From the NCBI RefSeq assembly GCF_028735875.1, contig NZ_CP117834.1, positions 2,654,001 to 2,718,000 of the forward strand: a stretch of 64,000 nucleotides of DNA, given 5' to 3'. Under the pieces are notes generated by a model, which did not search any database, had not been told where the DNA came from, and was given only the letters and a program-made list of their open reading frames with translations. Made by a program: the position numbers and the translations under genes. The first letter of the stretch is position 1. Each line of letters starts with the position of its first letter. The stretch is from Shouchella hunanensis. Its GTDB lineage: Bacteria; Bacillota; Bacilli; Bacillales; Bacillaceae_D. Shown here piece after piece: positions 1 to 64,000 of this stretch.

Positions 1-1002
1 GATCATGTCATTACGGCTTCTTACGATGATTATGAAGCTTGCAAAGAACTGGCAGCAATGAGTGATGTCATTACGTATGAATTTGAAAATATTGATGAAC
101 AAGCAGCCGCGCAATTATTGGCGGTTAGTGACTTTCCACAAGGATATCAAGTGCTGGCGACAACACAGCATCGATTAAAGGAAAAACAGGCATTACGTCA
201 ACTTCATGTGCCTGTTGCTCCGTTTGCTTCTATTCAATCTCTTCATGATCTAGAAGAAGCCGTTGCGATAACGAACTTTCCGGCGGTATTGAAAACGTGC
301 CGAGGTGGTTACGATGGAAAAGGACAGAAAGTGGTTCATACATGGGATGAACTGACAGAGGCCGCAGAGAACCTCCTTACTTATGGTGAGCTTGTTTTAG
401 AAGCTTTTGTTCCCTTTACTTGTGAAGTTTCAGTGATTGCAACAAAATCTCGTCATGGTGAGATTGCGATTTTTCCAGTAGTGGAAAACGAACACCAAGA
501 CAGTATTTTGCATCGTACGATTGTGCCAGCTCGTGTTAGTGAATTAGTGGAAAAGAAAGCAAAACAAATTGCCATGCAGATTGTTGATGGACTCGAAGTG
601 GTTGGGACGTTAGCGGTTGAGATGTTTGTAACAGTTGAGAACAAATTAGTTGTGAATGAACTTGCCCCTAGACCGCACAATTCTGGGCATTATACAATAG
701 AGGCTTGTAAGACCTCTCAATTTGAACAGCATATCCGTGCCATTTGTGGGTTACCACTAGGGGAAACGACGTTGCTAACTCCTGCTGTTATGGAAAATCT
801 ACTCGGAGAGCATGTTGCACCGCTTATGGAACGTTTGAATGAACTGAACAGCATTTCCCTTCATTTATATGGAAAGAAAGAAGCCAAATGGAAGCGGAAA
901 ATGGGTCATTTAACAGTGCTCGGAGAAGATACAACAAGGTGTTTGCAAACCCTTGATGCCTTTTGGGAGAAAAAAATGAAAGTCTTGGAGGAAATAGAAT
1001 GA
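1..1002 (+). CDS. purK: N5-carboxyaminoimidazole ribonucleotide synthase (5' truncated by window edge)
   Basis: ATP-dependent carboxylation of AIR to N5-CAIR in purine synthesis. The reading frame is open from base 1, before the first ATG at 58 ([22 protein letters not shown]), so the true start lies outside the window and roughly 45-50 residues are missing. ATP-grasp features are visible: [15 protein letters not shown], the acidic strand [14 protein letters not shown] and the late motif [14 protein letters not shown]. The stop overlaps the purB start (ATGA), so the genes are probably translationally coupled. The operon's own promoter and purine-responsive leader are not in view. Confidence 0.97.
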
Positions 1003-2297
1003 TTGAACGTTATACTCGTCCTGAAATGGGTGCCATTTGGACCGATGAAAACCGTTATCAAGCGTGGCTAGAAGTGGAAATTGTTGCGTGTGAGGCGTGG
1101 GCGGAGCTTGGCGAAATTCCGGAAGAAGATGTGAAAAAAATTCGTGAAAATGCGAGCTTCGATGTGAACCGAATCTTAGAAATTGAAGAGGAAACGCGCC
1201 ATGATGTTGTTGCATTTACTCGAGCCGTTTCAGAAACATTGGGTGAAGAACGCAAGTGGGTGCACTACGGTCTTACATCAACAGATGTTGTTGATACAGC
1301 GTTATCCTACTTACTGAAGCAAGCAAATGATATTCTTGCAGCTGATCTTAATCGATTCTTAGACATTATTAAACAAAAAGCAAACGAACATAAATTTACC
1401 ATTATGATGGGCCGTACTCACGGTGTCCATGCTGAACCAACGACGTTCGGTTTAAAGCTTGCTCTATGGTATGAAGAAATGAAACGTAATATTGAACGTT
1501 TTGAACATGCTGCAGAAGGTGTTCGTTTTGGAAAACTATCTGGAGCTGTCGGAACCTATGCAAATATTGATCCACGTGTAGAAGAAATTGTTTGTAAGAA
1601 ACTTGGGCTAAATCCAGCGCCAATTTCTACACAAACGCTACAGCGTGACCGTCATGCGGAATATATGGCGAGTTTAGCTCTTATCGCTACGTCGATTGAA
1701 AAATTCGCTGTTGAAATTCGTGGACTTCAAAAAAGCGAACTTCGAGAAGTAGAAGAGTTTTTTGCCAAAGGGCAAAAAGGCTCATCAGCAATGCCACATA
1801 AACGAAATCCCATTGGCTCTGAAAATATGACCGGCTTGGCTCGACTCATTCGCGGCTATATGAATACTGCTTATGACAATGTTGTACTTTGGCATGAGCG
1901 TGACATTTCTCACTCGTCAGCTGAGCGTGTTATTTTACCAGATGCAACCATTACATTAAATTACATGTTAAATCGTTTCGGAAACATTGTGAAGAATTTA
2001 ACGGTGTTTCCTGAGAATATGAAGCGAAATATGACACGTACGTACGGATTAATTTATTCCCAGCGTGTATTGCTCAGTTTAATTGATAAAGGGATGGTAC
2101 GTGAAGAAGCGTATGATTTGGTTCAGCCAAAAGCGACTCAAGCTTGGGAAGAAGGCGTGCAATTCCGCGAACTCATTGAAAATGAGCCGAAAATTACCGA
2201 CGTGCTTTCGAATGAAGAATTAGATGAGTGCTTTAATTATGAACACCATATGAAACACGTGGATACCATTTTTAATCGTTTAGGAATAAACGAGTAA
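999..2297 (+). CDS. purB: adenylosuccinate lyase
   Basis: Cleaves SAICAR to AICAR and adenylosuccinate to AMP, releasing fumarate in both cases. The 432-residue product matches the family length and carries the fumarase/aspartase signature [15 protein letters not shown] (catalytic-serine loop) and the upstream histidine motif [11 protein letters not shown]. The start is the ATG at 999, behind TTGGAGG and overlapping the purK stop. An in-frame start at 963 lies deep in purK and has no such ribosome site. Confidence 0.98.
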
Positions 2298-2325
2298 AAT
2301 TCGTTAACGAAGGGCTGATGACAAC

Positions 2326-3033
2326 GTGACAAAACAAGACTTGCTCTATGAAGGTAAGGCAAAACGCATTTATCGGACAGAAGAAGCAGACACACTTTGG
2401 GTGGAGTACAAAGATGAAGCAACAGCATTCAATGGTGAAAAGAAAGATACAGTTCTAGGCAAAGCAAAGCTAAATAACGAGATTTCTTCGCATCTTTTTA
2501 TGCGTCTTGCCGAGCAGGGGATTCCGTCTCACTTTGTTCGGAGATTATCTGACACAGAACAGCTTGTCAAACAAGTAACAATTATCCCGTTAGAAGTGGT
2601 TGTCCGTAATGTGGTAGCAGGCAGTATGGCAAAACGTCTTGGTATAGAAGAAGGAACAGCCCTTCCAAGACCCATTGTTGAATTTTACTATAAAGACGAT
2701 GCCCTCGGTGATCCTTTGATCACTGAGGACCATATCGGTCTTTTAGCAGCAGCAAGTCAAAATGAAGTAGAAACGTTAAAAAGGATGGCATTAGCGGTCA
2801 ATGAACAGTTGAGTGAATTATTTGACGGTATTAACGTTCGTTTAATTGATTTCAAACTTGAATTCGGACGCACAAAAGAAGGAACGATCCTTTTAGCGGA
2901 TGAAATCTCGCCTGATACATGTCGATTGTGGGATAAAGATACGAACCAACGACTTGATAAAGATTTGTTTCGACGTAATATTGGTAATCTTCAAGAAGGT
3001 TATCAAGAGATTTTAAATCGACTCACCGTTTAA
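2326..3033 (+). CDS. purC: phosphoribosylaminoimidazole-succinocarboxamide synthase
   Basis: Joins CAIR and aspartate with ATP to make SAICAR. The 235-residue protein has both SAICAR-synthetase signatures ([14 protein letters not shown] near residue 90 and [10 protein letters not shown] near 175). The start is GTG at 2326; the ATG at 2318 is out of frame. The ribosome site (GAAGGG) is rather far upstream. The gene follows purB after 28 bases in the same operon. Confidence 0.97.
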
Positions 3034-3071
3034 AACAAGCAAACTATTAATCTACCTATGGGGGTAACGAC

Positions 3072-3323
3072 ATGTATAAAGTAAAGGTGTATGTAACATT
3101 ACGTGAAAGTGTTTTAGATCCACAAGGAGTTGCTGTAAAAGATGCACTCCACACAATGAACTATGCAGAAGTAGCAGATGTTCGAATTGGGAAGTATTTA
3201 GAACTACAGCTTGAAGATGTGGCAAATGTAGATGAGCGAGTAAAAGAAATGTGTGAAAAGCTACTTGCGAATACGGTTATTGAAGATTATCGCTTTGATG
3301 TGGAGGAGGTTGTCCCATCATGA
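3072..3323 (+). CDS. purS: phosphoribosylformylglycinamidine synthase subunit PurS
   Basis: Small structural subunit (83 residues) of the three-part FGAM synthase. It bridges the glutaminase PurQ and the synthase PurL. It begins [19 protein letters not shown], typical of the family, behind a TATGGGGGTAACGAC ribosome site. Its stop overlaps the purQ start by four bases (ATGA), which suits stoichiometric synthesis of the complex. Confidence 0.97.
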
Positions 3324-4003
3324 AGTTTGCAGTCATTGTCTTTCCCGGTTCCAACTGTGATGCCGACATGTACCATGCTATTAAAGATGGATTAGGTGAA
3401 GAGGTAGAGTATGTATTTCATACTGAGACATCATTAGATGGTTATGATGCTGTGTTATTGCCAGGTGGATTCTCCCACGGAGACTATTTGCGTTCGGGTG
3501 CAATTGCTCGGTTCGCTCCTATTATGCCGGCTGTTGTGGAGGCAGCGAACGCTGGAAAGCCGGTGCTAGGTGTATGTAACGGATTTCAAATTCTACTAGA
3601 GTCAGGCTTATTGCCAGGAGCAATGAAGCGTAACATTGACTTAAAATTTATTTGTCGTAATGTCGAGCTTCGAGTTGAAAACAATGAGACAGTATTCACA
3701 TCTTCTTACAAGCAAGGCGAAACCGTCCTTATTCCAGTTGCCCATGGTGAAGGGAATTATGAGTGTGATGATGAAACGTATGAGAAAATGCTAGCCAACA
3801 AGCAAATCGTTTTTCGCTACAACGAGCATGTAAATGGTTCAAAAGCGCAAATTGCCGGAATTGTAAATGAACAAGGGAATGTGCTCGGTATGATGCCACA
3901 CCCTGAGCGAGCTGTCGATTCACTACTCGGAAATCAGCAAGGTCTGGCGCTATTTACATCGATTTTATCCAACTGGAGGGAATCTTATGTCACTACTTCT
4001 TGA
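3320..4003 (+). CDS. purQ: phosphoribosylformylglycinamidine synthase subunit PurQ (glutaminase)
   Basis: Class I glutamine amidotransferase that supplies ammonia to PurL. The nucleophile is Cys86 in [11 protein letters not shown], and the His-Glu pair lies in [10 protein letters not shown] near the C-terminus. Length is 227 residues, as expected. Its 3' end overlaps purL by 17 bases, so the Shine-Dalgarno of purL (GGAGGG) lies inside purQ. Confidence 0.97.
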
Positions 4004-6209
4004 GCCAAGTGCAGAAACAATTAAAGAGAAAAAACTTTATAAAGAAATGGGATTAACGGATGAAGAATTTACGTTAGCGGAAAGCATTGTCGGGCGCCCT
4101 TTAAATTTCACGGAGACTGGTTTATTCTCTGTCATGTGGTCCGAGCATTGTAGCTATAAAAATTCGAAAGTTTTGTTGAAAAAATTTCCTATAGATGGTG
4201 AAAAAGTACTGCAAGGACCAGGTGAAGGTGCTGGTATTATCGATATTGAAGACGAGCAAGCGGTTGTATTCAAAATTGAAAGTCACAATCACCCATCAGC
4301 GATTGAACCATATCAAGGCGCGGCAACAGGTGTTGGTGGAATTTTACGTGATGTGTTTTCAATGGGTGCTCGTCCAATTGCCTTGTTAAATTCTCTACGA
4401 TTTGGAGAGCTACAGTCACCTAAAGTAAAGTACTTGTTTGAAGAAGTAGTAGCGGGTATTGCTGGCTATGGCAATTGTATAGGCGTGCCGACTGTGGGCG
4501 GAGAAGTCCAATTTGATCCTTGTTATGAAGCGAATCCGCTCGTGAATGCGATGTGTGTCGGTTTAATTGATCACAAGGATATTCAAAAAGGACAGGCTAA
4601 AGGTATCGGCAACACAGTTATGTATGTAGGTGCAAGTACTGGTAGAGATGGCATTCATGGCGCCACGTTTGCGTCAGAAGAATTAAGTGATTCATCCGAT
4701 GAAAAGCGGCCAGCTGTGCAAGTGGGGGATCCATTTATGGAGAAGCTGCTTCTTGAGGCATGCCTTGAAGTGGTGAAATGTGACGCATTAATTGGAATTC
4801 AAGATATGGGTGCAGCAGGACTAACGTCTTCATCAGCAGAAATGGCGAGTAAGGCAGGTTCTGGTATTGAAATGAATTTAGATCTTGTTCCTCAGCGTGA
4901 AACAGGCATGACGCCTTACGAAATGATGTTATCTGAATCACAAGAACGAATGCTATTAGTCGTAGAAAAAGGGCGAGAAGACGAAATTAAAGCCATTTTT
5001 GAACACTGGAATCTCCATGCTGTTGAAGTTGGTGTTGTAACGGATGATCGTCGCTTACGTCTTCTTCACAACGGAGAAGTGGTTGCGGACGTGCCTGTAG
5101 ATGCACTTGCGGAAGATGCCCCGGTTTATCACAAACCATCCCAGGTGCCAGCTTATTTTGAGGAATTTCAAGCAGAAGCACCATTTGTACCAACTATTTC
5201 TGATGCAAAAGAAACGCTTGTTCACTTGCTTGCACAACCAACGATTGCAAGCAAAGAGTGGGTTTACCAGCAGTATGATCATATGGTGCAGACGAATACG
5301 GTTGTGTCGCCTGGATCAGATGCTGCGGTTGTAAGAATTCGTGGAACAAAGAAAGCACTTGCCATGACAACAGATTGCAACTCACGCTACTTATACTTAG
5401 ATCCTGAAGTCGGTGGAAAAATTGCGATCGCAGAAGCAGCAAGAAACATTGTTTGTTCAGGTGCAATACCACTTGGAGTGACGGATTGCTTAAACTATGG
5501 GAATCCAGAAAGACCAGAGATTTTTTGGCAACTAGAAAAATCAACAGACGGCTTGAGTGAAGCGTGTCGAGTGCTTGATACACCTGTAATTGGAGGGAAT
5601 GTTTCGCTCTATAATGAACGCTCTGGAGGTGCAGTCTACCCAACGCCAGTTATTGGTATGGTTGGTCTCGTTGAAGATGTGTCATACATTACAACGCAAA
5701 CGGTAAAAGAGGCTGGAGACATTTTATACGTCATTGGTGAAACGAAGCCAGAGTTTGGTGGGAGCGAGATCCAAAAAGTAATCCAAGGCAATTTATCCGG
5801 AAAAGCACCAACCATTGATTTAGAAGTGGAAAAAGATCGTCAACAGCAATTATTATCTGCGATTCGAGCAGGCATCGTTGCTTCTGCACATGATGTTGCT
5901 GAGGGTGGAATGGCTGTCGCCATTGCAGAAAAGCTATTCGGAACATCATTTGGCGCACAAGTGAATTGGACGAATGATGTAGCCGACTTATTTGCTGAAA
6001 GTCAGTCACGCTTTGTTGTAACAGTAAAAGAAGCGCACAGACAGCAGTTTGAACAAGTCGTTCGCGATGCAAAGCGTATTGGAACTGTAACAGCAGAGGA
6101 AACGCTTCAAATAACGACGGATGGAGAAACCATTCTGTCTGCTGCGGTAAAAGAACTTGAGTCAGCTTGGAAAGGGGCTATCCCATGTTTGCTGAAATCA
6201 AAGGATTAA
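3987..6209 (+). CDS. purL: phosphoribosylformylglycinamidine synthase subunit PurL
   Basis: Synthase subunit converting FGAR to FGAM with ATP and the ammonia from PurQ. The 740-residue length is the small Bacillus-type PurL, not the large fused enzyme, in agreement with separate purS and purQ. Visible motifs include the PurM/PurL nucleotide-binding segment [19 protein letters not shown] and the repeated half [15 protein letters not shown]. The start at 3987 follows GGAGGGAATCTT. Its end overlaps purF by 25 bases. Confidence 0.98.
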
Positions 6210-7597
6210 ATGAAGAGTGTGGTGTGTTTGCTGTATTTGGCCATAAAGATGCCGCGCAAATAACGTACTACGGCTTGCACAGTTTACAACATCGTGGGCA
6301 GGAGGGAGCTGGTATCGTCGTTTCTGACGGCGAAAAACTCTCTGCTCACAAAGGGCTTGGTCTCGTAAATGATGTCTTTAATCCAGATATTTTAGCGGGC
6401 TTGCACGGAAAAGCAGCGATTGGGCATGTTCGCTATGCAACAGCAGGTGGGGGTGGCTATGCGAACGTTCAGCCATTGTTTTTCAACTCGCAAAAAGGCG
6501 GCCTAGCTATTGCTCATAACGGAAACTTGGTTAACGCGAATCATCTTAAACATCAACTTGAAGCACAGGGGTCGATCTTTCAATCGACGTCTGATACGGA
6601 AGTGCTTGCTCACTTAATAAAACGTAGCGGCTATTATAGTTTAGAAGATCAAATGAAAAATGCGCTCTCCTCTTTAAAAGGTGCTTATGCATTTGCCGTA
6701 TTAAATGAACGCCAATTAATGGTTGCGTTAGACCCAAATGGATTACGTCCACTATCGATTGGACGGTTAGGTGATGCTTATGTGGTTGCGTCTGAAACAT
6801 GTGCGTTTGATATTGTAGGGGCATCGTTTGAGCGTGAAGTATTGCCTGGAGAACTATTAGTCATTGATGATACAGGGATGCGAAGCGAGCGCTTTGTTTC
6901 CCCTGGCAATCGTGCTATTTGCAGTATGGAATATGTGTATTTTGCAAGACCTGATTCGAATGTGGATCACATCAACGTTCATACGGCTCGAAAAAGTTTA
7001 GGAAAGCAGTTAGCAATTGAGTCTCCAATTGAAGCCGATGTGGTGACAGGTGTCCCAGATTCGAGTATTTCGGCAGCCATTGGCTATGCAGAACAAGCGG
7101 GCATTCCTTATGAACTTGGCATGATTAAGAACCGGTATGTCGGAAGAACGTTCATTCAACCATCACAAGAGTTAAGAGAGCAAGGCGTTAAAATGAAACT
7201 TTCCCCTGTTCGTGGTGTGGTAGAAGGAAAACGTGTCGTTATGATTGATGACTCTATTGTGCGTGGGACGACGAGTAGACGAATTGTCAACATGTTACGA
7301 GAAGCCGGTGCCGTTGAAGTTCATGTCCGTATTTCATCACCACCAATAAAGAATCCGTGCTTTTATGGCATTGATACATCAACAACAGAAGAACTCATTG
7401 CTTCTTCTCATTCAATCGAAGAAATGAGAGAAATGATGGGTGCCGATAGCTTGGCATTTTTATCAACGGAAGGGTTAAAAGTAGGAATTGGTCGCTCAGA
7501 AGCGATGCATAACTGCGGACAATGTTTAGCTTGCTTTACAGGAGAGTACCCAACGGAAATTTATGCGGATACGCTACATCCACATGCAAAACTTTAA
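6185..7597 (+). CDS. purF: amidophosphoribosyltransferase (PRPP amidotransferase)
   Basis: First committed step of purine synthesis: PRPP plus glutamine to phosphoribosylamine. The ATG at 6185 gives an 11-residue propeptide ([11 protein letters not shown]) followed by Cys12, the N-terminal nucleophile exposed by processing in the B. subtilis enzyme. The PRPP loop is [16 protein letters not shown]. Cysteines in the NPCFYGID and NCGQCLACF segments are those that bind the Fe-S cluster in the B. subtilis type. An in-frame start at 6167 is rejected because it would lengthen the propeptide. Confidence 0.98.
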
Positions 7598-7620
7598 GAG
7601 AAGAAGTGGAGGAATTCAAT

Positions 7621-8658
7621 GTGTCACAAGCATATAAACAAGCAGGCGTTGACATAGAAGCTGGTTACGAAGCTGTAAAACGTATGAAAGCCCATGTAGA
7701 ACGGACAAAACGACAAGGTGTATTAGGTGGTTTAGGTGGATTTGGTGGGAATTTCGACTTATCCCATCTAGGGCTGAAAGAACCTGTTCTTGTTTCGGGG
7801 ACAGATGGTGTGGGAACGAAGCTTATGCTTGCCTTTATGGCGAATCAGCATGATACAATCGGCCAAGATGCAGTTGCCATGTGTGTGAATGACATCGTTG
7901 TTCAAGGAGCAGAGCCGCTGTTCTTTTTAGATTATTTAGCTCTTGGCAAAGCCGATCCTGCTAAAATTGAAGCAATTGTCAAGGGTGTTGCAGACGGATG
8001 CGAATTAGCAGGTTGTGCTCTCATTGGCGGAGAAACGGCGGAAATGCCTGGGATGTACAGTGAAGAAGAATATGATTTAGCTGGTTTTTCTGTCGGTGCC
8101 GTTGAGAAAAGCCAGATGATCACTGGACAGTCTATCGAGGCTGGTGACGTACTTATTGGTTTGGCTTCAAGTGGACTTCATTCAAATGGTTTTTCGCTTG
8201 TCCGTAAGCTATTGCTTGAACAGGCCGGTCTTTCGTTGGAGAGTGTTCCTAAAGAGCTAGGAAAGCCGCTTGTGGAGGAACTGCTTACACCGACTAAAAT
8301 TTACGTCAAACCTGTTCTTGAAGCTGTCCGGTCGCAGCTTGTAAAAGGGGCAGCACATATTACGGGTGGTGGGTTTTATGAAAACATCCCAAGAATGCTT
8401 CCAGAAGGTTTAGGCGCAGAAATTGATTATGGATCATGGCCAATTCCTGCGATTTTTTCATTTATAAAAGATCAAGGATCGTTGTCGGATCAGGATCTGT
8501 TCTCAACATTTAATATGGGTATTGGTATGGTGCTTACAGTAACAGAAGAACGCCTTCATGAAGCAATTCGCTGTCTAGAAGACGCTGGAGAGAAAGCCTA
8601 TATTATTGGTAGAGTGACTGGCCAATCAGGTATTACAATTGGAAGTATTCAGCCATGA
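7621..8658 (+). CDS. purM: phosphoribosylformylglycinamidine cyclo-ligase
   Basis: ATP-dependent closure of FGAM to AIR. 345 residues with the family motif [13 protein letters not shown] and the glycine-rich early segment [11 protein letters not shown]. The start is GTG at 7621 behind GTGGAGGAATTCAAT. Reading further upstream in the same frame only runs antisense to nothing and through the end of purF, so it was not used. The last four bases overlap purN (ATGA). Confidence 0.97.
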
Positions 8659-9235
8659 GGCTAGCGATCTTTGCCTCTGGCTCTGGTACAAATGCGGAGA
8701 ATCTGATTAAACAAACACAAAATGGATCAGCTAAAGGAGACGTTGTACTCGTTGTCAGCGATAAACGACAGGCGCCTGTTCTTAAAAAAGCAAGTCAATT
8801 AGGAGTAGAGACTGCAGAAGTCATTCCGAACAGCTTTGTAAATAAACAAGCATATGAAGGACACTTGATTGAACGATTAAACGCAGCTAAAGTAGAGCTG
8901 ATCCTATTAGCTGGCTATATGCGTCTGATTGGATCTGTACTCTTGCAAGCGTATGAAGGAAGAATCGTAAACATCCATCCTTCTTTGCTGCCGCATTTCC
9001 CAGGTCTTGATGCAGTTGGACAAGCACTTGAAGCAAAAGCAAAGGAAACTGGTGTTACCATCCATTATGTCGATGCAGGCATGGATACAGGTCCGGTGAT
9101 CGCCCAAGAAAAAATAGCGATTGCGTTAGATGAAAATCATGCTTCATTAACAAAAAAAATTCAAGCAGTCGAGCACCAACTTTACCCACAGGTTGTCAAT
9201 CAGCTTGTGGCAGAAAAGACTAGGGGAGAAAACGA

Positions 9236-9239
<4 letters not shown>
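8655..9239 (+). CDS. purN: phosphoribosylglycinamide formyltransferase
   Basis: Transfers a formyl group from 10-formyl-THF to GAR. 194 residues. The catalytic region is [12 protein letters not shown] (conserved Asn-His) and the downstream Asp motif is [11 protein letters not shown]. It overlaps purM at the start and purH at the end by four bases each, so three consecutive genes are coupled. Confidence 0.97.
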
Positions 9240-12045
<2,806 letters not shown>

Positions 12046-12050
12046 CACGA

Positions 12051-12090
12051 AACCAAGATAGCCAGGGGATGGGTTATCTTGGTTTTTTTA
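12051..12090 (+). terminator. rho-independent terminator of the pur operon
   Basis: Arms AACCAAGATA (12051-12060) and TATCTTGGTT (12075-12084), extended inwards by GCC/GGT, then a run of seven T. It begins six bases after the purD stop. Confidence 0.93.
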
Positions 12091-12144
12091 GGGAAAGGTT
12101 ACTAGTAATTAACAAAATTGAATGGCAGTCCTAGATAAAGCAAG

Positions 12145-12182
12145 ACCAAAATTGCCTAGAGAAGAGGCGATTTTGGTTTTTT
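12145..12182 (+). terminator. second, tandem terminator
   Basis: Arms ACCAAAATTGCC and GGCGATTTTGGT (one mismatch), followed by TTTTTT. It gives a second stop between the highly expressed pur operon and the spore-specific operon downstream. Confidence 0.85.
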
Positions 12183-12213
12183 GTATGGAAGAAACATAAA
12201 AAAACCTATTTGT

Positions 12214-12244
12214 GGCATTCCTAAATGAAGGTGATGTCATTTTA
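12214..12244 (+). promoter_or_regulatory. candidate sigma-G promoter for the germination operon
   Basis: GGCATT, an 18-base gap, then CATTTTA. This resembles the forespore sigma-G consensus (gnATR, 18 bases, cATnnTA) with one mismatch in the -35. Germinant-receptor operons are typically sigma-G dependent. The implied transcript would begin only just before the ribosome site, which weakens the call. Confidence 0.35.
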
Positions 12245-12267
12245 GCCGAAAAAGGGGAGGGATTCGT

Positions 12268-13728
12268 TTGGGGAAAATGGATATACAGACAACGATTGCG
12301 ACTCTGTCGAAGTCAGCGGACTTTGTCGTTGACAAGACGCACTCTAATCAGTCATTGCGTTATTATTACCTCTCTTCTCTTATGAGAGACAAGCACTCCT
12401 TTCACAAAGTGATTGAATACATAAAGACGAATAAACATGTTCCCATTGAAGAACTAGGAGCTCATTTACCAATTGAACGAGTAGAATCTGTGCATACAGG
12501 TGAAGAGTTTAGCACGCAAATTATGCGCGGGGCTCTATTAATTGGAAATCCAGACAAGCTCAATTCCTTTATCGCCCTACCATTAAAAAAGCATGATGGT
12601 CGTGAAGTAACGATTACCGAAAATGAGTACACCGTAGCCGGTCCAAAAGAAGGCCTTATTGAAGATCTTGATGTGAATTTAAACTTAATTCGGAAACGAA
12701 TTGCGGTTCCTGAATTAATTGTAGATGAAATGACGGTAGGTAGGTTAAGCAAGAGTAGGTTGGCGATGATTTATATAGAAGATGTTGCTGATAATCAACT
12801 TGTTCAAACGGTAAAGCAGCGACTTGCAGACATGGATTACGATGAATTCGTTGACATTACACAAGTAAGCCAGCTTATAACGGATAATCCCAATTCTCCC
12901 TTTGCCCAATTATTAGAAACAGAACGACCTGATCGGGTTGCTTCAAGTATTACAGAAGGAAAAGTCGTTCTAGTTCTGGACGGCTCGCCTCTTGCTTTAA
13001 TTGGTCCAACCAATTTAATTGAATTCTTTTCTTCACCGGATGATTACTATGATCAATGGCCAGTAGGAATGTTTATTCGTTTATTAAGAATTTGTGCGGT
13101 TATTTTTTCAGTCATTGCCACTTCTTTCTATATTGCAATTACAACATTTCACCATGAACTCATACCAGATGACTTGCTAATTACAATGGTGGCGACAAGG
13201 ATAGAAGTTCCGTATCCACCGATTGTTGAAGTGCTTATTTTAGAGCTGACGATTGAATTGTTACGGGAAGCAGGAGCAAGACTCCCTGAAAGAATCGGTC
13301 AAACAATCGGAATCGTTGGGGGTATCGTAATCGGTACTGCCATTGTTGAAGCATCGCTTGCCAGTAGTGTTCTTTTAATTATCGTGGCGTTAACGGCCCT
13401 TGCATCCTTTACCACACCGATTTATCAAATGGGAAATACCATTCGACTCCTACGTTTTCCGTTTATCTTGCTTGCGCAGCTCTATGGGTTTATCGGCATT
13501 TCCATTTGTCTATTGCTTTGTATCTATCATTTACTAACCTTGAAATCTTTTGGCCACCCTTATTTAACACCTGTGTACCCATTACGTATTAAGGACTTTA
13601 AAGACTCTTTTTTTCGATTGCCTATTTGGTTTCAGGGAAAGCGACCTGAGACATTACGGACAAAGAAGCAAGATCGATTTACACGCCATAAAAAAGTAAA
13701 AGCGAAGCAAGATATTGAAGAATTATAA
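12268..13728 (+). CDS. spore germination protein, GerA family (A subunit)
   Basis: A subunit of a nutrient germinant receptor, expected in the inner membrane of the dormant spore. About 250 soluble N-terminal residues precede a membrane domain with four or five hydrophobic segments. The family motif is PYPPIVEVLILELTIELLRE (residues about 312-331), followed by EAGARLPERIGQ. TTG at 12268 sits seven bases behind AAGGGGAGG; an ATG three codons later is an alternative. The GerA family is certain. Which receptor (GerK-, GerA- or GerB-like) and which germinant cannot be told. Confidence 0.93.
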   Translation: MGKMDIQTTIATLSKSADFVVDKTHSNQSLRYYYLSSLMRDKHSFHKVIEYIKTNKHVPIEELGAHLPIERVESVHTGEEFSTQIMRGALLIGNPDKLNSFIALPLKKHDGREVTITENEYTVAGPKEGLIEDLDVNLNLIRKRIAVPELIVDEMTVGRLSKSRLAMIYIEDVADNQLVQTVKQRLADMDYDEFVDITQVSQLITDNPNSPFAQLLETERPDRVASSITEGKVVLVLDGSPLALIGPTNLIEFFSSPDDYYDQWPVGMFIRLLRICAVIFSVIATSFYIAITTFHHELIPDDLLITMVATRIEVPYPPIVEVLILELTIELLREAGARLPERIGQTIGIVGGIVIGTAIVEASLASSVLLIIVALTALASFTTPIYQMGNTIRLLRFPFILLAQLYGFIGISICLLLCIYHLLTLKSFGHPYLTPVYPLRIKDFKDSFFRLPIWFQGKRPETLRTKKQDRFTRHKKVKAKQDIEEL

Positions 13729-13755
13729 GCATGTGAAGACGGAAGGAGGTTCACC

Positions 13756-14826
13756 ATGAATATAAAGAACCATCAAGTCTCATCTTTTTTTGCGCTTTTC
13801 CTTGTGTTCTTTATGCAAATTGGTGTTGGTATCTTTACGTTTCAAAAAAGTATAGCAGGAATTGTTGGAAATGATGGATGGATCGCCATTATGTTTTCAG
13901 CGGCAAGCGTTTTGGTGGTTATTCGTCTCATTTATTACATCATGGATGATGGAATGACAATTGCAGACATTCATACTCGTTTTTTTGGTAAGTATGTCGG
14001 AAAGATAGTCGACGTTTTCTTTATTCTCTATTTTTGTTTGTTCGCTTCTACCATCGTTGTTATTTATGTGGATATGGTCATCATTTGGGTATTTCCTGAC
14101 ATGTATCATGGAATTTTAATTTTTATTATGCTAGCACTAGCTTTGCTGTTCACACGTTCAGGCTTTCGAACCATTATGGGCTTGAGTGTGTTAACCATTT
14201 TTATGACAGTCCCGTTATTGCTGTACTCTAATTATCCTCAAGGCCTATTGCAAGTCCATAATCTTACCCCTGTTTGGAATCATTCCATACGTGACGTAAT
14301 GAGTGCATCAAGAGAGATGACGTTTCAATTTCTAGGATTTGAAGTGTTGTTAGTAGCGTTCCCTTTTATTAAAAATGCAAAGCATTCTGCTAAGTGGGCA
14401 CAATTGGGTGTTATATTGAGCATGTGTGTTTATTTATTCACGTATATTCTCGTTTACCTTGTATTCACAGAAAATCACTTAGTTAATATCATATGGCCTA
14501 CGTTATCCGTTTGGAGAATGGAGTATCTAGGTATTTCAATTTGGCTTCTTATCTTGCTGCCAAATATTTGTATGTATTTATGGGCCGCAAGCTATCTTGG
14601 GAAACGAACAATCGGTTGGAAGCAAAAGCATTGGCTATTGGTACTTGTCATCCTTGTTTTTACGAGTGCTTTGCTTGGAAGGCGTTTTTTTAGCTTAACT
14701 GAGGTGCAGCATGTCATTAATGAATTAGGCTTTTACACCTTGTATTTTTACATCCCCTTTCTCGCGGTTCTAACGTTTATTTTTAAAAAAAGGATGAGAC
14801 GCCATGCAAAAAAGAAGCATACTTAG
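13756..14826 (+). CDS. spore germination protein, GerB family (B subunit)
   Basis: B subunit of the receptor. It is an integral membrane protein of the amino acid/polyamine/organocation (APC) fold with about ten hydrophobic segments over 356 residues, and is probably the germinant-binding subunit. It starts MNIKNHQVSSFFALFLVFFM, typical of the family, behind GGAAGGAGGTTCACC. Its 3' end overlaps the C-subunit gene by 23 bases. Confidence 0.93.
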   Translation: MNIKNHQVSSFFALFLVFFMQIGVGIFTFQKSIAGIVGNDGWIAIMFSAASVLVVIRLIYYIMDDGMTIADIHTRFFGKYVGKIVDVFFILYFCLFASTIVVIYVDMVIIWVFPDMYHGILIFIMLALALLFTRSGFRTIMGLSVLTIFMTVPLLLYSNYPQGLLQVHNLTPVWNHSIRDVMSASREMTFQFLGFEVLLVAFPFIKNAKHSAKWAQLGVILSMCVYLFTYILVYLVFTENHLVNIIWPTLSVWRMEYLGISIWLLILLPNICMYLWAASYLGKRTIGWKQKHWLLVLVILVFTSALLGRRFFSLTEVQHVINELGFYTLYFYIPFLAVLTFIFKKRMRRHAKKKHT

Positions 14827-15895
14827 TGCGGTGTTCATTGCTTTATTACTTTTATCTTCGTGCACACCCCATATGCAACTAAATGAAGATATTCAGTATT
14901 TACAAGCACTCGCTCATGATTTGAAAGACAACGGAGATGTGGAAACGACCGGAATTACAACCATCATTGTGCCTGCGGATGAAAAGCTACCTGAGAGTGA
15001 ATTAATAAAAATAGAAAACCCTCATCTCGCTGGATTGTTTCAAGGTTTACAAGCTGAAACCCCTCGTCTTGTTGATACAAGTCGAACAAGGCTTCATATA
15101 TTTAGCGAGAAATTTGCAAAAGAAGAAGGGCTATTTAGCACGTTAGATTCAATTCAGCGAAATCCTACCATTGAGCAAAATTTAAAGCTGCTGATTAGTA
15201 GAGGCAATGCAAGTGATCTCTTTAATGCTGAGTTTCCATTCCAATCAACGGCTCAACAACACATACTCAATCTTATTGATAAAAATGAAATTGAACAGTT
15301 ACCTAAAACGAGCATGCATGAGTTTTTATACCGCTATTATGCGTCAGGCACTGATCCTTTTTTGCCTATCATTGACCACATTGACAATCGTGTAAAGGTA
15401 ACGGGGCTTGCTTTTTTTAAAGAGGATCAGTATAAAACTGAAATAAACTTGGAACAAAGCAGCTATTTTAGAAAATTATTTGAAAAGACCACACAGGGAA
15501 ATGCGTACGTTCCCCTAGGAGAAGATAGAGGGATTGTGTACCGCTATTTAAAGTCTAAACCAAAGTGGCAAGTGAATGTCATGGATGATGACCAAATAAA
15601 CATTTCCGTAGAAATAAAGATTGAAGGTACTCTTAGACAAAAAAAAGAAATCGGAATTGAAGAATTTAGTACAAGCGATCTCGAAGAAAAATCTAAAAAG
15701 CATTTCCAAGAGGCGTTTCAAGAAATGATCACGTTTTTACAAGAAAACAAGCTCGACCCAATTGGTGTCACAGAAGTTGTAAGGCAACATGTTCGCGGAA
15801 TAGATAGTGAAAAGTGGAAGGAAGAGGAATACCCTTTCACTACTATCGATGTGGATGTTCAATTCCAAATTAATAATATGGGTGCCGTTAAATAA
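14804..15895 (+). CDS. spore germination lipoprotein, GerC family (C subunit)
   Basis: C subunit of the receptor. The signal peptide ends in lipobox LSSC (Cys near residue 20), so it should be diacylated and anchored on the outer face of the inner spore membrane. 363 residues, mostly soluble. The C-terminal segment KSKPKWQVNVMDDDQINISV resembles the end of other GerC proteins. The A-B-C order completes one receptor operon. Confidence 0.92.
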   Translation: MQKRSILSAVFIALLLLSSCTPHMQLNEDIQYLQALAHDLKDNGDVETTGITTIIVPADEKLPESELIKIENPHLAGLFQGLQAETPRLVDTSRTRLHIFSEKFAKEEGLFSTLDSIQRNPTIEQNLKLLISRGNASDLFNAEFPFQSTAQQHILNLIDKNEIEQLPKTSMHEFLYRYYASGTDPFLPIIDHIDNRVKVTGLAFFKEDQYKTEINLEQSSYFRKLFEKTTQGNAYVPLGEDRGIVYRYLKSKPKWQVNVMDDDQINISVEIKIEGTLRQKKEIGIEEFSTSDLEEKSKKHFQEAFQEMITFLQENKLDPIGVTEVVRQHVRGIDSEKWKEEEYPFTTIDVDVQFQINNMGAVK

Positions 15896-15987
15896 AGAAA
15901 ACAAATGTCACTCTATTCGTTTACTCTGGTCAATTAGCAACATTTCAGGTACGATTACAGAGTTACTTGATAACCGGAGGAATGAAT

Positions 15988-17313
15988 GTGCAACGCTTTT
16001 ACTACGGAATGATTTTATTACTTGTTTTTATTGGGCTAGCCCTTCAAGCGAGTCTATTACTGTGGATAGGCGGTTTATTGACACTCCCAATGCTCGTCTA
16101 TTCCTTTTTTCGCTCAAATCGTTTATTTCAAGGTATGGGATTGGCCTTTTTATCTGGTGGCGCATTGTTCGTTCCTTTTAGCAATGTATCTTTACAAGAC
16201 ATCCCGCCATTATTCTCAAACAATTTAACCCTTGTTGTTTTTGTGGCGATTGTGCCTCTTATGCAAGCGGCAATTGAAACCCTCCATTACGATAAGCAAG
16301 TACAGACATGGTTATTTAAAGGGGCAACTACAAATGGGAAATTACATACACGTTCTCTCCTAACGACATATGGATTTGTTCCTTTTATGAACTTGTCAGT
16401 TCTCCCCTTGTTGCAACATACGTTAAAGGAAAAATTAACTGCCATTACTAAAAAAGAGCGTGATGTATTAATAAGCCAAACGACGTTACGTGGCTATGCA
16501 CTAGCGCTTGTTTGGATGCCAATGGAAATTATGGTTGTGACAGCAATTGGCTTAACAGGAGAGAGTTACTTTTCTCTTATACCGTACTTACTTCTCCTGT
16601 CAGTATTGATGACGTTCGTTGAAATAGGAAAGCGTGCTATGCGGCAGAATGAACGACTCTCTATTGTTTTCCAAGAAGAAGGTGGTCGCTCGAAATGGTC
16701 GCTCATTAGCGCAGTGATCGTTTTCTTAATACTTGTTATGGCACTAGGAGAATGGCTAGATCTTTCCTTTATTTTAACTGTCGTCCTGCTTATACCACTT
16801 TTTTCTTTAGCGTGGACATCCATGTTAGGGAAAGGGAGGGCTTTTCTTAAAGAAGGTCTTTTTTCCTTAGGGAAACAGCTACAAACGGGCATTCATCCCT
16901 TTATTGTGTTATTTGTCTCACTTGGTTGGTTTACCGGAATGCTTAATCAAACAGAAGTGCTTCGTTATGTGCAAGAACCCCTTTATCAATTAGGCGAACA
17001 GCCGGTACTATTACTTGCAATCATCCCGTTGAGCTTTTATTTACTTGCAATGATTGGGATTCATCCCATAGCTTCAATGGTACTTGTCCATGAAGTCATT
17101 GGACCCATCCTTATGCCAATTATGCCAATACCGTTAACGGTGATGTACATTGTCAGCGCCCTAGCAACATTCACGATGTCTCCATATGGCATTATTGTGA
17201 CGATGACAGCACGTCATACAGAGCAAAATCCTTATCGCATTATGATGACAAACGTACCCTTTGCTTTACTTTTTGCCGCAATTTCCATTAGTATCATGCT
17301 ATTATTTTATTAA
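15988..17313 (+). CDS. multi-pass membrane protein, possible transporter
   Basis: Not recognised with confidence. About 441 residues with ten or more hydrophobic segments in two halves. The first half has VALALVWMPMEIMVV-like membrane stretches, and the second contains IGIHPIASMVLVHEVIGP and SALATFTMSPYGIIVTM. A re-entrant, proline/glycine-rich layout of this kind is seen in ion and carboxylate transporters, but no substrate can be given. GTG at 15988 is preferred because CCGGAGG is seven bases upstream; the ATG at 15982 is only one base from it. It lies 92 bases after the ger operon and may or may not belong to it. Confidence 0.8.
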   Translation: MQRFYYGMILLLVFIGLALQASLLLWIGGLLTLPMLVYSFFRSNRLFQGMGLAFLSGGALFVPFSNVSLQDIPPLFSNNLTLVVFVAIVPLMQAAIETLHYDKQVQTWLFKGATTNGKLHTRSLLTTYGFVPFMNLSVLPLLQHTLKEKLTAITKKERDVLISQTTLRGYALALVWMPMEIMVVTAIGLTGESYFSLIPYLLLLSVLMTFVEIGKRAMRQNERLSIVFQEEGGRSKWSLISAVIVFLILVMALGEWLDLSFILTVVLLIPLFSLAWTSMLGKGRAFLKEGLFSLGKQLQTGIHPFIVLFVSLGWFTGMLNQTEVLRYVQEPLYQLGEQPVLLLAIIPLSFYLLAMIGIHPIASMVLVHEVIGPILMPIMPIPLTVMYIVSALATFTMSPYGIIVTMTARHTEQNPYRIMMTNVPFALLFAAISISIMLLFY

Positions 17314-17327
17314 AAGCAATCACCTAT

Positions 17328-17353
17328 GAGCCTACTCGTAGGTTCTTCCTTTT
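17328..17353 (+). terminator. weak terminator
   Basis: Arms GAGCCTAC and GTAGGTTC (one G-U pair) with a two-base gap, then TTCCTTTT. Short and imperfect, but correctly placed after the membrane protein gene. Confidence 0.5.
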
Positions 17354-17361
17354 AGAAAAGG

Positions 17362-18540
17362 ATGTCAGAAAAATATGAATGTATGAAAGTAGTGATAAGA
17401 GTGAGCAAACAAAAAGAGATGCTACATATGTTAAAAGAATTAGTGATGATGGATAGTGGTTCATATGATAAGGCAGGAGTGGACAAGGTTGGTTCCTATT
17501 TAATAAATGCCTTTAAAGAACTAGGATTTGTAGAAACCATGTTCAAGCAAGAGGAGTATGGTCACCATATCTTGTTGAAACAAGAGAAAACAAATAAACA
17601 ACCCTCCATCTTGCTCATGCTCCATATGGATACGGTCTTTCCAATGGGAACTTCGGCTGCTCGCCCTTTTGTGGTGAAAGAGGATAAAGCTTATGGACCG
17701 GGTGTAGCAGATATGAAAGGAAGCCATGTCACTACTTACTTTGCGCTTAAAACGCTTCATGAAACCGATCCTGCGATTCTAAACCAAATCGAAGTATTGT
17801 TAACAAGCGATGAAGAAATTGGTGCACCATCTGGACGTAGCATCATTGAGGAACAGGCAATCGGGAAGAAGGCTGTTCTTGTTATGGAGCCAGCACGAAA
17901 AGACGGATCGGTGGTGACGTTTCGTCGTGGTGGAGGACGATATGTTATGCGTGTTGAAGGGATTGCCGCCCATTCTGGCAATGACCCTGAAAAGGGGGCA
18001 AGCGCGGTAGAAGAATTAGCCTACAAAATTATCGCTTTACATCAGCTATCTGATGCTACAGCAGGAACTCATGTGAACGTTGGGGTTATAAGAGGCGGAA
18101 CAGCGGTTAATACAGTTGCAGATTACGCAGAAGCTGACATAGACATTCGTATTTCAAAAATGGAACAAGCAAGAGAACTTGAAGCAGCTATCCAGACAAT
18201 TGCGAATGAAACGAGAATCAAAGGCACATCAACGTCTGTTAAAGGAGGGATTACGAGACCGCCAATGATACGATCGAATAAAACGATTCAGCTGTACGAA
18301 CTTGTGCGAGAACAAGCCCGCTTAGAAGGGATTGAAGTAGGAGAAACGTCTTCAGGTGGAGGATCCGATGCTTCATACACATCAGCACTCGGTATTCCAA
18401 CAATCGATGGAATGGGTCCAGTGGGTAGTGGCTTTCATAGTGAAGAAGAATGTTTACAAGTCTCTTCATTAGAAGAACGAACAACGCTACTTGTTAACGT
18501 CATTCAACGGGTTCTGTCTAAAGAAGTGGTGTTTAAGTAA
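17362..18540 (+). CDS. M20 family metallopeptidase (carboxypeptidase G2-like)
   Basis: Zinc-dependent exopeptidase/deacylase of the M20 family. The metal-site motifs are in order: MLHMDTVFPMG (His-x-Asp), GPGVADMKG (bridging Asp), LTSDEEIGAPSG (catalytic Glu-Glu) and SGGGSDASYTS. A dimerisation domain lies between about residues 190 and 300. Length is 392 residues from ATG 17362, but the ribosome site there is poor and ATG 17383 or GTG 17401 are possible starts. The next gene follows with no gap, so they are co-transcribed. Substrate unknown, probably an N-acyl or peptide-linked amino acid. Confidence 0.88.
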   Translation: MSEKYECMKVVIRVSKQKEMLHMLKELVMMDSGSYDKAGVDKVGSYLINAFKELGFVETMFKQEEYGHHILLKQEKTNKQPSILLMLHMDTVFPMGTSAARPFVVKEDKAYGPGVADMKGSHVTTYFALKTLHETDPAILNQIEVLLTSDEEIGAPSGRSIIEEQAIGKKAVLVMEPARKDGSVVTFRRGGGRYVMRVEGIAAHSGNDPEKGASAVEELAYKIIALHQLSDATAGTHVNVGVIRGGTAVNTVADYAEADIDIRISKMEQARELEAAIQTIANETRIKGTSTSVKGGITRPPMIRSNKTIQLYELVREQARLEGIEVGETSSGGGSDASYTSALGIPTIDGMGPVGSGFHSEEECLQVSSLEERTTLLVNVIQRVLSKEVVFK

Positions 18541-19401
18541 ATGAAGCAAATTCCCTTTTATATAGTAGATGTGTTTACTGATCAAGCATTTTCAGGCAAT
18601 CAACTCGCAGTTTTTATTTTGGATGATAATCTTGAAGTCTCTATTCGACAACAGCTGGCAAAAGAACTTCATTTTTCAGAGACGATTTTTCTTCAGTTAA
18701 CGGAAAATCACATAATTGATGCATGGATTCATACACCTGAAGAAGAGATTCCATTTGGAGGGCACCCTCTAATAGGGGCTGCTTTTATATGGCATTCACG
18801 CTACGGGAGTACTTCAAATAAGATGGTGTTCCGAACAAAAAGTGGTCTTGTGCCTGTTTTAATCGATAATCAGACCTCGATTTATTGGATGACTCAGCAA
18901 ACACCTCAATTCAGCCAAGTCATACCACCTTATGAAGCTGCTAAAGTATTAGGTTTAAAAGAGGTTGATTTTCACCCATTTTGGCCTGTTCAAGAAATTT
19001 CTACAGGGCTTCCTGTTGTAGTTGCACCGGTGAAATCTGTAGAAGTCCTGAAGCGAACAAAACTGAACCATTCAGCTTACGAAGCGTTAATTAGCCGCAT
19101 TGAAGCAAAAGGAATTTGTGTTTTTGCGATGGAAGGGGATCGATCAGATCTTTCTGTTCGAGATTTTGCACCATACTACGGCATTCCAGAAGACGTGGCA
19201 ACAGGTTCTTCAAATGGTGCCATTTTAGCTTTTATAATGAAACATGAAGCTGTGTCACGTTTGTCGCTTGTATCTGAACAAGGAGTATTCATGAATAGGC
19301 CCTCCACCCTTCATTTAAAAGGGGAGAAAAAAGTCAATTCTTTTGACATACATGTTGGTGGACAGGCTGTGCTGCTTGCTTCGGGTACGTGGAATGTATA
19401 G
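18541..19401 (+). CDS. PhzF family protein (isomerase-like)
   Basis: Member of the PhzF/diaminopimelate-epimerase fold. It opens IPFYIVDVFTDQAFSGNQLAV, has the catalytic-acid region ELHFSETIFL near residue 45, and IPFGGHPLIGAA (GHP motif) and DVATGSSNGA at the family's conserved places. 286 residues, as expected. Most bacterial members have no known substrate, and no phenazine genes are nearby. ATG directly abuts the M20 stop codon. Confidence 0.88.
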   Translation: MKQIPFYIVDVFTDQAFSGNQLAVFILDDNLEVSIRQQLAKELHFSETIFLQLTENHIIDAWIHTPEEEIPFGGHPLIGAAFIWHSRYGSTSNKMVFRTKSGLVPVLIDNQTSIYWMTQQTPQFSQVIPPYEAAKVLGLKEVDFHPFWPVQEISTGLPVVVAPVKSVEVLKRTKLNHSAYEALISRIEAKGICVFAMEGDRSDLSVRDFAPYYGIPEDVATGSSNGAILAFIMKHEAVSRLSLVSEQGVFMNRPSTLHLKGEKKVNSFDIHVGGQAVLLASGTWNV

Positions 19402-19416
19402 AAAAGGAGCCTACTC

Positions 19417-19923
19417 ATGATCAAACAAATTTACCATTTAACAGCGTATAAAAAAGAGTTGAGTCAGTTGTTAACAGAATGTGTTAACGAAGGAGCCTCT
19501 ATAAATTTTTTAGCACCAATATCAATAGAAAAAGCAGAAGCTTACTGGGATACGGTTGAGATAAAAGATACGTTAATGGTATTTATAGCGATGGAACAAG
19601 GGAAACTGGTTGGTACTGTACAACTTGCTTGTAGTGAAAAAGAGAATGGTCGACACCGTGCAGAAATTGCAAAAGTAATGGTTCATCCAACGTTTCGCGG
19701 ACGCGGGTACGCAATGCAATTATTGAAGGAAGTAGAGGTAGCGGCAGTTGCTAAAGGAATAACGTTACTTGTACTTGATACGGAGAAGGGATCATCGGCA
19801 AATGAACTCTATAAAAAATTGGGCTACACGTTTGCGGGGACGATTCCTCAGTTTGCAAAATCCGCACGATCCCATCAATTAGAAGCAACGAATTACTATT
19901 ATAAAGAGATTGGTTCTGTATGA
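19417..19923 (+). CDS. GNAT family N-acetyltransferase
   Basis: Acetyl-CoA-dependent acetyltransferase. 168 residues with the acetyl-CoA loop VHPTFRGRGYAMQLLKEVE (RGRGYA) and the C-terminal strand GSSANELYKKLGYTFAGTIP. Start ATG behind AAAAGGAGCCTACTC. The last codons overlap the kinase start (ATGA), so enzyme and sensor are on one message. Substrate unknown. Confidence 0.88.
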   Translation: MIKQIYHLTAYKKELSQLLTECVNEGASINFLAPISIEKAEAYWDTVEIKDTLMVFIAMEQGKLVGTVQLACSEKENGRHRAEIAKVMVHPTFRGRGYAMQLLKEVEVAAVAKGITLLVLDTEKGSSANELYKKLGYTFAGTIPQFAKSARSHQLEATNYYYKEIGSV

Positions 19924-21014
19924 ATGGCTGGCTTCCAATATGCTTTATCGTTATTGCGAATGGCGTAGTCGTTTTTCTTGACCCTTCGCTATTGGCGAAT
20001 GCTTTTTTTTGGATTCTATTAGGCATAATGATAGGTGGAGTATGTTCTGAGCCATTATGGTCCAATGGCGTCTATCTTTATATTCTTTTAGCACTCGTGA
20101 CAATGATTACTTTTCCTGGAGAACAAACGTGGTTGATCGTGTTACTACTTTTATTGCTGCCTTACTTTTCACAAATTGTCGCTAAACGCTACAATTTCGC
20201 TTTTGGCGCAATCCTTCTCTGTTCGGTTCTGCTAAGTGAAGGTACGTTATCAATGACTACGATAGCGCTTTTCTTATCTTTTATAAGCCTTTACTGTGCG
20301 GTTTATCTTAACAAACAAATACAACTGAATCATGTAAATCAGGAACAAGTGAATACACTTTTGTATGAAAAACGTTTACTTAAAAGGCAGCTTGTTGAAG
20401 AGGAAGATACCGTTAAACAAGCAGAACGGACAAGGATTGCACGAGACGTCCATGATTCTGTCGGTCATCAACTGACGGCGCTTGGAATGCAGCTGCAGAT
20501 GGCTGAACTGCAAAATGGGATCGAAAATCCTTATTTAAGTGAGGCAAAACAGACTGCTCGGCAAGCGCTAGATGAAATGCGCAAAGCGGTGCGCGCTCTT
20601 GAGATGGAGGAAATTCGCGGTGTGGCCATGATTCTTCGATTGATTCGGAAGCTTGAAGCAGAGAGCCACGTACACGTTCGCTTAACGACCGAGGCAGGGG
20701 CTCTATCAAAAGGGTTAACAAATGAGCAAAGCACGGCTCTTTACCGATTTGTACAAGAAGGATTAACCAATGCAATGCGCCATGCTTATGCAAAACAAGT
20801 AAATGTAACGTTATCAGTCTATGCAGACTATATGTACGTAGCCATTTTAGAAAACGAAGCTGAAAAGAAAAGGTTTCATGAAGGATTCGGGCTCACTCAA
20901 CTTCGAAATCGATTTGAAGAATTAGATGGGCAATTTTATGCACATTTTAATGAAGACACTTTTTACATGAAAGGGGTGTTTCCTATTGATTCAAAAACAA
21001 ATTCTGCTCGCTGA
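19920..21014 (+). CDS. sensor histidine kinase, NarL-partner type (LnrJ/YfiJ-like)
   Basis: Membrane sensor kinase of the HisKA_3 group. The N-terminal 130 or so residues hold five or six short hydrophobic segments with almost no extracellular domain. This layout is common in kinases sensing membrane or antibiotic stress. The phosphoacceptor motif is RIARDVHDSVGHQLTALGMQ (His near residue 178), followed by an HATPase domain with QEGLTNAMRHAYA and GFGLTQLRNR. The response regulator overlaps its 3' end by 29 bases. By context it resembles the linearmycin-responsive LnrJ of B. subtilis. Confidence 0.9.
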   Translation: MNGWLPICFIVIANGVVVFLDPSLLANAFFWILLGIMIGGVCSEPLWSNGVYLYILLALVTMITFPGEQTWLIVLLLLLLPYFSQIVAKRYNFAFGAILLCSVLLSEGTLSMTTIALFLSFISLYCAVYLNKQIQLNHVNQEQVNTLLYEKRLLKRQLVEEEDTVKQAERTRIARDVHDSVGHQLTALGMQLQMAELQNGIENPYLSEAKQTARQALDEMRKAVRALEMEEIRGVAMILRLIRKLEAESHVHVRLTTEAGALSKGLTNEQSTALYRFVQEGLTNAMRHAYAKQVNVTLSVYADYMYVAILENEAEKKRFHEGFGLTQLRNRFEELDGQFYAHFNEDTFYMKGVFPIDSKTNSAR

Positions 21015-21621
21015 AGACCAGCTCATTGTTAGACAAGGATTAAAAATGATGCTCGAATTTGATGGTATGTATAAAACGTTGGAAGCAAATAATGGGTTAG
21101 AAGCGGTTCAACTAACTATGACCCATCATGTTGATTTAATACTAATGGACGTCCGTATGCCGATGATGAATGGAATTGAAGCAGTAAAAGAAATTCGTAA
21201 TACAAACAAGGAAGTAAGAATTGTCATGCTCACAACCTTTGCTGATGAAGAATATGCACTTGAATCATTGAAGTTAGGAGCGAACGGATACATATTAAAA
21301 GATGCAGATCGAGAAAACCTTCTCATGTCAATTGAAAAAGCGTTAAAGGGTGAGTTTATTCTCGACGGACAAGTAGCGGCGAAAGTTATTCCGACTTTGC
21401 TTGAACGGAAGCAATCAAGTCGTACAGAGATTCCTTTTTTAAGTGAACGAGAAATAGAAATTACTAGAATGGTAGGAGAAGGGCTAAGCAACGCCGAGAT
21501 TTCCGAAGCTTTATTTTTAACGATTGGGACTGTCAAAAATTACGTTAGTCAACTATTCACGAAACTAGATGTCCGGGACCGTACACAGCTTGCGATCTAT
21601 GCAGTTAAACACAACATATGA
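20986..21621 (+). CDS. response regulator, NarL/LuxR type (LnrK/YfiK-like)
   Basis: Receiver domain with phosphoacceptor Asp55 in DLILMDVRMPMMNG, then a LuxR-type helix-turn-helix (LSEREIEITRMVGEG and TVKNYVSQLFTKL). 211 residues. TTG start at 20986 behind AAAGGGGTG. It probably activates the ABC exporter operon starting 100 bases downstream, beyond a terminator. Confidence 0.93.
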   Translation: MIQKQILLAEDQLIVRQGLKMMLEFDGMYKTLEANNGLEAVQLTMTHHVDLILMDVRMPMMNGIEAVKEIRNTNKEVRIVMLTTFADEEYALESLKLGANGYILKDADRENLLMSIEKALKGEFILDGQVAAKVIPTLLERKQSSRTEIPFLSEREIEITRMVGEGLSNAEISEALFLTIGTVKNYVSQLFTKLDVRDRTQLAIYAVKHNI

Positions 21622-21643
21622 CTCCAGTCATATAAAACAAGAC

Positions 21644-21683
21644 AAAAGAGTGACTCTAGTGAATCGCGAGCGCTCTTTTTTTC
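21644..21683 (+). terminator. terminator after the response regulator
   Basis: Arms AAAGAGTG (21645-21652) and CGCTCTTT (21671-21678), then TTTTTC. It separates the two-component genes from the ABC operon, so the exporter should have its own, probably regulated, promoter. Confidence 0.75.
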
Positions 21684-21720
21684 GTTTACACTTGTCGTAA
21701 TGAGTAGGAGGTGACCGATT

Positions 21721-22650
21721 TTGATAGAAGCAGAGCAACTTACAAAATCGTTTGGATCGGTTCATGCGGTCAATGGAATTGGTCTTTATTTAAAGAAAGG
21801 TGAATCCGTAGGCTTACTGGGACCGAATGGAGCGGGAAAGTCGACGTTAATCGAGATGTTATCGAGCTTAAGCAAGCCAACGAAAGGAAAGATCTTTTTT
21901 AATGGAAAGTCTATTCATTCACAATTAAAATCATTTCGAGAAAAAATCGGTGTCGTTCCACAAGATATTGCGCTTTATGGTGAATTAACCGCTCGCGAAA
22001 ATCTACAATTCTTCGGAAAAGCTTACAAATTAAAAGGAGGAGCATTAACAGAACGTGTCAATGAATTATTAGACTTAGTGGAGCTAGAAGAACGAAAGAA
22101 TCATCAAGTTAAAACCTTTTCAGGAGGAATGAAACGACGCTTAAATTTAGCCGTTGCCCTTATTCATCAGCCAGAATTCCTTATATTAGATGAACCGACT
22201 GTTGGGATTGACCCGCATTCAAGAAGGCACTTGCTTGATTTAATCCGTAAATTACAACAAGAAGAAGGAAAAACCATTCTGTATACCAGTCATTACATGG
22301 AAGAAGTTGAATTCTTGTGCGACCGTATCTACATTATGGATCGTGGATCCATTATCGCATCGGGTACAAAGAATGAACTAAAGCAAATTCTAAGTGTGGA
22401 ACGTACGTATGAATTAATCGTCCGCGTACAGAAGAAAACATTGGAACAACAGTTACAAGCATTGGAGGATGTGAAATCTGTCGTTGAGATAGAGAGCGGT
22501 TATCGAGTCGTTTCTTACAAAAAAGAATTATTTAAAGAATTGTTACAAGTGGCGCAAGGAGAGAATGTTGAAGTGCGTGCTATAAAAGTAGAAGAGTCGA
22601 CTTTAGAAGATGTATTTCTTCATTTAACAGGTCGTACTTTACGCGATTAA
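21721..22650 (+). CDS. ABC exporter ATP-binding protein (LnrL/YfiL-like)
   Basis: ATPase of an ABC-2 exporter. Walker A GPNGAGKST (residues about 35-43), signature FSGGMKRRLNLAVAL, Walker B LILDEPTVGIDP, H-loop TSHYMEE. 309 residues including a C-terminal extension usual in drug/lipopeptide exporters. TTG start behind a near-perfect TAGGAGGTG site. Two permease genes follow. Position next to a NarL-type two-component pair suggests a role in resistance to a membrane-active compound, as for LnrLMN. Confidence 0.93.
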   Translation: MIEAEQLTKSFGSVHAVNGIGLYLKKGESVGLLGPNGAGKSTLIEMLSSLSKPTKGKIFFNGKSIHSQLKSFREKIGVVPQDIALYGELTARENLQFFGKAYKLKGGALTERVNELLDLVELEERKNHQVKTFSGGMKRRLNLAVALIHQPEFLILDEPTVGIDPHSRRHLLDLIRKLQQEEGKTILYTSHYMEEVEFLCDRIYIMDRGSIIASGTKNELKQILSVERTYELIVRVQKKTLEQQLQALEDVKSVVEIESGYRVVSYKKELFKELLQVAQGENVEVRAIKVEESTLEDVFLHLTGRTLRD

Positions 22651-22662
22651 AGGAGCGTTATC

Positions 22663-23850
22663 ATGAGTATTTTTCAAAAAGAATTAAAACAACTCGTTCA
22701 TGATAAGGGAGCGCTTTTATCAACATTGTTGCTACCTTTTGTATCTACTATGATTTTAGGATTTGCATTAACGAATTCGTTTTCCTCAGAGGTGAGTTTT
22801 GAGGACGTCTCAATTGCTGTAATCGAGACATCCACACTTGAAGAAGATCTACAGATAGCATCTGAAAGGTTTTCTGTTCATGAAGACGAATTAAAGCCGT
22901 TAGCTGTGCCTGACTCTCTTTTTGCTTACATGGATGGTGACATAAGCGTCGATTATTATTCACCTGATAGTAATGTGGTGCATGAAGATTACACTGCTGT
23001 CATAGAAATTCCGTCAGAGTATCGACTGATGCTTTGGCATGAGCAGCTTGTAGGAGGTTGGTCAGAACAGGTAGAGTCTTTTCAATTATACGTAAATCAA
23101 GAACAAAGGCAGCATGCGATGATGGTTGAAACGATGATGAATTCGTACATGGAGCAAGTGTATGCACATACAGAACTCGCTGAAAATGATGAGGGGATAA
23201 TTGATTTCGGGAACGTTGTGGTTCAAGGGACATCACCTCTTACATCATTTGAATATTACACATATGGAATGGGTGTTTTGTATGTTTTTTTTACTGCCGG
23301 ACTTATGGCGAATTTCGCATTTTCCGAGAAAAAAGGAAAAATTTATGGGCGACTAGTCATAGCAAATGTTCAACCTGCAAACTATTTACTGGCGAAATTT
23401 GCGACTTCATGCGTAATTGTCTTTCTTCAATTATTGGTTTTGTTTGGTCTATCTATGCTGATTTTTCAAATTACAATCACAAATTGGCTAAGCTTTATGG
23501 CTGTTGCTATTGTGCTTTGTTTAGCAGTAGGAAGTGTTGCCTCACTCCTTGTTGCAATCCAGTTTCGAGCAAATACAGAAAAAGTAGCGAACGTTTTTAT
23601 GCTTCTTGTTGTGTCTATTTTAGGGTTTTTAGGTGGGAGTTTTTTTCCGTCATCTAACTTATCACCATTACTTAATGAAATCGGACAGTTTACACCAAAT
23701 GGACGGGCGCTTCAAGCGTTCATCCAAGCCGGTCAAGGTGAATCGATTGCACAACTTTCGAACTCACTTCTTTACTTATCCATCTTTTCACTTGTGTTGT
23801 TTGTCGTTGCGTGGGTTGTGTTTCCATCTAAAGGAGGCATAGAGTCATGA
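22663..23850 (+). CDS. ABC-2 type permease (LnrM/YfiM-like)
   Basis: Membrane subunit with one N-terminal transmembrane helix (LLSTLLLPFVSTMILGFAL), a large extracytoplasmic domain (about residues 35-195) and five or six helices in the C-terminal half. This is the ABC-2 permease layout. 395 residues. Start ATG behind TAAAGGAGCG; the stop overlaps the next permease gene (ATGA). Confidence 0.88.
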   Translation: MSIFQKELKQLVHDKGALLSTLLLPFVSTMILGFALTNSFSSEVSFEDVSIAVIETSTLEEDLQIASERFSVHEDELKPLAVPDSLFAYMDGDISVDYYSPDSNVVHEDYTAVIEIPSEYRLMLWHEQLVGGWSEQVESFQLYVNQEQRQHAMMVETMMNSYMEQVYAHTELAENDEGIIDFGNVVVQGTSPLTSFEYYTYGMGVLYVFFTAGLMANFAFSEKKGKIYGRLVIANVQPANYLLAKFATSCVIVFLQLLVLFGLSMLIFQITITNWLSFMAVAIVLCLAVGSVASLLVAIQFRANTEKVANVFMLLVVSILGFLGGSFFPSSNLSPLLNEIGQFTPNGRALQAFIQAGQGESIAQLSNSLLYLSIFSLVLFVVAWVVFPSKGGIES

Positions 23851-24905
23851 CAGCTATTTTTTATCAATACACGAAAGAAATTATACGTTCTCCATTTACC
23901 TTGCTTCTTATGATCGGTATGACTGTGTTTTTTACGCTTATCATGAGTAGCGCAGGATCTTCTCACATACATGTGACGGTTTACTCGGATTCGTTAGGAG
24001 AAGATGTACTAAATGAACGAGTGTCTTTATTAAATCGCAATTATGAAGAGTATGTATTTGAAGCGACAAGCAAACAAGAAGCAAATCGGCTTTTAAGTGC
24101 ACAAGGCGTGGAGGCGGTTGTGGAGTTAAAAGCATCATCCTACGTGATTCATAGTGCTTTTGAAAATGCTCCTCTTATGTACATGGTTCAACCAGTACTT
24201 GAGTCTCATTACTTACTACACTATGTGGAACAGGTAGGTACGGCGGAAACGAATGACGATGTATTTGCATTTGAATCACAGGCAATGGAGCAAAAAACAA
24301 AGGTAGATGAGCAGCTTCGAAGTTTATTTGGCTTTACGCTTTTCTTTTCCTTTTTCACTATGGGTTTTACAATTTTAACGATTCTTGAATTAAAAGAGGA
24401 CGGTGTATGGAATCGATTAATTTTAACATCGACTACAAAAACGGAGCTCTATCTGAGCAACTTGCTTGTGGCATTTATGCTTTCCTTTGCGCAAATTACC
24501 ATTGTACTCGTTTTGTTTGCAACGGTATTTAATGTAGATTTCTATGGAGGGTTTTGGTCACTCTTTCTTGTCATGGTGCCTTATTTATTTGCAACGATGG
24601 CGTTTGGGATTTTTATGAGTGGGATTGTCACATCTTCACAACAGTTAACGGCAGTCATTCCATTATTCGGAACAAGCTTTGCTATGTTAGGTGGAGTTTT
24701 TTGGCCATTAGACATTGTGGATTCAGAATGGATGCTCGCATTGTCCTATGGTAGTCCACTTCGGTATGGGTTAGAGATGATGGCGGGTGCAACATATGGT
24801 AATTGGTCGATAGACGAATTTCTATTCCCGAGTGCGGTACTTATTTTCATGGGTCTCGCATTTACTGGAATTGGTATTCGTTTAATGGAGAGAAAGTCTG
24901 TTTAG
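23847..24905 (+). CDS. ABC-2 type permease (LnrN/YfiN-like)
   Basis: Second permease subunit with the same architecture as its neighbour: N-terminal helix near residues 18-35, extracytoplasmic region to about residue 160, then five or six helices. The stretch LGGVFWPLDIVDSEWMLALS matches the conserved late loop of ABC-2 permeases (compare LGGSFFPSSNLSPLLNEIG in the partner). The two probably form a heterodimer over the shared ATPase. A terminator follows directly. Confidence 0.88.
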   Translation: MTAIFYQYTKEIIRSPFTLLLMIGMTVFFTLIMSSAGSSHIHVTVYSDSLGEDVLNERVSLLNRNYEEYVFEATSKQEANRLLSAQGVEAVVELKASSYVIHSAFENAPLMYMVQPVLESHYLLHYVEQVGTAETNDDVFAFESQAMEQKTKVDEQLRSLFGFTLFFSFFTMGFTILTILELKEDGVWNRLILTSTTKTELYLSNLLVAFMLSFAQITIVLVLFATVFNVDFYGGFWSLFLVMVPYLFATMAFGIFMSGIVTSSQQLTAVIPLFGTSFAMLGGVFWPLDIVDSEWMLALSYGSPLRYGLEMMAGATYGNWSIDEFLFPSAVLIFMGLAFTGIGIRLMERKSV

Positions 24906-24910
24906 AAGAG

Positions 24911-24941
24911 AACCTGAACTTCATAAAGTTCAGGTTTGTTT
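24911..24941 (+). terminator. terminator of the ABC exporter operon
   Basis: Perfect 11-base arms AACCTGAACTT (24911-24921) and AAGTTCAGGTT, then TTGTTTGG. The T tail is interrupted, but the stem is strong and begins five bases after the stop. Confidence 0.8.
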
Positions 24942-24977
24942 GGATTTCTGCACGCTTCAAAGAATAATATGTACACG

Positions 24978-25031
24978 GTGCGAGGCGAAGACACGGTCAC
25001 AGTCTCACGCTCTCGCCTCACTCGCGCATTA
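24978..25031 (-). terminator. GC-rich inverted repeat downstream of the GbsR-type gene
   Basis: GAGGCGA near 24981 pairs with TCGCCTC near 25013, with further pairing of flanking and inner bases. It abuts the 3' end of the minus-strand regulator gene and could end its transcript, although no T run follows on that strand. Its G+C is well above the surroundings. Confidence 0.4.
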
Positions 25032-25571
25032 CTTCTTTGGTAATGTTTTGAAAATTTCCCCGCTTTCAAGGGTGGTAACAAAGTCATCGATCCAATCATA
25101 ATAGCCGTTTGCGTGCTGGAGTTTTATTAAATCAATTTTAATTTGATCTGTTAAGTGAGGGGCTTCCTCTAGAAGAGACTGTAACTCCTGCTCCATTTCT
25201 AGACTGGCTTTACGATTGCGTTCTATAGCCGTTCGCCATTGCTTTGTAAAAATCGCTATAAAGGAATTATACCAATCGTCTTCTGACGTATAGAGGTCTT
25301 TTCGTACACCCTTCTGCCATACCTTTCTGGCCATATTCGCTTCCGTTAGCTGACGAATACTCGTGCTCATACTTGTCTTGCTCATACCTAAATGATCACT
25401 CATTTGGTCGAGGGTTAGGGCGTTTTCTTCAAATAGGAGTGCTCCGTAAAGACGACCAGTTGATTCATTCATGCCGTATAGATGAAGGTTTGTGGATAGC
25501 TCATGGATGAATGTTTCACGTATATGTTGGAGTCGTTCATCTAAAGATGGATCATAGTTTGTTGTCTCCAT
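25029..25571 (-). CDS. GbsR/MarR-type transcriptional regulator (OpcR-like)
   Basis: 180-residue winged-helix regulator. The helix-turn-helix is LTLDQMSDHLGMSKTSMSTS followed by IRQLTEANMARKVWQKG. Regulators of this group (GbsR, OpcR) repress choline/glycine-betaine genes and respond to choline or salt. The start is the minus-strand ATG ending at 25571, behind TGGAGGAATATT. An upstream in-frame ATG lacks a site. It is divergent from the betaine importer 250 bases away and is its likely regulator. Confidence 0.85.
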   Translation of the reverse strand: METTNYDPSLDERLQHIRETFIHELSTNLHLYGMNESTGRLYGALLFEENALTLDQMSDHLGMSKTSMSTSIRQLTEANMARKVWQKGVRKDLYTSEDDWYNSFIAIFTKQWRTAIERNRKASLEMEQELQSLLEEAPHLTDQIKIDLIKLQHANGYYDWIDDFVTTLESGEIFKTLPKK

Positions 25572-25744
25572 AATATTCCTCCAAAAGATTGATAAATAAA
25601 GTGTAACAAAATACAAAAAAAGAGAACACTAAGAGAAATGAGAGGATTTATTAGGATAATGGAGCATTTCAAAGGAAAGGTACGATTAAATTCGTTTAAT
25701 AAAAACTGTACAAACAATACTAACGGATAGAATGCTTTATTCAG

Positions 25745-25774
25745 TTTGATTACATTTTGATTTATAGGGTATAG
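25745..25774 (+). promoter_or_regulatory. sigma-A promoter of the betaine importer operon
   Basis: TTGATT (25745-25750), 18-base spacer, TATAGT (25769-25774), about 50 bases before the first gene. The intergenic space to the divergent regulator is A+T-rich and probably carries the regulator's site, but no clear palindrome was found. Confidence 0.65.
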
Positions 25775-25820
25775 TTACATAGTCATAAAGACGCAGGAAT
25801 TGTATAAAGAGGTGGAAGAT

Positions 25821-27038
25821 TTGTCGAAAATAAAGGTTGAAGGTTTAACTAAAGTGTTTGGCAAAAAACCTAAACGAGCCTTAGATATGCTAAAAGAAGG
25901 TAAGAAAAAACCTGAGATATTAGAGAAAACAGGATTGACCGTTGGGGTTGATCGGGCGAGTTTCGAAGTTGAAGATGGCGAAATTTTCGTAATAATGGGA
26001 CTTTCTGGTAGTGGGAAGTCAACGCTAGTTCGACTTCTAAATCGCTTAATTAATCCAACAGTCGGAAGCGTTATGGTCGATGGGGAAGATTTAGCGAAAA
26101 TGGACCAAAAAAACCTTCGCGAAGTTCGACGTAAAAAAATGAGCATGGTGTTTCAAAAGTTTGGTTTGTTTCCAAACCGTACCATTTTAAGCAATGTCGA
26201 ATATGGGCTTGAAATTCAAGGTATTCCGAAAGAAAAAAGAAAAGAGACAGCTCAAACATCATTAGAACTTGTTGGATTAAAAGGATATGAAACAAGTTAT
26301 CCTGATCAACTCTCTGGTGGTATGCAGCAACGTGTTGGTTTAGCACGAGCGCTTGCAAATGATCCGGACATTCTTTTGATGGATGAAGCATTTTCGGCAC
26401 TTGATCCACTTATTCGTAAAGATATGCAAGATGAATTACTTGATCTACAAGAAAAAATGAATCGCACGATTATCTTTATTACGCATGATTTGGATGAGGC
26501 GCTTAGAATTGGTGATCGCATCATGATCATGAAAGACGGTTCTGTTGTTCAAATTGGGACGCCCGAGGAAATTTTAACAAAGCCGGAAAACGAATATGTT
26601 GAGCGCTTTGTTGAAGATGTGGATCGTTCGAAAGTTTTTACTGCTGAAAACGTCATGATTCGTCCAGAGACGATTAATCTTGAAAAAGATGGTCCTCGTG
26701 TGGCGCTGCAACGAATGAAAGATGCAGGCATCTCTAGTATTTACGTGACAAAGCGTAATCGAGACCTTGTTGGTATTATTCATGCTACAGATGTTTCTGA
26801 ACTGATCAAGCAAAATGTTAACAGTGTAGAATCCATTATTATTGAAGATATTCCAAGTGTAGAAAAGGATACGCCTTTAAATGAATTAATGGACCGTCTA
26901 GCAGTGAGCGCTGTACCGCTTGTTGTTAAAGAAGAAAATAGATTAAAAGGTATTATTGTACGAAGCGCAGTTCTAGGTGCGTTATCAGGAAGTGAGGTCG
27001 ATTTTAATGGATTTTCTACCCCGTCTGGAAGTAGGTGA
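25821..27038 (+). CDS. opuAA: glycine betaine ABC transporter, ATP-binding protein with CBS domains
   Basis: ATPase of the OpuA-type osmoprotectant importer. It aligns along its length with B. subtilis OpuAA from memory: KIKVEGLTKVFGKKPKRA, Walker A GLSGSGKST, MSMVFQKFGLFPNRT, signature LSGGMQQRVGLARAL, Walker B ILLMDEAFSALDP. Two CBS domains follow (about residues 275-395), which sense ionic strength in OpuA. TTG at 25821 is five bases behind AAAGAGGTGG; a TTG at 25800 is less likely. 405 residues. Confidence 0.95.
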   Translation: MSKIKVEGLTKVFGKKPKRALDMLKEGKKKPEILEKTGLTVGVDRASFEVEDGEIFVIMGLSGSGKSTLVRLLNRLINPTVGSVMVDGEDLAKMDQKNLREVRRKKMSMVFQKFGLFPNRTILSNVEYGLEIQGIPKEKRKETAQTSLELVGLKGYETSYPDQLSGGMQQRVGLARALANDPDILLMDEAFSALDPLIRKDMQDELLDLQEKMNRTIIFITHDLDEALRIGDRIMIMKDGSVVQIGTPEEILTKPENEYVERFVEDVDRSKVFTAENVMIRPETINLEKDGPRVALQRMKDAGISSIYVTKRNRDLVGIIHATDVSELIKQNVNSVESIIIEDIPSVEKDTPLNELMDRLAVSAVPLVVKEENRLKGIIVRSAVLGALSGSEVDFNGFSTPSGSR

Positions 27039-27855
27039 ATGGGTTGAGGTCATTGCCGACTGGTTAAATCGAAATGCAGATTGGTTTTTTAGTGCGATTG
27101 TCTTTTTAATTGGTCAATTAATTGATGGAATTTATTGGGTTATATCATTACCGCCTAGTTGGCTGTTTATTATCCTTATTGCTATTGCAACGTATTTGTT
27201 AAATCGTGGTAAATGGGGACTTGTTGCCTTTGTAACCATCGGTTTAGTCTTTATTGATAGCTTGAATTTTTGGAATGGAATGCTTGATACATTGTCCATC
27301 GTTCTCTCGGCAGGTGTCATTTCGGTCATTTTAGGGGTGCCGTTAGGGATTTGGATGGCCAAAAAAGATGGTGTTGAAGCGTTTTTCAAGCCTATACTTG
27401 ATTTCATGCAAACGATGCCCGCATTTGTATACTTAATACCAGCCGTAACATTCTTTGGTGTTGGAATGGTACCAGGGGTTGTGGCATCTGTAATATTCGC
27501 GATGCCTCCAACTGTCCGAATGACTAATTTAGGGATTCGTCAAGTATCCACTGAACTTATTGAAGCGTCAGAAGCGTTCGGGTCAACGAGTACACAAAAA
27601 TTATTTAAAGTCCAATTGCCACTTGCAAAAGGAACGATTATGGCTGGAATTAACCAGACTGTAATGCTCGCTCTTTCAATGGTCGTTATTGCTGCGATGA
27701 TTGGTGCATCGGGTATTGGCCGTGATGTGTATCGTGCTGTTGGTCAAAACGATATTGGAGCTGGATTCGAATCAGGGATTGCTATCGTAATCGTAGCTAT
27801 TATTCTTGACCGATTAACACAAAGCTTTAATAAAAAGCAAGAAGCACGAGGTTGA
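27007..27855 (+). CDS. opuAB: glycine betaine ABC transporter, permease
   Basis: Permease of the BPD-type family. 282 residues with about seven hydrophobic segments. The ATPase-contact (EAA) loop is STELIEASEAFGSTSTQKLFK. It begins MDFLPRLEVGEWVEVIADWL as in OpuAB. The gene overlaps the 3' end of opuAA by 32 bases and has its ribosome site (GGAAGTGAGG) inside it. Confidence 0.94.
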   Translation: MDFLPRLEVGEWVEVIADWLNRNADWFFSAIVFLIGQLIDGIYWVISLPPSWLFIILIAIATYLLNRGKWGLVAFVTIGLVFIDSLNFWNGMLDTLSIVLSAGVISVILGVPLGIWMAKKDGVEAFFKPILDFMQTMPAFVYLIPAVTFFGVGMVPGVVASVIFAMPPTVRMTNLGIRQVSTELIEASEAFGSTSTQKLFKVQLPLAKGTIMAGINQTVMLALSMVVIAAMIGASGIGRDVYRAVGQNDIGAGFESGIAIVIVAIILDRLTQSFNKKQEARG

Positions 27856-27919
27856 TGCGTAGGGGGAGGTTTCCCCCTTCACATAAATAGAGAAAACAAA
27901 TATGGAGGTCGATTGACGT

Positions 27920-28843
27920 ATGAATTGGAAGCATATAGGAACGACAACAAGTCTTGCACTAGTTGTAACATTAGCTGCATGTGGTAGTGACGACAATGGT
28001 GATGGTAATACAGGTTCAGTTGAAGATGAAGCAGATATGTTGTCTCAAGAAGAGATTGCAGAGAACTTAACAGCTATTACGGGGATTGAACCTGGAGCAG
28101 GTATCATGACTGCAACAGAAGATGCGATTGAGCATTACAATTTAGATTTAGAGTTAGATGTTTCAAGTAGTGCGGTTATGACACAGCAACTTGCGAATCA
28201 TATTGAAAATCATGATCCAATTGTTGTGACAGGTTGGTCACCACACTGGAAGTTCGAATCATTTGATTTAAAATACTTAGACGATCCAGATAATATTTAT
28301 GGCGACGCAGAGAATATTCATACGATTGCACGTCTTGGTTTAGAAGAGGACATGCCAGAAGCGCATCAAATTTTAACGAATTTCTTCTGGACACCAGAAG
28401 ATATGGAAACCGTCATGCTAGAAATTGAAGAAGGCGCAAGTCCTGAAGAAGCTGCGCGTAACTGGGTGGATGATAACCAAGATACAGTTAGCGAATGGAC
28501 TAATGGTGTCGAGGAAGTAGATGGCCAATCTATTACGTTATCCCTTGTGAACTGGGATTCAGAAATTGCCTCTACTAATGTGATCGCGACAGTTCTTACT
28601 GATATGGGCTTTGAACCGAATTTAATGGACATGGAAGCACCATATATGTGGCAATCTCTTGCAACTGGTGATTCAGACGCGAGTGTAGCGGCTTGGTTAC
28701 CATTAACACACGGACATTTCATTGAAGATTATGAAGGTGACTTAGAAGATCTAGGTGCAAATCTTGAAGGTACTAAAATCGGTCTTGTTGTGCCTGAATA
28801 CATGGATATTGACTCTATTACAGATTTACCAACAAATGAATAA
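27920..28843 (+). CDS. opuAC: glycine betaine-binding lipoprotein
   Basis: Extracellular substrate-binding lipoprotein of the importer. Lipobox LAAC (Cys near residue 21), acidic linker, then the OpuAC fold with the tryptophans that form the betaine-binding cage in the family (VVTGWSPHWKFES, AAWLPLTHGHF). 307 residues and strongly acidic, as expected for a protein exposed to salty or alkaline medium. Start ATG behind TATGGAGGTCGATTGACGT. Confidence 0.94.
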   Translation: MNWKHIGTTTSLALVVTLAACGSDDNGDGNTGSVEDEADMLSQEEIAENLTAITGIEPGAGIMTATEDAIEHYNLDLELDVSSSAVMTQQLANHIENHDPIVVTGWSPHWKFESFDLKYLDDPDNIYGDAENIHTIARLGLEEDMPEAHQILTNFFWTPEDMETVMLEIEEGASPEEAARNWVDDNQDTVSEWTNGVEEVDGQSITLSLVNWDSEIASTNVIATVLTDMGFEPNLMDMEAPYMWQSLATGDSDASVAAWLPLTHGHFIEDYEGDLEDLGANLEGTKIGLVVPEYMDIDSITDLPTNE

Positions 28844-28856
28844 GTAAACATATAAG

Positions 28857-28892
28857 AAGGCTATGCTTAAACAAGAAGCATAGCCTTTTTTC
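28857..28892 (+). terminator. terminator of the opuA operon
   Basis: Perfect 12-base arms AAGGCTATGCTT and AAGCATAGCCTT with a seven-base loop and a run of six T. Confidence 0.95.
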
Positions 28893-29069
28893 TGTCTGCT
28901 CTTTTTTATGAATTCGTTTTTCTTTTGCCATACGTTGGTAGTGTATAGCGATGTAAACAGCATTATTCTTCCTACCTTTAGATGAACGGTATAGATAAAG
29001 TGATAAATGAAGAAACTATCAAAAAGCCGTTTTTGTATACGAATCTTACGTAAGAAGGAGGAATGGTTC

Positions 29070-29351
29070 ATGTTCTTATTTATTGTTTTGTTAACGGTCA
29101 TACCAGCTGCAATCGTTATTGTAGTGAGGCAATCGATTATTGCCGAAAAAGTAATGGCCTTTTTAGCAGTGATTAGCACAATCGTTTTTGCTGCGATAAC
29201 GATGTCCGCCATTCAACAAATTCTTCTCGATCAAACTGTCTTTATGACGTCTATACATGGTGTGTTCTTAGACCCCCTCTTTTTAACCTCTGGTGGCTAT
29301 GTTTTGTTTTTCTTTGTGTATCGGTTAATGTATCATTTGTTGGAATGGTAA
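29070..29351 (+). CDS. small membrane protein of unknown function
   Basis: 93 residues, not recognised. Three hydrophobic segments: FLFIVLLTVIPAAIVIVV at the start, VMAFLAVISTIVFAAITM in the middle, and LTSGGYVLFFFVYRLMYHLL at the end. The ATG at 29070 lies behind AAGAAGGAGGAATGGTTC. A longer in-frame reading from 29007 has no ribosome site. It is followed by its own terminator, so it is a single-gene unit. Confidence 0.75.
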   Translation: MFLFIVLLTVIPAAIVIVVRQSIIAEKVMAFLAVISTIVFAAITMSAIQQILLDQTVFMTSIHGVFLDPLFLTSGGYVLFFFVYRLMYHLLEW

Positions 29352-29378
29352 TGGTGTTACTTTTTTAGAAAAGAAAAG

Positions 29379-29408
29379 AAGGCTACGACATATTACCTAG
29401 CCTTTTTC
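29379..29408 (+). terminator. terminator after the small membrane gene
   Basis: Arms AAGGCTA (29379-29385) and TAGCCTT (29398-29404), then TTTTT. The A+G-rich upstream and C+T-rich downstream flanks extend the stem. Confidence 0.75.
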
Positions 29409-29461
29409 TCTTTTCCGAGTATTTTTATTTGTATTAAAGAACGTTCTTTGGTACAGTAAAG

Positions 29462-29662
29462 CTAAGACGGATTTATTACATTTGGTTGTATATGGTTTTT
29501 CTTTTTTTCTAAGCATAGTTCCATCCATTTAATGATACCAAAGAAAATGAGGATACACCGGATGACTGTCAATTGTTTAATGGGTTTTGCCGACAGTAAA
29601 AGGAATACGACTGTTAAGAAAAATGAAATGAGTGTAAATGGTTGATTTAATCTGTTGATCAT
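29462..29662 (-). CDS. small membrane protein of unknown function
   Basis: 66 residues with two hydrophobic segments (FTLISFFLTVVFLLLSA and LTVIRCILIFFGIIKWM) and a basic tail. The minus-strand ATG at 29662 follows a perfect TGGAGG site at eight bases' distance, which decides the start over a longer reading from 29875. It is divergent from yerA, with a shared upstream region of about 100 bases. Not recognised. Confidence 0.65.
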   Translation of the reverse strand: MINRLNQPFTLISFFLTVVFLLLSAKPIKQLTVIRCILIFFGIIKWMELCLEKKKNHIQPNVINPS

Positions 29663-29759
29663 AGTGAAAACCTCCAAAAAAAGTTGTGATAAAATGTCAC
29701 AATTCAACATAAATTTTACCCAGATATATGGTAAGATAAGTGAAAGATTGACAGACGAA

Positions 29760-31514
29760 ATGAGTGATATAATGACGACTGAGCGAATACAGCGATGGAC
29801 GAAGACTAGGCTAAGAGAGCATCTAAGTGTTATTCGTGGTGAACGACCACCAACCTTAGTACTCAAACATGCCACTTATTTAAACTTTGCAAGAAGAAAA
29901 TGGCTCGAAGCCAATATATGGATTGCTGATGATCAGATTGTTTATGTTGGACAGGAGATGCCTGAGACGTTAGGCGATGCCGAAGTAGTAGACTGTACAG
30001 GTCAATTTATTGTTCCAGGTTATATTGAACATCACGCCCATCCATTTCAATTATATAATCCCCTTAGTTTAGCTCAATATGCATCTGAGCGCGGGACTAC
30101 CACATTGATTAATGACAATCTAGTTTATTTTTTAAACTTAGAAAAAAAGAAAGCGCTTTCTTTGATTGAAAAATTGGAAGAGCTACCGACAACGATGTAT
30201 TGGTGGACGAGATATGATTCTCAATCAGAATTGCTTAAAGATGATATGTTTTCTAATTCGAAAATTAAAGCATGGCTGGAGCATCATCTCGTCGTTCAAG
30301 GTGGAGAGCTTACTTCTTGGCCGCGAGTTTTACAAGGTGACGACACAACTTTACATTGGATGCAAGAGACGACCCGTCTAAGAAAACCAATAGAAGGGCA
30401 TCTGCCGGGAGCATCTGAGAAAACGCTCTCGCAAATGGCGTTATTAGGTGTTACTTGTGATCATGAGGCCATTACAGGGGAAGAAGTTGTTCGGAGACTC
30501 GATGTTGGTTATACAGTGTCACTCCGTCATTCTTCTATACGACCAGATTTACCACGGCTATTTAAAGAATTAAAAGAGCTCGGTGTTGATTATTTTGGGC
30601 GCTGTTTGATGACAACAGATGGCTCACCCCCTTCATTTTACGAAGAGGGCATCATGAATAAATGCATACAGATTGCCATTGATTCTGGAATTGATCCAAT
30701 CGATGCTTACGGGATGGCAACATATTATGTAGCGCGCTACTATAATATTGACCATAAATTAGGAATGATTGGACCTGGTCGCACTGCTCACCTGAACTTC
30801 TTGTCTGCAAAAGATTCGCCTACCCCTGTTAGTGTGCTTGCAAAAGGTCAGTGGATTTTACGCGATGGAGAAGCTGTTACGAAAGAAGCGAGTTTCCCAT
30901 GGTCTGATTATGGTATTGCACCCATTGAATTTAATTGGACGCTTTCAGAAAACGAACTTCATTTTTCGATGCCAATGGGCATCGAAATGACAAATGCTGT
31001 TATCCTAAAGCCGTACCAAACTATGTTAGAAACAGCATCAACCGCCCTATCAACGGATCACGATGAATCCTTTTTCGCCATGATTGATAAGAAAGGTAAA
31101 TGGCTAGTGACGACAACGCTTAAAGGATTTTCTACGTCTGTGATGGGATTGGCAAGTTCCTACTCATATACTGGGGATGTTATTTTAATTGGTAAGTCTC
31201 TTAAGGCGATGGTGCAAGCCTTTAACGAATTGAAAAAGCAAGGTGGAGGATTAATCCTTGTAGAAGAAGATCAAGTTATTGACCGAATTGAGCTCCCCTT
31301 ACTTGGCATGATGTCGGATAAACCGATGGAAGTCATTATGAACCAAGAACAAAGCTTTACGAAGAAACTAAGAGAACGTGGCTATAAACATGAAGATCCG
31401 ATGTATAGTTTGCAATTCTTTTCATCCACTCACTTACCTTATATTCGGGTAACACAGAAAGGGATTTACGATGTTCGAAAGAAAAGAATTTTATTTCCGG
31501 CAATAATGAGGTAA
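29760..31514 (+). CDS. yerA: YerA-type amidohydrolase (adenine deaminase family)
   Basis: 584 residues, colinear with B. subtilis YerA as remembered (IVPGYIEHHAHPFQLYNP, EGHLPGASEKTL, CDHEAITGEEV, MTTDGSPPSFYEEG, final HLPYIRVTQKGIYDV). It has the composite amidohydrolase barrel plus the C-terminal domain of adenine deaminases. Several residues that the true deaminase has (the HEIANV and GEVMDY segments) are not kept, so activity on adenine is uncertain. The start is unclear: ATG 29760 or 29772, neither with a strong ribosome site. Confidence 0.88.
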   Translation: MSDIMTTERIQRWTKTRLREHLSVIRGERPPTLVLKHATYLNFARRKWLEANIWIADDQIVYVGQEMPETLGDAEVVDCTGQFIVPGYIEHHAHPFQLYNPLSLAQYASERGTTTLINDNLVYFLNLEKKKALSLIEKLEELPTTMYWWTRYDSQSELLKDDMFSNSKIKAWLEHHLVVQGGELTSWPRVLQGDDTTLHWMQETTRLRKPIEGHLPGASEKTLSQMALLGVTCDHEAITGEEVVRRLDVGYTVSLRHSSIRPDLPRLFKELKELGVDYFGRCLMTTDGSPPSFYEEGIMNKCIQIAIDSGIDPIDAYGMATYYVARYYNIDHKLGMIGPGRTAHLNFLSAKDSPTPVSVLAKGQWILRDGEAVTKEASFPWSDYGIAPIEFNWTLSENELHFSMPMGIEMTNAVILKPYQTMLETASTALSTDHDESFFAMIDKKGKWLVTTTLKGFSTSVMGLASSYSYTGDVILIGKSLKAMVQAFNELKKQGGGLILVEEDQVIDRIELPLLGMMSDKPMEVIMNQEQSFTKKLRERGYKHEDPMYSLQFFSSTHLPYIRVTQKGIYDVRKKRILFPAIMR

Positions 31515-31593
31515 AATGAAACTACTTTGGTGCTTTACCACTTTAAAAAATAAGCGCATCGTAGAGAAGCACTTAACTCGAAAGGTGTGACGG

Positions 31594-31914
31594 TTGTTGC
31601 AAATTAATAAACTTAGAGGAAAAGAATTGGATCAGTTGTTTCAAGCGATTCTTTCTTTAAAAGACGTTGAAGAAGCGTACGAGTTTTTTGATGATCTTTG
31701 TACGATTAATGAAATACAATCACTTGCTCAGCGTCTTGAAGTAGCACGTATGCTAAGAGACGGTTACACGTATCATAAGATTGAAACCGAAACAGGCGCA
31801 AGTACTGCAACGATTTCCCGAGTCAAGCGTTGTTTAAACTATGGGAACGATGGCTATCGAATGACGTTAGATCGGATTGACGCCCAGGAGCTTGAAGAAA
31901 CACAGGATGTATAA
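31594..31914 (+). CDS. yerC: YerC/TrpR-like DNA-binding protein
   Basis: 106-residue protein of the TrpR/YerC/YecD family. The helix-turn-helix is LRDGYTYHKIETETGASTAT followed by ISRVKRCLNYG, as in the trp repressor fold. The regulated genes are not known. TTG at 31594 sits behind CGAAAGGTGTG. In B. subtilis, yerC is also in this neighbourhood. Followed at once by a terminator. Confidence 0.92.
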   Translation: MLQINKLRGKELDQLFQAILSLKDVEEAYEFFDDLCTINEIQSLAQRLEVARMLRDGYTYHKIETETGASTATISRVKRCLNYGNDGYRMTLDRIDAQELEETQDV

Positions 31915-31920
31915 CGATTA

Positions 31921-31949
31921 AACCGCAGGCTCTTGCCTGCGGTTTTTTT
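31921..31949 (+). terminator. terminator after yerC
   Basis: Perfect arms AACCGCAGGC (31921-31930) and GCCTGCGGTT (31935-31944) with a four-base loop and seven T. Confidence 0.95.
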
Positions 31950-32045
31950 ATGCAACAATAATCTTGCTAATTAGATTTCTAAAAAAGGATGGTACTAAGC
32001 GTCGAGATTCGCTACAATAGTCGTTAAAAACAAAAGGAGCCCTTT

Positions 32046-33773
32046 ATGAGTGAACCTACGTCTTTAAAAAACCAATTACGTGCGGCAAGTGGAGAGCAAG
32101 CATGTGATCTGCTTTTACAAAATGCAACAATTGTTGATGTATACACATGTTCAACGTTTCAAGGGAATATTGCGATCACAGATGGCATAATTGTTGGAAT
32201 TGGTGCGTATACGAGTGGCAAAAAAGTAGTGGACGTTAAAGGGAAGTGGATTTGCCCTAGTCTTATAGACGGGCATGTACATATTGAATCAGGGATGGTT
32301 CGTCCAGAAGAGCTTGCTCGCGTTCTCATACCTAGAGGAGTAACAACAATTATTGCGGATCCTCATGAAATCGCGAATGTTGGTGGAGCAGATGCGGTGC
32401 GTTACATGATTGAAGCTTCAAAAGATATGCCACTAGACATAAAGATGATGGTACCATCGAGTGTCCCTGCTGCATCGTTTGAAGAAAACGGCGCAACTCT
32501 TTCTAGTAAGGATGCGGACGCCCTTTTTAAAGAAGGCAACGTCTATGGGCTAGGAGAAGTGATGGATTATCCGGCAGTATGTTCAGGGGACGACGAAATG
32601 TTGAGAAAGATATCCCTAGCAAAAACAGCAGGCCACCCAATTGATGGTCATGGTTCTGGCTTAGGTGAAAAAGCGCTTAATGCATATCGAGTTGTTGGGA
32701 TTGAAAATGATCACGAAGCGATTACTGCTGAAGAGGCACTTGAACGAGTGAGAAAAGGCTTTTATGTCCTCATGCGAGAAGGAACGGCAACACGAGATAT
32801 GGAAGCCATTATACCATCTGTAACGCCATTCAATTGTAGACGTTTTGCTTTTGCTACAGACGATAAGCACTTAGACGATTTAATAGAAGAGGGCAGCATT
32901 GACTTTAATGTTCGTAAAGCGATTGAGCTTGGTCTTAATCCTTTGCAGGCGATTCAGCTAGGAAGTTTAAACGCCGCAGAATGCTTTCGATTACAGGATC
33001 GGGGTGCCATAGCCCCTGGAAAGAAAGCGACTTTTCTTGTTGTAAATGATTTGAATACGTTTGAGGTAGATAGTGTGTATGTTGAAGGTGAGAAAGTAGC
33101 TGAAAAAGGGACATTGCTGTCATCTTTGCGTTCACACGTAGAAGTACCATTACAATTGCTAAACAGCGTTCGTGTGAAGCCATTTACAAAAGAGAACCTT
33201 CAGCTCCCACTAAAAAATAGTGACAAGGCAACCATTATTGAAGCGTCTTTAACCTCTATTGTGACGAAGAAAGCAGTCGAAAAAGTAGAAATAGAAAACA
33301 ACTGCTTTAAACCAAACAAAAACCAGTTAAAGTTAGTTGTGATGGAACGTCACCATCAAAAAGGAACAATCGGAGTTGGGATCTGTAAAGGCATACCTAT
33401 TAAAAAGGGGGCAATTGTTTCGACAGTTGCACATGATTCACATAATATTATTGCCTGCGGTGTCGATGATGACAGTCTTTACCATGCAATAAATCATGTA
33501 GTGGAAATCGGTGGCGGAATGGCAGTAGTAGACGGCGACCGTGTTATTGCAACCCTTCCACTCGCAATCGGAGGATTGATGTCCACACAGTCGACTAGTC
33601 AAGTGAAAACGGCGTTAAATAAACTTCAAGAAGCGTTAAAAGTAATAGGCTATCATGAGGAGATTGACCCTTTTCTGACGTTAGCTTTTCTAGCGTTACC
33701 TGTTATTCCTTCTATTAAGTTAACTTCAAAAGGGTTATTCGATGTTGAAGCGTTTTCCTTTATTGAACAATAA
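32046..33773 (+). CDS. ade: adenine deaminase
   Basis: Converts adenine to hypoxanthine for purine salvage. 575 residues of the Ade amidohydrolase family. Metal-site motifs are present: [59 protein letters not shown]. The C-terminal domain ends [15 protein letters not shown]. Start ATG behind AAAAGGAGCCCTTT. It is a paralogue of yerA two genes upstream but keeps the catalytic set. Confidence 0.95.
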
Positions 33774-33781
33774 GTTGATAG

Positions 33782-33816
33782 AAAAAATAGTTCTCATTTT
33801 ATGAGAACTATTTTTT
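33782..33816. terminator. bidirectional terminator between convergent genes
   Basis: A 16-base perfect inverted repeat, AAAAAATAGTTCTCAT and ATGAGAACTATTTTTT, with a three-base loop. An A run on one side and a T run on the other serve both ade (+) and the acylase gene (-), which ends at 33820. Confidence 0.93.
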
Positions 33817-33819
33817 GTT

Positions 33820-36222
33820 TTATTGCGGTATTAATGTAAGGTGCCGATCTGTTGGTTGATAAATCGTTGGATCAATTGATGTCACGTGGTAGTCTCCGTG
33901 GACCCAAGCTTCTCGCTGGTTATGATACGAATCGCTAAAGACATGGCCAGATTGACCGGGACCAACAAGGTGATGTGTATTCTCTAGATCCGACAAATCC
34001 ATTACACCACGCCAGCCAGCTCCATTGGTTACTACGCCGGTATCCGTATTGTAGCTTGCTGCTTTGACGGTTATACGGCTTCCATCAACGGGTAAAGGAG
34101 AACCGTTAAATAAATAATTTAAAGGAGATATGGCAGCAAGTGGGTGATTGAAAACAACTTTGTGAAACGCCCCCCACTCCCAGTCATTAGGAGTTGCCCC
34201 TTGAAGTTCTGATGCCCGTTCAACGGCTTGTTGAAAACTTTTGTAAGCAAGGGTATCCAATCCACCTGCTTTTTCTATCCAAGGTCCAGGTTGCCCTTGA
34301 CTCGCTGCCCGAATCATTTCATCAACAATGTTTGCTCTTCCTTCAAAGAGTCCGTAAAGGTCAGTTGGGATGTCGTCTTCGAAAAGTTGCTTTGTCAGGC
34401 CATCCATCCAAAAATGGAACAAGAGTGGTCCTGGTTCTTCTTTTCGATCTTCACGATTCCATGACTGAAGCATGGTTACTGCTTGTTGTTCGACGTCCGT
34501 TAACTCGCTCATTTCAAGTGCTTCAATAAGAATAGGGACAAATTCTTCTGCCTGCAAATTCACCACATCCATTTGCAGATTCATCATGTCTTCTGCTGTA
34601 TGATCATTTGAAGCATAGAGCACGTCAATAATTCGTTGATGTCGATAAGGTTGTGCCCATGTATGTGTAATGTGGTAAGGGTAGTCTTCCCCAACAATCT
34701 GATTATTTGCTGTTGAAATAATGCCTGATTCAGGGTTAATAATAGTTGGAAGTTCGTCCCAAGGAATGTAGCCTTTCCACTGATATTTAGGGTCCCAACC
34801 TGGAACTGGTACTAATGCATCGTCTTCATCGGGGCGAATGGGGATGAGTCCGTTTGCTCGATAGGCAATCGTTCCATCCTTACTAGCAAACACAAAATTT
34901 TGCGCCGGAGCTTGAAAAGACGTCAGCGCATCGGCAAATGTATCCCAGTTATCGGCCCGATTAAAATCGAGAACAGCTTGTAATTCTGTTGTTGCCTCAT
35001 GAGCTGTCCAGCGCATGGAGAGCGCATATTCCGCCTCTTCTTCAAAAGATGCATACTCTGATAAGAGAGGACCGTTTTTTGTAATCGTAATTTCATGTTC
35101 GTATGGCTCTTGATCTGCAACGAGGATGGTTTCTGTTATCACTTCCGCTTCATACCACTCATCGTCATACAGAAACATTGATGCATTATCAGGATGACGC
35201 TGCTCAAAATAAAGTTGCTGAACATCAGGCCCTACATTTGTTACGCCCCAAGCAATATCTTCATTTGATCCGAGGATAATTCCAGGAACACCCGCAAAAA
35301 TCACCCCTGTTACATTTACAGATGGAGACGTTAGATGGGTTTCGTACCAAATGCTTGGTGTCGCTAACCCTAAATGCGGATCATCAGCAAGGAGAGGCTC
35401 ACCGGAAGCTGTTCTTTCGCCAGCTAAAACCCAATTGTTACTACCTGAAAAAGGGTGTGGCAAGTAATTTGTCGTTGTTGCAAAAGCGGTTTCAATGTCG
35501 ATCGGAACCGACTTGGCTAAATCTAGTATGACAGGCCCATCATTCGGGTAGGCAGGCATTAAATCAAGAGCCTCTTCTTCTGTCACATGTTGCGCCAGCC
35601 AATGTCTGAACGCCTGGCCTTGCCAATTCCCGCTTAAGTCATAGGCCATATATTTGCCGATTGTTAAAGAATCTAACGGTTCCCACGGGGTGGGTTCGTA
35701 TCCAGCTAGCCGAAACTCAATGGGAAGTTCTCCATTATCAATAGCGCGTTCCATAAACGCATTAACCCCAGCCGCATACGCTTCTAAATAACCGTATGTT
35801 TCTTCATCATATGCTGCCTCTGATGCTTCTGCTGCTCGTCGTAATCCAAATGTACGGAAGTAACGGTCTTGATCAAGCATGCTCTCACCAATGACTTCTG
35901 CTAATTGACCAGATGCTTGTCTGCGACTGAGATCCATTTGAAACAAACGATCTTGAGCCGTAACAAAACCTTGTGCGAAATAAAGGTCATAGTCGTTATT
36001 TGCTTCAATATGCGGAACCCCTTGATCATCTCGATAGACAGATACTTCCGCTGATAATCCATTCAGCTCTAACGTTCCTAACTCTTGTGGAATGGGCTTT
36101 TGAATTTGCAGATAAGCCCAAACGAGGACTGCTAGAACGATAAAGATCAACCCGCCTAGTGTAATAAAGATCGTTTTTTTCCAAGGAAACTGTTTTGGTT
36201 GTTTCGTTTTTATCGTTTCCAT
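33820..36222 (-). CDS. penicillin acylase family protein, membrane-anchored
   Basis: Ntn-hydrolase of the penicillin G acylase (S45) family, 800 residues. A single N-terminal membrane helix (residues about 16-38) anchors it to the outside of the cell. The alpha part runs to about residue 260. The motif HPFSGSNNWVLAG gives the beta-subunit N-terminal nucleophile Ser261, exposed by self-cleavage after Gly260. DDPHLGL and NVGPDVQQLYFE follow at family positions. Likely substrates are N-acyl compounds such as acyl-homoserine lactones or beta-lactams; the sequence does not decide. Confidence 0.93.
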   Translation of the reverse strand: METIKTKQPKQFPWKKTIFITLGGLIFIVLAVLVWAYLQIQKPIPQELGTLELNGLSAEVSVYRDDQGVPHIEANNDYDLYFAQGFVTAQDRLFQMDLSRRQASGQLAEVIGESMLDQDRYFRTFGLRRAAEASEAAYDEETYGYLEAYAAGVNAFMERAIDNGELPIEFRLAGYEPTPWEPLDSLTIGKYMAYDLSGNWQGQAFRHWLAQHVTEEEALDLMPAYPNDGPVILDLAKSVPIDIETAFATTTNYLPHPFSGSNNWVLAGERTASGEPLLADDPHLGLATPSIWYETHLTSPSVNVTGVIFAGVPGIILGSNEDIAWGVTNVGPDVQQLYFEQRHPDNASMFLYDDEWYEAEVITETILVADQEPYEHEITITKNGPLLSEYASFEEEAEYALSMRWTAHEATTELQAVLDFNRADNWDTFADALTSFQAPAQNFVFASKDGTIAYRANGLIPIRPDEDDALVPVPGWDPKYQWKGYIPWDELPTIINPESGIISTANNQIVGEDYPYHITHTWAQPYRHQRIIDVLYASNDHTAEDMMNLQMDVVNLQAEEFVPILIEALEMSELTDVEQQAVTMLQSWNREDRKEEPGPLLFHFWMDGLTKQLFEDDIPTDLYGLFEGRANIVDEMIRAASQGQPGPWIEKAGGLDTLAYKSFQQAVERASELQGATPNDWEWGAFHKVVFNHPLAAISPLNYLFNGSPLPVDGSRITVKAASYNTDTGVVTNGAGWRGVMDLSDLENTHHLVGPGQSGHVFSDSYHNQREAWVHGDYHVTSIDPTIYQPTDRHLTLIPQ

Positions 36223-36360
36223 TTGACCCTCCCTTTTTTAAAGAAAACGCTTTCGAATAGTCATTTCGAATCATTTTAGCAAACTCCTGCATATTCGTTG
36301 CGTTTTTTTTAGACTCCTTCATACTAAAGATACACTATGCTTGAATGAGGAGGAATACAT

Positions 36361-37218
36361 ATTATTATTATTGAAAATGACTTGTTGCAAGTTGAAATTG
36401 CTCATAAAGGTGCAGAAGTTCAGAAGGTTACTCATAAAAGCATGGCTCAAAATAGAATGTGGTCGGGTGATCCAGCTTACTGGGGAAGAGTATCCCCCAT
36501 TTTATTTCCTATTGTGGGTGGGTTAAAAAATGAAACGTATTCGTATAAGGGAAAGTCATATACACTTCCTCGTCACGGGTTTTTACGGGATCAAATATTT
36601 GTAACCGATTCACTATCAAAAACGAAAGCAAGCTTTCATTTTGAATCCTCTGGGCAGTTTGCACATGTGTATCCATTTGAATTTACTATTTATATCCAAT
36701 ATGAATTGCATGAAAACGCCTTACATGTTCATTGGCAGGTAGTCAATGATTCCAACGAAGACATGTTGTTTTCAATTGGAGGACATCCAGCTTTTTCCCT
36801 CCCAATGAAAGAAGGCGCCAAAGCAGAAGACCATATCCTTACATTGCAATCAGAGAAAGAGGTAACGTCGTTTCAAGTAACGAACAACTTGCTGAAAAAG
36901 GTAGAGTCATTACCACAGTCGTTTTCCCTTGCACCACATTGGTTTAAAGACGATGCCCTCGTATATAAAGGAATCGATACTGTGGAAATTGTTGTGAAGG
37001 AAGAAACCAAACTACGTGTTGATCTTCACGGTGCGCCTTATGTTGGCATCTGGTCACCATATAAAGAAGAAGAGGAAGAACTTGCATTTGTTTGTATTGA
37101 GCCTTGGTACGGGATTGCTGATAAGTGGGATGCTACTGGAAACTTAGAAGATAAAGAAGGAATCCAGAGGATTAATGCCAAAGAAACATTTAACGGCGGC
37201 TATACCATCCATTTTTGA
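36361..37218 (+). CDS. aldose 1-epimerase family protein (LacX-like), apparent AUU start
   Basis: Mutarotase-fold protein of the LacX/YeaD type. 285 residues if read from ATT 36361. Motifs RHGFLRDQIF, FSIGGHPAFSLP and CIEPWYGIAD match the family's catalytic His and Glu regions. No ATG is in frame upstream or near the N-terminus. A strong GAGGAGGA ends seven bases before ATT 36361, giving I-I-I-I-E-N-D-L-L-Q, which aligns with the usual N-terminus (xTIENexLxVEI). The next conventional start, TTG 36382, lacks a ribosome site and would cut the first strand. Either an AUU start or a lost ATG is implied. Confidence 0.85.
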   Translation: MIIIENDLLQVEIAHKGAEVQKVTHKSMAQNRMWSGDPAYWGRVSPILFPIVGGLKNETYSYKGKSYTLPRHGFLRDQIFVTDSLSKTKASFHFESSGQFAHVYPFEFTIYIQYELHENALHVHWQVVNDSNEDMLFSIGGHPAFSLPMKEGAKAEDHILTLQSEKEVTSFQVTNNLLKKVESLPQSFSLAPHWFKDDALVYKGIDTVEIVVKEETKLRVDLHGAPYVGIWSPYKEEEEELAFVCIEPWYGIADKWDATGNLEDKEGIQRINAKETFNGGYTIHF

Positions 37219-37234
37219 AGCTAAAATAAGGAAT

Positions 37235-37265
37235 GAAAAAAAGCTTCTCGCTTTATGAGAAGCTT
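37235..37265 (-). terminator. terminator of the HMG-CoA lyase gene
   Basis: Arms AAGCTTCTC (37241-37249) and GAGAAGCTT (37257-37265), with an A run at 37235-37242 that reads as a T run on the minus strand. It may also stop transcription from the convergent gene. Confidence 0.85.
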
Positions 37266-37271
37266 CCTCCG

Positions 37272-38174
37272 TTAGCGTTGTTCTGTTAATGCACTTGTTT
37301 TACCTGCTTTCATAACCATACCAGGCAGGGGCTGAGGGAACCAGTTTTGGATCATCTGAGCCGTTTGAATAAGACGATCAAGGTCTACACCTGTTTCTAC
37401 ATCCATCTCGTGAAACATATGTACCATATCTTCGGTACAGACATTTCCTACTGCGAGTGGTGCGTATGGACACCCTCCTAAACCACCAACTGATGCATCA
37501 AAATGGCGAACGCCAGCCTCGTAGCCAGCAAGGGTGTTGGCTAGAGCTAAACCACGCGTATTATGAAAATGGAGACCAAGTTTTAATTCGCTTCCAAACT
37601 CATCATATAATGAAGCGACTCGTTCTTTTACCATAGAAGGGTTTGCCATGCCAGTTGTATCTCCGAGGACAATCTTACTTGCACCTGCTGTTAAGAAGCT
37701 CTCAACCATTTTCAAGAGAGAAGAAGAAGGAATCATCCCCGTAAACGGGCAACCAAAGGACGTAGCAAGAATTGCTGTCACTGGCTTCAGTTGTTGTGCT
37801 TCTTTAATATGGGGCAGGAGGTCTTCCAAGCCTTCCTGAACAGATCGCTTTGCGTTTTTTAAGTTAAACGCATCGCTGACAGCAATAGATGTGTGTAAAT
37901 GGGTGATGGAGGTCATCATGGCACGATCGATACCGCGACTATTAAGAGCAAGTCCGGCTACTTGGATATGAGACGGGCGGTTCCATTGGGCCAAAATTGC
38001 TTCAGCATCAGCCATCGCAGGAACCAGTTTTGGATGGACAAAAGAGACCGCTTCCAATTTTTCGAGACCAGAATGGACTAGATGTTCAAGCATCTCAATC
38101 TTTTGTTCCGTCGTTAATAGAGTCTTTTCATTTTGTAATCCGTCACGAACACCTACTTCAAAGATTTCAATCAT
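37272..38174 (-). CDS. yngG: hydroxymethylglutaryl-CoA lyase family protein
   Basis: TIM-barrel lyase of the HMGL-like family. It cleaves HMG-CoA to acetyl-CoA and acetoacetate in leucine breakdown. 300 residues. Motifs: VGVRDGLQNE (catalytic Arg-Asp), LGDTTGMANP, LHFHNTRG (metal His-x-His) and the cysteine signature GGLGGCPYAPLAVGNV. The other leucine-degradation genes that flank B. subtilis yngG are absent here. Start ATG behind AAGGAG on the minus strand. Confidence 0.92.
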   Translation of the reverse strand: MIEIFEVGVRDGLQNEKTLLTTEQKIEMLEHLVHSGLEKLEAVSFVHPKLVPAMADAEAILAQWNRPSHIQVAGLALNSRGIDRAMMTSITHLHTSIAVSDAFNLKNAKRSVQEGLEDLLPHIKEAQQLKPVTAILATSFGCPFTGMIPSSSLLKMVESFLTAGASKIVLGDTTGMANPSMVKERVASLYDEFGSELKLGLHFHNTRGLALANTLAGYEAGVRHFDASVGGLGGCPYAPLAVGNVCTEDMVHMFHEMDVETGVDLDRLIQTAQMIQNWFPQPLPGMVMKAGKTSALTEQR

Positions 38175-38212
38175 ATAAGCAGCTCCTTCATGAATAGACT
38201 AGAATACAAAGA

Positions 38213-38240
38213 GGGCTATAGGCAATCGTGACTATAGCCT
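38213..38240 (-). terminator. probable terminator of the 97-residue membrane protein gene
   Basis: Arms GGCTATAG (38214-38221) and CTATAGCC (38232-38239). On the minus strand the stem is followed by CTCTTTGTATT. The T tail is weak. Confidence 0.6.
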
Positions 38241-38245
38241 TCCGG

Positions 38246-38539
38246 TTAAGCTTGCATAAACAGGTAACGAAAAAAAGTGACAGCTGCGATAAACCCAATT
38301 CCGATTAAATAAATAATCGCCAGCCGGCGTTCACGTGAATCTGACGTTTTAAGCGCATGTAAAATTAAAAGAGCAGCTAAAACGATATTTAAGAGCGATA
38401 CAATGAAAAAAGGGAAAATACTTTGATAAAGGTTTTGTGAAGCGATCCCTACTAGATTTACAAGTGCAACAAGAATAAAAATCCACATGTAAATCATCAT
38501 AACGAGGGAAGGTCTTTCTTTCTTTTGTTTAGTCGTCAT
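38246..38539 (-). CDS. small membrane protein of unknown function
   Basis: 97 residues with three hydrophobic segments (MIYMWIFILVALVNLVGIA, IFPFFIVSLLNIVLAALLIL, LAIIYLIGIGFIAAVTFF), a basic N-terminus and a basic loop before the last segment. Start ATG with AAAGGAAG upstream. It is a single-gene unit between the lyase and a divergent small gene. Not recognised. Confidence 0.75.
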   Translation of the reverse strand: MTTKQKKERPSLVMMIYMWIFILVALVNLVGIASQNLYQSIFPFFIVSLLNIVLAALLILHALKTSDSRERRLAIIYLIGIGFIAAVTFFRYLFMQA

Positions 38540-38843
38540 AGGAGTCTTCCTTTCAATACATGACCGTCGTATGAACGTACGACCTAATGGGTATAGAGAA
38601 ATAATAAAAGAGGGAAAAAGGAAATGGCATGTTCAAACGAGAAAAGAATAAGGAAGAATAAATGTTTCTTATTAACAAATTTTTTCTCAACAGGCACCCC
38701 TCTCCTGCAAGTGTAGCATATGCTACTACTTTTATGCCTGTATTTTCAAGTGTTAATCCTTACAAAATCTTAACCTTTTATTAAACTGAACAACAAGGTT
38801 GGCTCATATACTAAAAGTAAGAAAGATAAAGGAGGGTTAAACG
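38540..38843. other. 304-base divergent intergenic region
   Basis: No gene seen. It holds an inverted repeat, GTCGTA...TACGAC, at 38566-38583 just upstream of the minus-strand membrane gene (possible operator or leader stem), a 14-base perfect palindrome GTAGCATATGCTAC at 38713-38726, and a -10-like TATACT at 38807-38812 before the 43-residue gene. Confidence 0.5.
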
Positions 38844-38975
38844 ATGGAAGAAAAAATGCAAAATGAAACAGGCGAAAATTTAGTTGTTGGTGCTTTATGG
38901 GCTCTGCTAATGAGTATACCACTATGGATTGGTATTGCGTACGTCAGTTACAAGCTTTTTCTTTCGTTTTCATAA
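38844..38975 (+). CDS. 43-residue single-span membrane protein
   Basis: A short gene: MEEKMQNETGENL, then a hydrophobic span (about residues 14-35, with paired tryptophans) and a serine-rich end. It has a near-perfect ribosome site, AAAGGAGGG, seven bases before ATG 38844 and a 15-base-stem terminator downstream, so it looks like a genuine one-gene unit. The acidic outside-first N-terminus is unusual for so small a protein. Function unknown. Confidence 0.7.
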   Translation: MEEKMQNETGENLVVGALWALLMSIPLWIGIAYVSYKLFLSFS

Positions 38976-39020
38976 TGAATGTTCAGAAAAAAATACTAAA
39001 TAAAATGAATCAATCACCTT

Positions 39021-39069
39021 AAAAGGGTAAACAAAGACGAGATTTCTTGTTTTTTGTTTACCCTTTTCT
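39021..39069 (+). terminator. terminator of the 43-residue protein gene
   Basis: Perfect 15-base arms AAAAGGGTAAACAAA (39021-39035) and TTTGTTTACCCTTTT (39053-39067). The 3' arm overlaps the -35 of the following promoter, so the units are tightly packed. Confidence 0.85.
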
Positions 39070-39096
39070 CATAATGATGTATGATAATGATTATCA
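39057..39096 (+). promoter_or_regulatory. Fur-controlled promoter of the siderophore importer
   Basis: TTTACC (39057-39062), 17 bases, TATGAT (39080-39085). A perfect 7-1-7 Fur box, TGATAATGATTATCA (39082-39096), covers the -10 and start point. Iron-loaded Fur bound here would block transcription. Confidence 0.88.
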
Positions 39097-39131
39097 ATAG
39101 AATGTAGCAAGTGGAAGAGGAAAATGATCGT

Positions 39132-40175
39132 ATGGGGAGACAATCAGCAGTAACAACTTTAGAAAAAGCAAAAGCGCGCTCAAAACCTAGTCACGCTATT
39201 CTTGTGATCGGTTTTGGTTTTGTTCTTTTAACTGCTGCACTGGTTTTATCCATTTCGTTCGGTGCTGCTAACATTAGTGTCGGAACGATTTGGGATGCTA
39301 TTACAGCATTTAACCCAACATTAACGGAACATCAGATTATTTATGATATTCGTATACCGAGAGCGTTAGGAGCAGCATTAGTTGGGAGCTTCTTGGCTGT
39401 ATCTGGAGCTATAATGCAGGGCATGACGCGAAATCCTTTAGGAGAACCTTCCATCATGGGTGTAATGGATGGCGCTGCCCTTGCTATTGCCATTATGTTC
39501 GCATTTAGTGCAAGTATTTCTGGCACGAGCTTAATGGTGGCCGCGTTTATAGGAGCTGGTGCTGGGGCAGCATTTGTCTTTTTCATTGGGTCCTTTGCCC
39601 GAGGTGGACTGACTCCGGCTAAGCTTGCGCTAGCTGGTGTTACGGTGGGAGCTTTTTTAAGCGCAATCTCTTCTGGTATTGCGATTCACTTTAATGTCGC
39701 TCAAGATATTAGTTTTTGGTTTGCTGGTGGTTTAGCTGGCATGTCGTGGTCAAACTTGCAAATGATTGTGCCGGTCGCCATTGGCGGATTGACACTTGCT
39801 ATTATACTCTCTCGCTCTGTAACCGTATTAAGTCTAGGAGAAGATGTAGCAAAAGGATTGGGGCAACGCATTCTTCTCATTAAGACCCTTGGTGTCATTG
39901 TGGTGTTATTGCTCACAGGCGCTGGCGTAGCAGTAGCAGGTGCGATTGGTTTTATAGGGTTAGTTATACCGCATATAACAAGAGGTTTAGTAGGCGTTGA
40001 TTATCGCTATATAATCCCTTGCTCTGCAGTTCTTGGCGCATTGTTACTCGTGTTAGCGGATTTAGCTGCACGAATAATTAATGCACCGTTTGAAACACCA
40101 GTCGGGGCAATGACAGCTTTAATCGGCGTTCCGTTCTTCCTGTATCTCGCTAGACGTGACGGGAGGAAATTATAA
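39132..40175 (+). CDS. ferric-siderophore ABC transporter permease (FecCD family)
   Basis: First permease of an iron-siderophore importer. 347 residues from ATG 39132 (AGAGGAAAATGATCGT upstream); an in-frame GTG at 39111 has no ribosome site. About nine or ten membrane helices. FecCD features: RIPRALGAALVGSFLAVSGA, MQGMTRNPLGEP and, near the end, GAIGFIGLVIPHITR (coupling region). It is under the Fur box upstream. Like YfiZ/FeuB of B. subtilis in type, but the exact siderophore is not given by the sequence. Confidence 0.93.
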   Translation: MGRQSAVTTLEKAKARSKPSHAILVIGFGFVLLTAALVLSISFGAANISVGTIWDAITAFNPTLTEHQIIYDIRIPRALGAALVGSFLAVSGAIMQGMTRNPLGEPSIMGVMDGAALAIAIMFAFSASISGTSLMVAAFIGAGAGAAFVFFIGSFARGGLTPAKLALAGVTVGAFLSAISSGIAIHFNVAQDISFWFAGGLAGMSWSNLQMIVPVAIGGLTLAIILSRSVTVLSLGEDVAKGLGQRILLIKTLGVIVVLLLTGAGVAVAGAIGFIGLVIPHITRGLVGVDYRYIIPCSAVLGALLLVLADLAARIINAPFETPVGAMTALIGVPFFLYLARRDGRKL

Positions 40176-41186
40176 ATGAATGCATTAATAAAAAAGCCAG
40201 CCTTTAAAATCGTTACCCTTATCTTACTCATTCTTTTAACGTTTATCGTCTCTTTACAAACAGGAGCCATTCAAATTCAACCTGTAGATGTGCTGCGTAC
40301 ATTAGTCGGACTTGGTTCCGAACGAGATGCCCTAATTTTATTCGAATTTCGACTACCACGAATGGTTATTGCACTTCTTGTCGGTGCAGCCTTAGCCGTT
40401 TCAGGAGCTATACTACAAAGTATCTCTCAAAATGAATTAGCTGACCCTGGAATTCTTGGAATTAATACAGGAGCAGGTCTCGCTGTTGTCATTTTTATTT
40501 ACTTTTTTCAAGGCTCTTTAACAGGAGTGAGTCAACTTTCCATTTTCATTATGCCGCTCTTCGCTTTTATTGGCGCGGCATTTGCCGCCTTTTTAATTTA
40601 TATATTTGCCTGGAAAAAAGGCATTACACCAGTTCGGCTTATTTTAGTTGGTATTGCCGTCAACGCTGCATTTAGTGCTCTTCTTATCGTTATACAATTA
40701 AGAATGGCACCAAATGATTTTATGCAAGCAACGATTTGGCTTACCGGTAGTATTTGGGGGTCAACGTGGTCTTATGTAGTAACGATTTTACCTTGGTTAC
40801 TCATTTTGGTCCCTCTCGCGATCTATAAAGCGAGAACATTAAATGTGATGCAGGTCGGAACCGAATCTGCCATATCATTAGGGGTATCAATGGAAAAAGA
40901 AAGACGTTTCTTGCTTATCCTTGCAGTAGCACTAGCAGCCATTTCTGTTGCAGTAGCAGGTGGAATCGCCTTTCTAGGATTAGTTGCCCCACATATTGCT
41001 CGTAAGTTAGTTGGACCGCAGCACCAAATTATGATTCCAACAGCGACCCTTGTTGGAGCGTTCATTTTATTGGCAGCTGATATGATTGGGCGAAATGTGT
41101 TAGCACCTTCCGAAATTCCAGTTGGCATTGTCATTGCGATTATTGGTGCACCGTACTTTTTATATCTATTAATGAGAACACCTTAG
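40176..41186 (+). CDS. ferric-siderophore ABC transporter permease (FecCD family)
   Basis: Second permease, 336 residues, paralogous to its upstream neighbour. FRLPRMVIALLVGAALAVSG, LQSISQNELADPGILG and GGIAFLGLVAPHIAR are at the same places. Its ATG follows the previous stop without a gap, and its ribosome site GGGAGG lies inside the upstream gene. The two should form the heterodimeric channel. Confidence 0.93.
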   Translation: MNALIKKPAFKIVTLILLILLTFIVSLQTGAIQIQPVDVLRTLVGLGSERDALILFEFRLPRMVIALLVGAALAVSGAILQSISQNELADPGILGINTGAGLAVVIFIYFFQGSLTGVSQLSIFIMPLFAFIGAAFAAFLIYIFAWKKGITPVRLILVGIAVNAAFSALLIVIQLRMAPNDFMQATIWLTGSIWGSTWSYVVTILPWLLILVPLAIYKARTLNVMQVGTESAISLGVSMEKERRFLLILAVALAAISVAVAGGIAFLGLVAPHIARKLVGPQHQIMIPTATLVGAFILLAADMIGRNVLAPSEIPVGIVIAIIGAPYFLYLLMRTP

Positions 41187-41199
41187 GAGGGGAAAACGA

Positions 41200-42030
41200 T
41201 TGTCACGATTAACTACTGAACAGCTTTCCATTGGATACGAGAAACGAGAAATTGTACGTGATCTACATTTGAATATACCAGATGGGAAAATAACAACGAT
41301 TATTGGACCAAATGGTTGTGGGAAATCAACCATTTTAAAAACAATTGCTCGCATTTTACAAGCTTCAAAAGGGGCTGTGTATTTAGATGGAAAGTCCATT
41401 CATAAGCAGTCCACAAAAGAGATTGCGAAGAAGATGGCCGTGTTACCTCAGTCACCTGAAGCGCCAAGTGGATTAACGGTAGAAGAATTAGTGGCTTATG
41501 GTCGTTATCCCCATCAAAAAGGTTTCGGTCAATTAACAGATTACGATAAAGAGTTAATTCGTTGGTCGCTAGAGCAAACAAACATGGAAGAGTTCGCAGA
41601 CCGTTCCATTGAAGCACTGTCTGGAGGACAACGTCAGCGTGTGTGGATCGCGATGGCGCTCGCTCAAGAGACAGATATCCTCCTTTTAGATGAACCAACG
41701 ACTTATTTGGATTTAGCTCATCAGCTTGAAGTATTGCAGGTATTGGAGCGTTTAAATCAAGAGCAAAATCGGACAATCGTTATGGTTATTCATGATTTAA
41801 ATCATGCGGCTCGTTTTGCAGATTATATGGTTAGTATTCGTTCAGGTGAAATTATAAAAGAAGGAACGCCTGAAGAGGTAATGAACGCGAAAGTATTAAA
41901 AGATGTTTTTCAGATTGATGCAAGTATTGTCGCAGATCCACGCACAGGGAAACCAGTTTGTCTGACATACGATCTTCTTCAAAAAGAAGTCACTCTAAGA
42001 CAAGAAGAAAAAATACCAGCGTATGCATAA
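41200..42030 (+). CDS. ferric-siderophore ABC transporter ATP-binding protein (FecE/YusV-like)
   Basis: ATPase of the importer, 276 residues. Walker A GPNGCGKST, Q-loop LPQSPEAPSGLTVEELVAYG, signature LSGGQRQRVWIAMAL, Walker B ILLLDEPTTYLDL, H-loop VIHDLNHA. TTG start behind TAGGAGGGG. No binding protein gene accompanies the operon; one encoded elsewhere must deliver the substrate. Confidence 0.94.
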   Translation: MSRLTTEQLSIGYEKREIVRDLHLNIPDGKITTIIGPNGCGKSTILKTIARILQASKGAVYLDGKSIHKQSTKEIAKKMAVLPQSPEAPSGLTVEELVAYGRYPHQKGFGQLTDYDKELIRWSLEQTNMEEFADRSIEALSGGQRQRVWIAMALAQETDILLLDEPTTYLDLAHQLEVLQVLERLNQEQNRTIVMVIHDLNHAARFADYMVSIRSGEIIKEGTPEEVMNAKVLKDVFQIDASIVADPRTGKPVCLTYDLLQKEVTLRQEEKIPAYA

Positions 42031-42042
42031 ACCGCTTTATTG

Positions 42043-42076
42043 ACAGCTTATCAATCATGTTGGTAGGCTGTTTTTC
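42043..42076 (+). terminator. terminator of the siderophore importer operon
   Basis: Arms ACAGCTTATCAA (42043-42054) and TTGGTAGGCTGT (42060-42071), pairing with two G-U pairs, then TTTTT. Confidence 0.8.
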
Positions 42077-42220
42077 CTACATTATGCTTGCGGTTTCCTT
42101 TGTCATATTGTTTATCCTCTACTTTTCTTAGGCTGTTCATTGCAAACTGCACGCTTCATGACTAAAAAATGAAGATTGATAATTGAAAAAAATCAATTTG
42201 GATGCTAAGCTCAAATAAGT

Positions 42221-42325
42221 AAAGGGGGAGAGCAGAATGATTCGTTTTCAAATGTGAAAAGGCTAATTGAATGTGTTTAAAAAGGCCATGTTGCTTGCTA
42301 AAAAACACATTCAGGAGGAATAAAA
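42221..42325 (+). promoter_or_regulatory. candidate translational leader of the serine hydrolase gene
   Basis: A strong site AAAGGGGGAG precedes a seven-codon frame at 42237-42257 (MIRFQM and stop). A second frame, TTG 42267 to TAA 42323, codes for 18 residues and ends two bases before the hydrolase ATG. An 11-base perfect stem, TGAATGTGTTT (42268-42278) with AAACACATTCA (42303-42313), ends on the first base of the hydrolase's AGGAGG. Translating the leader would open the stem and free the ribosome site. Inference only. Confidence 0.4.
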
Positions 42326-43351
42326 ATGAATAAACAAATGAACTGGACTAATCTTACTGAAAAACAAAAGGAACTGCAGTTCTCTGGGAGTATCTATGTA
42401 CGCAAGAATGGTATTGAACTAATCTCAGATGGCTTCGGTCATGCAATCCGTTCAGAAAAAATAAAAAATCAACCACAAACTCGTTTTTCCATTGCGTCTG
42501 GTAGCAAAATCTTTACGTCTGTTGCCATTTGTAAGCTAGTGGAAGAAGGGAAACTCACATTCGACACGACTCTTAAAAACTGCTTACGTGTGGATCTCCC
42601 GTATTTTGACAACTCGATTACGATCCATCATCTCTTAACCCATACATCAGGAATTCCAGACTACTTTGATGAGGAGAAAATGGATGACTATGAGGAGCTC
42701 TGGGAGACTTTCCCTATGTATCAAGTCCGTTCTGCAAAAGACTTCCTGCCAATGTTTCGGTTAGAAAAAATGCAAGATAAGGTTGGTCGGTCTTTTAAGT
42801 ACAATAATACAGGCTATATTCTTTTAGGACTCGTTATTGAGGCAATAAGTGGAATGGATTTCGATGCCTATATTGATAAAACGATCTTTACGAAGATTGG
42901 TATGACGAATTCAGGCTATTTTTCAGTGGATGAACTTCCTGGGAATGTTGCATGTGGCTATATTGAAAAACCAGATGGAACAGTGAAAACAAATGTGTTT
43001 TCACTACCTGCAAAAGGCGGACCAGATGGCGGTGCTTATGTGACTGCACTTGATATAGGTATTTTCTGGGAAGCGCTTATGAATGGTAAACTTTTGTCTG
43101 CTGAAATGACGCGAAACTTTATGGCTCCTCAAGAACATGTTGATGAAGACATATTCTATGGGTATATCGGATATATGGAGTCAAATGAACAGGGCGTCGT
43201 AAAATTTATACAAATGGGCTATGATCCAGGCGTTAATTATCGTTCTGTCTATTACCCCGAGCAAGGTCTTACGATCGTTGTTTGTTCAAATCAATCAAAT
43301 GGTGCTTATGAAATTCTTAAAGAATTGGAACGAGTAACCGTAAATAAATAA
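42326..43351 (+). CDS. serine hydrolase, beta-lactamase/penicillin-binding protein family (S12)
   Basis: 341 residues of the class C beta-lactamase-like family. Catalytic SxxK is S58-G-S-K61 (SIASGSKIF), the Tyr motif is Y159-N-N (FKYNNTGYILLG), and the third motif region is MGYDPGVNYRS, in place of the usual HGG-like box. HHLLTHTSGIPDYF is typical. No signal peptide, so it is probably cytoplasmic and an esterase or peptidase instead of an antibiotic-resistance enzyme. Start ATG behind CAGGAGGAATAAAA. Confidence 0.9.
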   Translation: MNKQMNWTNLTEKQKELQFSGSIYVRKNGIELISDGFGHAIRSEKIKNQPQTRFSIASGSKIFTSVAICKLVEEGKLTFDTTLKNCLRVDLPYFDNSITIHHLLTHTSGIPDYFDEEKMDDYEELWETFPMYQVRSAKDFLPMFRLEKMQDKVGRSFKYNNTGYILLGLVIEAISGMDFDAYIDKTIFTKIGMTNSGYFSVDELPGNVACGYIEKPDGTVKTNVFSLPAKGGPDGGAYVTALDIGIFWEALMNGKLLSAEMTRNFMAPQEHVDEDIFYGYIGYMESNEQGVVKFIQMGYDPGVNYRSVYYPEQGLTIVVCSNQSNGAYEILKELERVTVNK

Positions 43352-43362
43352 TGAGAGAATAA

Positions 43363-43393
43363 GGGCAAATCCTTTAGATTTGCTCTTTTTTTC
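43363..43393 (+). terminator. terminator of the serine hydrolase gene
   Basis: Arms GGGCAAATC (43363-43371) and GATTTGCTC (43377-43385) with a five-base loop, then eight T. Confidence 0.92.
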
Positions 43394-43454
43394 TTCAAAT
43401 TAGAACTTGTGCAAGCCGTTTCGCCTTTAGTGACAAAAAAGAAAGAGAAACCCA

Positions 43455-43483
43455 TTGACATTGATAATGATATTCGTTATCAT
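43455..43483 (+). promoter_or_regulatory. sigma-A promoter with overlapping Fur box, for a small RNA
   Basis: Consensus -35 TTGACA (43455-43460), exactly 17 bases, -10 TATCAT (43478-43483). The spacer and -10 contain GATAATGATATTCGTTATC (about 43463-43481), the 19-base Fur consensus with two mismatches. No coding frame of useful size follows before a terminator at 43532-43567. Confidence 0.85.
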
Positions 43484-43489
43484 TTAGAA

Positions 43490-43567
43490 AGAACGTGACA
43501 CATACACGTCTAGTTAATAGACCCCTTTTGGACCCTTGCAAAGCCTAATGCAGGGGTTTTTTTGTTA
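43490..43567 (+). ncRNA. fsrA: candidate Fur-repressed small RNA, FsrA-like
   Basis: About 78 bases from the predicted start to the end of the T run. The 5' part forms a small stem, ACGTG (43492-43496) with CACGT (43504-43508). A single-stranded C-rich linker follows, ACCCCTTTTGGACCC, which could pair with G-rich ribosome sites. The 3' end is a terminator: ACCCTTGCA with TGCAGGGGT, then TTTTTT. B. subtilis FsrA is a Fur-repressed RNA of about 84 bases with C-rich unpaired regions that blocks translation of iron-using enzymes. Structure, size and control agree; sequence identity was not compared. Confidence 0.72.
43532..43567 (+). terminator. terminator of the candidate small RNA
   Basis: Nine-base stem ACCCTTGCA (43532-43540) and TGCAGGGGT (43549-43557) with one G-U pair, loop AAGCCTAA, then a run of seven T. 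Confidence 0.92.
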
Positions 43568-43653
43568 TTTGGAGTGACGATTCTTAGTTGACACATGAAA
43601 GGTGTAACTGTGGGTAATCCTAATCGTATGATGCTAGAAAAGGGGCTAAACTG

Positions 43654-43809
43654 ATGATTACGGATGACGAACGACTTATTTTTGAGAGAGAATTAGTGCA
43701 GCTTGAAATGGAAAAGCAAAGCAACCAACTCAATAAACGCTATAAAATGTACATAGAGGAACAGATTGAGCTGCTAGAGAGTGTTATATATGGAGATAAA
43801 CAAGAATAA
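43654..43809 (+). CDS. 51-residue charged protein, probable coiled coil
   Basis: MITDDERLIFERELVQLEME continues as a highly charged helix with heptad-spaced Leu/Ile/Tyr (L8, I9, L14, L17, then Y, I, I, L, L, V). It ends YGDKQE. Ribosome site AAAAGGGGC lies nine bases before the ATG, and a terminator follows. No membrane segment. Not recognised; perhaps a small regulatory or scaffold protein. Confidence 0.6.
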   Translation: MITDDERLIFERELVQLEMEKQSNQLNKRYKMYIEEQIELLESVIYGDKQE

Positions 43810-43850
43810 GTAGAGGCTGTTTCCAATTCTAGAAATATCATATAAAACGT

Positions 43851-43896
43851 AAAAGCTCTTCTAATGCTTAAGTGCAAAAAAGATAGAGCTTTTTTG
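43851..43896 (+). terminator. terminator of the 51-residue protein gene
   Basis: Arms AAAAGCTCT (43851-43859) and AGAGCTTTT (43885-43893) with a long loop containing a second small stem (GCTTAAGTGC region), then T run. Confidence 0.75.
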
Positions 43897-43929
43897 AGTG
43901 AATTTCCGTTAATTTCACGCAATGGATAC

Positions 43930-43958
43930 ACGACATGCGTGGCTAACTTTGTTATAAT
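43930..43958 (+). promoter_or_regulatory. sigma-A promoter of the pcrB-pcrA-ligA-camS operon
   Basis: ACGACA (43930-43935), 17 bases, consensus TATAAT (43953-43958), about 60 bases before pcrB. The -35 matches only GACA. Confidence 0.65.
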
Positions 43959-44017
43959 AATGTGCAGAACGAACGTGCGTATATGTGCTCGTTAAAGGGA
44001 GGCACGCGTGAAAACCG

Positions 44018-44716
44018 ATGATGAATAACATAAATGAGTGGTCGCATGTATTTAAGCTCGACCCTAATAAAGAATTAACAATAGATCAACTAGAACGTTT
44101 ATGCGAATCAGGAACCGACGCGGTGATTGTTGGTGGAACTGATGGTGTGACGTTAGATAATACATTAGAACTACTTGTACAAGTGCGACGATACCCCATA
44201 ACCGTTGCGCTGGAAGTCTCGAATATGGATTCCATTACACCTGGATTTGATTATTATTTAATTCCAACGGTTTTAAATAGCCGCAACCCTAACTGGATTA
44301 TTGGTCAACATCACCAGGCAATGAAGGAGTATGGCGAATTAATTGATTGGGATACGTTCATTCCTGAGGGCTATTGTGTGTTGAATCCCAATGCAAAGGT
44401 AGCAGAGTTGACGGATGCTACCACTGACTTGTCAGTTGAAGATGTAACGGCTTATGCAAGACTGGCAGAAAACATGTTACACTTGCCGTTCTTCTATATT
44501 GAATATAGTGGACAGAAAGGTTCTGTTGATGTGGTGAAGGAAGCGAAAGCTGTCCTCTCTTCAACAAAACTAATTTATGGTGGTGGAATTGAAACGGCAG
44601 AAGAGGCAAAGCAATATGCGCAGTATGCTGATGTGACAGTTGTCGGTAATGCTATTTATACAAATTTTAAAGAAGCAGTGAAGACAGTAAAAGCAGTAAA
44701 AGGTGGTGCCTATTAA
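44018..44716 (+). CDS. pcrB: heptaprenylglyceryl phosphate synthase
   Basis: TIM-barrel prenyltransferase that joins glycerol-1-phosphate to heptaprenyl diphosphate. 232 residues, closely matching B. subtilis PcrB (EWSHVFKLDPNKEL, GTDAVIVGGTDGV, FFYIEYSGQKG, KLIYGGGIETAEEAKQYA). ATG 44018 or 44021 both fit. The only good ribosome site, AAAGGGAGG, is 15-18 bases upstream and better placed for a GTG at 44008, whose frame ends after six codons. The gene directly abuts pcrA. Confidence 0.95.
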   Translation: MMNNINEWSHVFKLDPNKELTIDQLERLCESGTDAVIVGGTDGVTLDNTLELLVQVRRYPITVALEVSNMDSITPGFDYYLIPTVLNSRNPNWIIGQHHQAMKEYGELIDWDTFIPEGYCVLNPNAKVAELTDATTDLSVEDVTAYARLAENMLHLPFFYIEYSGQKGSVDVVKEAKAVLSSTKLIYGGGIETAEEAKQYAQYADVTVVGNAIYTNFKEAVKTVKAVKGGAY

Positions 44717-46945
44717 ATGCAAGATACAATCATAGAACGAATGTTAGAAGGTCTAAACCCAGAGCAACGAAAAGCGGTTGTACACACAGATGGTCCAGTC
44801 TTACTTATGGCTGGAGCTGGTAGCGGAAAGACGCGTGTTTTAACACACCGAATTAGCTATTTGTTACGTCATAATCAAACGCCTCCATGGGCAGTGCTTG
44901 CCTTGACGTTTACAAATAAAGCAGCACGAGAAATGAAAGATCGAGTTGCGCAATTAGTTGGTCCAATCGCTGAAGATATTTGGATTTCCACTTTCCACTC
45001 CATGTGCGTTCGTATTTTAAGAAGAGACATTGATCGAATTGGCTACAATCGTAATTTCTCCATTCTAGATTCGGCAGATCAACTTTCCGTTATTAAGCAA
45101 ATTTTAAAAGCACAAAACATTGATACAAAAAAGTTTGATCCTAAAGCAATACTTAGCATGATTTCTAGTGCGAAAAACGAACTTAGATCTGCGAAAGCTT
45201 TCGCGAAAACAGCTGAAGGCATGTTTGATCAAGTAGCCGCAGATGTGTATTTAGAATTTGAGAAGCGTTTAAAAGTAAACAATGCGTTAGACTTTGATGA
45301 TTTAATCATGAAGACGATTGAATTGTTCAGTGATGTGCCGGAAGTCCTCGAATTTTATCAACGCAAATTTCAATACATTCATGTCGATGAGTATCAAGAT
45401 ACAAATAAAGCGCAATATAAGCTTATAAAGCTAATGGGCGACCGTCTACAAAATATTTGTGTTGTAGGTGATTCCGATCAGTCGATATACAAATGGCGAG
45501 GAGCGGATATTCAGAATATCCTCTCGTTTGAAAAAGACTATCCAGATGCAACAGTCATTATGCTAGAGCAAAACTATCGTTCCACAAAAACGATCTTGCA
45601 AGCTGCTAATAAAGTGATTGGAAATAACGGGAACCGGAAGCCGAAAAATCTTTGGACAGAAAATGACCAAGGGAAAAAGATAACCGTTTATGAAGCGGCA
45701 TCAGAGCAAGCTGAGGCACAATTTGTTGTGGAAAAAATAAAAGAAACAGCTGCAAAAGAGTCAAGTTTTTCCTATGCTGATGTGGCTATTCTTTACCGGA
45801 CGAATGCCCAATCTCGAATCATTGAGGAATTCTTTATTAAATCGAATCTAGAATACACGATTGTTGGCGGCACAAAGTTCTACGATCGTAAAGAAATTAA
45901 AGATGTTCTTGCTTATCTGCGATTAGTGTCCAATCCAGAAGACGACATTAGTTTAGCACGAATCGTTAATGTTCCAAAAAGAGGAATAGGAGCCACAACG
46001 GTAGATAAAATCGCTGCATACGCCACTCAAAATGGTCTGTCGATGTACCGGGCTTTAGCTGAAATTGATCATATTGGTGTGACAGCTCGAGCTAAAACAA
46101 AACTTATTGAATTTCGTGATCAAGTTAGCGGGTGGGTTCAACAACAAGATTATTTATCGGTAACAGAGCTTGTTGAAGAGCTTCTAGACAAGGTAGGTTA
46201 CCGAGATATGTTAAAAGCAGAACAAACGATAGAAGCCCAATCACGCTTAGAAAATATTGATGAATTTATTTCTGTTACGCAGGAATTTGAAAAGCGTAGT
46301 GAGGAAAAGGACTTAGTTTCTTTCCTAACAGATTTAGCTTTAGTTGCAGATATTGACCAACTTGATGATGATAAGGTGGAAGCACCTAAAGAGGCTATCA
46401 CACTTATGACCCTTCATTCAGCTAAAGGATTAGAGTTTCCTTACGTGTTTCTAATTGGGATGGAAGAAGGTATTTTCCCTCACAATCGTTCATTATTTGA
46501 TGATGAAGAAATGGAAGAAGAGCGACGTTTAGCATATGTTGGTATAACAAGAGCTGAAAAAGAGTTGTATGTAACGAGTGCAAAAATGAGAACATTATAC
46601 GGACGAACCAATACGAATCCATCGTCACGTTTTATTGCAGAAATTCCAGAAGACTGTAGGGAAGAGCACGGTGTTCCGGTTTGGAGTAGAGGGAGTAAAC
46701 AAGGAAATAGCGCAGCTTCAATGGCAGCAAAGCGAACAAGCGCCATGTCTTCAAGGATGACCAATACAGGTGGAGACAGCTTTGAATGGGCGGTTGGCGA
46801 TAAAGCGTCTCACAAAAAATGGGGCGTCGGTACAGTTGTTAGTATAAAAGGAGAAGGGGATTCAGTCGAACTTGATATTGCGTTTACGCCACCAACAGGG
46901 ATTAAACGATTGTTCGCTAAGTTTGCCCCGATTACGAAAGTATAA
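44717..46945 (+). CDS. pcrA: ATP-dependent DNA helicase PcrA (UvrD/Rep family)
   Basis: Superfamily 1A 3'-5' helicase for plasmid and repair replication. 742 residues. Motif [16 protein letters not shown], motif [10 protein letters not shown], motif [19 protein letters not shown], motif [18 protein letters not shown], motif [18 protein letters not shown]. The C-terminus is the Tudor-like RNA-polymerase-binding domain ([19 protein letters not shown]). Same order with pcrB and ligA as in B. subtilis. Confidence 0.98.
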
Positions 46946-46963
46946 GGTAAAGGAGATACATGA

Positions 46964-48979
<2,016 letters not shown>

Positions 48980-48995
48980 GAGAGGGGTACGTTCA

Positions 48996-50162
48996 ATGAA
49001 ACGTTGGGGGATCATTGGGCTAAGCACCATGCTTTTGGCAGGGTGTTCGATTTTTGGAGGAAATGATGATGGCGAGCAAGATGTACCAGAAGTGGAGATA
49101 ACAGATGATTCTCTTAGCGTTATTCCGTCTGTTGCTTCCGAAGAAAATCATTATTCAAGTGTGTTGAAAGACGGAGCCTATCTACATGGAGAAACACGAG
49201 GCTACGGTGTAAACACAATGAATCGCAGTAATTTAGACTGGTTTGAATTAGGACTAGAAGAAATTGCAAAGGATACGTTTGAACCAGGCTCCTATTATTT
49301 TCAGGAGGGGCAACATCTAACAAGAGGAACGGTCGTTAACTGGATTAATCGTTATAGTGAGACAAATCCAGATGGTTTAAATCCAGAACTAGGAGTGGAT
49401 GATGAGGAGGTGGATCTACAAGAATCCATTGATGCTCGTAAGCAAGATCCACTTATTTTAAGAAATATCTTGGAACATAATTATATGCAGCCAAGCGAGA
49501 ATGGTACGTATGAGACAGAGGGCATTGTTATTGGGTTAGCGCTCTATAGTGTCTATTCCTTTACGTACGAAGGCACACCGGATTCTCAAGAGATCTCTGC
49601 AAACCAACAGGAGCAAGCTGGGAGAGAAGCGGCGGAGAAGATCGTGGAGCGTTTGCGTGATGGTGCAAGTGCGTTAGAAGAAGATATTAGTGATGTCCCA
49701 ATTGTTGTTGCTTTATTTGACGATAAGCCAAGCAACGATCTTAATGCTGGGAATTTCTTTATGAAAGGTGTATTTGAACCTGGACAAGGGGGAGAATGGA
49801 CAGACATTAATGAAACACATATCCACTTCCCATCTTCAGACGCTAACAATGATTACCAATATGATGCTGACCGGTTTTCTAAGTTTCAATCAGACATTCA
49901 AGGCTTCTTTGAGAATCACGTCGGGGTTGTCGGTAAAGCTCGCTATGAAGAAAATCGTTTAGCAAAATTAGCGGTTACGATTAATATTCAATACAAAGGA
50001 AAAGCAGAGGTTGTAGCACTGACCCAGTTTGCAGCTTCTAAAGCAGAAGAATACTTTGAAGAAGTACCGGTAGACATTGAAATATCTTCGATGTCAGGTG
50101 TGATTGAAGGCATTGTGTCTTATTACCCTGATCGAGATCCGTTTATTTACGTAACGAATTAA
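48996..50162 (+). CDS. camS: CamS family sex pheromone precursor lipoprotein
   Basis: Lipoprotein with lipobox LAGC (Cys17) and an acidic linker (GGNDDGEQDVPEVEITDD), 388 residues. It belongs to the CamS/YerH family, whose signal peptide in other Gram-positives yields a peptide pheromone. That role here is not shown. It lies directly after ligA, as yerH does in B. subtilis. Start ATG behind AGAGGGGTACGTTCA. Confidence 0.93.
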   Translation: MKRWGIIGLSTMLLAGCSIFGGNDDGEQDVPEVEITDDSLSVIPSVASEENHYSSVLKDGAYLHGETRGYGVNTMNRSNLDWFELGLEEIAKDTFEPGSYYFQEGQHLTRGTVVNWINRYSETNPDGLNPELGVDDEEVDLQESIDARKQDPLILRNILEHNYMQPSENGTYETEGIVIGLALYSVYSFTYEGTPDSQEISANQQEQAGREAAEKIVERLRDGASALEEDISDVPIVVALFDDKPSNDLNAGNFFMKGVFEPGQGGEWTDINETHIHFPSSDANNDYQYDADRFSKFQSDIQGFFENHVGVVGKARYEENRLAKLAVTINIQYKGKAEVVALTQFAASKAEEYFEEVPVDIEISSMSGVIEGIVSYYPDRDPFIYVTN

Positions 50163-50245
50163 AAGCTGGCCAGTTCTTAGACGAGCTGGCTACCTATCTG
50201 CATTTTATTTTCAAAATGTTCATTTTTTATTTTGGGGGTATGAAT

Positions 50246-50809
50246 ATGGATCCGATATTACGTCACTTACCAGAAGAAATAAATACAGATCGATTACGAA
50301 TTCGCGTTCCAAAAAAAGGAGACGGTGAAGCGGTTTATACAAGTATCCAGCGTTCAAAAGAAGAGTTGAAAAAATGGCTTCCTTTTGCTACGAAGGAACA
50401 GACAGCGGCAGAGGTGGAACAAAATTTACGCGAAGCATATGCAAAATTCCTTTTAAGGCAAGACATTCGATTACTCTTATTCGAAAAAAGCAATGGGGAA
50501 TTCGTGGGATCTTCTGGGCTACATAATTTGGATTGGGAAGTACCAAAATGTGAGATTGGCTATTGGATTGATTCTCGTAAAAGTGGATATGGGTTCGTGA
50601 CAGAAGCAGTAGAGGCAATTACAGCATATGCTTTTACTCACATTCAAGCAAAACGGGTGTATATTCGCTGTGATTCAGCGAATCAAAACAGTCGTGCAGT
50701 TGCAATGCGAGCAGGCTTTCAACTGGAAGGCATATTAAAAAATGATGAGTGGTCTGTTGACAAAACAATGCTAACGGATACGGCTATTTATGCTAAAACG
50801 GTAGAGTAG
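50246..50809 (+). CDS. GNAT acetyltransferase, RimJ/RimL type
   Basis: 187 residues. N-terminus INTDRLRIRVPKKGDGEAVYT and acetyl-CoA region EIGYWIDSRKSGYGFVTEAV mark the ribosomal-protein-Ser/Ala acetyltransferase group. ATG 50246 is eight bases behind TTTGGGGG; earlier in-frame starts at 50216 and 50240 are badly spaced. It precedes a DinB-like gene by 15 bases. Substrate unknown. Confidence 0.88.
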   Translation: MDPILRHLPEEINTDRLRIRVPKKGDGEAVYTSIQRSKEELKKWLPFATKEQTAAEVEQNLREAYAKFLLRQDIRLLLFEKSNGEFVGSSGLHNLDWEVPKCEIGYWIDSRKSGYGFVTEAVEAITAYAFTHIQAKRVYIRCDSANQNSRAVAMRAGFQLEGILKNDEWSVDKTMLTDTAIYAKTVE

Positions 50810-50824
50810 GGGGGGCAACCATCA

Positions 50825-51283
50825 ATGAAATTGCTTTTTCACTATAATTGGCAAGTTCGTGAAGAGTGGATAAATTGGTGTGAACAATTAAGCCAAGAAG
50901 CCTTTTTAAAAGAACGAATTGGAGGTGTTGGTAGTTTTGCCAAAACGTTACACCATATTATTGATGTAGAGTGGAGCTGGATTAGACGATTGGAATGTAA
51001 GCCAGATCCAGAAGCAACGTTGTCACAGGAAACAACACTTCTAGACATACGGCAGCTTCATCAAACCTACCATTATGACGTGCAACTGTTTATTGAGCGT
51101 TGGACGCCTTCGTATGAGGATCGTATATACGATGATGGCCATCCACCTTACGATACGTGGGGAGTTATTATGCGGCATATCATCGCCCATGAAATTCATC
51201 ATATTGGACAATTGTCTATATGGGCAAGAGAGCTCGACTTAAAGCCCGTTTCAGCAAATGTCATTGGAAGAAAGCTTAGCTAA
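50825..51283 (+). CDS. DinB family protein (putative metal-dependent hydrolase)
   Basis: Four-helix-bundle DinB/YfiT-like protein, 152 residues. The three metal histidines are apparent: HHIIDVEWSW (helix 2) and HIIAHEIHHIGQLSIWARE (helix 4). It may act in thiol-linked detoxification like BstA relatives, but the substrate is unknown. Start ATG behind GGGGGGCAACCATCA, in the same unit as the acetyltransferase. Confidence 0.86.
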   Translation: MKLLFHYNWQVREEWINWCEQLSQEAFLKERIGGVGSFAKTLHHIIDVEWSWIRRLECKPDPEATLSQETTLLDIRQLHQTYHYDVQLFIERWTPSYEDRIYDDGHPPYDTWGVIMRHIIAHEIHHIGQLSIWARELDLKPVSANVIGRKLS

Positions 51284-51367
51284 TCATATGTAAAGCTCTT
51301 TATATAAGCCTATATTGGGTGAAGCGATGTTGTGGTTTGGGAAGGGTATCACCAGAGTGAATAGAGG

Positions 51368-51535
51368 TTAATGATACGGCTTTACTTCCCAAGGTGGGGG
51401 TTTGGTAAGATGCACATTGAGTTTGTAGGCAAAAGCTTGCGCCGTTTCATAGGAATCGAAAATGAGCGGTTGTTGATCACTAGATTTTAATAGAACCGTG
51501 ACCGAGTTGTTTGTCGTTCGTTCCAATCGGTACAT
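51368..51535 (-). CDS. small hypothetical protein (55 residues)
   Basis: MYRLERTTNNSVTVLLKSSD, then a soluble alpha/beta-looking remainder with SYETAQAFAYKLNVHL and a proline-rich end. The minus-strand start at 51535 follows AAAAGGAGG at five to six bases, much better than the in-frame ATG six codons upstream. It stands between the DinB gene and the divergent gat operon. Not recognised. Confidence 0.7.
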   Translation of the reverse strand: MYRLERTTNNSVTVLLKSSDQQPLIFDSYETAQAFAYKLNVHLTKPPPWEVKPYH

Positions 51536-51652
51536 ACATACCTCCTTTTCCATGCTTTTCTACTTAACGTTACTCTCATAAAGTATCGCAGAAAAGCGGG
51601 CAGAAAGATAGCGTTTTCAGAAATATTGTGAAATTATTAAATTGATGCTTTG

Positions 51653-51681
51653 TTGCTTGAGTGTGTTGAATTTGGTATTAT
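51653..51681 (+). promoter_or_regulatory. sigma-A promoter of the gatCAB operon
   Basis: TTGCTT (51653-51658), 17 bases, TATTAT (51676-51681), about 30 bases before the gatC ribosome site. Confidence 0.7.
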
Positions 51682-51719
51682 TAATCATATTGTCAAAAGT
51701 TCGTTTTGGAGGTGCCATT

Positions 51720-52007
51720 ATGTCTAGAATTTCACAAGAACAAGTTAAACACGTCGCTCACCTTGCGCGTTTATCCATAACAGAAGAAGAAGCAGAACGT
51801 TTTCAGGGGCAGTTAGAAGCCATTATTACTGCCGCAGAGCAATTAAACGAAGTTGATACAGAAGGGGTTATCCCGACAACTCATGTGCTAACGATGCAAA
51901 ATGTTATGCGTGAAGATAAGCCAGTTGAAGGTTTGAAAGTAGAAGAAGTGTTAAAAAACGCGCCAGATCACGAAGGCGGACAAGTCCGTGTTCCTTCAGT
52001 GTTTTAA
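51720..52007 (+). CDS. gatC: Asp-tRNA(Asn)/Glu-tRNA(Gln) amidotransferase subunit C
   Basis: Small linking subunit (95 residues) that wraps GatA and GatB. It begins [20 protein letters not shown], characteristic of GatC, behind TTGGAGGTGCCATT. A longer in-frame reading from 51642 adds hydrophobic residues that are not part of the family and includes the promoter. Confidence 0.97.
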
Positions 52008-52031
52008 TGGTTGTTTAAGAGGAGGACTAGC

Positions 52032-53483
52032 ATGTCATTATTTGATCATTCGATAAAAGAGCTGCACCATAAGTTAGCAGCAAAAGAAATTAATGTGAGT
52101 GACCTTGTTGATACGTCGTATAAGCGTATTGGAGAAGTAGACGATAAGGTTAAAGCGTTTCTAACATTAGATGAAGAACGAGCTCGTACTTTAGCGAAGC
52201 AATTAGATGAAGTGGATGCATCTGCAAAAGATGTATTGTTCGGAATGCCAATTGGGATTAAGGATAATATTGTTACAAAAGACTTACGTACAACATGTTC
52301 AAGTAAAATGCTAGAAAACTTTAATCCGATTTACGATGCGACAGTCATGAACAAGCTAAGAGCGGCTGAGACAATTACAATCGGGAAAATTAATATGGAT
52401 GAGTTTGCGATGGGTTCTTCAAATGAAAACTCAGCGTTCCAAACAACAGCAAATCCATGGAATACAGACTACGTTCCTGGTGGATCGAGTGGTGGTTCTG
52501 CGGCTGCGGTTGCTGCTGGCGAAGTACCATTTTCTCTCGGTTCTGATACAGGTGGTTCCATTCGTCAGCCTGCAGCGTACTGTGGAGTTGTTGGTTTAAA
52601 ACCTACATATGGTCGTGTATCAAGATATGGTTTAGTTGCGTTTGCATCTTCCCTTGATCAAATTGGTCCAATTACGCGCTCTGTAGAAGACAATGCGTAT
52701 CTTTTTGAAGCAATTGCTGGTCACTGCCCGTCTGATTCTACGTCAGCACAATTACCGGTTCCGCCGTATCATGAATCTTTAACAGGTGACATTAAAGGTT
52801 TGCGAATCGCAGTGCCATCTGAGTATCTTGGAGAAGGTGTCGATCCTGATGTACGTCAATCGATCCTTGATGCGCTAGCTGTTTTAGAAAAACAAGGTGC
52901 CGTATGGGAAGAAGTTTCTTTACCGCACTCTAAGTATGCTCTTGCTGCTTACTATGTAATTGCATCTTCAGAAGCCTCTGCCAACCTTGCTCGTTTTGAT
53001 GGTGTTCGATATGGTTATCGTGCTGAAGGGGCAAAAGACTTACTCGATCTTTATAAGAAAACGCGCTCTGAAGGTTTTGGAGATGAAGTGAAGCGTAGAA
53101 TTATGCTTGGCACATTCGCATTAAGCTCAGGGTACTATGACGCTTATTATAAGAAAGCACAGCAAGTTCGTACGCTCATCAAGAAAGATTTTGATGATGT
53201 ATTTGCTTCTTACGATGTCGTTATTGGTCCGACAACACCTACACCTGCATTCCGCATTGGGGATCAATTAAATGATCCAATGACGATGTATGCAAACGAT
53301 ATTTTAACAATTCCTGTTAACCTTTCTGGTGTGCCGGCATTATCGGTTCCATGTGGATTTAAAGATGGCTTGCCGCTAGGCTTACAAATTATCGGTAAGC
53401 ACTTTGATGAAGCAACGATTTACCGTGTTGCCGATGTGTACGAAAAAGCAACATCATTTTCTAAAGAAAAGCCAGCATTGTAA
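52032..53483 (+). CDS. gatA: Asp-tRNA(Asn)/Glu-tRNA(Gln) amidotransferase subunit A
   Basis: Amidase subunit that releases ammonia from glutamine to amidate misacylated tRNA. 483 residues. Ser-cisSer-Lys triad regions are present: MPIGIKDNI (Lys), [14 protein letters not shown] (cisSer) and [13 protein letters not shown] (nucleophilic Ser). The ATG at 52032 follows AGAGGAGGACTAGC; an in-frame start at 52011 lacks a site. Confidence 0.98.
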
Positions 53484-53498
53484 GGGAGGGAATTCGTG

Positions 53499-54929
53499 AT
53501 GAATTTTGAAACAATTATTGGATTAGAAGTACACGTAGAGTTAAAAACAGAATCAAAAATTTTCTCACCGAGCCCTAACCATTTCGGTGCTGATCCTAAT
53601 ACAAATACGAGTGTGATTGACCTTGGCTATCCAGGTGTTTTACCAGTATTAAATGAACGAGCTGTTGATTTTGCAATGAAAGCTGCTTTAGCCTTAAATT
53701 GCCAAATTGCGACAGATACAAAGTTTGATCGAAAAAACTATTTTTATCCAGACAATCCTAAAGCCTATCAGATATCACAATTTGACAAGCCTATTGGTGA
53801 AAACGGATGGATTGAAATTGAAGTAAATGGAAAAAAGAAAAAGATTGGTATTACGCGTCTGCACATGGAAGAGGATGCAGGAAAGCTTACGCACGCTGAT
53901 GATGGCTATTCTCTTGTCGACTATAACCGTCAAGGAACACCGCTTGTCGAGATCGTTTCTGAGCCAGACATTCGCACGCCAGAAGAAGCATATGCTTACT
54001 TGGAAAAGTTAAAAGCGATTATCCAATATACAGGTGTATCTGACTGTAAAATGGAGGAAGGTTCTTTACGTTGTGACGCAAACATTTCTCTTCGTCCAAT
54101 AGGGCAAGAAAAATTCGGTACAAAAACAGAGTTGAAGAACTTAAATTCATTTAACTTTGTTCGTAAAGGCTTAGAGTACGAAGAAAAGCGTCAAGAACAA
54201 GTGTTAGTAGCTGGTGGTGTAATTGAGCAAGAAACACGTCGCTATGATGAAGCTGGAAACAAAACGATTCTCATGCGTGTCAAAGAAGGGTCAGACGATT
54301 ACCGTTACTTCCCTGAGCCAGACTTGCTTAATCTATATATTGATGACAGCTGGAAAGAGCGAGTTCGTCAAGAGATTCCTGAACTGCCTGATGCGCGAAA
54401 AGAACGCTATGTGCGTGACCTTGGCTTACCTGCATATGATGCGCATGTATTGACGTTAACAAAAGAAATGTCGGATTTCTTTGAAGAGACATTGCAACAA
54501 GGGGCAGACTCTAAGCTTACTTCAAATTACTTAATGGGTGACGTACTTGCTTATTTGAATGCAGAACAGAAGGAATTAGTTGATGTTGCGTTAACACCAG
54601 CTGGTTTAGCCGGCATGATTAAGCTTATTTCAGAAGGTACGATTTCTTCAAAAATTGCTAAAAAAGTATTTAAAGAGCTTATTGAAAACGGTGGCGATGC
54701 GGAACAAATCGTTAAAGATAAAGGACTTGTGCAAATTTCTGATGAAGGTGAACTGCGTAAAATGGTTACTGACGTATTAGATGCAAATGAACAGTCCATT
54801 ATCGATTACAAAAACGGAAAAGATCGTGCGCTCGGATTCCTTGTCGGACAAATAATGAAGGCATCAAAAGGAAAAGCGAATCCACCGATGGTAAATAAGC
54901 TATTAGTGGAAGAGATGAACAAACGGTAA
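53499..54929 (+). CDS. gatB: Asp-tRNA(Asn)/Glu-tRNA(Gln) amidotransferase subunit B
   Basis: tRNA-binding and kinase subunit, 476 residues. Signature motifs: [38 protein letters not shown] and [10 protein letters not shown]. The C-terminal YqeY-like tail ends [21 protein letters not shown] 53496 is an alternative start one codon earlier; ATG 53499 has the better spacing from GGGAGGG. Last gene of the operon. Confidence 0.98.
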
Positions 54930-54934
54930 GTAAC

Positions 54935-54970
54935 AAAAACAAGAGAGCCAGCGTGTTCTCTTGTTTTTTA
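54935..54970 (+). terminator. terminator of gatCAB
   Basis: Perfect 12-base arms AAAAACAAGAGA (54935-54946) and TCTCTTGTTTTT (54957-54968). Confidence 0.92.
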
Positions 54971-55123
54971 TGGCGAAAGCGTTTAGTATGCTGATCTTTA
55001 GGGAAAAATAAGGAAGATGTTTACTAGTTTTTACATCTTTTCAGTCATTCTTGCATACGTTTCTCTTGGAAAATAACGTACAATGAGAATGGGATAAAGT
55101 GAAATGGAAAAGTAGGGATTGCA

Positions 55124-56032
55124 ATGAAACGAGCGCGATTAATTTATAATCCGAGCTCCGGTAGAGAGCAATTAAAGAAAAATTTAGCCTATATATTAAA
55201 TCGATTAGAACAAGCTGGTTATGAAGCATCTGCCCATGCGACAACACCTGAAGAAGGCTGTGCCATTCGAGCAGCGCGACAAGCAGGGGAGCGAGGGTTT
55301 GATTTAGTTATTGCAGCAGGAGGCGATGGGACGATTTTTGAAGTCGTTAACGGCCTAGCTGATTTGGAAACGCGTCCGATGCTCGGCATCATTCCAGCAG
55401 GAACAACAAATGACTTTGCTCGTGCGCTTGAGATTTCACGTGATATAGAACAAGCGATGAATGTCATTTGTGACGGTCATTATGAGCCAATTGATATCGG
55501 GCGAATGAATAATAAATACTTTACAAACATTGCTGCAGCCGGAACGCTTACTGAATTAACCTATGAAGTTCCAGCAAAGTTAAAAACGATGGTTGGACAA
55601 ATGGCTTACTACATAAAAGGAATTGAAAAACTTCCTCAAGTAAAACCAACCGCGGTACGAATTGAGTATGATGGCAAGTTATTTGAAGGCGAGATTATGA
55701 TGTTCCTCGTCGCAAATACGAATTCGGTTGGAGGCTTTGAAAAGCTAGCGCCAAGTGCATCTTTACAAGATGGTATGTTTGACTTCCTTGTAGTGAAAAA
55801 AACATCATTCCCAGAATTTGTTCATTTGGCATCCCTTGCATTAAGAGGGGAGCATATCAATCATTCCAAACTTCTGTATGTGAAGGCAAATCGAATTAAG
55901 GTAGAGCTGCTCGAAAATCATGAAATGCAATTAAATTTAGATGGTGAACGTGGTGGCGTGCTACCTGCGGAATTTGTAAACATGTACCACCATTTTCAAT
56001 TATTAATGCCAAAAAACCGAAAAAAGCGCTAG
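55124..56032 (+). CDS. dgkB: diacylglycerol kinase (lipid kinase)
   Basis: Soluble DAG kinase that returns diacylglycerol to phosphatidate for lipid and lipoteichoic-acid turnover. 302 residues. The nucleotide motif is AAGGDGTIFEVVNGL, followed by GIIPAGTTNDFARAL. The C-terminal part ends MQLNLDGERGG, typical of the YegS/DgkB fold. Downstream of gatB, as in B. subtilis (yerQ). Start ATG 55124 with AGGGATTGC upstream. Confidence 0.96.
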   Translation: MKRARLIYNPSSGREQLKKNLAYILNRLEQAGYEASAHATTPEEGCAIRAARQAGERGFDLVIAAGGDGTIFEVVNGLADLETRPMLGIIPAGTTNDFARALEISRDIEQAMNVICDGHYEPIDIGRMNNKYFTNIAAAGTLTELTYEVPAKLKTMVGQMAYYIKGIEKLPQVKPTAVRIEYDGKLFEGEIMMFLVANTNSVGGFEKLAPSASLQDGMFDFLVVKKTSFPEFVHLASLALRGEHINHSKLLYVKANRIKVELLENHEMQLNLDGERGGVLPAEFVNMYHHFQLLMPKNRKKR

Positions 56033-56045
56033 CATAGAAGAGAAT

Positions 56046-56081
56046 AAAAAAGAGATGTCGAACGAGGACATCTCTTTTTTT
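56046..56081 (+). terminator. terminator of dgkB
   Basis: Arms AAAAAGAGATGTC and GACATCTCTTTTT around a seven-base loop, with further T. Confidence 0.94.
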
Positions 56082-56156
56082 ATGATAGTTTCTTGCTTTT
56101 TATTTGCTTTTATAGGTTTTTTTACGATTTAAGCAACATTAATCAAAATAAAAAGT

Positions 56157-56185
56157 TTGCTTTTGTTGTCATTGTTGAGTATAGT
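56157..56185 (+). promoter_or_regulatory. sigma-A promoter of the DeoR-PTS operon
   Basis: TTGCTT (56157-56162), 17 bases, TATAGT (56180-56185), shortly before the regulator gene. Confidence 0.65.
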
Positions 56186-56206
56186 ATAGAAAAGGAGTGT
56201 GATCTC

Positions 56207-56980
56207 ATGCTTGCAGAGGAAAGGCAAAAACAAATTATGCAAGACTTGTATGAATCTCAATCTGTTAAAATTTCGGATCTTATTGAACGTTTGCAAGTGA
56301 CCCGTGAAACGATTCGCAAAGACCTATATGATTTAGAAGAAAAAGGATTCATTCGTAAAGTTCACGGCGGTGCTGTGTTGAATAAATCCAACATTCAAAC
56401 AGCTTATACAAATCGTAAATCGGTGAATGAAAAGGAAAAACGAGGGATTGCTAAAAAAGCAGCAGCGTTTGTTGAAGAAGGAGACACGGTCTACATTGAC
56501 TACGGTACAACCGCCCTTTATCTCACTCAAGAACTAATGCTCCATGCTAACGACCTAACGATTGTTACGAATTCGTTAGCAATTGCTAATGAAGTCGTGG
56601 ACGGCTCCGATTTTGAACTCATTTTAATTGGTGGAAACGTACGTCGAAATGAACGGTCAACCGTTGGCCCGATAGCAACACGAACGATGAATGATTTATT
56701 TGTTGATATTGGATTTTTTAGTGCTGGTGCATTACATCCAACACATGGTTATACAAGCGTACACTTAGGTGAAGCAGAAGTTTCTAGATTGATGCTGCAA
56801 CATACGCACAAGCATGTGATGATGATTGATTATTCGAAGTTTGGAACAGTGCATATGAATCGTGTTGCAAAAATAGAAGAAATCGAGCGTCTCATAACAG
56901 ACGAAAAAGCAGATAACGACATGCTTGAAGAAATTGAACAAAAGACAAAAGATGTTGTGATTGCTAAAAGTTCAGAGTAA
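56207..56980 (+). CDS. DeoR family transcriptional regulator
   Basis: 257-residue sugar-operon repressor. N-terminal HTH: MLAEERQKQIMQDLYESQSV, then VTRETIRKDLYDLEEKGFIRKVHGGA in family position. C-terminal sugar-phosphate-binding DeoR domain with IDYGTTALYLTQEL and LILIGGNVRRNERSTVGP. ATG 56207 lies behind AAAAGGAGTG. An in-frame earlier start would place hydrophobic residues before the HTH. Its phosphosugar effector is not known. First gene of the operon, three bases before the IIA gene. Confidence 0.94.
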   Translation: MLAEERQKQIMQDLYESQSVKISDLIERLQVTRETIRKDLYDLEEKGFIRKVHGGAVLNKSNIQTAYTNRKSVNEKEKRGIAKKAAAFVEEGDTVYIDYGTTALYLTQELMLHANDLTIVTNSLAIANEVVDGSDFELILIGGNVRRNERSTVGPIATRTMNDLFVDIGFFSAGALHPTHGYTSVHLGEAEVSRLMLQHTHKHVMMIDYSKFGTVHMNRVAKIEEIERLITDEKADNDMLEEIEQKTKDVVIAKSSE

Positions 56981-56983
56981 TCG

Positions 56984-57451
56984 ATGGATCACTTCTTATT
57001 TGATGCGTCATTCGTCTATTTGAATCAATCGATTCACACAAAAACAGAACTACTTACAGCTCTCGGCACACAGATGGAAACTTCACGATGTGCCACTTCT
57101 GGCTATACGCGAGCTTTACTTCAACGAGAACAAGAACATCCGACAGGTATTCCGTTTCAACCAACAGGAGTTGCCATTCCACACAGTGATGAGACGTTTA
57201 TAGTGAAAAGTAAAATTAGTCTGCTTACATTACGGCGACCGATTTATTATGAACAAATGGGAACAACGAGTACTTTTATTCCTGTGTCCGTTATTTTTTT
57301 ATTAGGCATTAAGAATGATCAAGCAGCTCGTAAAACGGTTCTCACCCTCTTGGAAAAAATACAAAACCGTCATTTTTTATCTACCATTCGTTCACTATCA
57401 TCACCCTATGAAGCAAGTCAGTATTTAAATAAGCATGTACAAAACCTATAA
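56984..57451 (+). CDS. PTS sugar transporter subunit IIA, fructose-mannitol/galactitol type
   Basis: 155-residue phosphocarrier with the phosphorylated His67 in PTGVAIPHSDETFIV, as in GatA-type IIA proteins. It should accept phosphate from HPr. Its start follows the regulator's stop after three bases with no clear ribosome site, so coupling to the upstream gene is likely. The IIB gene follows. Confidence 0.9.
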   Translation: MDHFLFDASFVYLNQSIHTKTELLTALGTQMETSRCATSGYTRALLQREQEHPTGIPFQPTGVAIPHSDETFIVKSKISLLTLRRPIYYEQMGTTSTFIPVSVIFLLGIKNDQAARKTVLTLLEKIQNRHFLSTIRSLSSPYEASQYLNKHVQNL

Positions 57452-57463
57452 GGAGGAATTGAT

Positions 57464-57739
57464 GTGAAAACGATTATTGTTGCATGTTCTGGAGCTTTGG
57501 CTACTTCGATGGTTGTTGCTGGCAAAGTAGATAGATTGCTTAAAGACAACAAAATCACAGCTACGATCGTAGAATGTCGTCTCACTGAAATTGAAGATAA
57601 GCGTGACCAAGCTGATCTTATTATTACGACAACCAATGTCTATCGTTCATATGGTGTCCCTACTCTTCATGGCTTGCCCTTTCTATCAGGTGCCGGAGTT
57701 AGTAAGGTCAGTGACGAAATACTCTCCTATTTAACTTAA
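57464..57739 (+). CDS. PTS sugar transporter subunit IIB, galactitol type
   Basis: 91-residue IIB domain. The phosphate-binding loop starts with Cys8, IIVACSGALATSMVVAGKV, in place of the CGTGxATS seen in GatB-like proteins. GTG start behind AAGGAGGAATTGAT. The expected membrane channel IIC does not follow; the next gene is an unrelated membrane protein under its own promoter. Confidence 0.9.
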   Translation: MKTIIVACSGALATSMVVAGKVDRLLKDNKITATIVECRLTEIEDKRDQADLIITTTNVYRSYGVPTLHGLPFLSGAGVSKVSDEILSYLT

Positions 57740-57778
57740 CTTGATGAAAATGCTCAATGAGACTTGTCGTATAGATTC

Positions 57779-57807
57779 TTGATATCTTTTCGTTCTTCCC
57801 GTATATA
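57779..57807 (+). promoter_or_regulatory. sigma-A promoter of the first tandem membrane protein
   Basis: TTGATA (57779-57784), 17 bases, TATATA (57802-57807), followed by a good ribosome site. This separates the membrane-protein genes from the PTS operon. Confidence 0.65.
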
Positions 57808-57844
57808 TATGTAAAGAAAGGAAAAACGATAAGGAGAGAAGTTC

Positions 57845-58423
57845 ATGTCAGAAGCAGAGATACGTCATCTTCGATTAAAGTACTGGCTATGGTTAAACGG
57901 ATTACTCTTTTCGATGTACATTCTTGGTGTTTTCAGTTTGGTGCCAGTAGATGGATCTATCTTTATAGGTGTCTATTGTTTTGCTAGCCTGCTAGTGCTG
58001 GCAATTGGCTTATTTATACTGTTTAAGCGGAAGCATCTACTTCATTTTCTGCCATCTCTACAACAACTTCATCGTTTTCATATTCGCATATTGGGGGGAC
58101 GTTGGACGTATTGGCTCATGGTTCAAGGCTTATTGCTATCTATAATTGGTATAAGTGCTTTGCTTTATTACAGTAGACCATTTCTTATAAATGATTTTCA
58201 GCTAACAAAAGGCTATGTCTTTTCTTTTCCCTTTTTTATCATTGTCTTTACGGTATTGTGCAATGTCTCTTTGTTCTTAGAAACAATGTTTATTAATCAT
58301 CACCGGGGAAAAGGTAGTAAAACAAAGCCGCTCCTTCTTGCTTTGTTCGTTCCAGTTGTTGTCGTTGCTATTTACTTATTTAGCTATACAGCTATTTTAA
58401 CGATAGTAGATTATTTAGTTTAG
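57845..58423 (+). CDS. membrane protein of unknown function, tandem family member 1
   Basis: 192 residues, five or six hydrophobic segments. Layout: two N-terminal helices, a basic middle stretch (SLQQLHRFHIRILGG), two more helices, a short charged loop (FINHHRGKGSKTK), then a final helix. The same plan recurs in the next three genes. Start ATG behind AAGGAGAGAAGTTC. It ends in its own terminator. Not recognised. Confidence 0.8.
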   Translation: MSEAEIRHLRLKYWLWLNGLLFSMYILGVFSLVPVDGSIFIGVYCFASLLVLAIGLFILFKRKHLLHFLPSLQQLHRFHIRILGGRWTYWLMVQGLLLSIIGISALLYYSRPFLINDFQLTKGYVFSFPFFIIVFTVLCNVSLFLETMFINHHRGKGSKTKPLLLALFVPVVVVAIYLFSYTAILTIVDYLV

Positions 58424-58424
58424 T

Positions 58425-58454
58425 AATAAGAGCTGATCAGCTCTTATTTTTTTA
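58425..58454 (+). terminator. terminator of family member 1
   Basis: AATAAGAGCT and AGCTCTTATT around GATC, a 24-base perfect inverted repeat, then seven T. Confidence 0.92.
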
Positions 58455-58524
58455 TCCTACGGTTTTCTAAAGAAGGTAAAATTTGTTATAGTTCTTATAA
58501 GGGTTGATAAGGGAGGGAGACGGA

Positions 58525-59094
58525 TTGTTAGATATACGTAAAGAACGACGTATAGAGTGGGTCTTTGAAAATGCCGTTATCTTACTAACCATGAGTATTC
58601 TTTTCGTCAGTTATTATTTTAGAATCTTTGAGATGGTGATCCTTTTTTTTCTAGTCAGTCTAATAGTCGTTTCGGTTATAAGAGCGGTTAAACCAGAATG
58701 GCCAAAACCTTTTTTAAAATGGCAAGAAACGCTTCGAGCTCATGAAATTACTTATTACGGCTATGCGGTTTGGAAGAATAGAAAAAGGTGGGGGCATGCT
58801 TTACTACTCGTTCTAGTAGTGATCCTTAGTTTTTTCATCGGTCCTTCTATGATTAATCCTAGCAATCAGTCTTTCTATAGTAATACTATACTAGTTGAAA
58901 TACTTGTTCTCTATCTAATGATTTTTGTTTTATCTAGAAACATTGGTCATATCGTTCGCAAAAGCTATATAGATGCTTTCTTTGGTCATGATAGTAAAGG
59001 TTTTACTCTTAAAGGAAAAACGTTGTGTTTGGGTATAGCAATGTTGATCGTTTGGGTATTATTTGGCGTAATCATCTATTTCTTCTTTTCTTAA
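58525..59094 (+). CDS. membrane protein of unknown function, tandem family member 2
   Basis: 189 residues with the family plan: two helices (VILLTMSILFVSYYF and VILFFLVSLIVVSVI), middle segment FLKWQETLRAHEITYYGYAV, two helices, a linker ending GFTLKGKTL, and a last helix. TTG 58525 follows GGGAGGGAGACGGA; an in-frame TTG at 58504 overlaps that site. No signal peptide or known motif. Confidence 0.78.
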   Translation: MLDIRKERRIEWVFENAVILLTMSILFVSYYFRIFEMVILFFLVSLIVVSVIRAVKPEWPKPFLKWQETLRAHEITYYGYAVWKNRKRWGHALLLVLVVILSFFIGPSMINPSNQSFYSNTILVEILVLYLMIFVLSRNIGHIVRKSYIDAFFGHDSKGFTLKGKTLCLGIAMLIVWVLFGVIIYFFFS

Positions 59095-59121
59095 TGCCAG
59101 AACAAAGGATGACGGTTAACG

Positions 59122-59688
59122 ATGAATGAACAAATACAAAAAGCGAGAAGACAAGAAGTATTGTGGCTAAACGTATCTCTTTTATTGTTCGTCATACTAT
59201 TTGTAGTTCATGTTCAAGGGCATATATCGTTCGCCACGCTGGTTGGGGTTACGATTATCATTCAACTTGTGTTAGCGACCTGGAATATGATTGCCGTTCA
59301 AAAGAGCTTGCTTCCCTTACGATGGCAACAGCTATTGGTCGAGCATGAGATTCAGCAATACGGGGCAGACGAATGGATAAGGAAGCAACGAGTAGATGGA
59401 GTGTTTTATTTGCTTTCAGCTATCTGCCTGTTCTTCCTAACGAATTCACAGCCAATGAGGTTGGACGAGGCGAGTGCGGTAGCTGTGTTTTTCATTTTTA
59501 TTTGTATTTTCGTACCTATTGTAAACATTAGTAAGATTTTAAAAGGGAGAGCTGTTGATTCATGGCAGGTTGAGAAAGAAAAAGATTTTGTTATAAAAGG
59601 AAAGTCTTTCGCGCTGATACTCGGAATCGTATGTGCTTGGGTACTAGTAGCAGCAATTGGTTGGATGTGGTTATCAAACCGTTTATGA
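59122..59688 (+). CDS. membrane protein of unknown function, tandem family member 3
   Basis: 188 residues, clearly related to member 2. The middle segment LRWQQLLVEHEIQQYGADEW matches FLKWQETLRAHEITYYGYAV, and the linker KDFVIKGKSFAL matches KGFTLKGKTLCL. Two helices precede and three follow. Start ATG 59122 with AAAGGATGACGG upstream. It continues the same unit as member 2 and is followed after 11 bases by the start of member 4. Confidence 0.8.
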   Translation: MNEQIQKARRQEVLWLNVSLLLFVILFVVHVQGHISFATLVGVTIIIQLVLATWNMIAVQKSLLPLRWQQLLVEHEIQQYGADEWIRKQRVDGVFYLLSAICLFFLTNSQPMRLDEASAVAVFFIFICIFVPIVNISKILKGRAVDSWQVEKEKDFVIKGKSFALILGIVCAWVLVAAIGWMWLSNRL

Positions 59689-59699
59689 AAGGGGATCGT

Positions 59700-60078
59700 A
59701 TGTCAACTTTACTACGAAAAAGAAACTATCCCCTTGGAAATGGCACCGTAAATTGATGAAGCATAAAGAGGAGCGGGGCAATTCTGTGTCTGCTTTAGTT
59801 GTAGTAACCGTCATTATGTCCATACCAGGTATTCTCTTAATGATAAACAATTGGCCACCATTCACGCAGCCTCTAATGAGTCTTACGACAAACGATGTGC
59901 TTATTTATTGCATCTACTTCTATGTAGGGCTCTCGTTAACAATGTTATTTATTTTTTCAACGCACAAAAAGTCGATCAAGAAGATCCATTAAAATGGAAG
60001 GGAAAACGTCTCACTGTTCTTGTTCTCATTCCGTTGTTTTGGACGGCAACAGTAATGGTGATCGGCTACATTGTCTAA
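59700..60078 (+). pseudogene. frameshifted membrane protein, tandem family member 4
   Basis: Strong site AAAGGGGATCGT precedes ATG 59700 (MSTLLRKRN in frame 3). The family middle segment LSPWKWHRKLMKHKEERGN and two helices lie in frame 2, and the linker and last helix (DPLKWKGKRLTVLVLIP, ending at 60078) in frame 1. Two single-base losses, one in the A5 run near 59720-59725 and one in the T6 run near 59953-59958, would explain it. The N-terminal helix pair of the other members is absent. It is a decaying gene, or the read has two homopolymer errors. Confidence 0.65.
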
Positions 60079-60086
60079 ATCTACAA

Positions 60087-60115
60087 AAAAACCGCCTCAT
60101 TTAGTGGGCGGTTTT
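60087..60115. terminator. bidirectional terminator between convergent genes
   Basis: AAAACCGCC and GGCGGTTTT arms around TCATTTAGTG, with A run before and T run after. The right arm lies in the last codons of alr. Confidence 0.88.
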
Positions 60116-61213
60116 CTTGTAATAACGTGGTACACGCTTTGTCAAGGCGCAAACGATCTCGTAGTTAATGGTATCGGTACTATCAGCCATATGATCAATT
60201 GAAAATTCAACCACGTCCCCAGGTTGGACCCCATTTATGTCTGTTACATCAATCATCGTTTGATCCATGCAAACACGACCGAGAATAGGTGCTTGTTGCC
60301 CAGAAAGCAAGGCATATCCTTTGTTAGAAAGAGCACGAGAAAGGCCATCTGCATAGCCAATAGCAAGCGTGGCAATTTTTCGGTCATTCTCTAACATATG
60401 TGTTCGACCATAGCTAATCGTTTCGCCTTTATGAACGGATCGGACAGCGGCTACCATGGCATATACATGCATAGCTTGTTGCAGTGGTACAGGAAACGTA
60501 AGTGCTGTATCTGGGCGCAATCCGTACAAACTAATACCGACACGTACCATATCCATATGCTTCTCTGGATGATAAAGGGCTCCAGCGCTATTGCAGCAAT
60601 GCTTAATCGGGATCGTCATATCTTCAGCTTCTACAGCTTGAAGAAATTCACAGAATCTAGAATACTGTTCATTTGTAAAACGAGATTCAAGACAATCGGC
60701 TTCCGCAAAATGAGTAAAGATGCCTTCAAGGTGAAGAGAAGGATGTGCGTGAACTGCTTTGGCAGTTTCTACTAATTGATCTGGGGATTGCATACCAATT
60801 CGCCCCATGCCTGTGTCAACTTTTAAGTGAACGTTTGCTTGTTTCTGTAATGTAGTAGCGGTATGTCCTAATGACTGCACATGCTGTTTATCAAACAACG
60901 TAATTGTAATATCCTTATTAATAGCGGTGGAGAAGGCTTCAGGTGGTGTATAGCCGAGCACGAGAATAGGTGCTGTAATTCCAGCTTCTCGAAGTTCAAC
61001 GGCTTCATCTATTATGGCAACACCTAAATAGGTTGCGCCATGTTCAAGTGCTTCTTTGGCAACAGGAACAGCACCATGGCCGTAGCCATTCCCTTTTACA
61101 ACCGCCATTAGCTGACAATTCTCCGCTAGTAGCTTTTTAAACGTACGTGTATTATAAGCAATGGCACTGAGCTCGATCGTAGCATATGTTTGACGATAAC
61201 TTGTTTGTGTCAT
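60101..61213 (-). CDS. alr: alanine racemase
   Basis: PLP enzyme that makes D-alanine for peptidoglycan. 370 residues. PLP-lysine motif AVVKGNGYGHGAVP near residue 38, catalytic Tyr region ETISYGRTHML and conserved IGYADG and VCMDQTMIDVT. The minus-strand ATG at 61213 follows AAAAGGAG at seven bases; an in-frame ATG eight codons earlier overlaps the site. It is downstream of ald on the same strand, separated by a hairpin. Confidence 0.96.
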   Translation of the reverse strand: MTQTSYRQTYATIELSAIAYNTRTFKKLLAENCQLMAVVKGNGYGHGAVPVAKEALEHGATYLGVAIIDEAVELREAGITAPILVLGYTPPEAFSTAINKDITITLFDKQHVQSLGHTATTLQKQANVHLKVDTGMGRIGMQSPDQLVETAKAVHAHPSLHLEGIFTHFAEADCLESRFTNEQYSRFCEFLQAVEAEDMTIPIKHCCNSAGALYHPEKHMDMVRVGISLYGLRPDTALTFPVPLQQAMHVYAMVAAVRSVHKGETISYGRTHMLENDRKIATLAIGYADGLSRALSNKGYALLSGQQAPILGRVCMDQTMIDVTDINGVQPGDVVEFSIDHMADSTDTINYEIVCALTKRVPRYYKKTAH

Positions 61214-61237
61214 TTCTTTACTCCTTTTCCTATACAA

Positions 61238-61268
61238 GAAAGCCCCTCATCATACGATGAAGGGGCTT
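61238..61268 (-). terminator. terminator between ald and alr
   Basis: Arms AAGCCCC-TCATC (61240-61251) and GATGA-GGGGCTT (61256-61268, one bulged A). On the minus strand the tail is TTCTTGTAT, weak, so partial read-through into alr is possible. Confidence 0.65.
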
Positions 61269-61288
61269 ATGTGTGCGGTAGAAGGATA

Positions 61289-62422
61289 TTATGCTTGTGC
61301 CGGCGTTTTTGCTAATGCATCTGCAACGGAAACAAGCTCATATCCAAGATCACGTGCAACAGCACTATACGTAACGTCACCATTTGCAACGTTTAGTCCA
61401 AGCGCTAAAGCAGGATTATCTGCTAATGCTTGTTGAACCCCTTTATTCGCAATTTGCATCGCGTAAGGAATTGTTACGTTGGTAAGTCCGAGTGTTGATG
61501 TACGAGGCACAGCACCAGGCATGTTCGCTACAGCGTAATGAACTACACCATGCTTCGTGTATGTTGGGTTATCATGAGTTGTAATTTTATCTACAGTTTC
61601 AATGATACCACCTTGGTCAATAGCAACGTCAACTACAACGGATCCAGGGCTCATTGATTTGATCATTTCCTCTGTCACAAGCTTAGGTGCTTTTGCGCCT
61701 GGAATAAGAACGGCACCAATCACAAGGTCAGAATCTTTGACTGCTTCAGCAATATTCAGTGGGTTGGACATTAATGTTTGAATGTCGTTTCCAAATTGGT
61801 CATCAATTTGACGAAGGCGGTCTGCACTTAAGTCAATGAGTGTAACGTCAGCACCTAAACCAACTGCAATTTTCGCTGCATTTGTTCCAACAACACCGCC
61901 ACCAATAATGGTAACCTTCCCACGTTTTACGCCTGGTACACCAGAAAGAAGAATCCCTTTTCCACCTTTTAATTTCTCTAGGAATTGGGCACCAATTTGA
62001 GAAGCCATACGCCCAGCTACTTCACTCATAGGTGTAAGAAGTGGAAGCGTGCGATTTACTTCAACTGTCTCATACGCAATGGCAATTACACCACTGTCAA
62101 CTAACGCTTGAGCAAGCTCAGCTTCAGCTGCTAGGTGTAGATACGTGAATAGAATCAATCCTTCACGAAAGTAGCCGTACTCACTTGAAAGAGGTTCTTT
62201 AACCTTCATAATCATATCTGACTGAGCCCATACCTCTTTTGCTTCTGAAAGTATCGTTGCGCCAGCTTCAGCGTAATCGGCATCTTCAAAGCTAGATCCG
62301 ACACCGGCGTGTTTTTCGACTATTATTTGGTGACCAGCTTTTGTTAAGGCTACAACACCGGCAGGGGTCATTGCCACACGGTTTTCATTATTTTTAATTT
62401 CTCTAGGGATTCCAATAATCAT
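61289..62422 (-). CDS. ald: alanine dehydrogenase
   Basis: Reversible NAD-dependent conversion of L-alanine to pyruvate and ammonia, used in sporulation and alanine catabolism. 377 residues. [20 protein letters not shown] at the N-terminus, Rossmann motif [14 protein letters not shown], and VDVAIDQGG and [14 protein letters not shown] towards the C-terminus. Start ATG on the minus strand behind TTGGAGGAATT. A -10 TATACT at 62464-62469 has no good -35 (ATGCGT), as expected for an activator-dependent promoter. Confidence 0.97.
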
Positions 62423-62463
62423 CTATAATTCCTCCAAACAAGATAGTGTGAATGTGTACGTTT

Positions 62464-62492
62464 AGTATAAATCCACAAATGAAGGAACGCAT
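62464..62492 (-). promoter_or_regulatory. candidate activator-dependent promoter of ald
   Basis: -10 TATACT (reverse of 62464-62469) with a poor -35 seventeen bases upstream. The AdeR/PucR-type gene is immediately upstream and would supply activation. Confidence 0.45.
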
Positions 62493-62497
62493 TGTTA

Positions 62498-62529
62498 CAA
62501 AAAAACAAAATGGAACCGGTTATTTGTTT
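62498..62529 (-). terminator. possible weak terminator after the PucR-type regulator
   Basis: On the minus strand AAACAAAT pairs with ATTTTGTTT (one bulge) around an AACCGGTT core, followed by a T run. Imperfect. Confidence 0.35.
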
Positions 62530-62545
62530 AAATCAACAAAAGGCT

Positions 62546-63781
62546 TTAGTGTTTTTTTCTAACTAACTTTAGATCAAAATAAAGACCAATTTTTTGGACT
62601 GGATTTTTAATATCAATCATCGTAATTTCTTTTATTCGCTTTAAGCGATAATTTAACGTGTTTACATGACAGTGAAGTTTTTTAGCAGCTTTAGTTAATT
62701 GATCTTCATAATCAAGAACGGTCTCTAATGTCTCCATTAAATTGGTTTGATTTTCACGATCATACGTGACTAGCTTCTCTAATGCTGGGTTCGTCGCTAG
62801 CTTTTGAAGCTCAGGTGTGCGTTTTAACAAATCAACATAGCGGAAAGCCCCCAACTCATGATAGAAATAGGCACTTTTTAATTCCCTAGGAAATAACTGT
62901 TTTAATCGCAGAACAGCGGTGGCTTCATTGTAACTTTCATTAATAGTACGCACATCTTCTTTAAGATAACCGCAGCCGATAGCTTGTATGTCTTGATCAA
63001 ATCGATCGTTTACTTGTTTGAGGAAAGAATGAAGAAATTGTTCCGTTTCTTCTACAAAAGTCCGTTTATCTTTAGGTGTTACTAACAGTATTAACTGATC
63101 ATCATCGAATGTGTGAATTAAGATTTTCATTTTCTGCGTGGTGTTTGTAAGATACGTCAATTGTTTCATAACGTCCTTTGACAAGTCTTTTATTGAAAAG
63201 ATCACAATGGCAATGGACTGATCTAGCTGGTGCCCAATCCGAAGTAATTGCTCCTTCATTCTTGTGTAGTTGGCGATTTCTCCAGTAATCATTTGCCAGA
63301 GTAACTCTTGTTCATTGCGCTCTTTTTTCTTCTTTTGTAAATTGAATTGTAGGAGCTGATTTCGGGCTTTCCGCGCAGCCATTTTTAATAGTGCTAAGCT
63401 TTCCTGATTAAGAATGCCGCGAACGTCTACAACCCAGATATAACCTAGTACTTCTTCATTTTTTCGAATGGAGATGGCGACGCGGTTACCAAGTCCGATT
63501 TCATCAATTGTAGGAATAATAAGTGGTTCGTCGCTGTAATTAAGCTTGGGGATAACACCATCTTTCCAAAAACGATTAATGACTCGTTCGGGTACTCTAC
63601 GTCCAATAATGGTCGAAACCCTTGCTTGATCGGTTTCATCATCATGTGAACTATAAGCTAGTAAATAATGGTTGGCATCTTCTATCGTAACGGGACATTG
63701 CAAGTAGTCACTAATTAAGTCAGCAAAGTCCTCTAAAGAATCGAATGAACGATTAAATTGTTGCTGTAAATCATCGAACAT
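62546..63781 (-). CDS. adeR: PucR/CdaR family transcriptional regulator (AdeR-like)
   Basis: 411 residues. N-terminal sensor part (to about residue 150), a middle GGDEF-like region, and a C-terminal PucR helix-turn-helix (DQLTKAAKKLHCHVNTLNYR). B. subtilis AdeR, of this type, activates ald next to it. The same orientation directly upstream of ald supports that role here. The ATG at 63781 follows AAGGAGGACC; an in-frame start 44 codons earlier has no site. Confidence 0.87.
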   Translation of the reverse strand: MFDDLQQQFNRSFDSLEDFADLISDYLQCPVTIEDANHYLLAYSSHDDETDQARVSTIIGRRVPERVINRFWKDGVIPKLNYSDEPLIIPTIDEIGLGNRVAISIRKNEEVLGYIWVVDVRGILNQESLALLKMAARKARNQLLQFNLQKKKKERNEQELLWQMITGEIANYTRMKEQLLRIGHQLDQSIAIVIFSIKDLSKDVMKQLTYLTNTTQKMKILIHTFDDDQLILLVTPKDKRTFVEETEQFLHSFLKQVNDRFDQDIQAIGCGYLKEDVRTINESYNEATAVLRLKQLFPRELKSAYFYHELGAFRYVDLLKRTPELQKLATNPALEKLVTYDRENQTNLMETLETVLDYEDQLTKAAKKLHCHVNTLNYRLKRIKEITMIDIKNPVQKIGLYFDLKLVRKKH

Positions 63782-63942
63782 CGCTGGTCCTCCTTCATTG
63801 GGAAATGGTAGATTGTGTGAAAAAACGAAGGAAACGTTTTCAGATTGTGGGGTTTCACAAATACAAGTATAATCTAGCATGGTAGAATAACTAACAACTA
63901 GTAATACTATCATACAATAGCTTTTGGTTCAGGAGTGACAAG

Positions 63943-64000
63943 ATGAGCATTTTAGACATCATAGAAAACATTAACAGCTTTTTATGGGGCCCACCAGGAT
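63943..64000 (+). CDS. alsT: sodium:alanine symporter (AGCS family), 5' end only
   Basis: The first 19 codons before the window edge: MSILDIIENINSFLWGPPG. The WGPP box followed by the first helix is the hallmark N-terminus of AGCS-family sodium/alanine symporters. ATG behind CAGGAGTGACAAG. It is divergent from the AdeR-like gene, so uptake and breakdown of alanine are probably controlled together. Confidence 0.75.
   Translation, partial: MSILDIIENINSFLWGPPG

Follow-up and report, generated by a model that had tools for sequence, protein, structure and literature searches.

A conserved, predicted small RNA gene with a Fur-box promoter upstream of pcrB in Shouchella

The locus between fecE and pcrB

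We analysed a stretch of 64 kb (the window) of the host genome (G000, 4.06 Mb, one contig; positions 2654001-2718000), in which genes for an iron-siderophore transporter of the FecCD, FecCD, FecE type (39111-42030, forward strand), preceded by a Fur box with three mismatches (39083-39101), end 1.4 kb upstream of the RNA described here. Downstream of it lie pcrB and pcrA (44018-46945, forward strand), its usual neighbours across the genus. The PcrB protein is 100% identical to its counterpart in Shouchella miscanthi AK13 and 98% identical to that in S. oshimensis, which places the host in Shouchella. A gene of the beta-lactamase fold (42326-43351, forward strand) sits between fecE and the RNA; among the 13 genus loci it is present only in G000, G002 and G004 and therefore looks like a later insertion. 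A terminator-like site at 43361-43387 belongs to the preceding gene.

The promoter, on the forward strand, is of the sigma-A type, with TTGACA at 43455-43460 and TATCAT at 43478-43483 separated by a 17-nt spacer, so that 11 of the 12 consensus letters are matched. It is the best of four promoter-like sites found in 43300-44050 (shuffled sequence gives 2.3 on average), and the same pattern stands at the corresponding position in all 13 genus genomes, the host counted. Its spacer and -10 element are overlapped by a predicted Fur box (43463-43481) with two mismatches to GATAATGATAATCATTATC, which we take to be the Fur box consensus. At up to three mismatches the window holds three such boxes against 0.08 expected, while the whole genome has 23 matches at 17 places and the reversed pattern 3; the place at 43463-43481 is one of six in the genome with a two-mismatch box. 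Open reading frames (ORFs) of at least 40 residues and having a ribosome site were sought on both strands up to about 380 nt from each of the 17 places. At 15 of these there is one of at least 150 residues, and several of the products resemble lipoproteins, flavodoxins or reductases as judged by eye. The two exceptions are L052, with a doubtful ORF of 45 residues, and the RNA locus itself, where the nearest candidate is an ORF of 51 residues past the terminator.

The RNA predicted to start at this promoter is about 74 nt long (43490-43563, forward strand), with its presumed first nucleotide 7 nt after the -10 element. It opens with a predicted 5' hairpin, ACGUG-ACACAUA-CACGU (43493-43509), continues into a C-rich core, UAGACCCCUUUU (43518-43529), whose predicted partners are the leader of sdhC and the ribosome site of acnA, and closes with a Rho-independent terminator (43530-43563), formed by a stem of 11 pairs (43530-43559) and a T-run. 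Three terminator-like sites were found against 0.7 expected, and the RNA folds better than its shuffles (z -3.13; 1 of 200 equally good). Within the core, GACCCC is predicted to be unpaired with a probability of 0.30-0.95 in the host; six of the 12 RNAs in the alignment have a value near 0 for GACC. A reading as the message of a small peptide was rejected, as no ribosome site is visible before any of the five start codons within the RNA.

The original prediction for this locus had described most of these features, and they stand: the promoter, the two-mismatch Fur box over it, a short RNA with a 5' stem and a strong terminator, the lack of a plausible ORF, a terminator boundary upstream and an iron-siderophore operon 1.4 kb away. 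Of the C-rich unpaired linker that it proposed, the C-richness is there, while the linker is not wholly unpaired.

Conservation in Shouchella

A DNA search gave a match in all 13 genus genomes, and in 12 of them the match includes the promoter, the Fur box and the RNA; G000 and G002, both among these 12, are one species. Promoter, Fur box, 5' hairpin, C-rich core and terminator are all present in these 12 of 13 genomes, and a Fur box with two to three mismatches lies directly 5' of the RNA in the 12 (host counted) as well as in G003. When the 12 RNAs are aligned, the 5' hairpin is nearly invariant (in 11 of 12), the core reads GACCCC(C), with GACCCC kept in 12 of 12, and the terminator sequence is variable. 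Formal covariation in RNAalifold is small (-0.23 kcal/mol; changes on both sides in two of nine pairs, and in none of the pairs of the 5' hairpin), partly because the terminator arms align poorly. Read singly, every RNA has its own well-paired terminator despite the differing stem sequences, for example CCCCUACA/UGUAGGGG, CCUCCGC/GCGGAGG and CCUUUGCC/GGCAAAGG.

Could the arrangement be an accident, in which a fortuitous hairpin happens to follow a Fur box that serves some other gene? The RNA body is conserved in 12 of the 13 genomes, with terminator arms that differ and yet pair, and this makes an accident extremely unlikely.

The gene downstream of the RNA is pcrB at 10 of the 12 RNA-bearing loci, and at 11 of 13 if G003 (L016) is included. 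At the remaining two (L008 and L009, from G005 and G008) the RNA lies between fecE, upstream, and the small ORF, and the 1.5 kb retrieved beyond the match contains nothing that matches PcrB. The small ORF (51 residues in the host, 43654-43806, forward strand, beyond the terminator) has no Pfam or NCBIfam match and is detected at seven of the 13 genus loci, the host counted, with 49-100% identity. With this ORF in seven loci and pcrB in 11, one might see in the RNA not a stand-alone gene but a leader or attenuator, under Fur control, of the small ORF and pcrB. We regard this as very unlikely: a strong terminator ends the RNA ahead of the ORF, five RNA-bearing genomes (G001, G006, G007, G010 and G011) have no detected copy of it (E <= 1e-3), and pcrB is not known as an iron gene.

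A covariance model, R1, was built from the 12 genus RNAs; its strong matches (E <= 1.1e-12) are in these same 12 genomes, which are its training set, so they restate the DNA search. In G003 it gives only E 0.57, and strong matches are absent from the 28 other genomes of the family. The 15 weak matches outside the genus that were fetched (L075-L089) all lack a Fur box (at least seven mismatches) and were taken as chance. G003 has a genome of 2.6 Mb and keeps the promoter, the Fur box and the place upstream of pcrB, with a diverged RNA body that carries TAAGATAAGATCCCCTTTTCACC and its own terminator; fecE and fecCD matches are absent at this locus. In G017, of another genus (g2), the stretch from fecE to pcrB contains no Fur box and no C-rich RNA.

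A second Fur-box RNA of about 70 nt, with the core GTAAGATCCCCCTTATCCC, is present in G006, G010 and G011 (L017, L092 and L091, respectively) and adjoins a germination-protein-like gene in both loci that were read (L017 and L092). No copy of it appeared among the 17 host loci with a Fur box that were retrieved. The core AAGATCCCCC of the second RNA of the S. clausii-like genomes is nearly common to the single RNA of G003 (AAGATCCCC).

A pattern search (Fur promoter, CCCC, T-run) over 397 genomes of the order gave matches in at least 109 of them; among the matches listed, those other than the FsrA copies and the Shouchella RNA were judged by eye to be chance. A literature search, mostly of open-access papers, found no report recognisable as this Shouchella RNA. 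As judged from sequence, the locus is a conserved and unlisted small RNA gene with a Fur box.

Predicted pairing with sdhC and acnA

What might such an RNA do? We propose, with a probability of about 0.7, that 43490-43563 is the gene of a trans-acting, Fur-repressed, iron-sparing small RNA that targets sdhC and probably acnA. Iron-loaded Fur would occupy the promoter and hold the gene off; in iron shortage Fur would leave, and the RNA would be made as far as its own terminator. The C-rich stretch would then pair with G-rich leader sites in the mRNAs of iron-costly enzymes, the first being sdhC (succinate dehydrogenase), at a site some 35-47 nt upstream of its start codon, with acnA (aconitase) as a probable second, at a site over the ribosome-binding sequence. 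Pairing would lower translation or stability of the targets, and iron would thus be spared. As the sdhC site lies upstream of the ribosome site, control of sdhC would have to work by blocking of a standby site, by a duplex that spreads, or through decay of the RNA. C-rich regions of FsrA, IsrR and RoxS are described as binding G-rich stretches, in many cases the ribosome site (PMC8464778, PMC9410917, PMC8216469), and the sole FsrA pairing given as proven in vivo, that with gltAB, is described as not using the C-rich regions (PMC8464778).

Pairing was ranked by plain duplex energies, which leave out the cost of opening structure, against a background of 391 genes taken by a simple ORF caller from the window and 20 further stretches, 464 kb in all. 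The sdhC gene was located in all 13 genus genomes. In the host its duplex, at -25.9 kcal/mol, stands ahead of all 391 background genes, by a narrow lead, the two lowest background duplexes reaching -24.6 kcal/mol, for a doubtful ORF of the window, and -22.4 kcal/mol; this rank is matched by none of 100 shuffled linkers of the same composition. Across the genus, the number of shuffles as low for the sdhC leader is 0 of 100 in each of the four host-clade genomes, 1 in G006, 6 in G001 and 7 in both G010 and G011; the match is weak in G005 (24), G008 (19), G012 (13) and G007 (24), and the site is absent in G003 (166 of 200). A GGGGT motif about 35-39 nt before the sdhC start codon is found in 11 of the 13 genomes, the leader reading AAAAGGGGTAA in the host's clade (four genomes) and GGGGTCT in the seven others. 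The motif is absent in G003, and absent at that place in G007, where GGGGGTCC occurs farther upstream, possibly within the promoter. The RNAs of the host's clade have CCCCUUUU, matching AAAAGGGG, and the remaining eight have CCCCC.

The aconitase-type genes acnA and leuC were located by the Pfam aconitase family, and acnA in the 41 family genomes by TIGR01341. In all 11 RNA-bearing genomes with a readable acnA start (in G008 the contig ends ahead of it) the acnA ribosome site is GGGTCT, the complement of AGACCC in the core. The rank of acnA in the host is ordinary: 40 of the 391 background genes give a duplex as low, and 7 of 100 shuffled linkers attain this rank. Shuffles as low number 10, 10, 14 and 26 per 100 in the four host-clade genomes, and 0-3 per 100 in the other seven of the 11. 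In G003 the RNA (AAGATCCCC) and the acnA site (GGGGATCTT; the site reads GGGGATCT) form a duplex of -22.4 kcal/mol, with 0 of 200 shuffles as low. When linkers are swapped between genomes, own pairs are not favoured and the G003 linker pairs equally well with acnA of the other genomes; we therefore do not count the G003 pair as proven co-change. Outside the genus, GGGTCT is present in the acnA site of four of 28 genomes, all from g2 (four of its five), and the remaining 24 lack it. The g2 genomes yielded no such RNA, the pcrB place itself having been examined in G017, a g2 genome lacking GGGTCT. Over the whole host genome, RGRGGGTCT shortly before an ATG is not enriched (seven sites, five for the reversed control). 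Four of the seven precede plausible genes, by eye acnA, a 277-residue protein, an OppD-like ATPase and an 89-residue protein, and the three besides acnA are not known iron genes.

The third suggested target, leuC, was rejected in the host, where 367 of the 391 background genes are as low; shuffles as low number 27-100 per 100 in ten of the 11 genomes and 3 per 100, a moderate match, in G005. The targets originally put forward fared unequally: sdhC is supported by its rank in the host, leuC has no site there, and aconitase pairs unremarkably in the host and strongly in seven relatives.

These numbers bear on a further reading, in which the RNA is real and Fur-controlled and acts mainly on other mRNAs or on a protein, its matches to sdhC and acnA being such as any C-rich RNA would give against G-rich leaders. 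The ordinary rank of acnA in the host, the near equality of RGRGGGTCT with its control, the unspecific swaps and the presence of GGGTCT in g2 genomes all speak for it, and the known FsrA targets gltAB, lutABC and dctP lie outside the genes that we compared. The position of sdhC ahead of the entire background, out of reach of every shuffled linker, speaks against it, and we consider this reading rather unlikely.

Relation to FsrA and other iron-sparing RNAs

The original prediction had named this RNA the host's FsrA. The FsrA-like way of working is favoured by the genus conservation and the predicted sdhC pairing, less firmly by acnA; membership of the family is not borne out. A scan of the whole window against Rfam gave no match over the gathering score (80 bits for FsrA, RF02273), and no FsrA row appeared between 43300 and 43700 when E values up to 10 were allowed; 17 low-scoring rows of other families obtained there at this loose threshold were taken as chance. 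In the host genome the FsrA model has three weak matches elsewhere, the best at 23.6 bits, none of which follows a Fur box of five or fewer mismatches within 200 nt. Six weak FsrA matches (L002-L004 and L038-L040), all lacking a Fur box of five or fewer mismatches in the preceding 200 nt, were likewise attributed to chance. The model exceeds its cut-off in none of the 41 family genomes and in five of 398 genomes of the class, all of one genus, presumably Bacillus, because the control genome that exceeds the cut-off is that of B. subtilis. These five loci have a Fur box, a 5' hairpin, a CCCC-AACCCC linker and a terminator. R1 in turn detects none of the five FsrA RNAs, and its only two weak matches lie elsewhere in L043. 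FsrA homologues have been described across Bacilli, Staphylococci and Listeria (PMC12871923), an account that our searches fit less well than a second one.

The Shouchella RNA and FsrA of B. subtilis are alike in having a predicted Fur box on the promoter, a 5' hairpin, a C-rich linker (partly paired in Shouchella) and a terminator, and in size (about 75-84 nt for FsrA and about 74 nt here), and the -10 context TATCATTT is common to the five FsrA copies and the Shouchella RNA. The predicted pairing with sdhC is also as in FsrA, and pairing with aconitase, which is less firmly supported, may be a further likeness. They differ in the leuC site, which the host lacks, and in their neighbours, which are EAL-domain and Mn-catalase-like genes for FsrA (before and after it, respectively, at L041, named by eye from translations) but fecCDE and pcrB in Shouchella. 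Covariance models give no match between the two in either direction. The layout, in short, is common, and sequence and place are not; the RNA is probably FsrA-like in its working, and the comparison does not establish it as FsrA by descent.

Two histories can be set against each other here. The RNA might be a true FsrA orthologue, with the same Fur promoter, 5' hairpin, C-rich linker and terminator, which has diverged beyond recognition and moved elsewhere. The shared layout, the nearly equal size, the identical -10 context and the predicted sdhC pairing would fit such an origin. The lack of an FsrA-model match at this locus and of any over the cut-off in the family, the failure of R1 on all five FsrA RNAs and the unlike gene neighbours (at L041, the locus read) lead us to think it unlikely. 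It is quite possible instead, and we suggest this tentatively, that Shouchella evolved an iron-sparing RNA of its own, unrelated by descent to FsrA or IsrR, fixed before pcrB and converging on sdhC and aconitase, to which the S. clausii-like genomes added the second Fur-box RNA.

Other iron-sparing RNAs offer parallels for the proposed function. RyhB and PrrF are Fur-repressed, as the Shouchella RNA is in our reading; they have no Rfam match over the gathering score in the window, and they are described as dependent on Hfq (PMC9410917). IsrR of Staphylococcus aureus is likewise iron-repressed, with C-rich regions that are described as pairing with the ribosome sites of mRNAs for iron enzymes, and aconitase is named among shared targets (PMC9410917). 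It is reported to have three stem-loops and three C-rich regions, and its authors consider it not orthologous to FsrA (PMC9410917). In our class sample the Rfam FsrA model reaches one genus of 146, and the iron-sparing RNAs of most Bacilli, if present, are therefore unlisted. Such an RNA can be revealed by a Fur box, a C-rich core, a terminator and a conserved place taken together, and a defined RNA with two defined candidate targets now allows one to ask whether iron-sparing RNAs share descent or arise anew.
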